A DNA stretch of 64,000 nucleotides from Tricholomella constricta. Lineage: Eukaryota > Basidiomycota > Agaricomycetes > Agaricales > Lyophyllaceae. Position 1 is the stretch's first letter, and every line of letters begins with the position of its first letter. Under the pieces are notes generated by a model. The model did not search any database and had not been told where the DNA came from. It was given only the letters and a program-made list of their open reading frames with translations. Shown in pieces: positions 1 through 64,000 of this stretch. Made by a program: the position numbers and the translations under genes. The DNA lies in contig JAACJP010000003.1 of NCBI GenBank assembly GCA_013368375.1, positions 620,001-684,000 of the forward strand. Reading direction: 5' to 3'.

Positions 1-59
1 CAAAAATGAAGAAGAATAGAAGCATACTTACCTTTTTCATGCAACCAACTTGAAAGCAA

Positions 60-999
60 GCCGGTTCTAGGGTGGGGGACGGAAGGGAACATGAAAAAGT
101 GCCCGAGGAAGTGATGTCATATTGCCATTTTGGGAATTGTGCCTGATTATGTAGTTAGTTAGTCCAGCAAAACCAGCAAAAAAATCAACCCCGTATACTT
201 TTTTCAGATTCCCAAGCACCCTTGGCGCAGCCTTATCTGAGCTTAGGCCATGCGCAGGCTTACGTGGCCTTAGCAATCGATTCAGGCGCGTAGACCGTTG
301 AGCCAATTGTGTACGCAACCTCCGGTGCAAGAGAAGGTAGCATTGGTGACAAAGGCTGAAAGCAAGGCGTCTGAGGCTGGCATTCGAAGGCGCTCTGAAA
401 TGTGCAAACAGTCACAGAATTGTGTGAATCAAAGTAGGCCGGCACCGTAGGATTGGCGGGTCGACTGAGATAGGGAGTCAAGAAGTAGGTGATATATTTG
501 AGACTAAAGAAGTGAGTAATAGTAGATATCGACAGATGGGAGAAATACCTGATTTTCAACAGGGATTTGAGAATTGAGATTGAGTTGTGCCTCATAAGAA
601 TGTGGCGTGGTTCACAAGAGGAGTTGCTGATCAGCAGGTACGACAGGACGGTATGGACTGGGAGTATAAAGGTGCGACTCTCGAGGTAGTTGGGCTCTAT
701 GAGAAGGTAGAGAGTGAGCAGCAAGGTTGCGAGGATCAGGGTCGGAGAGAAACAAACCGGGAGTGATGGTTGAAGAAGTAGTGCGAGGTGGAGTTGGAAT
801 GTTCTCTAGAGAAGGAAGGTGTTGTGGAGTAGAGGAGACAGGAAGCACAGACGTAGTGCGAAATAAGCCAGGAGCGACAACCGAAAAGGTTGTGCGAGAA
901 GGATAGTTCGTAGAATCAAACACTGGAGTGCGTGGAAGAGGGCTGCAAGAGCCTTCTAAACCAATGTTGATAGCCTCCGATGAGGCAGGATTACAAGGC
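60..999. other. Distal part of the outer element, no clear domain
   Basis: Downstream (minus sense) of the RNase H remnant is about 900 bp with a proline/serine/threonine-rich open stretch at 612-1028 on the minus strand and no recognisable domain. A recombinase would be expected here in a complete DIRS-like element, but I cannot see one. The left terminal repeat lies within this part. Confidence 0.35.
229..281. repeat. Left terminal repeat of the interrupted outer retroelement
   Basis: The stretch beginning GCCTTATCTGAGCTTAGGCC and continuing through a CGCAGGCTTACGTGGCCTTA-like core is matched, with small indels, by 17456-17513. The two copies lie in the same orientation at the two outer edges of the decayed minus-strand retroelement, so they are best read as its (split or direct) terminal repeats. 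They are not identical, which fits an old element. Exact termini cannot be fixed by eye. Confidence 0.55.
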
Positions 1000-2086
1000 T
1001 TAGCCATCGAAAAAGGGGGCAAGTTCACGCATTAAAGAAAAGACGCGCGCTAGAAAGGTTTGTGGGGCACCCGATTCTCCACGCAAGATCGGATCAGCAG
1101 GACTGAGTTCAGATTCAATATATCCATAGGAAGGTATGATGAGATGTTGGAGAAGGACAGCGTAAGTTGTAAGTTTGGCGAGTGCATAGGTTAATGGGAA
1201 GGTTCGGACTGCGATGTTTATTGTGAGCACCAATAGCTCCGTAGTTGTTGGAGTGTATCAAGACATGAGTGTTCGAGAACCCTAGTTGAGCCAGGAAAGA
1301 GATGGCGAGTTCGACTGCAACCGCCTCTAACCAGCAAATGTCGTGTGTGCAGTTCCTGACAAGTTTGAGAGCGTGCCAGGAATTGCCAATGATGATACTG
1401 ATGCCCCATGAGGTAGAGGTGTCGACATAAATGTCAGTTTGTGCTATATCGTGTATAGGGCAGAGTTGGCAATAACCTGAAGGATTTTCGAGTTTTGAGT
1501 GCCACCAGCATAAGGCATGAACGATGGAGTCAGACAAGTGATGAGTGACATAGATATTAGTTTTATATCCTGTAGAGAATTAGATATAGAAAAAGGAGGA
1601 AGGTTCAAGAAGATGTCAAACCTGACAAGAAGTTTGAGAAGGCTGGGAGTCTCAAAGAACCTTCTGGGTACACAAACAAAATGTGGATGAGAGTCCCGTG
1701 GATAATTTGGATGTCACGTAATTTGAAAGCGGCATGTTGTTTGACATGAGCGTTGATCATGTTTGAAACACGAGCAAGGTATTTCAGGTGTTTCTTTTCA
1801 GTTAGTGATACAGTACAAAATACTAGGTTCCAGGTAAACCCTATGTAGGTGAAAGAAGTGGAGAAGCAGGGATCTGTCTTCTCGGGGTGCCATGAGATGT
1901 TGAGTTCTGCTATGAGGGCTATGACAGAATCACGGTCGTGGAGATAGTGATATAAGCCTTCTGAAAAATGCCCGTTGGCGACAGGGAAGCGGAAGGCTTC
2001 AATATCATCTTCGTATTTGAGGAAGAGAGATGATGACTGAACTTCGGCATGCCAGATGTCGACGGAAGCATTGGCAATCTGTCCGG
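1000..2086 (-). pseudogene. 3' half of interrupted DIRS-like retroelement: RT palm and RNase H remnants
   Basis: Read on the minus strand, 2086-1660 encodes the second half of a reverse transcriptase with a YEDD catalytic box in the context LFLKYEDDIEAFRFP, followed by the thumb/connection. Further on (about 1480-1115) is an RNase H-like domain (YVDTSTSWGISI, then AVAVELAISF and VLIHSNNYGAIGAHN), and then the characteristic end SELSPADPILRG at about 1090. The usual HSDN aspartate of RNase H reads HSNN here, and the frame is broken more than once, so it is not functional. The family is the RT common in Agaricomycete DIRS-like, tyrosine-recombinase-type elements; I did not identify a recombinase domain. 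The first half of the same RT lies at 15078-17346, separated by the Ty3/gypsy insertion. Confidence 0.75.
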
Positions 2087-3102
2087 TGATGAGCACCGTC
2101 CCGCGCTGTACACAGAACCTGCCCATAATAGACAGCAACCGCTGCGCCACGACGAACACGGTCCCGGATGCGACCAAAGCACCGAACCGACCGACCGACA
2201 ATACGACCAAACGACCGACGCACCGACCAAGAAACAGAGTAACTTGAAACGCCAGTTCTCCTCTCTGGGCGCACGGAGCACGGAACGCCGTATAACCTGT
2301 CAACGACCACGCACGTTTGTATGCCAAGGTCTCAACCCGGCGACAACCAAACCCGATTTGAAATTATCATCGGAAACACCTTTGCCCAGCCATTCGCAGA
2401 GAGGATCCGGCCGTACCACGGAGTTCCGCACCCAAGAGCCACTACCGATCGCAAAGCCACCACCGATCATACATCCGACCCGACACCGCGAGCCGATCAA
2501 AAGCCCCTTTGCCGAGCCAAAGAGTGCCACACTCTCTAAAAAGCGTCGCGCGGTACCAAGCTTGGCGGCGCTTCTCACCATAAACTAGTAAAAACACCTG
2601 CCTCACCGGCTTGCGAGAGGCGAGTCGGTCGCATAGTATAAAAACATACCCATGTACTACCTACCTCCCCCAGTGAATTACAGCCCGTATTTTCCCTCAC
2701 ACTCAGAGTGAATAGCTCGAAACCGTCGTCTCCGTCGTCTCTGCACCGTCCTCATCGTATAAACCGTCGCCACTGTCGTAAACCTCGTAACTGCCGTCTC
2801 TGTCGCCTCGTACTCGTCGCTAGAACCCGTGAGTTCTCCATATTAACTTTGTTCGTCTCGTTGTCGCACAACCGACACCAAAAAGTCGTGTTACCGACCC
2901 GTTCCGCCTGGGAACGATCGTATTCTGTCGTATCGCCGTCGGTTCGACTAATTACGAGTCGGATCGTCTTTACTTTAATCAAACCACCCCTTTCAAACCC
3001 TGCACGCTCGCGTGTCTGGGAACTTTTAACATTTCTCGCCCCCCATAGTTGTTAGTTGTTTTGTTGTTGTGCACAGCACCTACAGGCCTTCTAGCTCTAT
3101 CA
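2087..3102 (+). repeat. 5' LTR of Ty3/gypsy element
   Basis: 1016-bp LTR with TG...CA ends. By eye it differs from the 3' LTR by two substitutions and lacks a 20-bp tandem duplication present in the 3' copy near 14160. It contains a TATA-like box (2637-2644) that should start the genomic transcript. The left boundary abuts CCGG of the target and the right boundary is followed by the primer-binding site. Confidence 0.93.
2637..2644 (+). promoter_or_regulatory. TATA-like box of the 5' LTR
   Basis: TATAAAAA lies about 550 bp into the LTR and is repeated in the 3' LTR at 14612-14619. Nine bases upstream is AGTCGG (2623-2628), a half of the palindrome found beside the polypurine tracts. The position suits a U3/R promoter driving the full-length RNA. 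Confidence 0.55.
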
Positions 3103-3105
3103 TTC

Positions 3106-3123
3106 TGGAGCCCACCGCGAGGG
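3106..3123 (+). other. Candidate primer-binding site
   Basis: Three bases after the LTR end comes TGGAGCCCACCGCGAGGG. TGG is the complement of the tRNA CCA end, followed by what could be the complement of an acceptor stem and T arm. Position and start are as expected for a tRNA-primed LTR element. I cannot name the tRNA without a tRNA set from this genome. Confidence 0.55.
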
Positions 3124-3587
3124 TTTTAAAAGCCACCGCCGGACACGCAACTTCATTCCTCTTGTTCATAAAAACCTACGACTCGTCGACCATTCCGCCC
3201 GCAACCCGACAAGAAGCTAAAGCCCGAACCCTCCGTGCCGAAATTCGCGCTGCTCTCGGACAAGCCGACACCGACTCAGAATCGCTCTCCCCGTTCTTCC
3301 GCTCAGTAACCCCACACCGCGCGATCCATAACAACCTCAGCCCGCTCTTCTATAGCCCTTCGTCGACACTACCGTCGCCTATCCCGACCGATCAAACACC
3401 GCTCCCCGAACCAACCGCGCAACCCGACCTAGCTTTTGACCCCTTTGCGTCGGAACCTCCTACCACTGATCAAGGAGTTGAATTTAGACTCCCCTATCTA
3501 TCGCCCGCGACCCCAGAAATCTCAGATTCTTCTTCACCGTCGTATTCCCCCTCCCCGTCCCCTATCCCGAAGCCAATACCATCTATC

Positions 3588-5891
3588 ATGGCACAACCAC
3601 CAATCATTATAAAGCCGATGCCCGCACGCGGACAAAGCTCGGCGCCGACGTTCGTGCCCGAACGTGCGCGTGAACTGCGCCGATATTTCTCGGACTTAAA
3701 TCATCTCTTCATCGAGTGTAACGTCGTAGATGAACAAGAGCAGAAAACGCACACTACGCGATACACCGACATCGATACCGCGGATCTGTGGGAGCAACTT
3801 GACGAGTTCGCGGTCGGCACCACATACGACGATTGGCGAAAAGCGATAATGGCGCTTTACCCAGGCGCAAGCGAAGAAAGAAAGTATTCAATGGCCGACC
3901 TCGACTACCTGATCAGGGAACGACACCGACTCGGGATCCAGTCGAATAGCGACCTCGGGGAATATTACCGACAGTTCCTTTCTGTTACCCAGTTCCTTGT
4001 CAGCAAAAACCGACTTTCGATAAACGAACGCGACCGCCAATTCCGTCGCGCGTTCCAGTCAGATCTATGGTCAAAGATCCATCGCAGGCTCGAGATCCTA
4101 AATCCGAATCACCATCCCGACGACCCCTACGCCACAGAAACCGTTCGCGCTGCAGCTGAACATATCCTCCACGGAACAAACGCCGGCCAACGACAGGAAG
4201 CGCCATCGGGCGCGCCCCTACAAATTACGATCGCGCCAAGCGGGTCGTTAACGGGCGCGACCAAGTCGCCTAGCACGGGACAGCCCCTCAAGTTGGAAGA
4301 GCTCTACGAAAGAATAAACCTGTTGGAACAACATATCCAACGCTTAGGACAAGACAAAGGAAGCGACGGCGGCCGACCGAATCAGTCACCTAATGACAAC
4401 TGCCACTTCTGCGGTGGTGAAGGACATTATATTCCTAACTGTCCCATACATCAAACATACGCGACCGAAGGACGCTGCCGACGAACCGACGACAACAAAA
4501 TAGGTCTGCCAAGCGGCGCGCGCATACCGGCGGGAACCCCAGGTCGATACATAAAAGACAAGTTAGACGAGTGGCACAGACGCAACCCCGGCCAAATGGC
4601 GACAGGACAGCTATCAGCGAACGCGAACCCGACCGAAAGCATGATGTTGGAAATACTACAGTTTAACGACGTCACCGACCATGACCTAAAAATCGAGGAT
4701 CGCATGATCGTGTTAGAACGAGAACTCAACACCCTGCGCGCAAGGAAAGAGGTGTTCGACGGCGTAGAACTTATTAGCCGCGCACCGCAAAAGCGACCCG
4801 TCACGGTCGAAACCGTTCAAGACGCCGACCAACCAAGGATCGCACCAGTCAACAAGTCAGCGCCCGCGTCGCAGCCCGTCTCGGGCGCGACGAAAGGCCA
4901 AGCCAAGGCTCCCCCGCCACCGTCCAACATACCTCTGACCCCCAGTAGCAAGACCGACGCCACAGGCACTGCCCGCGACCAGACTCCAGTACACCCTTTT
5001 TCTAACATTCCTGAGAACCGATACATCCCTCCTACCACGCGAAACTTAGCCGCCACGGAGAAGGCGAAAGCCGACAGTGCGTATCGCACACAAGCGCCCA
5101 TTACAGATCCAACCAAATCAACGACTCTATTCGAACGCGCACTCGACGCCACCATACCGGTCACAGTTCGAGAACTCTGCGGGGTAGCGCCAGAGGTTCG
5201 CGGAAAGTTTAGGGAAGCTAATACCCCGAAGCGTATCGTCGCCGGCAACCTCACAACGGTATACCAAGAAGTCCCCACGTCGGCGTTCATTGAGGAACTC
5301 GACGCACTACCTTGCGAATCCAACAGCGACAACGCGACGCCACCGCCCGGAGCGCTAGTCACCGGCGACATCTACGACACGTATTACCAGACACTACTAC
5401 CTGGCGAGCATCCGGACCGACTGATCGTCGCAATGGAATCGCATGCACTCAGATCGATCATGATAATGGTCGACGCAAGAGAACAGATAGAAAGCATCGT
5501 CGACAGCGGGTGCCAGATCATAGCCATGTCGGAAGAAGTTTGCCATGGACTAGGGGTCAAATACGACCCAACTATAGTGCTACAGATGCAATCAGCGAAC
5601 GGAACAACCGACCCGTCGCTCGGTCTAGCACGAAACGTACCTTGTACAATAGGAGAGGTCACGCTCTACCTCCAAATGCACGTCATTCGCAACCCCGCAT
5701 ACGATATACTCCTCGGCCGCCCGTTCGACGTACTTACTTGCTCTAATGTGAAAACGAGATCCGCCGACGATACGATCATAACCATCACCGACCCGAACAC
5801 TCGAGAGGTCATCGCGATACCGACCTTCGCGCGCGGACAACGTCGCCGCCCCAAAACCGACGTAAATTTTCGTATACTCTCGAGGAAATAA
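3588..5891 (+). CDS. Gag with zinc knuckle and retropepsin-type protease
   Basis: From the first in-frame ATG (MAQPPIIIKP) this encodes about 767 residues. A helical capsid-like part (YFSDLNHLF, DDWRKAIMALYPGA, LGEYYRQFL) is followed by a CCHC knuckle CHFCGGEGHYIPNC (C-x2-C-x4-H-x4-C) near 4410, a Pro/Ala-rich linker, and an aspartic protease with the DSG active site (IVDSGCQIIAMS, about 5497) and ILLGRP flap-side motif (about 5708). Gag packages the RNA; the protease matures Gag and Pol. The frame stays open upstream to about 3069 with coding-like, Pro/Ser-rich sequence but no ATG, so a non-AUG or spliced start is possible. It ends in TAA right after a -1 slippery heptamer. Confidence 0.85.
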   Translation: MAQPPIIIKPMPARGQSSAPTFVPERARELRRYFSDLNHLFIECNVVDEQEQKTHTTRYTDIDTADLWEQLDEFAVGTTYDDWRKAIMALYPGASEERKYSMADLDYLIRERHRLGIQSNSDLGEYYRQFLSVTQFLVSKNRLSINERDRQFRRAFQSDLWSKIHRRLEILNPNHHPDDPYATETVRAAAEHILHGTNAGQRQEAPSGAPLQITIAPSGSLTGATKSPSTGQPLKLEELYERINLLEQHIQRLGQDKGSDGGRPNQSPNDNCHFCGGEGHYIPNCPIHQTYATEGRCRRTDDNKIGLPSGARIPAGTPGRYIKDKLDEWHRRNPGQMATGQLSANANPTESMMLEILQFNDVTDHDLKIEDRMIVLERELNTLRARKEVFDGVELISRAPQKRPVTVETVQDADQPRIAPVNKSAPASQPVSGATKGQAKAPPPPSNIPLTPSSKTDATGTARDQTPVHPFSNIPENRYIPPTTRNLAATEKAKADSAYRTQAPITDPTKSTTLFERALDATIPVTVRELCGVAPEVRGKFREANTPKRIVAGNLTTVYQEVPTSAFIEELDALPCESNSDNATPPPGALVTGDIYDTYYQTLLPGEHPDRLIVAMESHALRSIMIMVDAREQIESIVDSGCQIIAMSEEVCHGLGVKYDPTIVLQMQSANGTTDPSLGLARNVPCTIGEVTLYLQMHVIRNPAYDILLGRPFDVLTCSNVKTRSADDTIITITDPNTREVIAIPTFARGQRRRPKTDVNFRILSRK
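5864..5870 (+). promoter_or_regulatory. Putative -1 ribosomal frameshift site A AAT TTT
   Basis: In the gag frame the codons GTA AAT TTT form the canonical X XXY YYZ heptamer AAATTTT, seven codons before the gag stop. The -1 frame is open through the site and continues to 6406 with coding-like sequence (starting TLEEISRDHGDLALLLEYDP), linking protease to the RT region. This is the usual way LTR elements set the Gag to Gag-Pol ratio. A downstream pseudoknot was not assessed. Confidence 0.7.
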
Positions 5892-6406
5892 GTCGAGATC
5901 ACGGCGATCTTGCACTCCTCCTCGAGTACGACCCACTAAGCTATACCCCGACTGTCCTTTCTTTCTGCGAACTACCAACCGAATTTAATAGCGACGCCAC
6001 CTACGACGCGCAACTAGCCTCACTCTACGTCGCGGCATCCGAACTAACCACACCAGCAATCGCCGACCAACCCGTTAATACCAACTCTGCCCCTCTGGAA
6101 CGAACGACCCTCTGCACTATTTTACCGAACAACGAGCGCCATAGTGGACGCCACACCCAATCCCTGACCAACGCCGCCACTGACGCCTTCGTTGTGAAAA
6201 TCAAAGGCGTACAAACCAAAAAGAAGTACAAACCAGTAGCGCAAAAAGTGCGATCGATCATAGCAAGTTGTCCCGACCACTTCCGCATCGAGCGCAAAAT
6301 ATCGGGCGACCCTCTCGCCGACATGCCGACTCTGCTCCCCAACCCGCCACCTTTCCAACCCACCGGCCGCTACACTCTAGAGCGAAAAAAACGACTTAGA
6401 CCGTGA
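5870..6406 (+). pseudogene. Protease-RT linker of pol in the -1 frame, ending at a homopolymer break
   Basis: This -1 frame segment reads on from the slippery site for about 178 codons (SFCELPTEFNSDATYD, later VKIKGVQTKKKYKPV and RYTLERKK) and stops at TGA 6404-6406. The RT frame opens at 6381 and overlaps. Frame and protein similarity would connect perfectly at the A7 run 6385-6391 if it had six A: ERKN would run straight into DLDREHPDFLTPSE. So pol here seems broken by one extra A, or the assembly has a homopolymer error. Confidence 0.65.
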
Positions 6407-9400
6407 ACACCCAGACTTCTTAACGCCCTCCGAACGAGCAATTATGCACGACCTCATGTGTAAGCAGAATCTCGCTTTCGCATGGGACGATTCCGAACGC
6501 GGTAGTTTTCGATCGGATTTCTTTCCCCCTATCGATATCCCGGTCGTTGCACATACACCCTGGATCGAACGAAATATCCCCATACCGCCTGGCATCTACG
6601 ATGAAGTTTGCGACATTATCAAAACTAAACTCGCCGCCGGCGTTTACGAACCGTCCAACTCCAGCTACCGATCGCGTTGGTTTTGCACTCTAAAGAAAAA
6701 TGGCAAATTCCGCCTCGTCCACAGCCTCGAACCGCTCAACCGAGTAACCATCCGACACTCGGGTGTCACTCCGATACCAGACCATGTCGCTGAACAATTC
6801 GCCGGTCGCATTTGTGGCGCAATGTTAGACCTGTTTGTCGGCTACGACGAACGGCTAATCGCACCATCGTCGCGCGACCTTACCACTTTCCAAACACCTT
6901 TCGGCGCGTTACGCCTAGTCACCTTACCTATGGGCTGGACCAACTCCGTCCCAATCTTCCACGACGACGTCACTCACATCCTGCAACCGGAGATCCCGGA
7001 CTATACACTGCCTTATATCGACGACGCTGCTATAAAGGGACCAGCAACTTGGTACCCCGACCCGGACACAGGATTGCCGAAAACACACCCCGACAATGCC
7101 GACGTGCGATTCGCGATCTGGGAGTTTTTCAACAACGTTAACCGAATCCTCCAGCGCATGAAGTACTGCGGCGGCACCTTCTCCGGCAAGAAGCTGACTT
7201 TATGCGCCCCACAATTTAAAGTCCTCGGACACGTCTGCACGCCCAATGGTCGCATACCCGACGCGGACCGACTCGCTTTACTACGTAATTGGAAGTCGTG
7301 CGCCACCCTATCAGAGTTACGCGCGTTTTTAGGAACGGTCGGAGTACTAAGGATATTCGTCAAAAACTTTGCTCATCGCGCACACCACCTCGTAAAACTA
7401 ACCCGCAAGGATGCAGTCTTCGAGTTCGGCCCCGACCAGATCGCAGCGCAGCGCGACATCGTCGAGGCGATCGCAGAAGCGAAACCCCTCGTACCCATCG
7501 ACTACGCCTCGGACGACCCCGTCATCCTGGCCGTCGACACTTCCCACATAGCAGTCGGATTCTACCTCTGTCAAGCCGACCCCGTCGATCGGAAACGACG
7601 CAGATACAATCGGTTCGGTTCCATTACACTGAACGACCGCGAATCACGGTTCTCTCAACCAAAACTCGAATTTTACGGCCTATTTCGGGCGCTTGGCGCG
7701 TTACGACTGTACGTTATAGGCGTCCGCAACTTGGTCGTCGAAGTCGACGCGCGCTACATTAAAGGAATGCTCTCCAACCCCGACATCCAGCCGTCAGCTT
7801 CCATAAACAGGTGGATCGTATCTGTCCTCATGTTCCACTTCGAACTTGTCCATGTTAAAGGCACGTTCCATGGACCCGACGGTTTGTCCCGGCGCCCACG
7901 ACAACCCGACGATCCAGCCGACAACTACGACGCAGAAGAAGCCGACTTCGAAGATTGGGTCGACCGGATGCAAGGACTCATGCACATTATTCAACCGCTG
8001 CCACAGCCGCCGTCGCCATTACATGTGTGCCAGATCTTCGCTATGGCTCAGGTCTCAAGTAAAGAGGAGATGGTGGCAGTATACACGGACGCGGTACCAC
8101 CAGACTCAACGACTCACGAACTCGCAACCGATTCCCCACGACAACCCAGAATCCGTACCGACGACGATACAGGAATAACCGACCCAAATGCGAATTCGAC
8201 CGACATGTCATACGACGACGTGCCCAGGACCGACGCCGCTAAAGCCCAAGACCAACGCATAGATACGGTTAGACAATGGTTGACCAACCTCGAACGGCCA
8301 GAAGGCATGTCCGACGATCAGTACGCCACCTTCATCCGATACGCCACCGGGTTCTTCCTAGACGGAACACGACTCTGGAGAAGAGATAGCCAAGGCGCAC
8401 ATAAACTAGTCGCCCGCCCCAACGCACGACTAGAGATTCTGCGATCCGTCCACGACAACCTCGGACACAAGCGCTTCTACGCGACACGCGCAACCTTGCT
8501 CGAACGCTTCTGGTGGCCTAATGTTCGGGCCGACGTCGTGTGGTTCGTACAGACATGTCACATATGCCAGATCCAGCAAACGACCAAAGTCCTGATCCCC
8601 CCGGTCGTTGCGACACCCGCGCCACTGTTTGCAAAAATGTACATTGACACTATGCACCTACCGCCGTCGAATGGTTTCAAATACATTGTCCAAGGTCGTT
8701 GCTCCTTGATTCACTTTCCTGAATGGCGCGCGCTCCGAAAGGAAAACAGTCGCACCCTCGGCGATTGGATGTATGAAGACATCATCTGCCGGTGGGGCGG
8801 ACTGCGCGAAATCGTAACCGACAACGGTCCGGCCTTCATCAAAGCCGCTGAACACCTCACAAAGAAATACCACATACACAACATTCGGATCTCAGGTTAT
8901 AACTCCAGAGCCAACGGACTCGTCGAGCGGTCCCATTTCGACGTTCGACAGTCCCTTTTCAAAGCCGCCGACGGAAACGAAAGCAAATGGTCGCAATCAG
9001 CTTATACGGTTTTCTGGGCCGAACGGGTCACAATCCGCAAACGAATGGGATGCTCCCCCTACTACGCCGCGACAGGTACTCAACCCCTTCTGCCGCTCGA
9101 TATCGTTGAAGCCACGTACCTCCAACCGCCACCCGACTCTATCCTATCCTCCACCGACCTCTTGACGCGACGCGCGATCGCCTTACAAAAACGGACGACC
9201 GACCTAGAGCGACTACATTCAGACGTATACGCGGCGCGAAGACAAGCGGCGATTCGCTTTGAACTTAAACACGCCAGAACCTTGCGCGACTATAACTTTA
9301 AACGCGGAAACCTCATCCTAATGCGCAACACGAAAATCGAGAAGTCGCTCAACCGCAAAATGCGATCTAGATACCTAGGACCGCTCGTCGTGATCTCGCG

Positions 9401-9635
9401 CAACCGCGGGGGCGCCTACATCCTCTGCGAACTGGACGGCACCGTCTTACACCGGCCTGTAGCAGCGTTCAGACTCGCGCCCTACTTCGCGCGAAACAAC
9501 ATCCTCCTACCCGACAGCGCTCTGGACATAGACACCAAGCGACTTAGAGAACTGGAAGCAACAACAATCACCGACGACGAAGACCGACCCGAAGTCGTAG
9601 ACGACGACTCCGAATCGGAAAACGAGCAAAACTAG
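6381..9635 (+). CDS. pol: Pol: reverse transcriptase, RNase H, integrase (Ty3/gypsy type)
   Basis: The frame opens at 6381 (DLDREHPDFLTPSERAIMHD) and the first ATG is 6444, which is probably internal to the original polyprotein. Residues counted from 6444: RT about 40-330 with the YIDD box at about 191 (nt 7013-7024); RNase H about 365-500 (AVDTSHIAVG, KLEFYGLF, VEVDARYIKG, FHGPDGLSRRP); integrase zinc finger HDNLGHKRF...CHICQ at about 670; integrase catalytic D in YIDTMH, D in TDNGPAF and E in GLVERSH (34 residues between the last two by my count, close to DD35E); and a GPY-like tail RYLGPLVVI. All catalytic residues are present. Synthesises and integrates the cDNA. Only the upstream join to gag-protease is damaged. 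Confidence 0.92.
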   Translation, partial: SEKNDLDREHPDFLTPSERAIMHDLMCKQNLAFAWDDSERGSFRSDFFPPIDIPVVAHTPWIERNIPIPPGIYDEVCDIIKTKLAAGVYEPSNSSYRSRWFCTLKKNGKFRLVHSLEPLNRVTIRHSGVTPIPDHVAEQFAGRICGAMLDLFVGYDERLIAPSSRDLTTFQTPFGALRLVTLPMGWTNSVPIFHDDVTHILQPEIPDYTLPYIDDAAIKGPATWYPDPDTGLPKTHPDNADVRFAIWEFFNNVNRILQRMKYCGGTFSGKKLTLCAPQFKVLGHVCTPNGRIPDADRLALLRNWKSCATLSELRAFLGTVGVLRIFVKNFAHRAHHLVKLTRKDAVFEFGPDQIAAQRDIVEAIAEAKPLVPIDYASDDPVILAVDTSHIAVGFYLCQADPVDRKRRRYNRFGSITLNDRESRFSQPKLEFYGLFRALGALRLYVIGVRNLVVEVDARYIKGMLSNPDIQPSASINRWIVSVLMFHFELVHVKGTFHGPDGLSRRPRQPDDPADNYDAEEADFEDWVDRMQGLMHIIQPLPQPPSPLHVCQIFAMAQVSSKEEMVAVYTDAVPPDSTTHELATDSPRQPRIRTDDDTGITDPNANSTDMSYDDVPRTDAAKAQDQRIDTVRQWLTNLERPEGMSDDQYATFIRYATGFFLDGTRLWRRDSQGAHKLVARPNARLEILRSVHDNLGHKRFYATRATLLERFWWPNVRADVVWFVQTCHICQIQQTTKVLIPPVVATPAPLFAKMYIDTMHLPPSNGFKYIVQGRCSLIHFPEWRALRKENSRTLGDWMYEDIICRWGGLREIVTDNGPAFIKAAEHLTKKYHIHNIRISGYNSRANGLVERSHFDVRQSLFKAADGNESKWSQSAYTVFWAERVTIRKRMGCSPYYAATGTQPLLPLDIVEATYLQPPPDSILSSTDLLTRRAIALQKRTTDLERLHSDVYAARRQAAIRFELKHARTLRDYNFKRGNLILMRNTKIEKSLNRKMRSRYLGPLVVISRNRGGAYILCELDGTVLHRPVAAFRLAPYFARNNILLPDSALDIDTKRLRELEATTITDDEDRPEVVDDDSESENEQN

Positions 9636-10059
9636 CCGCTCAACCTCTGACTACCCGTATACCCCCCCCCCTTTTTTTTAATGATATTTCGACATCTATC
9701 CCTCTCCGGTTTCTACTTAAACGTCCCACGACCCGACCATTCGCGAAGTCCAACACCCCGAGCGACAGTTTTTCCATTCGTTCTTTTAACCCCCACTCAA
9801 TTTTCAGGATCACACACTTAATACCTGACTTCGCAGGAAAACAGCACGGCGTATATTACATTTTAGCCCATTTTACGGGCTCCGACAAGTCCAAATACAG
9901 AACAGGAAAAAAACGCGACGCCTCTAGCGGAGGAACGACGCGGCCACAACACCAAGAAAAACCGGCCCAACAACCACCGACACCATGCGACGCCTCTAGC
10001 GGAGGAACGACGCGACCACGACCCCAAGACAAACGACGCGACGCCACCGCCGACTACCT
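9636..10059. repeat. Spacer after pol with a tandem 28-bp palindromic repeat
   Basis: The spacer between pol and the antisense gene starts with a C/T homopolymer stretch (9663-9679). It then holds two copies, about 72 bp apart (9915-9942 and 9987-10014), of a 28-base unit starting GCGACGCCTCTAGCGGAGG. The centre CCTC-TAGCG-GAGG can form a short hairpin. The repeats lie just downstream of the antisense gene stop and could serve as a 3' end or boundary element; no function can be shown. Confidence 0.5.
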
Positions 10060-12176
10060 CTACTCCTCCTCCACCAAGTCACCTTCCACCTCCTCTTCGT
10101 CGCCCTCTTCGCCAGTCTCCACCGCTTCTTCCTCCGACGCCGCGCAGCTGTCGCTCTCCGAAAGCTCGACACCGTCCGCTCGCATTAACTGAGAACGTCG
10201 CCTGCGGAGCGCAGTGATCGCGTTTGCTGTGCCGGCGAATTGTTCGCGCACTCGGATAAGGCTCCAACGGGCGATCTCCTGCCGCGATTCCCACAGGTGC
10301 AGCTCCTGAATTAGCGAACGCAACATGGCGTTGCGCGACGTTAGAGCCCGGTCGACGTCCCCCAGGGGAAGCGAGGCGACACGCGACAAATCGGTGGCGT
10401 AGCCTAAGCCATCCAAATCACGGTTGCGTGGAAGACTGGTTCCTCGGGGTACACGACCACCGTGGACGGCGCTGGCGCCCATGCCCGACCCCTCAACGGT
10501 GTATTGAGCTTCCTGCAGAGCCCCTACAGTCGGCCCCCAGTCTTCGTCACTGAACGCAGTAAGGGCGCGCGCCCGGCGACGCGAGACGGAAGGCGACACG
10601 GTCTCCACGTCCTCCTCGGAGTCCTCCACGACGGGCTTGGAGGCGACGCGACGACGACTCCGCGGACGCGAGTTCTTGACAACTGCCGCGTCGGACTTGT
10701 ACTTCACGGTTTCGCACCGCTTGGAGAAGATTTTGCACCGCACACAGATCCCGCCCTCAGGTTTCTGAAAGCAGTCAACGGCGGCGTCGGCACAGCGATC
10801 ACACTACAGCGTCGTCAGAATGCGACCGACCCGACAGAACACACAGCGACTTACCGGCTCGTCACGAATGAAGTGGTTCGGGTGGGCGACTTTGAACTCC
10901 TCTAGCCGCTCCAACCACTTAAACTCGGCGGCGGCCTTCTTCGCTGCCGTGGCCTGCTCCCGCTTCTTGGCCGCCGTGGCCCCCTTCTTGCCAGTCGCCT
11001 TCCCCGCCTTGACCGCCCCCGGCACCTTCTCTGTCTTGGGTACCACCTCCACAACCTCAGGCGCGGACCCCTCGCCTTCGTCGTCGACAGCGCGCTTCCG
11101 CTTGCGGCTAGATGACGCTGGTACCGTGTCGATGAGGACGATGGGTGGTCCACCTACCGAAGGTGTCAGAGGGAGCCCGTCGATCGGACTAAAAATGACG
11201 GGTGAAGCAAACGCGAACTCACCAGCGGCACCCGTTTTCGGACGTCCACCTCCGGCCGACATGTGGGGTAACGTCACTGGGCGATATGCGGGGTCGCGCA
11301 CGCTCAACACCTTGGCCCTAGCTTTAACCTTCCCCTTTGGAGGAGCGGAAGCGACGGGCGACGCGGGGGGTGCCCGATCGAGCATAACGACGTCGGACGC
11401 CGGAGGTGAGCGCGACAGGAGGGGGGGTCGCATCGGCTCCAGGGCTTCCCGCCCCATCCGCTCCGCCATCGCCATAACTCTCGCCGCTTCCGCTTCCCGC
11501 ACGACACCCGCTACAGTGTGGGTATCGCTACCAGCCGGGCCGGCGATACCACGGGGTGGCGCACCCGACTCCGGATGAAGGGGCGCGTCGTCGACTGTCG
11601 CGGACACTGGGAGGACACTTTCAGTTCCCACAGGAACCCCTGCTACAGTAGCAGCCGAACTCGGTGCAGCCGCAGTCGTAGCGGTAGTCTCGGCATCGGT
11701 CGTGGGCAGACGCGGGTCGGTTGGTAGGGCCGCCACAGCCGTTAACGCTGGCAGGTCCTCGGGCGCCACCGACTGGGCGGCGCGTATGTTGGCCGCCGCA
11801 CCCAAGCGAGCACGACGGGTGCGACGACGGCGCGCGTTTTCACTCTAGGAAGGCTGGATAAGCAGCCCACCCACGGACCAGTCAAAACAACTAAACCGCG
11901 ACGCACCTCAGGTTCTAACCCACCAAACGGCCCCCTCCACTCAGCATCCCCCCCTACGACAGCCCAGACCGCACGCAACGCGGATTCCTCCTCAGGCCAC
12001 ACCCAACGCGGTTCCTCGCCCCCCTGGGCACGTAATGCCGATACTCCCTCCAGCAACCCCTCGAGAATGGCGAGACGTGCTTCACGCGACGCATCGGCAG
12101 ACAGCGCCCGCCAGTCGTCCCAGTCGCCCTGAAGGTCCTCGAGGATGAGTGCATAGTTGGGTGGCAGGTCAGCCAT
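10060..12176 (-). CDS. Antisense accessory protein, copy 1, Zn(II)2Cys6-spaced cluster
   Basis: Three exons on the strand opposite to gag-pol: 12176-11907, 11844-10855, 10803-10060; introns of 62 nt (GTGCGT...TAG) and 51 nt (GTAAGT...TAG), both phase 0; 667 residues. Exon 1 (90 codons) begins MADLPPNYALILEDLQ and has DWDDWRALSADASREAR and a Trp-rich end. Exon 2 begins SENARRRRTRRARLG (possible nuclear signal) and is long, Ala/Pro/Lys-rich, ending WLERLEEFKVAHPNHFIRDEP. Exon 3 starts inside the cluster: CDRC, then x6-C, x8-C, CVRC, x6-C, which is the exact spacing of the fungal binuclear zinc cluster. A helical module (DLDGLGYATDLSRVASLPLG, DVDRAL, SLIQELHLWESRQEI) and an acidic tail follow. 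Paralogue of 12583-13879. Not recognised as a named family; a DNA-binding role is inferred from spacing only. Confidence 0.8.
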
Positions 12177-12582
12177 GCCTGAAGACGGTGTGGGAGTGAA
12201 AAAGAGGGAGCCGAGAAAGACAGAGGGTCCTTGGGAAACTTGACGCGAGGTCAAATTCTGTTGCACCGCCACCGCCATCTCACGCCACACACGCGTCAAT
12301 TCTAGAATTCTCTCGACCGGTCTCCGGACCGACTGAGGACAGTCGGCATTTCAAGTAAGGAGGAGACGAACTACAGATGAAACGACAGCCGATACTAGCA
12401 ACCGACACCGCCAACCACAAAACCGACCGACACAACGAACCGACCTGCGCCACTTAAAAACACGAAAAATTCGAGCTATAAAGAACAACCCAATTTGAAG
12501 GCCCGAACCATAAAATAGGTATATACGGGATACGCGACCGGTAACAAACGTGACCCGACCGCAACACACGACAAAACCAAAG
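12177..12582. other. Spacer between the two antisense genes
   Basis: About 400 bp holding the upstream region of antisense copy 1 (with the hairpin and purine tract described separately) and the 3' flank of copy 2. No other conserved coding sequence is visible. Confidence 0.5.
12329..12367. promoter_or_regulatory. Internal hairpin plus second polypurine tract
   Basis: CCGACTGAGGACAGTCGG (12329-12346) is a perfect 7-bp palindrome around AGGA, beginning CCG and ending CGG. It is followed by CATTTCAAGTAAGGAGGAGA, nearly the same as the sequence in front of the 3' LTR (14022-14041). It sits about 150 bp upstream of antisense copy 1. It could act as a secondary plus-strand priming tract, as an antisense promoter element, or both; it also marks the edge of the duplicated module. 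Confidence 0.6.
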
Positions 12583-13879
12583 TCAAGGCGACGAACCCTC
12601 GCCACGATCGTCGCGTACGCCACAGTCGACAGCGCTCCCACTACCGTTGCCCCCACTCCTCGAATTAACCATCGCAGACGCACCAACTAACTCGGCGCGC
12701 CGGGCCTGAAGCAAGTCAAGGGCCGACGACGTAGACACGACCTGCTCGTAAAGCTGACGGGACGACGAACGCATGATCTCTTGGCGCGATTCAAGGACTT
12801 GAATTTCCTGGACCAAAGTGCGCAAGAAAACGGTGCGCGCCGATAGCGCCCGATCTACATCTGCAAGACCAAACCGCGAAATAACCGACAACGGCTGAGT
12901 GAAGCCCAAACCGCGCAAATCTTCGTTACGAAGGAAGTCCTCAGGGCGGAACACCGGGCTCTGATAAAGGAGACCCGCACCCCGGTCTACTGAACTTGCC
13001 GAACGAGTTACGACAAGGCGCGGAGCGGCCCTTGCCAGATCGGGCGAACGGACCTCGTCGAACAGCGGAGGGGGCATACACGCGTCGCAAGAGTGGCCCT
13101 CTACTGAACACGACACGAACTGGTGCGGAGCTGGCCGAAACGACCCCACTTCGTTCGTCTCGCACCGTCTAGATTGAATCTCGCAAACCGCGCAAACCTC
13201 AATGTCGCTGCGCTGAATGCAGCCCAAGCCGTAGCTCACACAACGATCGCACTAGCCAATAGATGAACGAAAGAGCAAGGACGCAAGAAGACCGACGACT
13301 TACCGCTTCGCTACGAGTGTAATGCTCAGGGTACTCCTTCTTAAATTCCTCGAGACGTGCCAGCCACAAACGGTGTCGCATCCCTTGTGCCGCTAATACC
13401 GACTCCCCGGAGATCTCGACGACAGACTCTTCTTGGTCCCCGTCTCCAACAGAGGAAGCGCACGAACGCTCCCGAACGACAGGCCCTGCCTTTTCTTCAG
13501 CGAAGGTGGCGCGCGTACGGACGACCGTCTCTCGGCGAGGGTAATCGGACTACCAACTAGCGCGTTAGTACTCTGCAGAAACGACCAAATAACCAGCAAG
13601 CGAACGCACACTCGGTTCTAGATCCGCGAACCGCTCGGACCATTCGGGGTCGGACTCGATCGTAGACCATATGTTAGATAATGCCTCTTCCTCGTCGCCC
13701 CACATCCAACGCCAGGGACTAGCCACCGGCGACCTAAGCACTTCGAGGCTGTTCGTCAAGTATTGTAACACACGGGTGCGCGCGTAACGAGGGGAGTCGG
13801 CCGACAGCGATTGCCATTCGTCCCAGTCTCGTTCCAAGAAGCGGAGAGTGCGCTGAAGATCGACAGGAGGTCTCGACAT
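12583..13879 (-). CDS. Antisense accessory protein, copy 2, Zn(II)2Cys6-spaced cluster
   Basis: Three exons, 13879-13610, 13549-13304 and 13251-12583; introns of 60 nt (GTGCGT, branch TACTAAC, TAG) and 52 nt (GTAAGT...TAG), both phase 0 and at the same positions as copy 1; 394 residues. Exon 1 is again 90 codons, with WDEWQSLSADSPRYAR and WMWGDEEEALSNIW matching copy 1. Exon 2 is only 82 codons against 330 in copy 1 and ends LARLEEFKKEYPEHYTRSEA. Exon 3 opens CDRC and keeps C-x2-C-x6-C-x8-C-x2-C-x6-C, with ETNE after the cluster. The helical module DLRGLGFTQPLSVISRF, DVDRALSART, LVQEIQVLESRQEI follows. Protein similarity without easy nucleotide alignment suggests an old duplication with both copies kept under selection. 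Confidence 0.8.
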
Positions 13880-13909
13880 AACGATGGGTAAACCAATCAA
13901 GAACCCGAG

Positions 13910-13919
13910 TATATATATA
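13910..13919 (-). promoter_or_regulatory. TATA-like box upstream of antisense copy 2
   Basis: TATATATATA lies 31-40 bp upstream of the copy 2 start codon on the minus strand. Palindromic by sequence, so orientation rests on context. The distance implies a very short leader. Copy 1 has no equally clear box. Confidence 0.35.
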
Positions 13920-14003
13920 GGTCGCCAGCGCGCCGGCACCGCCACTTCCTCCTACCCCTGCCCCTCTTTTCCAAGACGAACGCCCCCTGACCGATGCACG
14001 GGA

Positions 14004-14041
14004 CCGACTGAGGACAGTCGGTATTTCAAGTAAAGAGGAGA
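14004..14041 (+). promoter_or_regulatory. Hairpin and polypurine tract at the 3' LTR
   Basis: The same 18-base palindrome CCGACTGAGGACAGTCGG (14004-14021) is followed by TATTTCAAGTAAAGAGGAGA, whose AAAGAGGAGA directly abuts the 3' LTR. This is the plus-strand primer of the element. The palindrome is about 125 bp upstream of antisense copy 2, a spacing similar to that at copy 1. Confidence 0.8.
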
Positions 14042-15077
14042 TGATGAGCACCGTCCCGCGCTGTACACAGAACCTGCCCATAATAGACAGCAACCGCTGC
14101 GCCACGACGAACACGGTCCCGGATGCGACCAAAGCACCGAACCGACCGACCGACAATACGACCGACCAACCGACAATACGACCAAACGACCGACGCACCG
14201 ACCAAGAAACAGAGTAACTTGAAACGCCAGTTCTCCTCTCTGGGCGCACGGAGCACGGAACGCCGTATAACCTGTCAACGACCACGCACGTTTGTATGCC
14301 AAGGTCTCAACCCGGCGACAACCAAACCCGATTTGAAATTATCATCGGAAACACCTTTGCCCAGCCATTCGCAGAGAGGATCCGGCCGTACCACGGAGTT
14401 CCGCACCCAAGAGCCACTACCGATCGCAAAGCCACCACCGATCATACATCCGACCCGACACCGCGAGCCGATCAAAAGCCCCTTTGCCGAGCCAAAGAGC
14501 GCCACACTCTCTAAAAAGCGTCGCGCGGTACCAAGCTTGGCGGCGCTTCTCACCATAAACTAGTAAAAACACCTGCCTCACCGGCTTGCGAGAGGCGAGT
14601 CGGTCGCATAGTATAAAAACATACCCATGTACTACCTACCTCCCCCAGTGAATTACAGCCCGTATTTTCCCTCACACTCAGAGTGAATAGCTCGAAACCG
14701 TCGTCTCCGTCGTCTCTGCACCGTCCTCATCGTATAAACCGTCGCCACTGTCGTAAACCTCGTAACTGCCGTCTCTGTCGCCTCGTACTCGTCGCTAGAA
14801 CCCGTGAGTTCTCCATATTAACTTTGTTCGTCTCGTTGTTGCACAACCGACACCAAAAAGTCGTGTTACCGACCCGTTCCGCCTGGGAACGATCGTATTC
14901 TGTCGTATCGCCGTCGGTTCGACTAATTACGAGTCGGATCGTCTTTACTTTAATCAAACCACCCCTTTCAAACCCTGCACGCTCGCGTGTCTGGGAACTT
15001 TTAACATTTCTCGCCCCCCATAGTTGTTAGTTGTTTTGTTGTTGTGCACAGCACCTACAGGCCTTCTAGCTCTATCA
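14042..15077 (+). repeat. 3' LTR of Ty3/gypsy element
   Basis: 1036 bp, TG...CA ends, matching the 5' LTR except for a 20-bp tandem duplication near 14160-14180 and two substitutions that I could see (near 14500 and 14841). Followed by the CCGG target duplicate. TATA-like box at 14612-14619. Confidence 0.93.
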
Positions 15078-17346
15078 CCGGAGTTACTGGTTGCCAGACG
15101 AGCACCGAAAGGGTGTACATGATCTGAATAATAGGTGCCACGGAACAACACAACCAGGAAAGGTTTGTGGTCAGGCAGTGCTGGGCACATGCGGTGGAAA
15201 GCTTTGATATCGAAGGACATAGCTTGGGTGCCCGTGGGGCATGAGCGACCTTTTGAATTTGGAGGAATTAGAATTTGTAGATAGATACGAGATGAGGATC
15301 GAAGGAGAAACTTGGCAAGAAGTCATAAGACCATGTCGTATGAAATGGACCGAAGAGAGGCGAGACTCCTTGCTTAATATTAGGAGGCGATGCCGGAGAT
15401 ATTAGAAAGATATGAGGCCAAGAGAATACGAGGCCAAGTGGTGGAGAGAATTTAGAGGTTTGGTAAAGGAAGAGAATTTAGGAATTCGATAAGAGATTTG
15501 TGAGAGATTTGGACGAGCGGTGAGAACCGGTGTCGTCAGAAATTTGATACGAGAGAATTTAATTTCAGCAATGTTCCAAAGGGGGAACATCACTGCTAGA
15601 GTTTTAATGGGCTCCCGTCAGCGCTGTTTGAGCTAAATGTTTTGAAGAGGAGATGAGTGGAGAGAGGTAAGAAATGTAACTTACCTTTTTGGTGACACAA
15701 AAGGCCATATCGAAGCATGTCAGAAAATTTTCCTTTGATATGAAGCTGTTCATGGAAGGTGTACCAGTGAGGGAGTCTTTCTTAGAGAGATTTCGACAAA
15801 TGCAAAGTTTCGGAGGAAGACCCGGACCAGCATCTTGCTCCGCTACGATAAAAGAAGAGCAGTAGATAGGTCCCCGCATGATACACTCTACTTCCTCAAG
15901 AGAGTAGGGGCCGGACATGCGACCAAGGCTAATTTCTGTCGAGAGATGTTCGGCTACAGCTTCGGGATGGAGATCGACGGAAGGATGGTTGCGGATAACG
16001 ACCGACTTGGTTAATTTTGGAAGAGTACCCAGGGGAAAACCGTGTTTGAGGTTGTCAAGTAGATGAGGATAGGCACCAAGTAGATTATGCTTATTTAAGA
16101 AATAGCCAAAGGCTGAGACATTATACGGCATGGCGACGCGCTCAAAGAGTTCATTGTCAACAGAGGTAGAAGTAGGCAAACGAGGGCGGTAATGAATGTC
16201 GTCCAAAAAATCGCGATATGAAAAAACAGTCTCAGGCTTGTATAAAGCCATCAAAGATCCTATTACATGCTGCACTTTGTTTGAAGGCCGCGTGAGGGGT
16301 GCTGCACAGTGAGCAGAGGGGGAGCCCGTCAGTGCCGTGGCGATTGTCACAGAACCTGTTGAGGTTGTAGAAAATGCAGATCCTCTTTGCACTACTTTTC
16401 TTGTGGGGTTTGGCGGTCCACGAGGTGCTGTCGCGGAGACGCAAGAAGAAAGGTTTCTCATTGTCAAAGGAGGTTGTGCTCACTGGGTGGTCGCATAGGA
16501 AGGCGGCGCCTCCAGAGGAGCGAAGACAGGTGACTCGGTCCCAATGGTTGAGACCAAGGGAGGTGAGGTACAGAGGAGTTCGAGCGCAGCGAGGAGATTG
16601 TTAGAGGCTTCTATGAAACAGAAAGGGGAAAGACAAGTGTACAACTCATCTTAGCCCCATATGGAGATCATCTTGGGCATATCCAGAAGTTGCACCTTTT
16701 CCGTGGAATCCTCGTCCCAAGGGCGGAGCAATTTGAAGTGCACATCCTGGGGCAAGTAGTTGATGGCCTCCATGTGCTCGTTAGTGGAAAAGTTCAAGGG
16801 TGGACACATCTTGTTCTTGACACAGAGCAAGTAGGTTGTTGGAATGGTGATGTGATCATGACAGGCAGCGACCCATTTAACCGGATCAACGAGGTGCATA
16901 CTGCCGAGCAATTTGGTCCCAGTCTTGGTTTCAGCCTCCTTCTCCTTTTTGGCTTGCCTGTCCAACTCAGCGACCTTCTTCGAACGTGCACGCTGCCCTT
17001 CAACGTATCGGACAAGAGTGACGGGTAAAGGACTCAGAGTCGAGCAAAGTACTTCACTGTCAACAAACTCTCAAAATTTTTCGGTGAACCCGTATCCCCA
17101 TCTAAGAGGGGGTCCTATGTCCAAGTCCGGCGGTCGAGGGCAAGGCGTCTCTTTAGCGCTGATTGTCTTGAAGATACTATCATTGTTGTACTGCTCAATT
17201 TTGACATTACGAAGCACGCGCGTCTGAAGCGGGATCTTGGGCATATTGAGAGCATCAGGCACACTGTGGTGAGGCTCAAAGTCGAAATCCTCTATATGGC
17301 CTGGAATACTGGCATTAGGGAGCTGAGTGGACATATTGCTGAACAA
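15078..17346 (-). pseudogene. 5' half of interrupted DIRS-like retroelement: gag-like and RT fingers
   Basis: Reading from 17346 leftward: a gag-like start MFSNMSTQLPNASIPGHIED, a segment at 16965-16651 with WVAACHDHITIP and ALN-type gag character (PPLNFSTNEHMEAINYL), a Cys/His motif at about 16400 (CIFYNLNRFCDN, then LCSLCSTPHAAF), and the RT N-terminal part (FIVAEQDAGPGLPPKLCICR, GTPSMNSFISKENFLTCFD). After an AT-rich stretch of about 430 bp the palm continues with PTGTQAMSFDIKAFHR and HPFGARLATSNSG to the insertion point. Frame changes near 16380 and the extra stretch show decay. The rest of the RT is at 1000-2086. Confidence 0.75.
15240..15680. other. Non-coding stretch inside the outer RT
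   Basis: Purine- and AT-rich sequence with repeated GAGAATTTAG and GAGATTTG-like words separates two RT blocks that should be contiguous. It could be a small insertion or a degenerate intron. No terminal repeats or target duplication could be fixed by eye. Confidence 0.35.
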
Positions 17347-17455
17347 AAAAATTTTGAGTGAAGGAGCAAGGAGACGAGAGATGTCTCAAATTTTGACCAG
17401 CTCCAAAATAAGTAGTCTACTAAAATAGAGAAAGAAAAAGATTCCGTGTATGGTG

Positions 17456-17513
17456 TGCCTTATCTCAGCTTAGGCTAGCCATGCGCAAGCTTACGTAGCC
17501 TTAGCTAATGCCT
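17456..17513. repeat. Right terminal repeat of the outer retroelement
   Basis: GCCTTATCTCAGCTTAGGCT and the following AAGCTTACGTAGCCTTAGC-like sequence match 229-281 in direct orientation, with a 4-bp insertion. This marks the 5' (minus-strand) edge of the decayed element. Confidence 0.55.
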
Positions 17514-18974
17514 TGGTCTACATACCAGTGTATAGGCTTGGTTTCTAACAGGTTATGGGCCATTGTTGAACACCTACGCGTCAACAATTACAGGAATCCA
17601 GAACCGACACCAGAAAACTGGATTGCACTCTGATCCAGAGACCGATCACATCAGTACATCGCTATCTAATCAGAAGCACGCGCGCCTCGAGCTCTTTGTC
17701 TCCAGAACCTCATTCTCCACACAACCCCACTGTCCCCATTGGACAGAACAATACACTCTACAATGGGCACTCAACAAACACTCGAAGGCAACATCCTATC
17801 TATCCCCGCCATGGCAGTTCTCACACAGTGGACATTTAACTTTCAAATTTCCGAGTTGATCGGTGGCGATGTGGTTCATTATAGGCTCCTTCTTCTTCTT
17901 GATTGTGTCCTTCAGGTGATCAACAGTTTTCGAAGGCAGAATGTCAACCATAAAGGAGTCTGCACCGTCGGTGTCAGCAGGCGAGCACCCATCAGCTTCA
18001 GATCACGTGCGTCGCGTGACTTCTTCTTGTTTTGGTCAGTCTTTTCCATGCCACCGCGGCAAAACCACCTAAATCTGCTCAGGTACCCCAATGTCTTACC
18101 AAAACGCAGTGGGACAAATCACTGGGCCCATTGTTCAATCTTTGGATGGCATTCTGAAGCTGGTCTTCGCCCTATCCCACGTGCTCTTACAGTCGCAGAC
18201 AAGCAAACACAACAAATTTGATATCTCGGGAACCAGATTTTTTGTGAACAAACTGACGACGGGATCATACTCAGAATCAAGGAAGGAGTCAAAAAACACA
18301 TCTCCAAAGTTTTTCCCACGAGAAAACGGGGGCGGCCAAATTTTTGGCAGTTTTGAACACCTTTTTCAGTGTACCTAACTCCGTCTAGACCCCTTGCTGA
18401 CTGCCCCACCCCATTATACACTGATCTAAGCCAGATGTGAGCCAATCAATATGCCCCTCAGCTACAAATCTTGTACAAACCACTCAGAAGCTGTGTTTGG
18501 TGAGAAATTCGAAGCGGGGAATGCCGACGATGGTGCTGATCCGAAAGCAATTTTCATTTCTGGGCAAGATGAATCATCATTTTTCTCCGGAACTACGATG
18601 AGAATTCCTCTAAACTCCTGAATCATGCTTAGATTATCAAAAGGAGTCGAAAAACACGTCTCCAAAGTTTTTCCCACAAGAAAACGGGGACGGCCAATTT
18701 CCCATTTCGTCGATATTGAGGAATCGGCTCGTGGAAATTTATTCCTTTCATCGTTTAGGAGCTATATCTGCAATAAAAAATGAAATCAGAAGGGGACCAG
18801 GAGCCTCCATAAATCCACCCCCCAAATTGGTTGTGTTTGCTTGTCCGCAACTGTACATCTCACCCCTCAACAGCTTCACAACAGTCATCCAGAAGTGGCC
18901 GCCTCCTAGGGCAAGGAGAACATTGCTTCCTCACTAAGACTATATGCTACACTCATGACCAGACACATTTTTTA

Positions 18975-19361
18975 AATGCAGTCAGGCACGCTAGTGGTTG
19001 TGGCAGGAAAGAGGATATTGTGAGCCGAATGGCTAGAATTTGGATTCAAACTACTAAGACATTTGAGCAGGAAAATATTATACGGGACTTGGGTGTCGTC
19101 TCCGAGGACTTTGATCTAGACAGCCCAGAAAACTTGGTAAACCGTGCGCATATTTTTCTTATCTTGTTTCTTGCTTCCTTACTTCATAAGACCAGTTGAT
19201 CGAGTTGTCCACAAGGCTATGGACGCATATGCACTCCTTGCTTTCACGTGTGCGAGTGAGACGCTCGATGATCTCATCAATTTGATTAAAGCGGAGAACG
19301 ACAGTAGACAGCAACTCGCTGATGCGATGGGCTTGATTCAACGTCGCCACTTTTACGTTAG
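18975..19361 (+). pseudogene. Relic of an unidentified protein-coding gene
   Basis: Two blocks with protein-like composition, RMARIWIQTTKTFEQENI (with LGVVSEDFDLDSPENL) and VVHKAMDAYALLAFTCASET (with LDDLINLIKAENDSRQQL), are separated by a 51-nt GTAAAC...AAG stretch resembling an intron, but the frames do not join through it. Probably an old gene or transposon fragment. No family assigned. Confidence 0.3.
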
Positions 19362-20070
19362 TAATATCTCAGTCTTCTGCACCCTTACCTGACACCAATC
19401 TACACTAGTTCTTGGCCGACAGCTTCCTTAACCCCGAGTATGAACTTGTTGCTTTATATCCTGAGCATCTCCTCCCCACTGGCTGAGTTCTTGTTATTTC
19501 GGATCCAACGACATCCACTCAGAAGACATATATCCCTTCTGGGGATCGCATGCTGCGTGAAACCCAAGACCCCAGCAGTCCCAAACTACCGTCATTTTCG
19601 TTCATCAGGGACCCCAGTGTTTCCTGCCTCAATCCGTTTGCGGTTATTCTCAATGCAGGAATCAAGTTCCGGAGGTTCCTTCGCGATATAGCAGACTCGC
19701 CTCTACTTGAACCCTTACCAGCCGAGGCCACGCAATAAAATGATGGAACTGGTAGACCTGCTTTACTGGAAGGTGAACCCCGCAACGGAACTCCGGGTCA
19801 CACCATCTGGTCCACTAGGCTTGCCAATGCACGACGGAACACCACAAGACAGTCTCGTCCCGGAAATTTAGGTAAATTAGACGATGGTGTAGATACGAAT
19901 GGGGGCGAGAGCGGGAATGATACCGGAGATACATGTTAGAATGTGAGTGGCACCGAATACACCCTTTGTGTAAGCCCGATCATTCTTTGTATGTTTTCTC
20001 TTTATCTCTTCATATCAAAGGACACTTAGACTAGAAACATATATATATACTGTACCATACATACTAGCAC

Positions 20071-20234
20071 CCTTAGTCATTTATACCGGACTAAGGGTGA
20101 GTACCTACGCCATACTAATATTCACGGACACGTAACTAACTTAGAAGTAGTTCTTACTTATCGCTTATAGGTACGGGTCCCACAAATATAATAGTCATTT
20201 ATACCGGACTAAGGTTTTTACTTATCGCTTATAG
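20071..20234. repeat. Hairpin direct-repeat cluster
   Basis: CCTTAGTC-N10-GACTAAGG (20071-20096) is a perfect 8-bp inverted repeat, and its core TAGTCATTTATACCGGACTA recurs at 20192-20214. ACTTATCGCTTATAG also occurs twice, near 20155 and 20220. Possibly a remnant of a small mobile element. Confidence 0.5.
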
Positions 20235-20973
20235 CGATCTACCGGTTAGAATTCTAACAATACATATCAAGGCCAAAGGCGTGGTAGGTTTGTCTTTCCT
20301 GAGGGTGCTAGTTTGGAGAGGCGTATAGAGATTGCTGAAGTCGGGCCATGGTCAGTCATTGCCATTATATTTCCCTCATGACTGGTTTTTGATTTCCCCA
20401 TCAGATCTCGGCTATGATTCTGATGATGAATTGGTCTTGGAAGAGCTGCGCAGGGGTTCTACTGGTGGGTTTGTCTCTCCTATTGTTGGAATTCATTTTG
20501 ATGCCTCCATAACCAAGTCCCTCTTATTTTGCGAAGTCCTATTGTCTCTTTTTAGCAAATAACAATCCCTCTTTCTAATGTGTTGGTATCCTGATGAATG
20601 AAGTGTGATGTATCATTTCACTAGATTACTGTAGCTATGTTGAGTCCTAATATCAACATTCTGAATGTGGAAAACATCGTACGCTTTGACTCGGATTTCC
20701 CTTGCCCTCCGTGAATGGACCAAATCAGTTCGGTTCGATGCCATACACTTGTCTATATTCTACTGATTGAGCCCAGTTCAGCACCTCCGAAATTCTTCGC
20801 CGCAAACACACACACAGAGCAAGCGTAAAAAATTCAAGGCCAAAGATACAAAAAGGTTTAGGGCGCATCAGGGAATATCTCTACCTGCCCTCACTGCCTT
20901 GGCAGCCTCGCTCTGAGCTCCGTTCCGCAGGTAACGACCGTAAATCCCGTCAAGATGTCTCCTCTCCTGTAGT

Positions 20974-21796
20974 TTAAACTTTAGCCAAGGCTTCTGGCGT
21001 GGTGGGGCTCGAACTTACGCTTTGCGTTTTGACGACACTCTCGCGCTTCTCGACAGTGCCAGCGTATTTGACCCAAGCATCGCTCACTGCTTCTCTGGTG
21101 AAGCCACGGTTTTCATGAACGACGTAGTCTCTCACGATCCACGGCGCGATAGCAACGTCGACGAGACTAAATTCATCTCCAAGGAAGTATGGTCCTTGGA
21201 CTTCGTTCGCGAACTTTCTGAGGGCAATGTAAAGTTCTTCGCGGGCCTCGTCTTGTTTCTCTTTCTCTTGCGCCTGAAGCAAACGCTGGAAGGCGGGGAT
21301 GATAGCTTTGCTGACGTGATCAATCCAAACCCGAGCTATAGCGCGCGAGGTGGGATCGGATGGGAGGAGAGGGTTCTGATCCGGATACGCGTCTTCAAGG
21401 AACTCGCAGATGATCAGCGACTCGTAGATTGCTTTACCCTTGTATACCACGGCAGGCACGAGACCTTTCGGGTTGATGTCTTAAAAACGCTCTCGTCAGG
21501 TTTTGCAATTCATGCGCTAAACGCAGTGCATGCCAACCTAGGAAATGCCTCTCCTTCCTATAAGGATTGACTTCCTTGTACTGATATTTTATCCCCTTCT
21601 CTTCCAATGCAATCCAGCCGCGCTGGACATACGGGCAGAACTGAAGCGGGTGAGTGGGACGAGAGCGACTCCTAATATTCGATGGGCTCACCCATCCAGC
21701 ATAGTAAACCAGATCTTGCGGTTCCTGATGCTTTGCAACAATCGCCGCTGCGAGCCCAGTTGCATGGGGAAAGATTTGTACGTCTGGATTGGCCAT
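20974..21796 (-). CDS. Glutathione S-transferase, omega-like
   Basis: Three exons: 21796-21692, 21640-21538, 21479-20974; introns 51 nt (phase 0) and 58 nt (phase 1); 237 residues. The thioredoxin-fold half contains FCPYVQRGWIALEEKGIKYQ, with the omega-type FCPY and its candidate catalytic Cys, then the cis-Pro segment NPKGLVPAVVYKGKAIYES (residues about 70-88). The all-helical half includes ARVWIDHVSKAIIPAFQRLL and GDEFSLVDVAIAPWIVRDY. Conjugates or reduces with glutathione in detoxification and thiol repair. The start MANPDVQIFPHATG is preferred to an upstream ATG at 21832 because it gives the usual short lead into the fold. Confidence 0.88.
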
Positions 21797-21929
21797 GGGA
21801 GTTGGGATGAGAAAGCAATATTGGAGACTCAAGTTGCTTTATAAGTATGAGAGATCATCCCCGATACATCATGTGATATGATTTCAGAATCCAATATTTC
21901 GAGCACAGTAGAACCACATATAAGTACCA

Positions 21930-24900
21930 TCATGGCAAGACCAGAATTGTTCCAAGCGCGCCGTCGTCTAGGTCGACATCGTTCTTGGTGCCAGTCGTGT
22001 GGGCTGGTCGCTGGTCAAATCTGACGTCGACGATCTTGACCAGTTCGCCCTTCGTCACCATTTCTGAAGTTGGCTCCGCTCCACCGGTGAAGACTGGTCG
22101 TCTGTCTATGACCTTGATGCGTGGTATCTTTGCATGTCCACACTCGATAGGTATAAGCTTCCATGTGAGCTTTTCTTCTTCCCCTGGCATCAGGATCGGC
22201 ACGCGACCACTCCTCAACCCGGCGACGATGAAAGTGTCAGAAGCATCGAGCTCGAGCTGGACGACGACATTCGCCGATCGTGATGGATGATAGTTGCGAA
22301 TTGTGAGAATAAGCGATATCGGTACATGCAAAGTCGCCGCCGGGGGTACTGAGAGCAGAGCAAGCAGGCCTTCCACTGGAGGCCGCAGAGCAGGCATAGG
22401 AACAACAGTGGTAGCCAACGGACCGCGATCTCCGTTCTTCCATATCCTACGGTATTGGAAGTCAGCTTCAATTCATTTTGGAAAGCAAGCGATGACACCT
22501 TCGCCAGTTGACGTGGTAGCTCCCTGTATTCGTTATGGATTCGCCATCTTCAACGTCAGACGGCGCAAGGACGATTCGCGCAATATGACTGAGCTCGTCG
22601 CCTGGAAAATAATCTGCCAGCGACAGTGAGATCAAAGTGGTAAATATCAACACATTGATGACTGACCAGACAGGGAGTCCTCAGTGTGGTCAGAAGAGCA
22701 GTCAACAATCTTGGCGCATTCGTGATCCTAGAGTGAAAAGCTTGTCAGGAATGCGATATACATCTCATTCCAGTACAGAAAACATGCCTGTCTCTCTAAT
22801 CTCATACTTTCCACCTGCACAGCTGATGGCCCCGCGGATTCAAAGGTCGTCCTGACTAACGCTTCGCTTGTCCTGCTATAATTCCAAATATTCCCGTCGA
22901 AAGTGTTCAGATCTGCCAACCCTGGCCACTCAGCCAGACCCCGCGTGTACGAAATGGTCTGGGAGACCTTGATGGGATCTACGGTGGGGATAACAAGTGT
23001 CCTCAAGGTTTCAGTGAGATCCTGACACTCAGGTTCCGCGGAATCGGCTTCTGCTTCGGTCGACCGAGATTGGACTGAAATGTCAACGACCCTGTCTCCC
23101 GGTGCACCTGTGTTTACCAGGTAAAGAGTCTTGACAGCACTGATCCCGGGAGCGAGCACCCCAAAAGGAACGCCTTTGATAAAGTTAGTCGAGCGTTCAT
23201 CACCAAGGATAATCGTGTTGGCTTTTGGGTCGCAGTCAATAATCTTCCTAATTATCAAGGCCGGAGGGTACATACCGGCACCATCGATTTCTATTGGCGG
23301 AAGAAGTACATCGACAACGACGTCGAATGGTCGAGTATCGATATTGGTGATATCGATCGTTACTGGGTATGTTTCATTGAGATACGCCGGTGACTCGTGG
23401 GTCAGCGAAACGGTAAGAGCGTGTGAGCGGTGTCTGACACTAAAGCACGTGTTAGGCTTTAACAGAGGTTGTAAAAGATCTACATACTTTACAGATGACG
23501 ATGCTTCACGCTCTATTGGCAAATACCGGGGAGGATCGACAGAGCTGAGCCACCTGGAACGAGGTGATAATCCTTGACGAAAACCACAAGGATCGAAAGG
23601 TATTTCAATTTTCCACGTGCCCTCTTCAATGGTTAGGGCAAGTCTGGAGACCTTAATGAAGAGTCTAATTAAACCGTCGAGGACTTCTGGAACCATTGCG
23701 CACCTTGAGTGACGTCGGCAGTTCAGAAGATATGGTCCCCGCGAAGATGAAGCAACCTCCTTTTTGCCAACGTAAATTGGCAAAAACATCTCCATATTCT
23801 TCTGGCGACGATGCCACATTCGTCAGGTTCACCAATTGAAACGAGGATGGCGGAGCCACTGAATCTTGGTGTCGAATAACAAGGGGGGAGTCACGATGGG
23901 AGAAATATATGGACAAGGAAGATATCGGAAGGAATGACACAGGAACGTTGCGGGGTGCGATGAGGGAAAGTTGGAATGCTGCAGATTCGCCAACTTTGAC
24001 TTCAGGAGCCCAAAACACGACATTTGAGTCAACTTGAACACAACAACCGTCAATGAGACACTGGGGGCGAGAAGAGCTATAACTCACAAATTGGCTGGGA
24101 CTCCGAAATATCGACAATCAATACTTCGTCAGAAGATGGTACAGTACTCTTTCGAGTAATGTTTAAAGACGATTTTCCTGAGAAAGAAAAATATATCACC
24201 TTCAAGATGGCTACTAAGTCTTCTCCATAGGATGTTGGCGCATCCTCCTCCACAGCATCTATAAAAAAACGTCAATTTGAACGCTAGGGTGAACATGAAA
24301 TGGAAACAACCATGGCCCAACATCTCTATTAGGAGCTTCACCCTAAGCTCTACATCTCCAAGCTCCCTAGCACAAGCATGCCAAGTAGATAAAAGCGGGT
24401 GAAGCAAGGGTCCCCATTTCTCTCGACGATATGTCTTCGCTATGCGTTCGAAGAACCTTTCGTGTTGTAAGACCGACGTAAGGCTTCGTTGACGGACGTG
24501 ACGAACCGTATGGCCATATCATATTTGGCAGACGCATAGTAAGTGTGTGCAATTTGGTACGCGATCCATAATGTAAGACGTCCTTGAGTGGGGTTCTGCG
24601 GGTCAACAATCGTGTATTTCTTGAACAGCTCGTATGCTTTGGTGTATAGCTACCAGTCGAAAAAATTACTACAATCACGACAGAAGGGAACTTTGGGACT
24701 TACTTCAAGGATGATGGTCAGATGATCAACTTTCTTCTCATTCATAAAACCCGGCGACGCCATGACGGATTTTTGGGTATTCTGTTGTCAAGGGTCACGA
24801 TTACGCCTGCTTCATCAAAAGAACTGGACTCACTTCAAGTTCGAGAGCAGTCAAGAATCTTTCTCGTCTCATTTCCGTGCATTTGGCCGCCATGTAGTAA

Positions 24901-26609
24901 TAGAATCCTGGGTGCTGCAGCGCATGACTTGGATTGATTCCCAGCGATCGCATCGAGTCCACCTCGAGTGTACCTGCAGCGAGGCCCCTTGAGCCAGAAT
25001 TGTGGTTCTGGGAAGCGGACAGGCTAGCATTAGAAACAGCGGATACAGGCTTGTGAACAGGAAGCATCAATGTCGACCGTGTCCCTTGCTCAAGCAGTTC
25101 TGCGAGAATGCGATGCCTCCAGGGACGAAGCTTAGAAAGTATTGCAGGTCAAAGCTGGTATCACTTACTGCCTTGCGATCCAGCTCCAATATTCAAACGT
25201 CTCTTCTCCAATACCCCACCCACGTGAGAAGTCACTGAATATCCGCATATGAGTGTTGTGATGAGAGAGCGCGAGCGCATGCTCGTTGTTATATAGATAA
25301 AGTTTAGATATCTAGGGAAAGAGGACGTTCATTGTGAAGCGAAATGTTTGACATGATCGCAAGGGGACTGACTTTCACATCGATACAGTCGGCCAGGACT
25401 TTTGCTTCCGCCCATCTCTTGGTGCGTGGTGGTAAGATCGCAGTCGACCCAAACATGACGACAAGCATGCTATGTGCATCTTGATAGTGTCTGGCGTTCA
25501 ATGAGCTTGGTTAACGAACCTCGGTCAAAAGTCATCTCAACTGACTTCAGAGCTACCTCGTCCTCTCCCCGAAATTCAGCAAAGCAAGCCATTTTATACT
25601 CGTATCTCACAGTCCACCCCTCCGGCCGCAGCGGTCGAGCAATGTTCGATGATCCCTGAATTGGGATTGGATATGAAGTCGCCTGCGAATGGCGGTTGCG
25701 CTTTCGTCGAACGCGTTTGGAATGCGCTGTGTAATACTCTAATGCAGGCTCGTAGAGAGCTTGCTGGAGGCTGATGATCTATTGGAATTACTGAACAGTA
25801 TTTTGGAACGAGCCTCATCTCACCTTTTCACGAATTCACCGAGCTCACTTGGGCTCACAGGACTGAGAACGAACAGAGCGGCCCGTGAATCAAGTCCGCT
25901 CTGCCTCCGGATAAAGGTCAACCGTGTATCGAGTGTTGGATCATCTAGAGATACGGTGGGAATAAGGATAGTGGATAACTCTCCATGCGTGTCTGTCCTC
26001 ACCTAGCATTCTCCGAGTGGCCATGAGAACAACTGTGAGTTTTATGCCGCGTTCATTGGTGGTCTTCTTGCGGAGAGCCACCTCTGCTGCAAGCTCTGCA
26101 TCCCTCTTCCGTTCTTCCAGCTCCCTCTCGCGTTCACGATTGCTGTCGGGGGCATCCAGGGGCGAACCAGAGTTGGATGGGGGGAACTCAAAGATACGCA
26201 AGAACAGCACAAATACCGAGGGTACAAGAGAAGTATGTTTGCGGATCCAGATCGGGGCAATTAGACCATCCGGGTGAAGAGGTGATGTAGGCGTCAATGG
26301 TGATAATGGTGAGTGCGCAGCAGAGTATTGAGGATCTTCTTGAGAAACGAGCTTCCGGGGAGGAAATCGAACTTCTCTGTCGACTAGGATGACTTGGAAG
26401 GTTTTTGTTTTCTCGGGCTGCCAGATGGCGGCCTTACGCTGTGCTTGGAGCGCTTCGCGCAACCGGGCTGCAAGTAGGCCGAAGTCATTTGCTCTCGTTG
26501 AAGTTGGCGTTGAGGGCTGAGAAGAAGAGGGTGTCGGGAATGCGTCGAGGCCAGCAACAAACATTATCGGGGCGAGTTGCGCCAGTAACTCTGGGGGATA
26601 TGAATTCAT
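21930..26609 (-). CDS. TRAPP complex subunit TRAPPC11-like (foie gras and gryzun domains)
   Basis: Large multi-exon gene starting MNSYPPELLAQLAPIMFVAG (an upstream ATG at 26627 is also in frame). N-terminal blocks: WIRKHTSLVPSVFVLFLRIF, then DDPTLDTRLTFIRRQSGLDS (joined through a 58-nt intron GTGAGG...CTAG near 25950-26007). The middle has the foie-gras repeats (EYKMACFAEFRGEDEVALKS, ARHYQDAHSMLVVMFGS, PSHALQHPGFYYYMAAKC, WHACARELGDVELRVKLLIE). The C-terminal part has gryzun-type beta sandwiches (HESPAYLNETYPVTIDITN, MPGEEEKLTWKLIPIECG) ending at 21930. TRAPPC11 is a scaffold of the TRAPPIII tethering complex in ER-Golgi traffic and autophagy. The approximate coding blocks are 26609-26008, 25949-25310, 25070-24700, 24680-24130, 24117-22728 and 22440-21930; inner boundaries are not all resolved. 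Confidence 0.85.
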
Positions 26610-27069
26610 TGTGCGCGAGACGATCACAATGGCCGCTGCTCAATATTCCAAACCTCTGCTTATGTAAAACCATTACCCAAGCACTGGATGCATACTTGAG
26701 GTTATATACTAAGTAAGTACTACAGAACGCAGGAACGACTGATGGTGTCTGTCTAGGAGAGACTAGGCCTTTTGGACATCTACTGGCTTTCGAATCGGAA
26801 TCCTTTGTACTTTCAAGCGACGGACGACGTTGTGTTCGATATGACTCTACATGAAGCGTGGCCCGATCTGGGATAAAGCCTCAGCGAATGTACAAGGGAC
26901 TATTTCCAGCTACGGCGATTGGCTTGTCGCCAATCCATCTTAAAAGGATGGGCTTGGGATGGGCTCCCCATCGCTCAAGACCACGTCTATATATCGAGCT
27001 GCGCTCATCTTTGCTCTTCACCATTCAGCTCACGCTCACCCTGATATCCTCCTTCAATTTATTTTTCCC

Positions 27070-27471
27070 ATGCATTTCTCCACCTTCATGTCCACACTCC
27101 TCGTTCTCTCTGCCGTGCATAGTGGTACGTCAACCATGGACTCACGTCTGCCAGAGCTATATCTCAAAATTTTATTCCAATCTCAGCCTCAACAGCCCCA
27201 GCACCTGCACCTGAGCCAAGCCCAATCCCACCCGAGCTGCAGCCAATAATCGCAGCCAAGAATAATCTTGCCGGCACAGCAGTGGTAAGTACCTGGACTT
27301 GCTCTTCCCCCGTTTGTCCGCTGAAATCTTCGCAAGTATGCCGACGACCCGAAGTTCAACTCAACGGCCAGGGAAAACTCGTCCAACGATGCAATGACAT
27401 TACAAATACCATTGACCTTTATTTCCGCTGCCTCGATAACGGCAGGAACCCTTCTGGTGTCCCTCGTATGA
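27070..27471 (+). CDS. Small secreted, probably GPI-anchored protein
   Basis: Three exons, 27070-27124, 27187-27284, 27337-27471; introns 62 nt (GTACGT...CAG) and 52 nt (GTAAGT...AAG); 95 residues. It has an N-terminal signal peptide (MHFSTFMSTLLVLSAVHS), a short Pro/Ala-rich segment (APAPAPEPSPIPPEL), a central part with the N-glycosylation sites NST and NSS, and a hydrophobic C-terminus SAASITAGTLLVSLV ending at the stop, as in GPI attachment signals. No cysteines in the mature part. A TATA-like TATATAT lies at about 26987. Function unknown; likely cell wall or surface. The model rests on splice consensus and the good fit of both terminal signals. Confidence 0.6.
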
Positions 27472-27674
27472 CACAGACTGGGAGATGGGGCGAGGGTTAT
27501 ACACTGACTACATCATGAACCTACCTTACTTGTGACATGAGATAATATAAGCCGTTCAAAACCGGTTATCATGGCTGGCCCTTTATAACAGAAAGACATT
27601 CACTATTCGACGTACACACAATCCTAGCCGCAGAGGCCGACGGAGAATTGCCTCAGCGCCACAAGAAGATTCGC

Positions 27675-28048
27675 TCAGTACATTTCCAAACTCATCCCGT
27701 CATTGATCTCATAGTCCGCAAGTGTGATATGGTCCTTATAGATTGTGTACCTATGCCAGACTTATCAGGATGGAATGATCTCAAGGCGCAGATGTGACTC
27801 GCCATTTCTTCAACTGAATTTTGGCTGGGTTGGTACCAGTCTGTGCAGCGATGAGCTTCTTCAGGTCCCCAACAGTGTCATCAGGACTGCATTTGACTCG
27901 GACTGTAACATGCATTCAGTGTGTGAATGGGTGCCGGAGGCTAATTAGCTGACCTTTGCGACCAAGTCGATCGTTCGCGATAATCTAATAGGTCATTTAA
28001 CGAAGTTGAAGGAGAAGTGAAGGCTGGGGGTACCTCAATCAGAGCCAT
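27675..28048 (-). CDS. HUB1: Hub1/UBL5 ubiquitin-like splicing modifier
   Basis: Four exons: 28048-28034, 27984-27954, 27902-27803, 27750-27675, giving exactly 73 residues, the normal family length. Key blocks: [59 protein letters not shown]. Like all Hub1 proteins it ends in a tyrosine rather than a diglycine, so it is not conjugated. Hub1 binds Snu66-type HIND elements in the tri-snRNP and supports use of weak 5' splice sites. The third intron (27802-27751, 52 nt) begins GCGAGT and ends CATAG: a GC-AG intron. No GT donor in the vicinity keeps the frame between KKW and YTIYKDH. The other introns are GT-AG. Short gene too small for simple reading-frame detection. Confidence 0.9.
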
Positions 28049-28420
28049 CGAGCGATTCAAATGCTGGTAAAGGTCACTTAATGGAGTAACACCAATTGCG
28101 GCAAGATCCTTTTGTTTATCCCACGCTTCTGTAACCAAATACCGCGACGTCCAAAATTGGGTCGTGGATCTGCTCGCCTGAACTCTGATTCCAAAAGATT
28201 TAATGGTCAGAAATATTTAAAACTCGTGATTCATGACAATCATGTGGTATAGTGAAGGGTATCGATGTCTTCTGAATCCTCCTACAATCATTCAAAGAAT
28301 AACTTAATGTCCAGAGCGGGGTATGTTTGTACGCCTAATAGCTGTCGTAGTGATGGTGGTGATGGTGTCTATATCATGGACGACTTATAAGGTCAGTTCG
28401 GATAGGAACAACACATGAAC

Positions 28421-29151
28421 TCACTTCCTGACGCCACAACAGTAACAGGCCCTGGCTGAGAGAAAGAGAACAGCGAGCCATGTCATGGCAACTGCAGCCA
28501 AAACCATCCACGTCCCCGGCCCAAATAGCACCTCAAAATGATACGGTATTTCGTCGATGATTTTGTTCCTGACGATAATGACGAGGGCCAGATCGATGGC
28601 GAGAACCACACTACCCACAATGCCTGCAATTATTGCAATCATGAGAGTAAAGATGGCGATGCCGTGTGGTCCTAGGAAGAATGAAAATACGAAGCCGATG
28701 AAAGAGAAACCAGCAGCGATGGGGTGGAGGACGAGGACGACGAGAAGACTTTGTTGGACGGCTTGAATGAGGAGAGGGGAAACACCTGCGAGGGTGGTGA
28801 GGTCCAGGGCAATGTCGTAGCCCAGTTTGGGGCCGTAGCAGACGCCGTTGTTCGTGAACCAGGTCGGTTGGTTAAGTACACTGATGGGGCTCCTGAGAAG
28901 GAAAATTGGGAAGAGGCATGATCGACTAACCTGGAAGCACATAGCCCCCAGACACCGAATCGTAACTCGGTCGCGATGCTGGTGGGCACTTGGCCTGTCA
29001 GAGTGGACTTGACGCTGAGGAGGTAGACTGGCTTGAGGATGGGAAGGGAGACAGCGACGAGCAGGAGGAGAAGGAAGGCGCCAAAGAGCAGGATGAAGGA
29101 GACGGTGGAGACGAAGCGATGCCGAGCGAGCGGACGGTGGTGGGGCTTCAT
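28421..29151 (-). CDS. SUR7/PalI (Rim9-like) four-helix membrane protein
   Basis: Two exons, 29151-28931 and 28892-28421, with an unusually short 38-nt intron (GTTAGT...CAG); 230 residues. A basic N-terminus (MKPHHRPLARHRF) is followed by a first membrane helix (SFILLFGAFLLLLLVAVSLP), an outer loop with the family's FGVWGLC motif and a CYGPKLGYDI segment, then three more helices (IAAGFSFIGFVFSFFLG, IFTLMIAIIAGIVGSVVLAI, GTWMVLAAVAMTWLAVLFLS) and a short CYCCGVRK tail. SUR7/PalI proteins act at the plasma membrane (eisosome domains or ambient-pH sensing). Divergent from the gene at 29231 with start codons 79 bp apart. Confidence 0.85.
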
Positions 29152-29230
29152 GGCGAACCCCAACGGAGTGCCAAATCGGGATGTTTGGCTTAAATAATTT
29201 AAATTCAAATTATCGACCTTGTGGTCGGCC
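29152..29230. promoter_or_regulatory. 79-bp divergent intergenic region
   Basis: This is all the DNA between the start codons of the SUR7/PalI gene (minus) and the seven-helix gene (plus). Both promoters and leaders must overlap here or extend into the partner's coding sequence. No TATA box is obvious. Confidence 0.5.
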
Positions 29231-31034
29231 ATGGACGCACTCCTCCTCATCCTCGCCTCCTGTCTCCCTATCCATGCCGAACAATTCTCTCCAGAGTATC
29301 TTTCTGCCCTACTCATCTCCTCCGTCTCAGTCTAACCTCTCTCCCAGGTTCGACATCGACCCGTATCTCGAGTACCGCCCAGCCTTTGCCCAGTCTCTGC
29401 CTGTTCAGATCTTGTTGACCGGCGTCGTCCTGACCCTTGTTGCAGTCCTCTTTATCCATCTTGTATTCACTGCACAGTATCATTGGCCCCTCGCACCCGT
29501 CAACTATGTCCTACAATTATCCGGCGTCACAACCCTCCTTATATCCCTCATAGCAACTCTCCAGGTCGTCCTGTCTGCCACCTTCGCAGAAAGTGAAAAA
29601 TGGCCATACATGCTTAGCTATATCGCTGTCAACGTACCTCCACTTGATATTGACCTGAACACTGACGAGTGGAATATCGCCGAGCGAGCAACATGGCTTG
29701 TTATGAATGCATCCACATCCGGTTTAATTCAAGTGCATTGTCTTCTGCCTCTAGATCAGAATCTCATTGACCATTATTTCTCAGATAACCCACATCCAAT
29801 TTCTCACACTCTTATACCCATCCCGCCTAGAAGGCCGACTTATTTTCACCATGCTTGGTTGGTTCATCCATCCCACTTAGTATCATATTCAGAACTCATC
29901 ATTTCCATAGGGCCCCTGGCGATTGTCGCAGCAGTCATGCAACTCCTACCAATACATGGCAACCCAGACGTTACCAATATCGCATCCGCCGTCCGAAACG
30001 TCTGCAATGCAACCCTCTCCCTCCTCTTCACGGCTGCGCTCTTCATCTGGGGTCTGCTTGTGAATCGAAAACAAGCCTGGAGAACGGATGGAGGAACTGC
30101 CGCATTCGGCGCTGCTGCTCTCACCCTTGCAGTCGTCAGCACAGCGCTGAACTTCCTCTATGTCCCAAGGGAAGAAGAATACGTCTGGCTCCCAAGCTTG
30201 ATGTGGGCTGTTATTCTCTGGCAGAGCTTTCTGGGTTGGTGGTGGTGGGTGGGTGCAGGAAGTGGCAGCGGTTTGAACGGTGATGAAGATATCGTTGAAA
30301 AAATGAACAGGGAAGCGAAACGAGAGTCGCGCCGAAAAGAGGCGCGGGAAAGGAGACGGGAAACCAAGATACGAGCCAAAAAAGTCTGGAAAGGCGTCGC
30401 AGGGGCTTTTATTCCTCACACCAGTGACAGCCGCGAAAAATCAGCTCACCTCGACCGTCGTGCGGATTCGCGGCTACCAGACAGGTTATCATCGCCTCCG
30501 AGCCCCCTTGATTCTTCCCCCGATTCCCCAGCTAGCGGAGTTTCACAGACTCCCTCGATATTCTCAACGTCGACAACAGCAACCTTCACCACACTCCCTC
30601 GGCTTCTTCCCGCGATCGTCCACCGATGGTATGCCTCACTACGCCACGCCCATCTGGTGGCGGCACGCCAGCAAGCCGTTGAGCGAGTTGAAAGAATTCG
30701 GGAGCTGGAGAGAAACGGGGGTATAGACACGGGGTCGACTGGATGGGGTCTGGGGAGTTTTGGGTGGCGGATAGGGAGGGAACCAGACGGTGATCAGGGC
30801 AGTCGAGAGTTCGAGATGTATAATCGGAACGAGTGGGCCACACGCCATAGGGAGCATCCAGACCCAAGACACGACAAGGGCAATGAGGAGCAATCGAACG
30901 AGGATGTGGAAGACCTCCATTATTCTACCCGTCCGCCACCCCCGGCTCGCCCTACTCTTGCATTACAGCCCAGGTCGCTGTGGTGGTGGGGCCCTTTGGC
31001 ACGGTGGCGACTGCAAGACTCGACGTCGTATTAA
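29231..31034 (+). CDS. Uncharacterised seven-helix membrane protein with signal peptide
   Basis: Four exons: 29231-29295, 29348-29732, 29785-29857, 29911-31034; introns 52, 52 and 53 nt; 548 residues. The start MDALLLILASCLPIHA gives a clear signal peptide and joins in frame to FDIDPYLEYRPAFAQSLPVQ. Helices include ILLTGVVLTLVAVLFIHLVF, LQLSGVTTLLISLIATLQVV, GPLAIVAAVMQLLPI, ATLSLLFTAALFIWGLLV, AAALTLAVVSTALNFLYV and SLMWAVILWQSFLGWWWWVG. A long cytosolic tail is strongly charged (EAKRESRRKEARERRRETKI) and then Ser/Pro-rich. Topology recalls sensor or receptor-like proteins, but I do not recognise the family. A longer frame from 29181 lacks the signal peptide and reads through the first intron. 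Confidence 0.75.
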
Positions 31035-32028
31035 TTCCTCTCGGACTGCTTTCTGGGTTTTTTGTCGATTCACGACGTGTAATATATGTATGTATGTGTA
31101 GCCCTCTGTATTTAACATTCACATAGGCTCAGCGCCAGACCATATCTGTATATCTTTGCTCTAGGGACTTTGTCAAATTTAAAAATATGGCGGCACATTA
31201 TTATCCTCTGGCTCTGTCCCGGAAGGCAACTCGCCGCCACACGACGGAAAGCAGTCCCTGGATACTGACAACGAACCTTACTGCTCTCGAACACTTAAAG
31301 TGCTGCAAAATGAGCGTCAGGAGTAGACTCATCTGCAGCGTCTCCTCATCTGACCTCTTCAGTGTCAATCATCCGATATAAAAGTTGGTAATCATTCATC
31401 TTGCTCTCATTCGCTCATCTGCAACGTCATAAATGTACCGGATAGCCGACACCAAAGGGCCAAAGGGTTGCAGGTGTCGTCGAATTCATTGCCCTAGACG
31501 CAACCGTCAAGTTCGGTACTAACCCTCCAATTCATGGGAGGCGCGACATCGAACGTCTCAGCTCCTAGGGATCCGGCCTGCATCCTCATTTCTGAGTGCC
31601 TTACAGTGCACGACCGCTCTCACAGGTGCGAGAGATTCGTGGCGACGCGCTCTGATATCCGTGACGGTGTGTCTGAAGGGATAAATGAGGTTGTTTCTGT
31701 ACAAGCCGCGGGTTTCTGTTGACCGGTTCAGAGGATAAAGCTACATAAAGGTGAAAGTTCTCACCGTGGAGGATTCATAGGCCCGCTGGCTGAGATTTAC
31801 TTTTAAGGCATATGAATATCGCTTCTGCCTGTAACCACGAGATTTAACGGAGCTCCGTCTGGTGTGAAAGTCAATTCTCAAAAGAATTCGACAGGGTTCA
31901 AGAACCGCCCATTGAACTCGCATTCAATACGCAAATCAAACTGAGTATATCGGGTATGTCGTCGGTGGTTGCCTTGTACACAAGTGTGGAACCTCTTCAT
32001 ACAGCCCATCCGTCAACGAATTTCCTCC
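31035..32028. other. Intergenic, nothing recognised
   Basis: About 1 kb between the seven-helix gene and the 3' end of a NUDIX gene. Only short random frames; no splice-supported coding, RNA gene or repeat was seen. Confidence 0.5.
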
Positions 32029-33684
32029 TCAGATCAGTGGTACAGGTTGTTCCTTTCCAACGACGGCATTCCCAATTTTCCCCTCGACCCAGTCTCTGAT
32101 CATAACGCCTGCAAGCACGGTGGCGGGCGGTAGTCTAAACGGCGGCTCTTCAGCCATGGTTTCACGGAGAGACGTCTCTTGTGCCTGCTGAACGTTTCGC
32201 GCTGCGTTGCTTTCTGCCGTGTTGAATGCTGTACTGCCGAACGTGCCACCAACCCCAAGGACTGCGAGTATCTCGGCACGAGAGTACCATCGAGCATCTA
32301 AACATGGAAGTGAGCGTGGTCCGTTGTAAAAAAGAAAACAAGAACACCCGCCAACGAGCTCGTTGTCAAGGTCAAGACGAATTGGCTGTGTAGAATCTGC
32401 CGTGGCATAGAACCCGACCATGAGACTGGAGGGATACGGCTAACTCTTGCATCAGTAGGTCATCTCGGAACATTCAAGAATATAAGTAAGCACCCATGGC
32501 TGGCCGATATGGTATTTTATATCCCATACAGTTATTCCTGCCTCCTCCCACATCTCTCTGGCGACTGCACCCTCAAAGGTTTCTCCGGGCTCAACGAAAC
32601 CTGACAATGCAGAATAAAACTTGCCCGGGAACCTTGCCTTTTGCGATAAGAACTGTCAGGTGAACTTTGGAGAGCCAGATAATGATAAAATGCATACCCC
32701 TCTTCCGAGGAGAATCTTGTCCCCAGATTCATCGATTGCCATCATGATGACAACTGGATCAGTCCGAGGATGGTTATAGTTGTGCAAACCTTTACTACAG
32801 AACGGGTAAGTCGTTGACGAGGTTGCAACAAACGCGAAAGCTTACCTTGAGGGACAAGGCTTGCCACGATTGTTGTCTGCCCAGGGCAGAAGGGACGAAC
32901 AGGACAGCTTCCATCCGCCCCACATGGAATAGTTCGGCGAGCCGCATCCTGGACAAAACTAAATGAACGGTTAGGGAAGCTCTTGTGACAGAAATTGGAT
33001 TTACGCACCTTGTTACGCAGATTCCAGTCGACTAAACTTCTAGCCTCGGCAAACATTGCAACGGGAAAGCTCTCCAATCCCGTCATCAGCACTCTCGGCT
33101 CGGACCAAGTTAGGACATGGCCATTCTGAGCCAATGAGGTGAGATCGAGAATTTCCTTGAGACGCTCTGGCGCAAGATCTAGCTCAGCGACATCCATGGC
33201 GAAATAGGGAATTCCGTCAAGGTTCGCGATTGCAGCCTCGGGATCAACGAATTCAGACGAAGGTAGAGCACTGGACTTGGAGTCCTCCCGGATCCCAAGG
33301 AACACCACGGGAGAGTCACGGAGGCGGGAAGCTTCGGTAGGCGAGTGTGCAACGTCCTTGGACTCAACCACCAATTCACCCTCTTCCTTTCCTTGCCCGA
33401 AGAACGGCTCGGGACCCAACAATGGGCGGACATCTTGCGTGCTCAGAAAAGCTAGGGATTGCTTATGCGGGGAGTCGGAGCTGGCGAACGCGAGGGACTG
33501 CCCGGAGTTGAACACAAGCCATTGGGTTTTGGGTGATACGATGATGGCATTCAGGAACGGGTGGGATGTGCGGAGCCATGAGAGGCGATTCAGAGGTGAA
33601 CCAGAGAGCACGTTTACATGTCTGCTAAGCTTGATCGGCATCTGAAATGAGGTTGAACATCGCAACTCACGTCTTATGGGCCAT
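32029..33684 (-). CDS. NADH pyrophosphatase-type NUDIX hydrolase, copy A
   Basis: Multi-exon gene. The start MAHKT at 33684 splices (GTGAGT...GCAG, 49 nt, phase 2) to HVNVLSGSPLNRLSWL. N-terminal NUDIX-like domain (HPFLNAIIVSPKTQWLVFNS, PYFAMDVAELDLAPERLKEI), a four-Cys zinc ribbon (CPGQ and CGADG parts near 32930-32870), then the catalytic NUDIX domain with VEPGETFEGAVAREMWEEAG-type box near 32560-32600 and the C-terminal ARWYSRAEILAVLG segment. The family hydrolyses NADH and other dinucleotides, often in peroxisomes or mitochondria; I see no convincing C-terminal SKL. It is a tandem paralogue of copy B 2.4 kb upstream. Confidence 0.82.
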
Positions 33685-33734
33685 TCTTAGGGACTCGGAT
33701 AAGGCGTAACTGCGCGAGATGGAAGCTGATATAC

Positions 33735-34105
33735 TAGACAGTGCGGAGAAGTTTCCGAAAGGTGTTAGTAATCGCAGATATCCGTGTGGAGGTTTTGTAA
33801 CAGTCAGGCTGGGAGTGGTTCACAACACCGGGCAGCAGCCGTTCGTGCCCGCATCTAGTGACCAGGTGACACCATAGAAGAGGACACTGACACCATAGAA
33901 GAGGACATTTTACGATCTCGTATTTCACACCGCAGAAGTGCATGGATCTCCAGATTTCGGTCTCGCGCATGGGGGACATCAGACAGCTTGTAGTGTGGGG
34001 TGCGAGTACGGAGGCAGGATTCGGACCGGGCAGGGATGAGACGCGAGATGGGGGCGTGGCAAGAAAGAGACTATATTCGTTTCGTAGCATGGCGCACGAA
34101 TGCAT
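33735..34105 (-). pseudogene. Relic of the neighbour's last exon between the two NUDIX genes
   Basis: On the minus strand, 34000-33905 aligns with the 3' end of the gene at 36235-37208: TACAAGCTGTCTGATGT against TACGAGCTTCCTGATGT, then GCGCGAGACCGAAATCTGGA against GGCGAGAGACCGGAATCTCA, then CACTTCTGCGGTGTGA against CAGTTCTGCGGCGTGA, with a 2-base indel that shifts the frame. A 19-bp tandem repeat GACACCATAGAAGAGGACA (33870-33907) follows. The relic shows that the NUDIX duplication carried the neighbour's end with it. Confidence 0.7.
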
Positions 34106-34380
34106 TATGCTAACAAGATAAAAATCAGTATGACTTTGATCTAATACACGATCTAATCTAATCCAGTCGATAGCTTATTCCTACCGTTACCACTGCAGTT
34201 CTTTAAGAATAAACGGAACTTATTTGGGAGCCATATCCCTATGGAAAGGCCTCCATTATTGCGGCAGAGTACATGTATATACACGATCAGTCATGCCCTT
34301 TAAACAGCCCCTCTGTCTGAATTGACGTTCATTGTTTTCATTCTCTGAGCAATATGTTTGTTCTGGAATGACCGTCGGCG
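34106..34380. other. Intergenic, nothing recognised
   Basis: Short AT-rich gap before the 3' end of NUDIX copy B. No coding or RNA feature seen. Confidence 0.4.
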
Positions 34381-36060
34381 TCACAGATAGCCTTTTCTGA
34401 ACGAAGGGTTCGAGCTGATCTCGTTTGAAAAACCAATCTCCCCTTCGACCCAGTCTCTAATCAAAACTCCTGCAATCGCGGTGACGGGTGGTAGACGGAA
34501 GGGCGGATCTCCGACCTTGGCCTCGTGAAGCGAATTCTGGAGAGGAGCCGATTGTCCCTGTTGGCTATTTCGCCCTTCAGTGCTTTCCGCCATCTTCTTA
34601 TACTCTGCACTGCCGAACCTTCCCCCGATGGGGTGGCTGAGGACGGCTCTGATTTCATCGCGGGTGTACCATTGCGCATCTAAGCGTACAAGTGGTTGGA
34701 ATCTTCTCACAGATATGCGAGAGAAAGACTCACCGACAAGTTCGTTGTCAAGATCGAGGCGGATTGGCTGTGTAGAATCCGCTCGGGCAAAAAAGCCGAC
34801 CATAAGGTTGGCGGGATATGGCTGACTCGGCGTGTTAGTCGACCACGAGCATCACTCGGAAAGAATTAAGCACCCATGGCTGGCCAGAATGATATCTGAC
34901 GTCCCAGACAATCACTCCAGCCTCCTCCCACATCTCCCTGATGACTGCATCCTCGAAGGTTTCTCCAGGTTCAATAAAGCCTGCCAGTGCAGAGTAGAAC
35001 TTTCCCGGGAATTTTTTCTGTTGTAAGGAAGCCAATCAACGTCGGCGCTTCGATAAACAGATCGAGAACGACATGCCCCTCTTCCGAGGAGAATCTTGTC
35101 TCCAGTTTCGTCGATTGCGATCATGATGACGACTGGGTCTGTCCGAGGATGGGTAAAATTGTGCAAACCTTTACTACAGGACAAATAAGTTGGGCGAGGG
35201 CGGGTGGGACACGAGAATTACCTTGTGGGACAAGACTTGCGACCGGTATTGTCTGCCCAGGGCAAGAGTGAGAAACAGTACAACTTCCATCCGCCCCACA
35301 TAGAATAGGTCGGCGAGCCACATCCTGGACAAAACTACTTGACACGTTATGAAAGTTCTTATGAAGGAAAGGCAGGTATAAACACCTTGTTGCGTAGATT
35401 CCAGTCCACCAAGCTTCTAGCCTCAGCAAACACAGCACCAGAGAAGCTATCCAACCCCGTCATTAGCACTCTCGGTTCAGACCAACTCAGTACCTGCCCA
35501 CTCTGAGCTGGGGAGGTCGAATCAAGAATTTCTTTGAGACGCTCTGGCGCAAGATCTAGCTCAGCGACATCCATGGCGAAATAGGGAATTCCGTCAAGGT
35601 TCGCGATTGCAGCCTCGGGATCAACGAATTCAGACGAAGGTAGAGCATTAGTCTTAGAATTCTCCTGGAGTCCAAGGAAGACCACGGGAGGGTTACGATG
35701 ACGCGCGGCCTCGGTAGGCGAGTGTTGCACGTCAGGGGACTCGACAACCAATTCGCCCTCCTCCTTCCCTTGTCCAAAGAAAGGTTCTGGGCCCAGGAAT
35801 GGCCTGACGTCTTTCGTATTTAGAAATGCTAAGGATTGCTTATGCAGCAAATCTGTGTTGGCGAGAACAAGAGGTTGTCCTGAATTAAAAACGAGCCATT
35901 GCGTTTTCGGTGACACGATGATGGCATTCAGAAACGGGTGGGATGAGCGAAGCCACGAGAGACGATTCAGGGGTGAACCGGAGAACATGTTGACATATCT
36001 GATAGTGTTCGTCAAGGCCTGCATTGTTTTCAGGATCGCGACTCACGTTCTGTCGGCCAT
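34381..36060 (-). CDS. NADH pyrophosphatase-type NUDIX hydrolase, copy B
   Basis: Same architecture and intron layout as copy A. The start MADRT (36060) joins by a 48-nt phase-2 intron to YVNMFSGSPLNRLSWLRSSH. The N-terminal domain, zinc ribbon and catalytic domain (SALAGFIEPGETFEDAVIRE with MWEEAGVIVWDVRYHSGQPW) are intact; the C-terminus has ADSTQPIRLDLDNELVGES and AQWYTRDEIRAVL. The central block DLAPERLKEI and its surroundings are nearly identical to copy A at the DNA level (about 33140-33250 against 35530-35640), while other parts differ more, hinting at local gene conversion. Likely the parental copy, as it adjoins the complete neighbouring gene. Confidence 0.85.
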
Positions 36061-36180
36061 CCTGAGGACGCTGGAGATCAGAGGAATGCGAGGCGTGATT
36101 GATAAGAGATTGCCGAAAGCCCTCAGTATTAGGTAAGCCTAATCAAACTACACTCTCGCCAACTCCGTAGATCATATGCT

Positions 36181-36207
36181 TGCTCAGCGCTCAGCGCTCA
36201 GCGCTCA
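36181..36207. repeat. 7-bp tandem repeat (GCTCAGC)n
   Basis: Nearly four copies of GCTCAGC between NUDIX copy B and the 3' end of the next gene. A simple microsatellite. Confidence 0.85.
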
Positions 36208-36234
36208 TGTTTACCCCAATTCACGTCATGCTCC

Positions 36235-37208
36235 TCAGGCTATTCCGACGCGTTGCGTGTAAATCCCCGTTCTAACCTGGTGCACCCGGTGAACAGAACA
36301 CGTAAAATACGGCAAGAAGTTTACCATCTGATAGCTCACGCCGCAGAACTGCATGAATCTGTTGAGATTCCGGTCTCTCGCCTCGTAAACATCAGGAAGC
36401 TCGTAGTCTAGCATCAGCGCCTTCGATGTTTCCGCTACGGCACGGTGAGTAATTCTTGAAGGCTTTTGAGTTTATTCACTGACCGTCCAAATCAAAGAGA
36501 TCCTTGAGATTTCTAGGATAATGCTCGCTGACTTTACCGTCTGGCATGTAGATGGTGTGGAGACTCTCATCAGGTTGGTTTGACCTCAGAGAAGCATTCG
36601 CTCGGCGACTGTCGCTGAGTTGGATTTAGGATCAGGCTTATACACCGCAGGAGCAGTGGTACTAACCAGTTGTGCAGTTGAATCCCCAGTTCTTCCAATT
36701 CCGATCTCTGCTCTGCGACCTGCTCCTGCAGATCCTGCGGGATGATCGTCTTGAGACATTCTGCCACCTGTTCCTTAACGAGTTCGTCGATTTCTTCCTC
36801 AATTTCCCGCTGTGCTATAGGAACATTACCGCGACTAAAACAAAAGGCAAAGTCACGAGCTTGCCTTGCTTCTTCAAATGTTCGAACAGCTGCGTATCAA
36901 CAAACTCCTTCAAAACGACTGGTAGACAGCCGCCGATCAGGGTCGGTATAGAATTAGGAAACGAACTGACGGTGTATTTCTGCGATTCCATCCTGATGGA
37001 TTTGATCTTGCTCTTTGAGCTGTCGCTGAAGTCTAACGGAAGTTTCTTGCGTCGCAACGTAACTCTTGGTTATGGGATCAACCTACTTCTTGATTTCTAC
37101 AGCAGCCCCGATTTTTCCAACCGTTGCGACCTCGGTCGTTTGGTTTTGCAGTTTCTCGAAGATATCCTGCGTTTTGGCTGAGACGTCGTGCAACGGTAAG
37201 CTGCTCAT
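36235..37208 (-). CDS. Conserved-looking coiled-coil protein, function unknown
   Basis: Multi-exon, start MSSLPLHDVSAKTQDIFEKL at 37208, ending CGVSYQMVNFLPYF...RVGIA at 36235. Blocks in order: KLQNQTTEVATVGKIGAAVE; a second exon with KLPLDFSDSSKSKIKSIRME and TLIGGCLPVVLKEFVDTQLF; a coiled-coil exon REIEEEIDELVKEQVAECLK, LQEQVAEQRSELEELGIQLH; NASLRSNQPDESLHTIYMPD with YPRNLKDLFDLD; and a last exon ALMLDYELPDVYEARDRNLN, RFMQFCGVSY. Introns are about 45-60 nt. The acidic, helical content suggests a structural or adaptor role, but I do not recognise the family. Its last exon was copied into the gap between the two NUDIX genes. Confidence 0.6.
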
Positions 37209-37652
37209 GTCGGGTCGGAGCTTACACTCAAGGAACCGGAAGCGGCTTTCAAGCTACTAATCAAGTCCGCCGTTGAGAAAGCATCCAAAGGAGCGATCCG
37301 CGTGCGCGTAGTCATGCATCCCGGCGAGGTCGTGGGCGTCAGTGGTTCCATGATGGCGGATGAGATTAGGTACGGTCGAACGATGGTTGGGTTTATACAT
37401 CCACGTTGTCGGAACGTTGTCGGAACGTGTTTTTCACACTGCAAATCACATCTAGAGGTCGAAGTGTTCAAGGCTGCCTTGAACAAGGCACGGGCTCTTC
37501 CTCTAAAACAAGTACTTGCTGAGGCAAGGATGTGTGTGTGTGATTCGCGTGATCTAGTAGGAGCAATTGTAAAAAGGTCTCCAGGGATTGTAAGTAATAT
37601 GATAAATATCGTCACCGTAAGTCTACTGATGGACACACTCCACGGCAGCAAA
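37209..37652. other. Intergenic with an orphan open frame
   Basis: On the plus strand 37200-37360 reads LTLKEPEAAFKLLIKSAVEK and then GAIRVRVVMHPGEVVGVSGS, which has protein-like composition but no upstream ATG and no recognisable continuation. Antisense frames are also open here. It may be a relic exon or chance. Confidence 0.3.
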
Positions 37653-40512
37653 CTAATTAGTCGTTTCTTTCGTTTCCGCTGTATAAGTACCAGGTTGGAC
37701 GTTTTCGCCAGCAAGGTTGCTCAGTTGAGCTGCCATGAGCGCTCGGAATCGAGAATCTGGACGGTTAACCTGGCAAAAACGTCAATGAAGAACAGTATGG
37801 CGAATATCTCGCTACTTACTAGCTGGCGGTACGAGCCTGATTCCGTGATTCTTCCCTCTGCAGAAGCGTATGTCAGCAGTAAACGCAATCAAAGGGCTGA
37901 AAAACATACCCTCGAGGACAACGATCCGTTCCGCTCTTGCGATTGTAGACAATCGATGGGCCACAATCAGAACTGTGGTCTGTCGGGATTGTAGTATCTT
38001 GTCTACTGCATCGTTGACCTATATCCGGAAATTCAGGAGACGAAGGTCTCTAGCCATCATGATCCACGCACCCTACGTTCCGACGTTGCATCTAACGAAC
38101 TCGTAGCTTCATCAAGTGCCAATATTGCTGGCTTCTTGAGTAGGGCACGTGCAATCGCGAGCCGCTGCCGCTGTCCACCACTTAAGCTCTGTCGCCCAAC
38201 TGAAGGAATTTATTTCGTCAGATGAAATTCAAGTCGCCAGTCAGTAAGATACTCACTCTCGGTATCGAATCCTTTCGGCATTCCCCAAACAAACTCGCAA
38301 TTGGCCTCTCGCGCAGCGTGTTCGATCTGCTCCCGAGTAGCGTCGGGGTTGCCGTATGCAATATTACTCGCAATAGTACCGGTGAAGAGGACGGGATCCT
38401 GAGGAACGATACCAATTACCTGGCGCCAGGAGGTAGTCGTAAATTCTCGAATGTCTGGACTCTATCAGGACATTTGCCGCTACGTAGATAATCCAACATA
38501 CCTTGACCATCGAATGTAATTTTTCCATTCAAAGGGTCGTAATACCGCAAGAGAAGCGACTGGATGGATGATTTACCACCGCCACTCTTGCCTCTGCAAT
38601 TTAAACTCGTCATTAGTGAGATCTATCAGAAGGTTGACGTTCGAGGACGCACACAATTGCAACGCCCTCTCCAACACCGACTTCGAGGTTGAAGTCCTTC
38701 AAGATCTCGATGCCTTTCCGACTAGGATATTCGAAGTGAATTCTTTCGAATCTAACAGGCCCACGACGAGTGTGGGACACGGCAACACCTGTGTCGGGCG
38801 GTATAGCAGGCTTTCGGTCCAGTAGATCGAAAATGCGAGTTCCTGCACCGATTCCACGCATTATGGATGACTGAGATATATTTTAGAAGGTGGAATGAAC
38901 GGGAAGTTTCGAGGCGTACAAAGAACGAGCTGAAGAATGTGGTTTTAATCAGCGAGGATGACATTCAAATTGTGTGGACGACATACGTCAACATTTGTAA
39001 ACCGCTGCCAACATAGACCGTGTAAAGCAAAAGACTTGTCAGGTCTCCCACAGAGATAGTACCATGTGAAACGAGCGTGCCGCCTAGCAGTGTATGTCAT
39101 ATTTCAGTAGTGTTTAGAGACGTTGTAACTCACCATACCCTAGCAATGCCAGGAGAGTAACATTACCACTCCAACCTGTGCTACCGAAGAAGATTCCGCT
39201 GGCGACGGCTTCCTTCTTGGCCAGGGACAGAACGGTCGTCACTCGCTCGTGAAATTTCTTCTCCTCTTGACCCTGGGCGTTGTAGGCTTGCACCGTCCGG
39301 AGCGCGGATAAAGCCTCAGAGGCGACCTAGAGTACACCAATATAGTAAGTCACATGAGGTCATTCTGAAAAGGTGGATGAATCAACCTTTGTCATTTCAC
39401 CCATGGACTCTTGGGTTTTGTTCGAAAGCTGTTTTAGGTATCGACCGTAGAAGACCTATGGAAGATCGTAAGCCAAATTAGAGGTGGTTGTTCAGCATTG
39501 GACCCACCGCTCCGAGTGAGACGGGCGGCACGACAGCCAACATCAAGAGAGTTAGGGTGGGAGAAAGATAGAACATGGCGCCCACTAGAAGCAATTGCAT
39601 GAGATGATATCATAGACCGACAGTCTATACAAAACTCACACCCAACAGATGACATAACAACGGAGCGGAGACCGTCCGAGAGGTTTTGAGTTACACTGTA
39701 ATCTTGAGTCAGAACTTAAATCGAGTAGAGTGAAATACTGACCTTTCACCGACAATGCTTGTATCAACGCTGAGACGACTTAAAACGTCACCCTCACCAC
39801 GCTCTACAAATTCAACTTCCTGTTTGAGAGCCGCAGCGTAGGTGCGTTCACGAAGCCTCGCGACAATTCTTTGACCTAAAATGATAGCGCAATCAAGCAA
39901 AGAAGGGGAACACAAAGATAGCGAGACTAACCTGACATTCGCATCAGAAAGGAACGACCAGCATTTGCAACAGCACCCGTCGTAAATAAAATAAGGAGGA
40001 TCGCCGAGGCTTCCCAAACAGTAAGCCCAAGTGGTATTTGCTGTATCGCAGTAAATTTAATTTCAAAGATCACTTGGAGAACTAGAACATACCGGATTGG
40101 TCGAGGAAAAGAAATCAATTAACTTCCCAATCGTGAAAGGAATGCTCAACGACACCGAGGACGAGACCAGTAGCAATCCAATAGCAATGAGTAACGGTTT
40201 CCGTTCCGGTTTAGCGAGAGCGACGATTTTGCGAAAGGAGGATGCTGTCTGCGGCGATTTCTTGAATAGCGACAGTATGGACACCTTCTCCGGTGGCTGG
40301 TCGGGCTTCGGGGCGACGGAATTGTCCCTGAGGGGAGTTTGAGCGTGGAATGACCTCGCTACCAACTTCCATAACTGTGTAGGGGTACAGAAGTACAGAG
40401 GTCGCGCGGAACGTTTCAGAGCGAAAGCCGTAGACCACGGTCGACTCCCATTCGAAATAATCGGGGTGAATGTGTGTGGTCTTAGGAAAGGACGAGTGTA
40501 GATTCCAATCAT
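37653..40512 (-). CDS. Mitochondrial half-size ABC transporter (MDL1/ABCB10-like)
   Basis: Starts [20 protein letters not shown], a basic and hydroxylated stretch typical of a mitochondrial presequence, then the first membrane helices ([20 protein letters not shown]). The transmembrane domain continues over several short exons ([40 protein letters not shown] with [20 protein letters not shown]). The ATPase domain has Walker A (GKSGGGKSS, about 38575), Q-loop ([20 protein letters not shown]), signature [16 protein letters not shown] (about 38170) and Walker [13 protein letters not shown], with H-loop IVAHRLST near 37970. After the last introns the C-terminus is [20 protein letters not shown]. 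Half transporters of this type export peptides or related solutes across the inner membrane. Confidence 0.9.
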
Positions 40513-40867
40513 AGATTCCAGCCAGGTCTTGACAAATCAACCTAGCAAAAGGCGAGCCTGGATTGACCTGGTCTGGGTAGAGGGAGAGGGAGAAGAACGA
40601 TGTGTGAACGTCAGGACCGAGGCGGTCAGATGCCGAAAAAGTTTAGGGCACGTGTCAAACAAGACTTTATCTTGATATCTTGCAGCACTTTTACGCCGTT
40701 CAACCCCCCTTTCACATAAGAAGCCCATACGCCGGGTTCTCTGTGTTCTATAGTCCACGAACCGACCGATGTGCGCCACATGGTTCACCAGCTTTCGGGC
40801 CGCCAGTCGGCGCTGTGCGCACAGATAGAATTTGGCAGTGGCGTTCAAACCAAACAACCTACATAAC

Positions 40868-42227
40868 ATGCTCTCTCTTCGAGGGCTGACCACGGCCAGT
40901 CCGGTTGTTCGGCATCTACCAGGACGCTCCAGATATTCTTTAGGATTCAGACCTATGTCTTCTTCGTCAATTTTCACGGAATCCTGGATTACCGGGCCCC
41001 AGTCAACTCAGTTTTACACCAGGACATATACACCGGCCAACACACCCAGAGCAGCGATCGTGTTCATTCATGGTTTCGCAGAACATGTCGGTCGGTATAC
41101 TCACTTTCACCCCCTTCTTCGTGAACACGACATAGCTGTATTTGCACTCGACCTACGGGGGTTTGGAAAGACCGCGCTGGATACGGAGGGTCACAAGAAC
41201 AAGGACAGTGCGTACGGAAAGACCTCTTGGGCAGAGCAGATGGCAGATATTGCGTGGGCCGTGGAACATGTCAAGAAGACATTTTCGGAAGTTCCGATAT
41301 TCTTGATGGGTCACTCTATGGTAAACATTATCGTTACTTCTTGAAGCTAAACCTGTCGCTCACATGTTCATCAGGGAGGTGCTCAAGCGCTAGGTTTCGT
41401 AACCCATGCAGAGAAAAACAACCACTCCGCAAACGTCTTATCTCTGGCAGGCGTAATTGCCACAAGTCCGTTGATTTTGCAGACTAAGCCTGCCCCTAAG
41501 CTCCTTCGCTGGGTTGGCGGAAAAGCCAGTACTCTGCTTCCTCATAAACTCGTTTCCGCAGACGTGATTCCAGATGTATGTGACGCTTGTCTCTTTCCGT
41601 ACAGTCGTGCTCAATCAGAATAACAGGATCTCTCGCACGACGTTGCAGTCAATAATGCCTACATGAAGGATCCATTAGTCAAGCACTTTGGCTCGCTACG
41701 TGGACTCCATGACATGCTGTCCAATGTGAGGCCTATTCAACCATTGACTCTCATACCTGGGTCCTTATGAATTCGGCAGGGCGAGGCATTGTTAGCGACT
41801 CACTACAAGAACTGGCCGAAATCCCTTCCTGTAAGTGATCAGTGCAATTAAATCAACATCAAGTTATTGAGCTCTTACTAGTTATTTTTGGCGCACGGAA
41901 CGGAAGACAAGGTCTTACGGTTCCATATGCCCACAACTATGCTTCTGACCCGAAATTTTCTGTCAGGTCACATCTTGGAAAGCAAGCCAGACTTTTTATG
42001 AAAAGATTCCTGCGCTTGACAAGAGGATCAAGTTATTTGAGGTATATCCATCTCGCCCCGTGTTTTCAACTTGTTGACATTGTTCGCAGGGCGGATTTCA
42101 CGAACTTCAGAATGAGCCTGATGGTGTAAAGGAACAACTAGTTGCTGATGTCATAGCCTTCATCGAAGCACACTTGCAAGTCAATAGTAAAGCTCTGGAA
42201 CCAAAGGAGCAACGCGCCAAGATGTAG
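40868..42227 (+). CDS. Monoacylglycerol lipase-like alpha/beta hydrolase
   Basis: Multi-exon gene starting MLSLRGLTTASPVVRHLPGR, with an internal ATG at MSSSSIFTESW that is also possible. AIVFIHGFAEHVGRYTHFHP gives the oxyanion HG motif; FLMGHSM joined to GGAQALGF gives the nucleophile elbow G-H-S-M-G; LFLAHGTEDKVT carries the acid Asp; and EGGFHELQNEPDGV carries the catalytic His. Introns after GHSM, in the middle and before the His are about 45-55 nt; the last exon ends EPKEQRAKM. Hydrolyses monoacylglycerols in lipid turnover (yeast Yju3 type). The optional N-terminal 29 residues are basic and could target mitochondria or lipid droplets. Confidence 0.87.
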
Positions 42228-42368
42228 CTTCTGGTTGGATGGGAAAGTTTATGGGAAGGTTTAGGGATATCCTTGTTTTCGAGGCATCATGATGTATGCT
42301 AAACGCGGTCGAAACGGGAGAGGATGGGATTTACGGGTAGTAATAACGGAGCCGGTCCTTTGCACAAT

Positions 42369-43328
42369 CTAATAGCCTCCGGCACCAGGAGCAGCATCAC
42401 CCTCCCTTTTCAAACGCAACAGAACCTCCTTCAACCTCGTCAAATCAGTCGTCCCGGTTCCGGTCCTGGCGATTGTCTTGCTTTGAGAGTTTTGAAGCTC
42501 GATGAGCTCGCAAATTCGCTCCCATGTCGTCCCGTTGGAAAGGGAGGAGGAGAGAGTGGCGAGATACTCGGCTTCCTGGTCCCTAAAGCACAGAACATAT
42601 GAAGCGATGCCTGATATCTTTTGTTTCGGGAAAACTTACTTGTTCTCTCGAATGTTTCTCTCCTTCTTCTCTGAATAATTCTCATAGAATTCGTCGATAG
42701 AACGTTCTGCTTTTGCGATAGTTTCCTGGCGTCGAGCTTTGGAAGCCTCGTCACGGGCCACAATCTCAGCTTGTTGCTTCTCGCGCCAGTCTCTGCAGGC
42801 CATAACGTTAGAGATTGAGAAGACAGAAAAAACCGCGACATACTTGATCACTTGAGGTTCGTCTTCTTCTATGGGTTGGTTTAGAATTGGGGTCGAAGAG
42901 AACGCGGAGGGCTGGGGACGCGGGGCAAAGGTTGCACCGCTGAAGGATGCTTGACTGGGTGGGGGCTGCAACTAAACACCAATCAGCAGTGTAAACGTCG
43001 CGACTTTCGAAAGAGAGGCAGAGATGCGGTATGCACCCTTGTCGCGAAGTAAGTACAAAAAAGCAACAGATACCTGTCCAACGTCAATATCCGGGAATTC
43101 ATTTTGAAATTTCTCAAGCTCGTCATCGCCGGTGACCTTCACAGTAGTGTTCTGAGTAGGCGGGGTATCAAAATCGTCGAATGAGAAGCCTGAGCTGTCT
43201 GGTCTGATTAATGGCGGCGCTTGGGGAACCGGAATGTCTCCTTCGCCATCGAGAGAGATGTCAGGAAATGCAGATGCGGCGCGGTCGAAGTCGATTTCGT
43301 CTGCTCCTGCTTGGAAAAAGTCGCTCAT
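42369..43328 (-). CDS. CLC1: Clathrin light chain
   Basis: Start MSDFFQAGADEIDFDRAASA. Acidic N-terminal part (DDELEKFQNEFPDIDVG), the central heavy-chain-binding helix region DWREKQQAEIVARDEASKAR and ETIAKAERSIDEFYENYSEK, then ERICELIELQNSQSKTIART and a C-terminal DLTRLKEVLLRLKREGDAAP. Five or so exons with short introns. Light chains coat clathrin triskelia and regulate assembly in endocytosis and Golgi sorting. Its 3' end lies 142 bp from the convergent lipase gene. Confidence 0.93.
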
Positions 43329-43417
43329 AGTGGGTTGTGTTGGCACAGACGGTGTCGTTGGCGTCCTCGTATCAAGTCAATGATCGTGGGAACCTCGTCC
43401 TTTGGACAACTTTGAAC

Positions 43418-44428
43418 ATGCCCATTAATATCCCTGGGCTGCTCGTTCCATTCCAGCTTCTCTTCAATCCCCGTGTCGTCTTGCCAAGTGTCGTCGTCAA
43501 AGGTGTGTTCTTATGACCCTTCAGTAAAGAATATCTACACCATTTTCGCGCAGCAAGATCTTCGCCATCTTGACTTTGCGGCACTACGGAAAGCTGGCTA
43601 TCGAGGTGCTGTCTTTGATAAAGACAACTGTCTAGTTCGTGTGGCAGCTCTTGCTCTCTTTAATTATGTTCTCAAACTCCTAAATTAGACACGGCCCCAT
43701 AAAGATACAGTGGTCCCGGAAATCCAGGTGGGGTTCATTCAACTCGGGCGGCTGTTCATGTTAATCTTTTGTAATTTAGGAAGCATGGGATGAATGTCGA
43801 AGCACGTTCGGAGAAGGCAACGTCCTTATTGTAAGCAACTCTGCTGGAACCTGGCTGGACCCGGGAGGCATTCAAGTATGTCCTCCCGCACCTGACCCAA
43901 ATATCTTACCATTAACGCAGATCAAAAACGTTACTTTCATAGTGTGAATCCGTGACACACAATACTGGTGTCCCCGTTCTTCGACACAAGTCATTCAAGC
44001 CAGCATACTCGTGTATTACCACGATCCGTGGCTATTTCTCTTCTCTAAGGTTTCCCATCCGCGACGACGAGTTGATCATCGTGGGCGATCGGATATTTAC
44101 AGATGTTGTAATGGCGAACCGAATGCGGGGCTCAAATGACTCTCTGAGATCACCGAAAAAGGACGGAGGGGCTCTTGGGAAAGTGAAGAATGGTACCGAG
44201 GACCGACCCCGAGGCCCGCTTGCAATATGGACGACCGACGTCTGGGAAAAGGAAGCGATGGTAATGAGGTGGTGTGAGAAGAAGCTCGTTGATGTTGTGC
44301 GGCATTGGAGTCACAGCGGAGGGCAAGAACTCGATACGAGTTCGTTTGTCAAAGAATTCGTCGAACCAAAGCCGCTGAGGACAAGTGGAATGATGGCAGG
44401 ACTGTTTGGAAGATTACGAAGCAGTTGA
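43418..44428 (+). CDS. GEP4: Mitochondrial phosphatidylglycerophosphatase GEP4/PGP1
   Basis: Start MPINIPGLLVPFQLLFNPRV, spliced (intron ending GCAGCAAG) to DLRHLDFAALRKAGYRGAVF. HAD-type motifs: motif I VFDKDNCL, continuing TRPHKDTVVPEIQ after an intron with donor GTTCGT; VLIVSNSAGTWLDPGG; and motif IV IIVGDRIFTDVVMANRM. Length and motif order agree with the GEP4 family, which dephosphorylates PGP to phosphatidylglycerol in cardiolipin synthesis at the inner mitochondrial membrane. The C-terminal extension ends FGRLRSS. Starts 89 bp from the divergent clathrin light chain start. Confidence 0.9.
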
Positions 44429-44517
44429 AAACAATACCATGCCCGCACAAGTGGTCGCTTTCAAGGGTTATAGAAACTTGTTAGATCGTAGTGTACATGA
44501 AATAATGATCCATTCTC

Positions 44518-45314
44518 CTAGTGTTTTGCGTGTCTCGAAAATATCTGCATGACGATCTCCTCCGCAATGACCTGCTTCTCCCCCGGCGTGTGGCGTTTGC
44601 AACAGTCAGCGCCCACGCGTTGATGGTAGAGGTCTCGCGCAGCAGCAAGCTTAGTGAAATTCTTCAAGCCAATTGTCATAGTCATGCCAAGCGTAAGCGG
44701 TTCAACACGTTGGCATAACGCCACATACGACGACGCAAGGAAGTAAGGATCGAGATGATATTTGTCCCAAATGGCGATCTTTCGTATGGGGTCGACTTGC
44801 GACGCATGAAGACGTGCGACGGCCAAGGCGCAGACGTCGTCCATTTCATATTTATGGGCGAGGTTGAGAATAGTCATCCAGTCATCCACTGTGGCCGCCG
44901 TGAACGGATGAGAGTTGCTGTGTGGTGAGCATGTCGGATGATGCATGTCAAGGGCAGATATGGAGACGCACGATGGATATAGAACCCAAAGAAGGCGAAC
45001 AAATTCATGCTCGGTAGTTTCGTGCAGAACGAAGGGGTGCTCGTCATCAAAGCCCTGGAAACGCAATTTGCCCGCATATAGTGGTGGTGTGATTATGCGT
45101 AGAACACGAGATGTTTCGTGTAGAACGGACAAGTCGAGCTTGAACAAGGTGTTTTGGACCTGAAGATGGTTAGCCACGACGCAGGTGGCCAAAGAAGGAG
45201 GGATACCCTGATCACGACGTTTCCTTGTGGCATATAGTAGCAAGGATGCCTTCGAGGCCTATCAGAGAGGGGTTGCGCAGGCTGCAAAAGTGGATTTGAC
45301 CGAAGAGCGGGCAT
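44518..45314 (-). CDS. BTB/POZ-domain protein
   Basis: Start MPALRSNPLLQPAQPLSDRP, spliced after VVIR to VQNTLFKLDLSVLHETSRVL. The family signature is HPCYYMPQGNVVIRVQNTLF, as in Agaricomycete BTB proteins, followed by GFDDEHPFVLHETTEHEFVR and a helical part (WMTILNLAHKYEMDDVCALA, IAIWDKYHLDPYFLASSYVA). BTB domains dimerise and recruit cullin-3 ligases in some families; these fungal members are uncharacterised. Paralogue of the gene at 49797-50793. Confidence 0.78.
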
Positions 45315-45315
45315 T

Positions 45316-45624
45316 CTACTTGGTTCGAGGGAACTGACTGGACAGGCTTAGCTGAAGTAAAGGCTTTTGTGTTTCGACACGGAGTTTACGGAGTTCAAGC
45401 CAAAGCATCGCAGGAGGGCAACGTGGTTTCCTGTAGGCCGAACAAAGGACAAGGACGGCCATTTCAGTTGACTTGCGAGGGGCGGAGATACTTACTTCCT
45501 TTTGCAATCGTATCGTGAGAGGATACTCCCACTCGTACTGGGTCAATAGCCCAAGCGCGGGGTTCGTTGCAATGGAATGCATTTGCAGACTTTCAAGTAT
45601 CAGGTGAACGGCAGCACAGTTCAA
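45316..45624 (-). other. Open frame of doubtful status upstream of the BTB gene
   Basis: AVHLILESLQMHSIATNPAL and ALGLLTQYEWEYPLTIRLQK look protein-like, but there is no clear family and no supported splice pattern. Could be a relic or an unrecognised small gene. Confidence 0.25.
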
Positions 45625-45814
45625 GTGCTCGACGCTGACTGCCCAAGTTCCCGGTTCTGGTCATCCATATAGCGAATTCCTCACCATGGGGTATGTTTAG
45701 AAGTATACCCTCCGGACCGCACACGGGAGAATGTAACTTACTGGCATGCCTCGGTCCGCTTGACTGAAGTCTTAAAAGGAACGCCTCAGGGATGCTAATT
45801 CTCCATTACTAACC

Positions 45815-47686
45815 ATGCGCCTTGGTTTATCAACCTTCCTTGGTGTCTTCGCCGCAGCGACATTCTCTTTTGCTTTCCTGGAGGGATCTGGTACGGCGTC
45901 ATGCACTTTGAATGCCTCTGGTGGAGATGATGCCCCCCAATTTCTGAATGCTGTCAAGGCTTGTTCAACCGTGATCATCCCGAAGACCACGACTCTGAAC
46001 ATCGCAACTCGCTTGAACATGACTGGCCTCAGCAATAAACACATCGTAAGGTTCCACTTCTTCCCCAGTGTCAACGCTGACCTGTTCTTTTCAAGGATCT
46101 CGCAGGAACTATCAGGTTTACACCAGACATCCCATACTGGACGGGAGTATGTATCTCACCACAAGACAGAGTTCTGGCTTGTTTATAATTTTCATTCATC
46201 TCAGAACGCGTTCTTCTTCCCTTTCCAGACCCAGGTCACTTTCTGGATTCTTGGAGGCAAAAACATTACCCTAAACGGAGGAGGAACCCTTGACGGTGCT
46301 GGTCAGGTGAGCTGCTGCCTCATGCTATGGTATTTCTCGGGTTAGACATGGATTAATGATGTTTTTCTTTCTATCAAGGCCTGGTATGATGAATTGTGAG
46401 TCCATATTGATAACTTGCATTGAGTACAGGTGCGATATATTCGTAGTGCAACAAACTCTACTTTGCTGCGCCCGATTATCTTGACAATATCGCAAGCGAC
46501 CGACGTATTCGTGGAAGATATCTCCATGATTAACGGGCCTGAATGGCACAATCTAGTATGTTTTGATATCTGTACAAATAGGATCTAAGCTCCCCTCGCC
46601 TAGATCAACGAAAGTAAAAATGTGGTATTTCAAAGCATCAATATCAGCGCAGCGTCTACGTCGTCACGTAGAGCAGCCAACACCGATGGATGGAACATCT
46701 ACCGCAGCGATAATGTCGTCATCAAGGACTCTATCATCAACAATGGTGACGATTGTGTATCATTTAAGCCAAGTAGGTCTTTCGAACTGTTCAGAGTTTT
46801 GTGTTGCCTGAGTTGCCATAGATGCCACCAATGTTCTAGTCGCAAACCTTGACTGCACTGGCTCTCAGTAAGTCAGATCTCCGACCGCTCTGAACTTCGA
46901 ACTCTTAGGCCATTGATCGACGAGCAGTGGGATATCTGTCGGGTATGCATATGGACTTGAGTGTCGGGTTTACGTTTTTTAATTCTCTGTACTCCAGATC
47001 CTTAGGCCAGTTTCCCGGTATGTTCGACATTGTAGAGAATGTCACCGCCACGTAAATTCCTTATACATGATCTCTTTTTCCCGTGAATACAGTATTGACT
47101 TCAACTTTACTCCAGGAATATAAAAATGTCCAACGCTCAGAACGGCGCAAGAATTAAAGCCTGGGCTGGTCCAAACGTCGGAAGTGGAATTGTCAAGAAT
47201 ATCACATTTGATCGATTCATCCAGAGCAAGGTCGACCACCCTATGATCATTGATCAGGTAGTTTTTGACTCAATAATGAGACTCGACGATCTAGAAACGA
47301 AAATTGAATTTGACCTATAGTGCTATATGACAAACGCAACGGCGTGCGCCCAGTTCCCTTCCAACACATTTATTCAAGACGTCTGGTTCAATAAGTAAGT
47401 CGTTTGTGTTTTCTCTGCAGGTTGTGCCCGCTGGAACCGTTTACAGCATCTCCGGGTCATCGACCGGTTCAGTCGTGGCTGCGCTCTTATGCTCGCCAGA
47501 TGGGCGTTGCAATAACATCAATGTGAATGACCTCAATCTGTCGTAAGTGTCTGCCAACAAACAGCCGCTTGATGCTCTGATAAGTCCCTCGCAAGACCTC
47601 CTTCAGGCGTGGCGAAGTATACGTGCCAAAATGTGATAATTGGAGGAAACTCTGCATCTCTGTTCCCAGTCTGTACTACGACATGA
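45815..47686 (+). CDS. Secreted GH28 polygalacturonase-family enzyme
   Basis: Start MRLGLSTFLGVFAAATFSFA, a signal peptide. Many small exons. Family motifs: NTDGWNIYRSDNV; INNGDDCVSF (catalytic Asp pair); HGISVG, assembled across two introns; and ARIKAWAG (RIK). The single-copy right-handed beta-helix repeats are evident (WILGGKNITLNGGGTLDGAG, VEDISMINGPEWHNL). The C-terminus is CQNVIIGGNSASLFPVCTTT. Pattern suggests an exo-acting pectinase or rhamnogalacturonase attacking plant cell-wall pectin; sub-specificity not assigned. A 15-nt exon (46929-46943) between introns of 60 and 54 nt carries most of HGISVG. Confidence 0.87.
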
Positions 47687-48131
47687 TTCTTGATTATAAT
47701 CATGGGCCTGAATGATTCCAATGACTGCCGTGAAAACCATCATGCATCCAGCTGGCATGAAAGCGCTCTGTGTCAGATACTAGAAGGCTCCGTGGCTTTG
47801 CTCCCACAATAATGTTCAAGTGGAGGCTGGCCAGGCTCCCTTCATCCAACGTCCACAGCTGTGCAGCACCATCGTGAATTATTTGGAGCCCTGATCATCG
47901 ATCAGTGTTCATAGCTTCATGTTCACAGGCTAAGTAATGGGTTCAACGTAACCGAGGCAGTGGTCGATGTCGCAAAACCAGCTTCAAAGGAAAAGCTCCC
48001 GTAATGAAAGAATTCGAAAATGCAAGAGGGAGAACTTTGGGTGGGCCGAGACCGCGCGTTCTACGTGACTATTTGTGGATGTGTAATGTTGAGGGTGTTA
48101 GACTTTTTCCAAGCGCGCATGGACATCCCCT
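47687..48131. other. Intergenic, nothing recognised
   Basis: About 440 bp separating the pectinase and the TMEM223-like gene. Short frames only. Confidence 0.4.
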
Positions 48132-48917
48132 ATGCAGTCCGTTCTCACCAGGTCGAGCTGGTTTACTCAGCTCTGTCGTTTGCGAAGTGCGAAATCCGCC
48201 GTACCTTCAACGTTAGTGGAAACCAAGCCACCACTATTCTACCGATATCCGCCATGGTGGGCTCGTTGGACTTGGGGCCTCATTGCCTGTGATATTTTCA
48301 TGACGTTGGTTCATTTCGTCCACGTTCCTAATATGAAACTGAAGCGTTGTTAAAGAGGATCGGCTATCGAGCTTACCTATAACCATTGGTCGACTCTAGC
48401 CTCTGACCTTGAAAACTCGGCTCAAAAACTGAAGGGAGAAGACGCACTAACCCCCGAGGAATATGTTTTGCGACCTGGCTGGCAACGCACAGGGCTATGC
48501 GTAGCTCACTTAGCATTCGGCGCTGGGATTGCAGCGGCACTCCTGGTCACCCAGATACGCTTTGTCCGTACTTTTGCCATACTCCCACCGTCGGGGTCCG
48601 AAGGTCGACGCGTCTTTCTACAATGCGCCCATAACTTCCGGAAGAACGGAATTGTCTTTCCCCTGGGTAAATGCTCGCTGAAGGATGGGAGGAACGAGAC
48701 GGAGATGATTTTCAGGGTGGCTGGCGAGAGAGGCCACTGGCATCTGGGCTTCGATGATTCCATCATCAATGGCCGCCGGGTTCCATTACCTCAGGCTCGT
48801 GCAGAAGTCTTAGCAGACTGGGAAGGCAAACGCGTTGCCAAATCTTCATCAAAGCCCAAGTTGACATTGGACAGTCGGTGGAAGAGTGGACCGATCCGGA
48901 GAGCTGTAGGGAATTAA
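48132..48917 (+). CDS. TMEM223-like mitochondrial membrane protein
   Basis: Two exons, 48132-48304 and 48356-48917, intron 51 nt; 244 residues. The N-terminus MQSVLTRSSWFTQLCRLRSA is a plausible presequence, followed by FYRYPPWWARWTWGLIACDI (first helix). After the intron, IELTYNHWSTLASDLENSAQ and a second helix LCVAHLAFGAGIAAALLVTQ, then the globular part FRKNGIVFPLGKCSLKDGRN and IFRVAGERGHWHLGFDDSII. Two helices followed by a beta-rich domain match TMEM223, an assembly factor of mitochondrial cytochrome oxidase in animals; the fungal assignment is by architecture and some motifs. Confidence 0.55.
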
Positions 48918-49796
48918 TCGGGTCCCGCTGTACACATGTCCATTTACTTCCAATTCCCCACCAACTTCTGTGGGCATCAACAAACACGACGGCTGGTCTG
49001 GAGTTGGCATGAACCCTTTCGTCGAACAACAACCTTGCTCATGAATCTGGTAAACTCGGCAACCCCGTGAACGCCTTAAAAGCAGGGACACTCGTCTCCT
49101 GGAATTTCACACCTTTGTTCTGCTAAGCTCTACACCTGCAAACAGCTACCGATTGACGTGTATAAAGTAGTGTCCCATGACCAATTTTTGAGCTTAGAGA
49201 GTGGATACGCACTAGCTTCGTCAACAATGGACTAGGTACAATCTGGTGCGCTCTTCGGGAAGTGGGATTCGTAACCATTACCTCGAGGCTTGACGCGTGG
49301 TGTCTGAGCGGTCTAAACTAAAGTGCAGTCGCTACCCAACACGGCGCAATAGTAGTGTATGCTCAAGTGTGTATCCCCAACACGTGGGAGTCACATTGAA
49401 TAACCTTGACAGATGCTAAACTGAGTCTATGAATATACGAATCCGCAGCTACGTCCACAGGGCTGCACAGTGCACAGGTTGAACACTTTTCTGCTCAGAA
49501 AAGAATTTTGCGAAGCTTTCTCAATCAGAACATGACTCCGCAACGGTGTCTACCATCATCCTAAATGTAGAAACGCCGAACATCCGACGCATTCTGAGGC
49601 GCGGTGGATCTTATGTCAACTCAGGCCTTTCGACCCGAATTTCCTCATAGCACATCTAGACGCTCAAGATTGCAGATGCGAGCGTTACATGGACGCATCG
49701 GCTACACGTGCTGAGAATGGATGTATACAAAAGCCCATCGTGGAGTAAACCAAAAATCATCCCCTCCTTCAAAAGCGTCGACATCTTTGAGCATCG
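48918..49796. other. Intergenic, nothing recognised
   Basis: About 880 bp with short frames on both strands. No conserved coding or RNA feature was seen. Confidence 0.4.
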
Positions 49797-50793
49797 ATGG
49801 CAGATACGACCGAGGAACAAGAATTTAAACAACTTCAGCGCCACCCTTGCTATTATCTCAATGGAGGAGATGTACATTTCCTCGTAAGTAGCGCCAGGGA
49901 TGTTTATATCACGATACACGCCTGATTTGATCTGTTCAGGTCGGAAATCAGCTTTTTCGAGTGCATCGATATTTTTTTGAACGGGAGTCTCGAGTCTTCC
50001 GTGAACAGATTGAACTTCCGACGCCTCCTGGACGACCTCGCCAGGGAGACGACGAGTCCGTAGCGATCGTTTTGGATGTACCTCCCGTCAGCTTCGAAAA
50101 GTTTCTCGGAGTGTTTTACAATCCGTCAGTATTTCGGACTTTATTATGGCGGCACAATCTCACACATGCATCAGGAGGTACTCGGTTTATGATTGGGACA
50201 GTGATGATTGGATTTCCATTCTGGAGCTTGCCGACAAATGGGAATTTGATGAGGTCAAAAACTTGGCCGTCCGCGAGCTGGAGAAGCAAGAAATCTCCTT
50301 GATTCCCAGGATCGCGCTGTATCAGCAATTCAAGATCGATCACATGCTCCTTGTTCCATTATACGCCAAACTATGCAGCCGACCCGAAGCCCTCGACGAG
50401 GACGAGTCTAATATAATCGGAATGAAGACCACAGTGCTCATTTTCAGAGCCCGCGAACGCCTTCGGGCTCAACCGTCGTCGGACGGCGGCAGGAGTCCGC
50501 TTCCACCTGGCCTGGAGAAGGAAGATGTCGAGCACACAATCACGACCCTTCTTGCTATCCGCACTCCTATCGCCTCGCCGACCGAAGGACGAACTGGTGA
50601 GGCACCCAGTATGCGTGGGCGATGGGCCCGTCAACTTCTCCTGCCCCAAAAATTATGCTGATGAATTTTGACGTTAGAAACCTCCGGGAAAGGCAAAGGT
50701 GACAACGGTGGACAAAACCCTGTGCCAAATCGTGCGGTCAACAAGAATGCGAACGGAAGGACAGGGCGGCCAGTCGGGCCAGTCAAAAACTAA
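49797..50793 (+). CDS. BTB/POZ-domain protein, paralogue of 44518-45314
   Basis: Start MADTTEEQEFKQLQRHPCYY continuing LNGGDVHFL; an intron in the same place as in the other BTB gene joins to VGNQLFRVHRYFFERESRVF. Then PPVSFEKFLGVFYNP, an intron, RYSVYDWDSDDWISILELAD, KWEFDEVKNLAVRELEKQEI and YQQFKIDHMLLVPLYAKLCS. The tail is Pro/Gly-rich and basic (KPPGKGKGDNGGQNPVPNRA) after a last intron, ending GPVKN. Shared HPCYY motif and domain order show common origin with the gene at 44518. Confidence 0.8.
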
Positions 50794-51047
50794 TACATTG
50801 ATCCCTTATGTATATAGAAAAGCAGTTGCCTTCATTTTTTGACTCGGTTGGTGCTCTCCAAAATGTCAAGAGAAGATGTAGCCCTTCTCGGCGGCAGAAT
50901 CAGGTGTTGTATGGCGACAACATGGTTCAGCAATTACGTATAAAAATCACTTCGAGGGCGATAAGTATATAAGTCTGCTGCCCGACTCAAGCTGCCCCTC
51001 ACCTCTGCCTCCTGGCACTCATCAACATTCAACAATTACGCCGTAGC

Positions 51048-52190
51048 ATGGAATCAATTCTCGATGTTACTGTCAATTCACTCGCAACTCACGTTGGAAT
51101 CATATACGACGGTCAGGGTGATCATAGAGACGCTTCACAGAGCCAAATGCTCAAGATACAGGTGAGAGACGATGCGTAGTTCGCCTTCTGACCCATCACC
51201 TTCTCCTTGACAGCTGAGCATACTTCAACGGAAACCACGGCACGAGCAGTCGCCCATTCACCAGTGAGCACTGAGCATCGCTTGCGACTCGTGAACAGGT
51301 TCTGTGAGCGCTGATCATTTCCCCACTTGACAGTGAATTTGCTGCGAAATATATGCCTGTTCTGGTCAAAAAGTATCGGGCCAACACAGGAGTTTTGAAC
51401 TCGTTCATGACTCTGCTAAATGTGATATCCTACACGTAAGTTCTGCCCTCTCAAGGCGTGTCCTTCACCTTTAATCTGCATTTTCTGCCTATCTAAGATA
51501 AATTTATCGTCAATCAGGCCCTATTTCATTCGTTTCACGCGGACTCGGGCAGGACAAGGTCTTGCTGCTCTCCAGGCTAAGAGAACAGCTGACTCCGCTT
51601 CCGCCATTGATGGCATGACAGCCGACGAAGTCGCAGAGATTGGACAGTTTCTATCAACTCTCCTTGTTCTACAGGGGACGGCTGGCATCGAGGAAGCAGA
51701 CAAAGCGGTTCTCATCCCAAAGTTGAAGCAATGGGAGCGGACATTTCTGGGGAGGCTGGCTTCCGATACGAGTGGAAGGTGTCTCGCCCTCCTGACGGAC
51801 AATGCGTACGTGTCTATATTGCAGCGATGAATTGTTGATCAGCTAAGCACCGGAGGGGATAGAACGATGCGCCCCATGATGCAATCCGTCAAAAGCATGC
51901 TTGAAAGAAGTCTAGATAGTTGTGGGGCACCAAATTGTGAACGTTCACACCAAGAGAACGGTTCAGAGCTGATGCAGTGCGCGAGGCAAGTGTTTTGCTG
52001 ATTATGTACCGCGAAGGATTTTTATGAACGTCGCGTGCATTGGTATTAGATGCAAATCAGTGGTCTATGTGAGTGATATATGGATCATCGGTTCAGCCTT
52101 CTCTCAATGGGCGAACCTGTAGTGCGGGGCAGATCACCAGAAGAAAGCGTGGGCCCAGCATAAGACAGTTTGCTTTGCGGCGACTTTCTG
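51048..52190 (+). CDS. MYND-type zinc-finger protein
   Basis: Start MESILDVTVNSLATHVGIIY; several exons (51048-51161, 51214-51263 and onward) with FAAKYMPVLVKKYRANTGVL, TADSASAIDGMTADEVAEIG, KQWERTFLGRLASDTSGRCL. The C-terminal MYND finger is CGAPNCERSH, LMQCARCKSVVYCGADHQ, KKAWAQHKTVCF, ending AATF. To build it, exon ...51985 must join a 19-nt exon (52050-52068) and then 52123-52190. The first of these introns (51986-52049) begins GCAAGT and ends TTAG: a GC-AG intron. MYND fingers bind short proline motifs in partner proteins. The N-terminal helical part is common in Agaricomycete MYND proteins of unknown role. Confidence 0.78.
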
Positions 52191-52755
52191 AGGTCCCTGC
52201 ACGCGGCCTTGTATCCTCTCCCCATGTTTTCCAAATGTTTTCGAGCCAAATTGACGGGAGTTGTTCCAGTGAGTGGAAACAAAGTTTCCAGATGCCCGAT
52301 ACTGTCAGGCCCTGCAAAAAATGTGTTCGCACTGTTGTGGGAATACGGTTCACCGTGCCAACATTAAAGCGCGCGTCACCAAGACATGAACAGTTCACGC
52401 TCGGTAACTCGAACTCCAGTAGGGATGTAGCGGGCTTTGCGGATGAAACGGCGTACTACGTTACTACGTACAAAGTCACGGTACTAATGTTATTCGTCCC
52501 TATCTCAATACCACGTGGCAGACTTACATCATCACATCAGGAAAAATAAAGTGGTTTAAAGCATAACATGAACATTGTTTTAAGTTTTGAGCTCGAAGTT
52601 GGGAGTCGGGAAGATGGACTCCAGTCGTTTTTAATTTCCTCCCACTAGTCTGCCCCGTCACGCTCTCTCTTTCTCTCTCTCGAGGTTCATACCCCCTCGA
52701 ATGCAAATTTTCCCCCAAGTTCTGGCTAATCCTGCTGTCTGCCAACTCCTGAGCC
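52191..52755. other. Intergenic, nothing recognised
   Basis: About 560 bp. A CT-rich run (52665-52685) near the next start codon may be part of its promoter. No coding seen. Confidence 0.4.
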
Positions 52756-53615
52756 ATGGTCCATTGTCCGGAGCCCCTCGAAAAGGTAGACCGCGTTGTT
52801 GGAAGTAAATCAGCCCACTCATCTGACGTATCTTTAGATCTTCCAGAAGGTGGAGGAGGAAAGCGAGCGACGTGCTCAGGAGGATGTTGCACAGGCTATA
52901 GAGCTGAACAAAAACGAAGGAGCATCTGCAGCAAAGCAAGCTAAGAACCGTCGGCGAGGGAGCATTTCGATTACTCGTTTTGGCCAGGTGAGTATCCTCT
53001 TCCAACCCTTACCTCTTTCTATACATATTAATCTCTTCCACAGCTGGCGGACGAGTCTTCAAAACTTTCTCAGGGTCCGCCGACCCCTACCCTCTCAACG
53101 ATTGCATCACGGTCTGCCTTCTATCAGGCACAAGCTGCAGTGAGTCGCGCTTCATTATTTATGCGAGTTGTCAATTAAGGCCCTTTTGAAAGAATGATAG
53201 TACTAAATCCTTCGCTTCTGGTGCATCTGCACACCTGGGCGATGAGGACGCCCATGTGGAAGACAACCATGTTACACAAATGCTTCACATTGCTGGCCGT
53301 CAAAGCATTTCAAAGGCAATGGGCGGTCTCCTTCCTCGGAGGCTGAGCCGTGCTCGTTCCACCAATATTCTTGTTGGAGAAGCGAACGTAATCATCGGGG
53401 TATCAGTTGAAGAGGCGACGGTGGAGTCCACAGAAGGTGTCGAGGCGAGTCAAACAGTTGTTCATGCCCCAGGTGCACTTCGAAATCAGCCTTCGCGACT
53501 CACGATGGCAGGTTCCTCGCCGGCGAGGAATAGCTGGGTAGCAAAGGCCAAAGGTTTCACGCAGAAATTTCGTCGGAAAAGCAAGGCCTCTAGTCCCAAT
53601 GCATCCCCTCATTGA
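52756..53615 (+). CDS. Uncharacterised Ser/basic-rich fungal protein
   Basis: Start MVHCPEPLEK, then introns of about 50 nt; joined segments IFQKVEEESERRAQEDVAQA with IELNKNEGASAAKQAKNRRR, GSISITRFGQLADESSKLS, STIASRSAFYQAQAA and a long last exon with VEDNHVTQMLHIAGRQSISK, LPRRLSRARSTNILVGEANV and the basic end AKGFTQKFRRKSKASSPNAS. Mostly disordered with RRGSISI and RRLSRARS patterns that look like basophilic kinase sites. Family unknown. Confidence 0.6.
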
Positions 53616-54030
53616 TTATCTCTTGGACATCGTCGCTTTAATGGGTTTCTTATCTTATATCTTTGTGTGGATTTTTGGTTGTCATTTTTTCTTGTTTTTC
53701 ATGCCTTGTCTTTCATCCATTGTCCTGCTGCATCTTCTTAATATGATCGCTGTTCACTGACCTTCTTTGACAATCGCGCTGTGACCAATGGCAAGTCACG
53801 TCACCCGGTCCAACAATTATGGCCAACTGGACCCTGTCGGACTCAAACAAAAGGGTCAAACGTGGCTTCCGAAATAAAATCGCTCAGGTTCATTCCACGG
53901 CCCCATGCTGGGTGTCACTCGATCCCCACCAGCTTTCTTCTAGTCAACGCCACTTACTGCCCTCTTGAATATTTCAGCCAGCTCAATCACGTTATTACTT
54001 CTCCTTGCTGTCCCACAATTCAGATACGTA
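53616..54030. other. Intergenic, nothing recognised
   Basis: T-rich 3' flank of the preceding gene and the 5' flank of the next. No coding or RNA feature seen. Confidence 0.4.
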
Positions 54031-54835
54031 TGGGCTTTTCATCTCACGCAAAGCGGGTCAGTTCATCTACTTTAACCCTGGCGTTTGATATTAATGTGCA
54101 CTACAGAAGGTATCCCAGGATAGCGACTTCCCGCGTACTTTCTCGTGGTCAACATCTTTCGATACCATTCAGAGCCGGAAACCATACGCTCAATCCATTC
54201 CAAGCGATATACCGAGATTCGATGTCTTTGAAACCGTTCTTGATATTGCGCCTACGATAACTGCTATCTTGGACCGGACGACACTAAACGTCGACTTTGA
54301 TTATTCTTGCCTGGATGAACTTGACGATCAACTTCTCTTCTTCCCAACCGACGCCTTTGCTGCTATCTGCTGGGCAGAAGCTGTGGACAAATCAGCAGGC
54401 CCTTATCCTGGCCACCTAGAAAGCAGGGTGCCTGAGAAAAGCAACGAACAGGTTGAAGGTCTTGGCGCTTCTTCAGACGAGTCGGAATCCGACTCCGATG
54501 AATGTCATTCCTTCAACGAGGACACCATCCCATTACTAGAGATACAAACCTGCAGCGATATCGTCGATGCTCCTGCGATGACCTTAACTGTGAGTGTCCA
54601 GCCTGCCTTTTTAGACGCGTCTCACGAGCCAAGTGAAAAGATCGAGACAAAGAGACAAGTCCTGACCTCTTTTGAATTCGTGACCCTTGAACACCGGCCC
54701 ACACAATTCAATCCTGCAGAGTCTATTGGATACTTCCCGGTGCCCAGTTACCAGCACAAGGTCAAAACCACTGGCATTGGCGCATTCTGCACCTATCTTC
54801 ATCTCCATCGCAGAAAGTCGTCGGTGGTCACATAG
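54031..54835 (+). CDS. Uncharacterised acidic protein
   Basis: Start MGFSSHAKR; an intron (GTCAGT...ACAG, about 50 nt) joins to KVSQDSDFPRTFSWSTSFDT. Then DVFETVLDIAPTITAILDRT, DYSCLDELDDQLLFFPTDAF and an acidic Ser-rich stretch GASSDESESDSDECHSFNED. Ends YLHLHRRKSSVVT. No recognised domain. The splice model keeps one frame and is preferred to the longer unspliced frame. Confidence 0.55.
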
Positions 54836-55469
54836 CCATAGTCGTGAACTTCCCTCCCACTCATCTGAGTACAATTTATCGACAATCTCTCCCTTCTTTG
54901 TGAGGACTTTTTTAGCCTTGACTATGTAACCGGTAGACCATGTAATCACACTTGTTGCTGTACCTATTAGTTTTCTTTTTTGCTGCTTGCGCAATCTGCT
55001 GCCTCGGGCCACCCTTCTCGTCTAATATTTTGTTTCCTTTCGCGAACCAGGACCTTCAAGGCCACGCAGTGCATTTATACTGTTGTGAATTCTGAGTGAA
55101 TCCCTATAATTATCCGTATTCGATCAAAAATCTCTGCATCGGGTTCGAGCGCAAGATCTTTTGATTCGACTTCGCAAAATGTCACAACCTACCAGTCCAA
55201 TGCAAGGACACCGTTACCCATGCTAGCTCACGCAGCGCCCCTGAGTTTCGTTGGAGATTGGGAACCTGCCTGGCATCGAATCGTGGCTGAAGGGGAAGGA
55301 GGATCAGGCCAGAACGTAGAATCCGGTCTTCATTGCCTGAAAACGTCAAGGTTGGATACTATGGTACGCAATGGTCTTAAGGACGTTGCCCTTGCCACAA
55401 CCTGAGACCTGGATAGATTTAAATTGAAATACATGTTAAATACAGTACATTCATGAACGGCAGGCGCGA
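54836..55469. other. Intergenic between convergent genes, nothing recognised
   Basis: About 630 bp between two convergent genes. A frame at 55220-55405 (HAAPLSFVGDWEPAWHRIVA) is short and unsupported. Confidence 0.4.
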
Positions 55470-57045
55470 TCAGAGCGCGACGGTCACTGGTGAATTCGAT
55501 GATCTCACTTGGACAGTACCAGGCCCCTCCTGACCAGACCAAGAGACACTACCCCTCAAAACTCCGCGACCCAAGGTGCTGGTCTCCACGGTCCTCTTAC
55601 GTCCTTTCCCAGACGGGTCTTTCACTACTCGCTGCCTGACAGACGGAGCGAAATTAGAGGTCGACAAAGCAAGAGTTCCTTCGTATGCGGGATCTAGAGA
55701 GACGGATGCGGGTGAATTTGAAGTTGTGGCTTGAAGTTTCAAAGTCGAGTCCATGGGGCTTGTTGGGAATTTGACGCTGACTGGACCATTGGACGAAATG
55801 GCGGTTACGAGATACCTGCCGCCCTCATATACCGAGGTTAGGCTCACGCGAGAATCAATTTTGCTGAGGAGATCGCAATGTTAGGCTCGACAACGATTAC
55901 ATACTCCAAGACCCACCCGTTGCTCGTGCGCATTATGAGCTCAGAGACATGACTCTTCTCGTTATGAACACCAACATCCACTTGGATCGGTGAATTCGAC
56001 GTCTTCAGTGTCAAGGAGCGAGAAACATTGAAGACTCCTGTTATCGGGCTGTTCGAAGTTCGGAACACAGCAGTTTCAGCGGAAATCGACTGACATAGTG
56101 TAAGCAAATGAAATCAAGGTGAGGAAGACGAAAACCTCACTGTCGCGGAAATGGGAGCATTCGAGCCTTTCAGGTTAATGTACGAGAAGTCGACGAGACC
56201 TCGCAGATCTCCGACTTTGTGAGAAACATTGGGGACATCTGTCTCGAAGCTTTCGATATGGAGCAGTGTATTGTTGTTTCCGGTTTTAGGAAGAACCACC
56301 GTAGCTTCGAAAAACAACATGTGTTCAGGACCATACCACTGACGAGTCTACACAGCGATGTTAACAAAATCGAAACAAGCTGCTATTGTGCACCCACGAA
56401 GAACCCGACTCCAATATCATCGTTTGCACGCCTGATCAGGCATACCTTGACGCCATCGTCGCGGATATCCTTGTTGTAGTACTTTACGGTAACATGGACT
56501 TTCGCGACGTCGGATACGTCCTGTGAGGTGACAATGTTGACCGTTCCATGTGCCTGGGATCCACGGGACAACAAAAATAATGTCTTGTAGGAAAGGGGGA
56601 GTTTGAAAGAGGTGCTTGCGGCATACGGTAACTGATCGGGTGACACAGCGTCTGGATAAGGTACATTTGACCATTCTTCGCCATGGGGGCAATGTGAGAG
56701 GACGATATTAGACGGTACGGGGAAATTACCACCCCATATGCGCTGCAGGTGACTGTTGGACAAGGCAGATCGGAATAGAAAATGACGTACATTGCTTCGA
56801 CGCGCGACGCCGTATATGCTTTGACCGAGCAAGCTCACCAGGAACCAGACGAGAATGGCCACCACAAATGCACGCCAGAAGCGCCGGGTCGGTGACTCGC
56901 GATAAACGATTTCATGCTGAATTACATAGCTTGAGGAGGGCTGAGTAGCCTGGTACGAGGGGGGAGGGTCAGAGGAAGGTCGTAATCCAGTACCGGCGGT
57001 GCTCTTGGACATGAGATTCGTGTTCTCGCCAGTGACAATAATCAT
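55470..57045 (-). CDS. Single-pass membrane protein with repeated TSNSPI beta units (DUF7330-like)
   Basis: Start MIIVTGENTNLMSKSTAGTG (or the ATG at MSKSTAG), a Pro/Ser cytosolic part, one helix RAFVVAILVWFLVSLLGQSI, and a large outer part with ERIW-type region (HCPHGEEWSNVPYPDAVSPD) and then repeated strands: VFRTSNSPITGVFNVSRSLT, LKTSNSPIQVDVGVHN, LIMRTSNG, ATTSNSPASVSLDP, QVRSSNSPVTVAL at the very end. Five or more exons. The (R/K/T)(T/S)SNSP repeats suggest a stacked beta solenoid of the type seen in DUF7330 proteins of Agaricomycetes. Function unknown. Its start is 107 bp from the divergent KRI1 start. Confidence 0.65.
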
Positions 57046-57152
57046 TGTCGAGGTTTGAGGCGTTTATAGTCGGATTATTCGCAACGTCCGTATTGAATGT
57101 ATACTACGCTACCCCTCGTCACGTGTAGATTTTTTCGACCCCCCCATCTCCC

Positions 57153-59663
57153 ATGTTGTCCGACTCTGAGGGTTCGGATGTCGAGTCTCTCCACAAACTC
57201 ACCATCAACGAGCATTATGCAAAAGCTTTTGAATACAAAAAAGAAAGAGAGGAGCTCCAGAAGTGTACGTTATCGTTTCCCGAAGCTCGTGTTCCACCTT
57301 TAGACTTGACCGACATCTACAGTAAAAGAAAAATACGGCTCCGACTTTGAAGACGACGAAGATAAGTCTGAGACCGATTCCGAGTCTGACGAGTCGGAGG
57401 ATGAAGATGGAGAGGAGTTGACTCCAATGGTCGATGCTGCCATCCTTCGAACTCTCGCGCGAATCAAACGCAAGGATCCGTCCATTTACGACACGAATAA
57501 AAGCATTTTCGGCGGTATGCAAGGCATATCATCTCCTGTGAAGCCCATACTGAACTAAGTATATTTGCAGAGGAACATCAAAAGATAAGACCTGTATCAA
57601 GAAGTGTGAAGGTGCCCAAGGACAAGGTATGTCACCGAAGGTTGTGTTGCGTACTCAGGCTCATTGTCCGTTTTTACAGTCCAAGCCGATCACCATCCGT
57701 CAAGTAGCCCTTGAATCCGCTCTGAATCAAGAATCGAGGTCTCCGTCACCAGAGCCTCTCCCTCACGTAGAGGAACAACGTGCATTGCGTGATGAGACTA
57801 TCGCTGCATTCCACAATGCTGTCCCGGACGATGATGACGATGATGAAGACAATCTGCTTGTACCGAGAGAAAAGACCCAAGATGAGCGAGAACAGGAGGA
57901 GGAGGAGTACCATGCGTTTTTGAAGCGCGAAGTTGGCGGTGACCTTCGGGAATTGGTGACAGCAGACATCAATGCGGAGGAGACAATGGTGACTGGGCAA
58001 GATGAGATACTCGAAGGTGAAGATGGGAAAGGAGAGAAGAAGACGAAGAAGAAGGTTAAAAAGGCGAAAGATGGTGAGGCGTCGAAAGATACTCTTCCAG
58101 GAAAATCCAGGCAAGAGTCTGATCAAGAATTCTTAATGAAGTACGTCGCGAGTTCAATCGACGGCGTGATTGGTGCTGAATTGCTCCTTTAGTTACATCC
58201 TGAATCGCGGATGGATCGACCGCTCGGCAAACCATATCCCAACCTACGGAGAAATAACATCTCCAAAGTCGAAAGGCAAGAAGGCGGCAAAGCACGAGGA
58301 ATACGATTCTGGACAAGATGCCGGGGGCGCAGAGCTTCTCCCGACCGCAGATCCAGACCTAGATGAGGAAGACTTTGAGGAGATCGTCGACCGTTTTGAG
58401 AGCTCCTATAATTTTCGATACGAGGAACCGTACGTGAAATGGCACATTCCTGTACTAATGTCCCTATACTACCTCACATGTTCTCCAGGGATGCTGCTGT
58501 GATACCGTCGCACCCGCGAAACCTGTCATCGCTGGTTCGTCGAGAGGACACCAAGAGAAAAGACGCCCGTGAGCGGAAAAGGCAGAGGAAGGAGGAGGAA
58601 CTTCAGAAGAGGAGGGAAGAAGTGAAGCGCCTTAAAGGCCTTAAAATGAAGGAAATCAGAGCCAGGCTAGAAAAAATTGGACGGGAAGGAGGGAAAAATT
58701 TGGATGAGAGCAAAGGTGCGACACTCAATGCTGATTCCTATCGCTGCTTGTGTCCAATGATAATATTTTTTAGCGCTACAAGAATTGGATCTCGAGGGGG
58801 AGTGGGATCCCGCAGCCCATGATCGTCAAATGAATGAATTATACAATGAAGAGGATCTTGGCAATGACGAAAAACCTCAATGGGAAGATGATATTGACAT
58901 TGGCGGCATCCCTTTTGATAGCGATGGACCAACGAAGAAGAGCAAGAAGAAGAAGAAGAAGAAGAAAGGCGAGGAGAATGATGAAGCTGATATAGGTGTC
59001 GACGTTGACATCATGGACGCGGACGTGGAACGAATTGTGGATGACGAGGAGTGGGATGGAACAGAAGAGATGAGGAAGAGAAAGCTGGATGAGTATATGG
59101 ATGAGATATACGGCCTTGATTTCAATGATCTCGTACGTTTCCCACTATATTCTGGCTACTCCAACAACTGACCAGCATTCCAATAGGTCGGTGACATGCC
59201 AACCCGATTCAAATACGTTCCTGTCCAACCCCAAAACTTCGCACTGACACCTGCAGAAATCCTTATGGCGACGGACCAAGAGCTTAACGAGTATATGGGT
59301 GTCAAAAAATACGCACCGTATCGCAAGGAGGTAAAATGGGATTCAAAGAGGAATGACAGGTTAAAGGAGCTCAAGAGTAAACTGTCGGAGCGGACGGTCC
59401 ACGACGGCTTCGTCGCTGGAAGTAGTCGAGACAGCGCCACCGGCGAAAAGCCTACAAAGAAGAGGAAAGGAAAGAAGGAGAGGATGAAACTGAAGGTTGC
59501 GGATGGAGGCGATGATGGAGATAACGAGGACGCTATTTCCGCGTCCAAGCGCAAACGAGATATCGAGGAGGCCGATGAACCAGAGGGTGCTGCGCAGGAG
59601 GATGTCGTAAAAAAGAAGCGGAGACGCAAGCACAGGGACAGGGAAAGCGCAGAAGTCAGTTAG
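57153..59663 (+). CDS. KRI1: Ribosome biogenesis protein Kri1
   Basis: Start MLSDSEGSDVESLHKLTINE followed by HYAKAFEYKKEREELQK. Exons alternate with short introns through EDDEDKSETDSESDESEDED, RTLARIKRKDPSIYDTNKSI, SKPITIRQVALESAL, FLMNYILNRGWIDRSANHIP, FEEIVDRFESSYNFRYEEP with the Kri1 core HPRNLSSLVRREDTKRKDAR, and EEWDGTEEMRKRKLDEYMDE. The C-terminal Kri1 domain is MPTRFKYVPVQPQNFALTPA, EILMATDQELNEYMGVKKYA, PYRKEVKWD. Kri1 acts in the nucleolus with Krr1 in 40S subunit assembly. Acidic and lysine-rich tracts are typical. Confidence 0.92.
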
Positions 59664-59896
59664 ATGATACCTCTGATTATTTAATACGTGGAAGAGCTGG
59701 TACAATCCATAGCATGGGCTATTTTTTGTGTTTGAAGTGGAGTCTAGCCATGATGCAGAACAGACCGCTTCCGGGTGCCATCACAGACAAGACAAATGGA
59801 GCACATGAGAACCTCTGCCAAAACATATCATCTCCAATTCTCCTTCACGACTTCCCCTTGCCACGCACCTCACAGAATTCGCGTCGCACCCTAATC

Positions 59897-60522
59897 ATGT
59901 TCACCCCGAGCCAATCGCCGAATTTCTCATCTGTACTCCCAAAGTCTCCGTCACCCCAGGTCCAGACTCTCCTGGCATACTGTGACGCTCTCAACGAATG
60001 GGACTTGGACCAGGTGGCCGCGGTCTTTGATGATTCGCTAGAGCACCATATCCTCCCCAAGTCGTTGGGGAGACCGGTCCTGAATAAAAAACAATATCTA
60101 ACATACTTCGCGGGGGTTATGCCACTCTTCAAATCATTCCATGTGAGTTCATGTCATTTCACCGATCACTCGTCCGAAACTGATCGAGCCGTGTTCGGAC
60201 TCTGGTCAGCTCACACTGCACGAGGTCATCGAAGCAGGAAATGTAATCACCGTTCATGTACGTTTCCTTTTTATTATTAGCTTTCTGTGTAAGAGTAACG
60301 ACTATCAACTAGGGATCATCAGCCGGTGATTCTGCGACGGGTGCGCCATACAAAAATGAGTATATGCTCATCATACATTTTGCCGCGCCGAAGGAGGGCG
60401 GGGATGGGCTGCCAAAGATATCCAGGGTGAAAGAGTTCGTCGACAGTAGCGCGGTAACAAAGTTTTTCACCGAGGAGCGGGCAAAAGCTGCCAAGGCTGC
60501 AGCTGCAGCTGGGAGTGCATGA
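59897..60522 (+). CDS. NTF2/SnoaL-like fold protein
   Basis: Start MFTPSQSPNFSSVLPKSPSP; core VQTLLAYCDALNEWDLDQVA with AVFDDSLEHHILPKSLGRPV and MPLFKSFH. An intron (GTGAGT...TCAG, about 71 nt) leads to LTLHEVIEAGNVITVHG, and a second to SSAGDSATGAPYKNEYMLII, FVDSSAVTKFFTEERAKAAK. About 168 residues. The cone-shaped NTF2-like fold binds small ligands or acts as a small enzyme; catalytic identity not assignable. Confidence 0.7.
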
Positions 60523-60621
60523 GGCGTTAGGATAGTGATATAGAGGAATGTAGTGTATGTAATATTATCCGTCCATCAGTAATAATTGTTATCGGAACAT
60601 AGGTTGAAATTCGACCAGAGA

Positions 60622-61774
60622 TCACACAACGTACACGTTCTCCTTCTCTACCTGGTAGTCCTGCAGCCTTCTGAAATAATCCAAACGCTCCTGGCGTTCC
60701 CGTTCCCATTTCTGTTCATCTCAAAGTTCAAGCCGAGGTTGCGACATGAAACACCAGACGTACCTCTCGCTGATTCTCGTCAATGACACTCGATCTTGTC
60801 GATTTAGCCTTCCCCTTCGCTCGCGACCTCTGTCGAGCAGCGCTGGCCCCCGTTCCAAACGCTGCACCCCGCTTCGTCCTGGGCTTTGTACCTTTGTCCA
60901 CTCTCCCACTTTCAGCACCCCTGGTCATTTGTGTCGTGGTAACTGCTCTGCGAACGGATCGTCTCTTCACAGGCGAAACGACACTCCCGGCTTCCTCGCT
61001 ATTCTCTCTCTTTGCAGGCCTCCTCCTGCTAGCAACCGTCGGAGTAACCGATATTTTCTCCAACGTCTCATCCAGTATCTCGACAGCCTTTCCCTTTCCT
61101 TTATTAGAGATCGGCTTGGATGGCGAGGGCGTACTGGGCATAGAGTCAGTCCTGGGGCTTTGCCTGAGAGCATTGGGCGATGCGATGGCTCGACGTTTGC
61201 TGGGCCTTTTGCGTGGTGTCGGAGGGGTCACTGGGTGCTCACCCTTGAACAATGTGTCAATATGAGGTGGAGGCGCTGCTCGGTATCGAGGTCGCCTCTC
61301 TTCCTGTTGTGCTCGAAGTGCCTTTAGATTCTTCTCGACTGCAAAGAATCCAAACGGATCTGAATTATTGAGGATGTCGACCTCAGCATTAGCCTCGTCT
61401 CCTCCGCGGTACCGATCTGGTTCGAAGTTCTCCGATTCAGAATCGAGGTTTTCCCCATCAGAGGCGAGAATGAACGGCGATCTAATGTGGTAGTCGGGCA
61501 CAGGCAACAGGAAAGCAGACGATACCGATGGCGGTGATGATGGTGGTAGCGGTGATGGGATGCGACTTGGCTCATTTGCTCTGAGCTTTGCCCCAAATAT
61601 ACCACCAGGCGCCTTCACTTTCCGCCTCGGCTTCGGAGTTGGTACACGATTGACAGCTGGAGATATCAGGACAAAGCGTTCAGTTATATCTTGTAAAGGG
61701 CGCTTTACGATGATATTATTGCTAGGTCCTGGAGTGGGTTCGGGACGAGGTTGAACGTTTCGTGTTCGCGGCAT
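60622..61774 (-). CDS. Basic, mostly disordered protein
   Basis: Start MPRTRNVQPRPEPTPGPSNN; residues 1-330 are Pro/Ser/Arg-rich with several basic clusters (RKRPSKRRAIA, PVKRRSVRRAV, KPRTKRGAAFG) and a conserved-looking SDPFGFFAVEKNLKALRAQQ. A C-terminal intron (GTACGT...ACAG, about 57 nt) joins to KWERERQERLDYFRRLQDYQ and VEKENVYVV. Likely nuclear or chromatin-associated judging by composition. Family not recognised. Confidence 0.6.
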
Positions 61775-62151
61775 GGTGGTTCAAGTTCAAGTTGTAAGTG
61801 TCGCGTCAAGCGCCAGCCAGCCACGTGCTTCGAGTCGCCCCTGAATATTGAATTCCCACCAAATTGTAAGATTGCACATCTCATCGCAGCACCTGTCTTG
61901 GGTCCACATTGTTCATCGCTTACTTTAGCTCCTCGGGAAACTCAACGACCATGGCGTGTCCACCGAAAAGCAGCTTGGCGCCACAATTGCACGTGAACTG
62001 AACAACTCGAATTCCGGGTTTGCTCCGCTTACATCGCCGGATGCAATGCAATCGGACGATTTTACTTTTTTCCTTCAAAACGACCTCGGCCCATTGGCGA
62101 TGAGCCGATCTACTATTGATTCATCGACCTGCCTCCATCCATCGACCTAAC
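61775..62151. other. Divergent intergenic region
   Basis: Shared upstream region of the basic disordered protein gene and panB. No coding of note. Confidence 0.4.
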
Positions 62152-63216
62152 ATGTTGCTCCTCGCCCGACGTTCTGCACTCCAGAGAAATGTCTCACAAG
62201 TCTCTGGGTGCCGATCAATGAGTGTTCGACCCCGCAAAGACCAAGAAGCACCGGAAGGTTTGCCCCATCTTTTCTGACATGATTAACGGAATTTCATAAG
62301 TCCTTGACATACAGGTCGCAAAAAAGTAACCATTCAATCGCTTCTGACCCAGCGCAGGAATAAAATTCCTATAACTATGTTGACTGCCTACGACTATCCT
62401 ACCGGACTGGCGTGCTCTTCTAACCCAAACATCGACATCACTCTGGTCGGCGATTCTCTGGCCCAAGTATGTCTGGGCCATAGCTCCACCACCCAATTGA
62501 CTCTGGCGGAAATGATCCATCATGCACGCGCGGTGTCTCGAGGCACAACCCATCCCCTCCTTGTCGCCGACATGCCTTTTGGCACATACCACATCTCCCC
62601 GTCCTCCGCTGCCACGAACGCTATACGTCTGATTCAAGAGGGTCGGGTTGATGCAGTGAAACTCGAGGGTGGATGCGAAATAGTGGGGATTGTTCAGCAA
62701 CTGACAAGCATCGGCATTCCTGTCATGGCACACGTTGGGCTTTTGCCTCAGCGACACATTGCCATGTCTGGCTATAAAGTTCAAGGTCGGAGCGCAGAAG
62801 CCGCGCAACGCGTGCTCCGCGATGCTCTGGCGTTGGAAGCTGCCGGAGCATTTTCGGTCGTTGTGGAAGCGGTACCCAAGGAGCTTGGGACATTTCTCAC
62901 ACAGCGACTGAAGATCCCCACCATAGGGATCGGAGCTGGGCCTGGAACTGATGGGCAGGTGAGCTTCAGTCTTTTTTTTGGAAGGATCAGCAGTGTCTTG
63001 ACGAAGACTGGGAAGGTACTGGTTTGGGACGACGCAATGGGCACTTGGCCTGGACACAAGGCGAAATTTGTGCGACGGTTTGCAGATCTGCAGACGCCCA
63101 GAGACAGTGGGGTGGCGGCGTATGCGAATGCAGTTCGAGACGGGTCGTTCCCGCTCGACGCCGAGAGTTACTCAATGGAGAAGGAGGAATGGGAAACGTT
63201 ATTAAAGCTTAATTAG
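62152..63216 (+). CDS. panB: Ketopantoate hydroxymethyltransferase (PanB)
   Basis: Start MLLLARRSALQRNVSQVSGC, a likely mitochondrial presequence. Intron 1 (GTTTGC...ACAG, 59 nt) joins to GRKKVTIQSLLTQRRNKIPI. Family core: MLTAYDYPTGLACSSNPNID, LVGDSLAQVCLGHSSTTQLT, HPLLVADMPFGTYHISPSSA, DAVKLEGGCEIVGIVQQLTS, AHVGLLPQRHIAMSGYKVQG, GAFSVVVEAVPKELGTFL, IPTIGIGAGPGTDGQ; after a second intron VLVWDDAMGTWPGHKAKFVR. Metal-binding Asp (VGDS) and catalytic Glu (VEAVP) are present. Transfers a hydroxymethyl group from methylene-tetrahydrofolate to ketoisovalerate, first step to pantothenate and coenzyme A. Confidence 0.95.
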
Positions 63217-63364
63217 TTGAATTGACATCATTGTTTGTTGTGGAGGATAATGGCCAACAAAGGCGGAGGGGTCTTGTCACCGAAGGCTGTGACGTCCAGC
63301 CTCGGGGTCTTTCACGTGTACCATCGCCCTTATATATTACCTCCAACTTTCCTGCCCTCTCACC

Positions 63365-64000
63365 ATGGCTTCCCAGAACCCGGTATGTCGCGTGTATTAC
63401 TCCCCAGCATTGTCCCCGTTCTCATCTCTTCGTCTTAGATACGAAGGAAACTCGTCATCGTTGGCGACGGCACGTAACCGATCACCTAGAGCGTACACAC
63501 TCAACGTGCTGAATTACCACGCATATAGGTGCATGTGGCAAAACATCACTGCTATGTTCGTTCGCGCTTGGAGAGTTCCCCAAGGAATATGTATGTCTTG
63601 TCCCTCTCTTCCATGAGTCCCATCTCACTTGCCAATAGCAACCCAGTGCGCAGTCAATCCCATTCTGTGGCCATTAATCTCGCTAACCCCGCCGAAGCCG
63701 TGTTTGATAATTATGTTGCGGAAATCAGGCTCGACGAGAAACCTGTCCAGCTCGCGCTTTGGGATACTGCGTACGTTGACCCATTCATTGCCCTGTAACG
63801 TTCTGTCTTACCTTTCAGTGCCGACTAAAGTGGACAAGAAGAGTATGAAGTATGTTTCAATGTGCTCCATATGAGTTCATCGCTCCTACTCACAGTTTAC
63901 ATCTAGCGCCTACGGCCAATGTCTTATTCCAAATCTCACGTTATCCTTATCGCTTTCGCCCTCGATACCCCTGATTCACTAGAAAACGTCACGACAAAGG
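63365..64000 (+). CDS. Rho-family small GTPase, partial at window end
   Basis: Exons: MASQNP (63365-63382), IRRKLVIVGDG (to 63469), ACGKTSLLCSFALGEFPKEY (63529-63590), a 7-nt exon CAACCCA (63639-63645), VFDNYVAEIRLDEKPVQLAL with WDTA (from 63698), GQEEYE, then RLRPMSYSKSHVILIAFALD, TPDSLENVTTK to the window edge. P-loop GDGACGKT, switch I QPTVFDNY and switch II WDTAGQEEYERLRP are all intact once spliced. The second intron (63470-63528) starts GCACGT and ends TATAG; only this GC donor keeps GDGACGKT. Rho GTPases steer actin, cell-wall synthesis and exocytosis. Subfamily (Rho2/Rho3-like by EIRLDEKPVQLALWDTAGQE) is tentative. Confidence 0.9.

Follow-up and report, generated by a model that had tools for sequence, protein, structure and literature searches.

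Two predicted spliced antisense genes with a six-cysteine cluster in a Ty3/gypsy-type element of Tricholomella constricta

Element organization and antisense gene models

The window, meaning the whole 64,000-nucleotide stretch of DNA that was analysed, contains a Ty3/gypsy-type element spanning positions 2087–15077 (Table 1). Its two LTRs differ by 2 substitutions and one 20-nt tandem indel, and CCGG at both flanks forms the target-site duplication. Within these borders PR, RT, RH and IN follow one another in the Ty3/gypsy order. Pol carries a YIDD motif, read by eye; the Pfam scan of pol scored RNase H and integrase, the RT domain itself being unscored. The first codon of the gag-protease ORF is a mechanical ORF start lying inside the LTR edge. 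A tRNA scan of the window under bacterial settings returns none, and a Pfam scan of the ORFs flanking the element gives no matches.

Positions 10060–13879, between pol and the 3′ LTR, contain two antisense genes, A and B, with predicted products of 667 aa and 394 aa. Three exons are predicted for each gene, the first of 90 codons in both, and each encodes a C-x2-C-x6-C-x8-C-x2-C-x6-C cluster directly after the phase-0 intron 2; the gene models thus bear out what a preliminary description of this DNA had claimed for the window copy. The intron-2 junction (FERPIP/CDRC) is also used by GenBank gene model P0001 from the same genome. The intron 1 acceptors are our choice, and alternative acceptors likewise keep the frame open. 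The acidic tail of A has 19 D or E among 42 residues.

Table 1. Features of the element and of antisense genes A and B (window coordinates)
Feature	Position	Strand	Remarks
5′ LTR (TG...CA)	2087..3102	+	LTR comparison
gag-protease ORF	3069..5891	+	Pfam asp protease and weak CCHC knuckle
pol ORF	6444..9635	+	RNase H, integrase H2C2, weak rve (Pfam)
Gene A exon 3	10060..10803	-	six-cysteine cluster, basic linker, helical module, acidic tail
Gene A intron 2	10804..10854	-	51 nt, GTAAGT...TAG
Gene A exon 2	10855..11844	-	330 codons
Gene A intron 1	11845..11906	-	62 nt
Gene A exon 1	11907..12176	-	90 codons
Block CACGCCACACACGCG	12281..12295	.	upstream of gene A; common to most of 12 aligned copies, not L027
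Inner 44-nt repeat copy	12326..12369	.	upstream of gene A; CCGACTG-N4-CAGTCGG palindrome and purine run
Gene B exon 3	12583..13251	-	six-cysteine cluster and helical module
Gene B intron 2	13252..13303	-	52 nt, GTAAGT...TAG
Gene B exon 2	13304..13549	-	82 codons
Gene B intron 1	13550..13609	-	60 nt, TACTAAC
Gene B exon 1	13610..13879	-	90 codons
Outer 44-nt repeat copy	14001..14044	.	upstream of gene B; purine run abuts 3′ LTR
3′ LTR	14042..15077	+	LTR comparison

Conservation and selection among genomic copies

The comparison covers 40 element loci of the same genome, taken from 43 scored pol copies among 1305 candidates. The first exons of both A and B are found in 34 of these loci, placing the pair in most family copies. 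Locus L038 has the A first exon alone, B being deleted, and five have neither, two at contig ends (L026, L030) and three truncated or rearranged (L005, L010, L032). Of 34 B genes, 30 conform to the three-exon model, and 28 of these 30 models have a 90-codon exon 1; of 35 A genes just 18 conform, 15 of them with the 90-codon exon. In other A classes, several genes that are intact appear to contain a further intron. To that extent the three-exon description given earlier needs correcting.

The six cysteines are complete in every one of the 37 A and in 29 of the 31 B exon-3 candidates, which were picked by HMM match from position 1. B genes with no cluster occur in one diverged subfamily; the cases are L037, L039 and L040. 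Median dN/dS, calculated for pairs with dS > 0.1, is 0.13–0.40 for A and 0.25–0.30 for B, well below 1, and is lowest in the cluster region (0.04 for class-I A, 0.17 for B). Variable sites cluster at third codon positions of the antisense frame, the counts for positions 1/2/3 being 63/55/161 in A and 83/90/156 in B. This frame is the sole one of six open throughout the compared third exons (13 class-I A and 28 B, with 2 odd B rows left out); as no sense frame is open throughout, overlap with a conserved sense gene is rejected as the source of constraint. Moreover, A and B sequences separate in the tree with support of 100/100, indicating that both genes have persisted from a time before the sampled elements diverged. 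Together, gene models and copy comparison support A and B as antisense paralogues that are predicted to be spliced and evolve under purifying selection. The earlier interpretation is borne out in part: the paralogy, splice-site conservation, cysteine retention and protein-level selection proposed from the single copy extend to its relatives. Neither of two conditions named there as refuting, loss of the cysteines among relatives and a dN/dS close to 1, is realised.

The 44-nt repeat, whose purine run in the outer copy is the polypurine tract, has two or more copies in 34 of the 40 loci. Its palindrome has 109 sites in the genome, against 0 for the reversed control. RNA folding of the palindrome beside the polypurine tract gives a z of -2.29, with 6 of 200 shuffles equally stable, and the palindrome may form a hairpin in the RNA at this tract rather than serve as a binding site.

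Cassette-like behaviour of gene A

Across the sampled sequences, the pattern of gene A is that of an exchangeable cassette among otherwise similar elements. This behaviour is new in the present analysis, the preliminary description having drawn on one copy, with the differences in A between copies outside its view. Specifically, copies alike in pol (96–98% aa identity), B and LTR bear A versions that are about 40% identical in protein, and the divergent segment is bordered by the pol stop and the region upstream of A. Gene B, antisense as well, has no divergence like that of A. A DNA is 50–55% identical between classes against 43–44% for shuffles (largest shuffle 47.6%), which rules out chance-level similarity. 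A distance partly follows pol distance (rho 0.68, 66 pairs), and a tree of pol from 20 copies requires 2 A-class changes, the minimum possible for three classes; strict independence of A class from pol is accordingly not upheld.

LTR distance hardly tracks A (rho 0.18; 0.077 within and 0.084 between classes), and a class-specific LTR regulator is therefore not favoured. Gag does not predict A class either: the element at L019 has a gag 100% identical to that of the window element yet is only 42% identical in gene A exon 3, and the gags of class-I L017 and L022 stand at 91% in the same comparison. Class-specific recognition of LTR or gag is thus unsupported by both comparisons. Classes III and VI each contain near-identical copies, which points to recent spread of several classes.

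Zinc-cluster identity and relatives

Fungal Zn2Cys6 clusters (PF00172) have the spacing C-x2-C-x6-C-x5-12-C-x2-C-x6-8-C with basic residues in the first loop, and bind two zinc ions and CGG/CCG DNA. The A and B exon-3 candidates agree with this consensus in cysteine spacing and resemble such regulators in basic stretches, helical module and, in A, acidic tail. They differ in a first loop that is not basic (e.g. ADAAVD, VSYGLG), with partly basic loops confined to classes like those of L027 and L039, in a Pfam score below cut-off, and in a cluster that starts at exon 3 and not near the N-terminus. Pfam Zn_clus matched 5 of 29 members, with a best E of 0.041, below cut-off, and gave no match for the A and B proteins of the window. 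Genome-wide, it gave 22 matches, none inside these elements. Recent capture of a host Zn2Cys6 gene is rejected, as none of the above-cut-off host matches coincides with an element; an ancient capture may have occurred.

Protein searches, two of which scored 8000 candidates only, yielded no relative outside the element's own genome and a single match within it. Against the PDB, one search gave no match and another five weak matches, none a zinc cluster (best E 0.026). One search of viral contigs found none, another 60 pattern matches, none confirmed.

Proposed mechanism and alternatives

We give an even chance to the reading in which A and B are element-encoded nuclear regulators, antisense so that their introns survive retrotransposition, with A exchanged by recombination. 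Under this reading, both would be accessory genes of the element itself: a single antisense ancestor would have been duplicated along with the adjacent palindrome and polypurine tract. They would be expressed from spliced antisense mRNAs. With the splice signals on the antisense strand, sense genomic RNA would remain unspliced there, and the introns would survive every round of retrotransposition. The predicted proteins combine a tryptophan-rich first-exon domain, basic stretches, a zinc-cluster-like six-cysteine domain, a helical module and, in A, the acidic tail; they most likely enter the nucleus, pair up and bind the element's nucleic acid. The target is perhaps the palindrome found upstream of A and of B, and such binding would set the element's expression. 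Gene A would be replaced as a unit through recombination between elements, which would let old A versions circulate in a young backbone. In favour of this reading stand the gene structure and shared introns, the low dN/dS and retained cysteines, the single open frame, the early separation of A and B, the recurrence of both genes and of the repeat across loci, the palindrome count and the cassette-like divergence of A. Against it stand the low Zn_clus scores, the non-basic first loop, the B genes that lack the cluster or are deleted, the weak link between LTR distance and A, the possible hairpin role of the palindrome and the failure of the searches to yield a relative from another genome.

A possible but doubtful alternative is that A and B serve replication or particle assembly, for example as RNA-binding or capsid-modifying proteins, the cluster binding RNA or protein, and do not act in transcription. 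The lack of a Zn_clus match above cut-off, the non-basic first loop and the RNA hairpin into which the palindrome folds just ahead of the polypurine tract are consistent with such a role; the basic stretches, which read as nuclear signals, the acidic tail and the failure of gag to predict A class argue against it.

Self-encoded copy-number control or exclusion, in which A would restrain same-type copies while diverged versions escape, by analogy with Ty1 versus Ty1′, is unlikely. It would account for deep A diversity in similar backbones and for the recent spread of classes III and VI, but pol distance does correlate with A distance and, as neither gag nor LTR predicts A class, no partner co-varying with A is found. 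Also quite unlikely is a multi-version self-recognition gene akin to mating-type idiomorphs: gene A would encode a zinc-cluster protein acting via the palindrome beside the polypurine tract to distinguish an element's own copies from foreign ones, as immunity or copy-number control, with rare versions favoured and cassettes exchanged at the duplicated polypurine tract.

That the antisense RNA itself matters, sense/antisense overlap feeding silencing and A DNA diverging to escape homology-based silencing, appears improbable. A possible silencing role of antisense RNA is discussed for plant elements in part of PMC7264820, and A DNA is only about 50% identical between classes, but constraint acts at the protein level, most strongly in the cluster, and gene B, antisense too, did not diverge alike. 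Finally, although the region is GC-rich with other long mechanical ORFs, e.g. 10820–11578 (+), the notion that the open frames and cysteine spacing are accidents of composition is refuted by dN/dS, third-position variation and the conserved introns and cysteines, and has next to no chance of being correct.

More than 30 copies of the family have been sampled from one genome. Their two antisense genes have introns and evolve under protein-level selection that can be measured, similar backbones show apparent natural swaps of gene A, and the duplicated palindrome is a candidate target. This makes regulator, replication factor and self-recognition factor directly testable against one another. Judged from sequence, it may also illustrate how a gene with introns can persist in an element that transposes via RNA.

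Comparison with known systems

We know of no function for antisense genes of LTR retrotransposons. No genes such as A and B are reported from any basidiomycete in the literature searched (open-licence PMC papers). In kind, A and B are antisense additional ORFs of LTR retrotransposons, a known category. The aORF-3R of plant Grande, RIRE2 and Retand elements (TRP28) is described, in portions of PMC7264820 and PMC11963269, as antisense between pol and the 3′ LTR, present in most copies and, for TRP28, predicted to bind DNA. A and B share this position, orientation and presence in most copies. They differ in forming a pair of paralogues, in having several exons and in encoding a six-cysteine cluster, and Pfam scans of both give no TRP28 match. 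Furthermore, aORF-3R conservation is similar to that of other retrotransposon proteins, according to a section of PMC7264820, whereas gene A is far more variable than pol.

Among fungi, brtn of the Boty-like elements of Botrytis cinerea is an additional antisense gene in a gypsy element (passages of PMC7264820 and PMC8365987), as are A and B, the comparison being one of descriptions. HBZ of HTLV, encoded antisense at a retroelement's 3′ end and proposed to be a regulator (part of PMC11963269), resembles A and B in location and proposed role; here there are two genes instead of one, and no sequence relation is claimed. For Ty1, excerpts of PMC7055915 describe p22 as a self-encoded factor of copy-number control, recombinant subfamilies, and a gag that differs between canonical Ty1 and Ty1′. 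In contrast to p22, which derives from gag in sense, A and B are separate antisense genes, and gag is no predictor of A class.

Organization of the host element and of genes A and B

The LTR retrotransposon carrying genes A and B is flanked on either side by CCGG, and its LTRs differ by two substitutions and one 20-nt tandem indel. Its gag-protease and pol regions form separate ORFs, and Pfam matches RNase H and integrase in pol. The pol frame of the window copy comprises 1084 open codons, against approximately 1280–1295 in most of 43 scored relatives; its 5' part is thus out of frame or closed, and the copy may be non-autonomous. Two minus-strand ORFs beside the element look by eye like reverse transcriptase pieces of another retroelement, with zero Pfam matches; if they are such pieces, the element would be a nested insertion. 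A 48-nt direct repeat (two copies, 92%) lies just 3' of the gene A stop codon.

Coordinates of features in the window
Feature	Position	Strand	Details
LTR retrotransposon	2087-15077		contains genes A and B
5' LTR	2087-3102
3' LTR	14042-15077
pol frame	6444-9635
Gene A	12176-11907, 11844-10855, 10803-10060	minus	667 aa
Gene B	13879-13610, 13549-13304, 13251-12583	minus	394 aa
44-nt repeat	12326-12369 (inner), 14001-14044 (outer)
48-nt direct repeat	9915-9962, 9987-10034
Flanking ORFs	1115-2327, 14954-16467	minus
79-nt direct repeat	18264-18342, 18622-18700
33-nt inverted pair	18188-18220, 18823-18855
PanB-like ORF	62377-63216	plus	279 aa

In both genes, intron 2 begins with GTAAGT, ends with TAG and is followed directly, in phase 0, by the cluster C-x2-C-x6-C-x8-C-x2-C-x6-C. 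The GenBank gene model P0001, a related gene of the same genome, has an identical intron-2 junction. Exon structure and this junction together confirm the preliminary description of two spliced antisense genes with zinc-cluster spacing behind a phase-0 intron. A structure of three exons, the first of 90 codons, holds for 28 of 34 B genes (30 could be modelled) and for 15 of 35 A genes (18 could be modelled). Among the other A classes, several genes whose third exon is intact apparently have exon 2 split by one extra intron.

Elsewhere in the window, inverted 33-nt repeats enclose a 79-nt direct repeat (84%), an arrangement that may represent a small non-autonomous element. A plus-strand ORF reads like a ketopantoate hydroxymethyltransferase (PanB).

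Distribution of related copies

A pol protein search of the genome yielded 1305 candidates, among which 43 copies were scored (91–100% identical; 31 of 43 without an internal stop). The pol-to-3' LTR stretch was taken for 40 of these, and first exons of both A and B were detected in 34 of the 40 loci. L038 carries A only, B being deleted and the two palindromes of this locus lying 175 nt apart. Neither first exon was detected in five loci: contig ends interrupt L026 and L030, and truncation or rearrangement affects L005, L010 and L032. No cellular copy of A or B was noticed among the genome matches, part of which were checked for neighbouring pol.

Conservation of the cluster and selection on the proteins

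All six cysteines are present in 37/37 A and 29/31 B exon-3 candidates, defined by an HMM match starting at the first cysteine, a choice that favours the full-cysteine outcome; B of L003 and of L007 each lost one. Alignment A1, comprising 15 A and 14 B sequences picked from 54 distinct third exons with cysteine-loss rows left out, is invariant at the six cysteines and at several L, R, Q and E positions of the helical module. In L037 and L039 (sequence read) and L040 (HMM match), B lacks the cluster, only a basic stretch separating exon 1 from the helical module; such a protein might serve as a partner lacking the nucleic-acid-binding part.

Third exons of 28 A and 30 B genes were analysed by NG86, together with 20 pol copies (19 compared, one being of different length). 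Median dN/dS for pairs with dS > 0.1 is 0.13–0.40 for A, 0.25–0.30 for B and 0.035–0.067 for pol. Near-identical pairs (dS < 0.02) give 0.52, 0.17 and 0.18, respectively, values underlain by few changes, and A pairs are often near saturation (242 with dS > 1.2, 38 not computable). The cluster is the most constrained region (A class I 0.04, B 0.17), followed by the helical module (0.11 and 0.18) and the tail (0.28 and 0.53; 13 A and 27 B, three B rows excluded). Most variable sites of the third exons occupy the third codon position, and the antisense frame alone is open throughout those compared. Per-site difference is 0.17–0.18 in B introns versus 0.094 in B exon 1. All these counts come from related and in part near-identical copies and are therefore not independent. 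Both the cysteine retention and the selection on the protein claimed earlier are thus borne out, the latter by dN/dS below 1 for A and B, the third-position bias and the open antisense frame.

Gene A as a probable exchangeable cassette

A tree of exon-3 proteins from 25 A and 23 B genes separates A from B with 100/100 support, A being much deeper than B; as judged from sequence, the two are old paralogues. Protein identity between most A classes is 25–42% (II versus III 59%, V versus VI 68%). Loci L021 and L035 (class III), L029 (II) and L027 (IV) match the window element at 96–98% in pol protein, 88–97% in B exons and 92–94% in LTRs, and at only 51–55% in A exons. For A exon 3, real identity is 50–55%, versus a mean of 43–44% and a maximum of 47.6% for aligned shuffles. 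The drop starts immediately past the pol stop and ends in the region upstream of A, close to a shared block (12281-12295) and the palindrome. Identity of the L019 element to that of the window is 100% in gag, 98% in pol, 80% in B exon 3 and 42% in A exon 3. Synonymous distances for pol, A and B are 0.146, 1.84 and 0.333 between L001 and L013, and 0.324, 1.86 and 0.088 between L001 and L021; gaps of this kind within a single pair cannot be reconciled with a common history and a uniform synonymous rate. The simplest account is that A was replaced by recombination, or that the rest of the element was homogenised.

With classes defined after the distance table had been seen and before trees were made, class I as a single clade is rejected on the pol tree (AU p 0.0014), where two class changes suffice. 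Three classes cannot do with fewer, and the pattern is what a single replacement of class I by II and another by III would give. It is likewise rejected on the B tree (p 0.001), which requires seven changes for four classes, 11 of 24 inner branches being weak. Rank correlation with A synonymous distance is 0.68 for pol (66 pairs), 0.36 for B (153) and 0.18 for LTR (171), and the A classes are not told apart by how closely their gag matches that of the window element. Together, these results indicate that A exchange is real yet limited, A partly tracking pol.

The 44-nt repeat beside both genes

The 44-nt unit, a palindrome (CCGACTG-N4-CAGTCGG) plus a purine run, lies upstream of A and, at the 3' LTR edge, upstream of B. 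At ≤12/44 mismatches, at least two copies occur in 34 of 40 loci, one in L019 and none in five. The exact palindrome has 109 genome sites versus 0 for the reversed control; with 3 mismatches, the window alone holds 4 sites against a chance mean of 2.88, which is not above chance, the two exact sites being the repeat itself. Of the two purine runs, the outer is the polypurine tract and the inner resembles another such tract; the repeat would most simply have arisen when a gene and its tract were duplicated in tandem. Folded as RNA, the outer unit gives a hairpin (z −2.29), so that the palindrome may be an operator or an RNA element.

Proposed function

In the openly accessible literature, no earlier report was found of antisense genes that come as a pair, carry introns and encode six-cysteine proteins, nor of such genes varying in the manner of a cassette. 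A and B could act as nuclear regulators, a role compatible with the basic stretches and helical module of both and with the acidic tail of A, and the palindrome, given its CCG/CGG ends, could be a fitting site for a zinc-cluster protein acting as a dimer. Against this role, A and B stay below the Pfam Zn_clus cut-off, the first cluster loop is not basic, some B genes lack the cluster, and neither LTR nor gag co-varies with A as a partner would. The antisense orientation would leave the sense genomic RNA without matching splice signals, allowing the introns of A and B to persist, in keeping with the established logic for introns antisense to genomic RNA.
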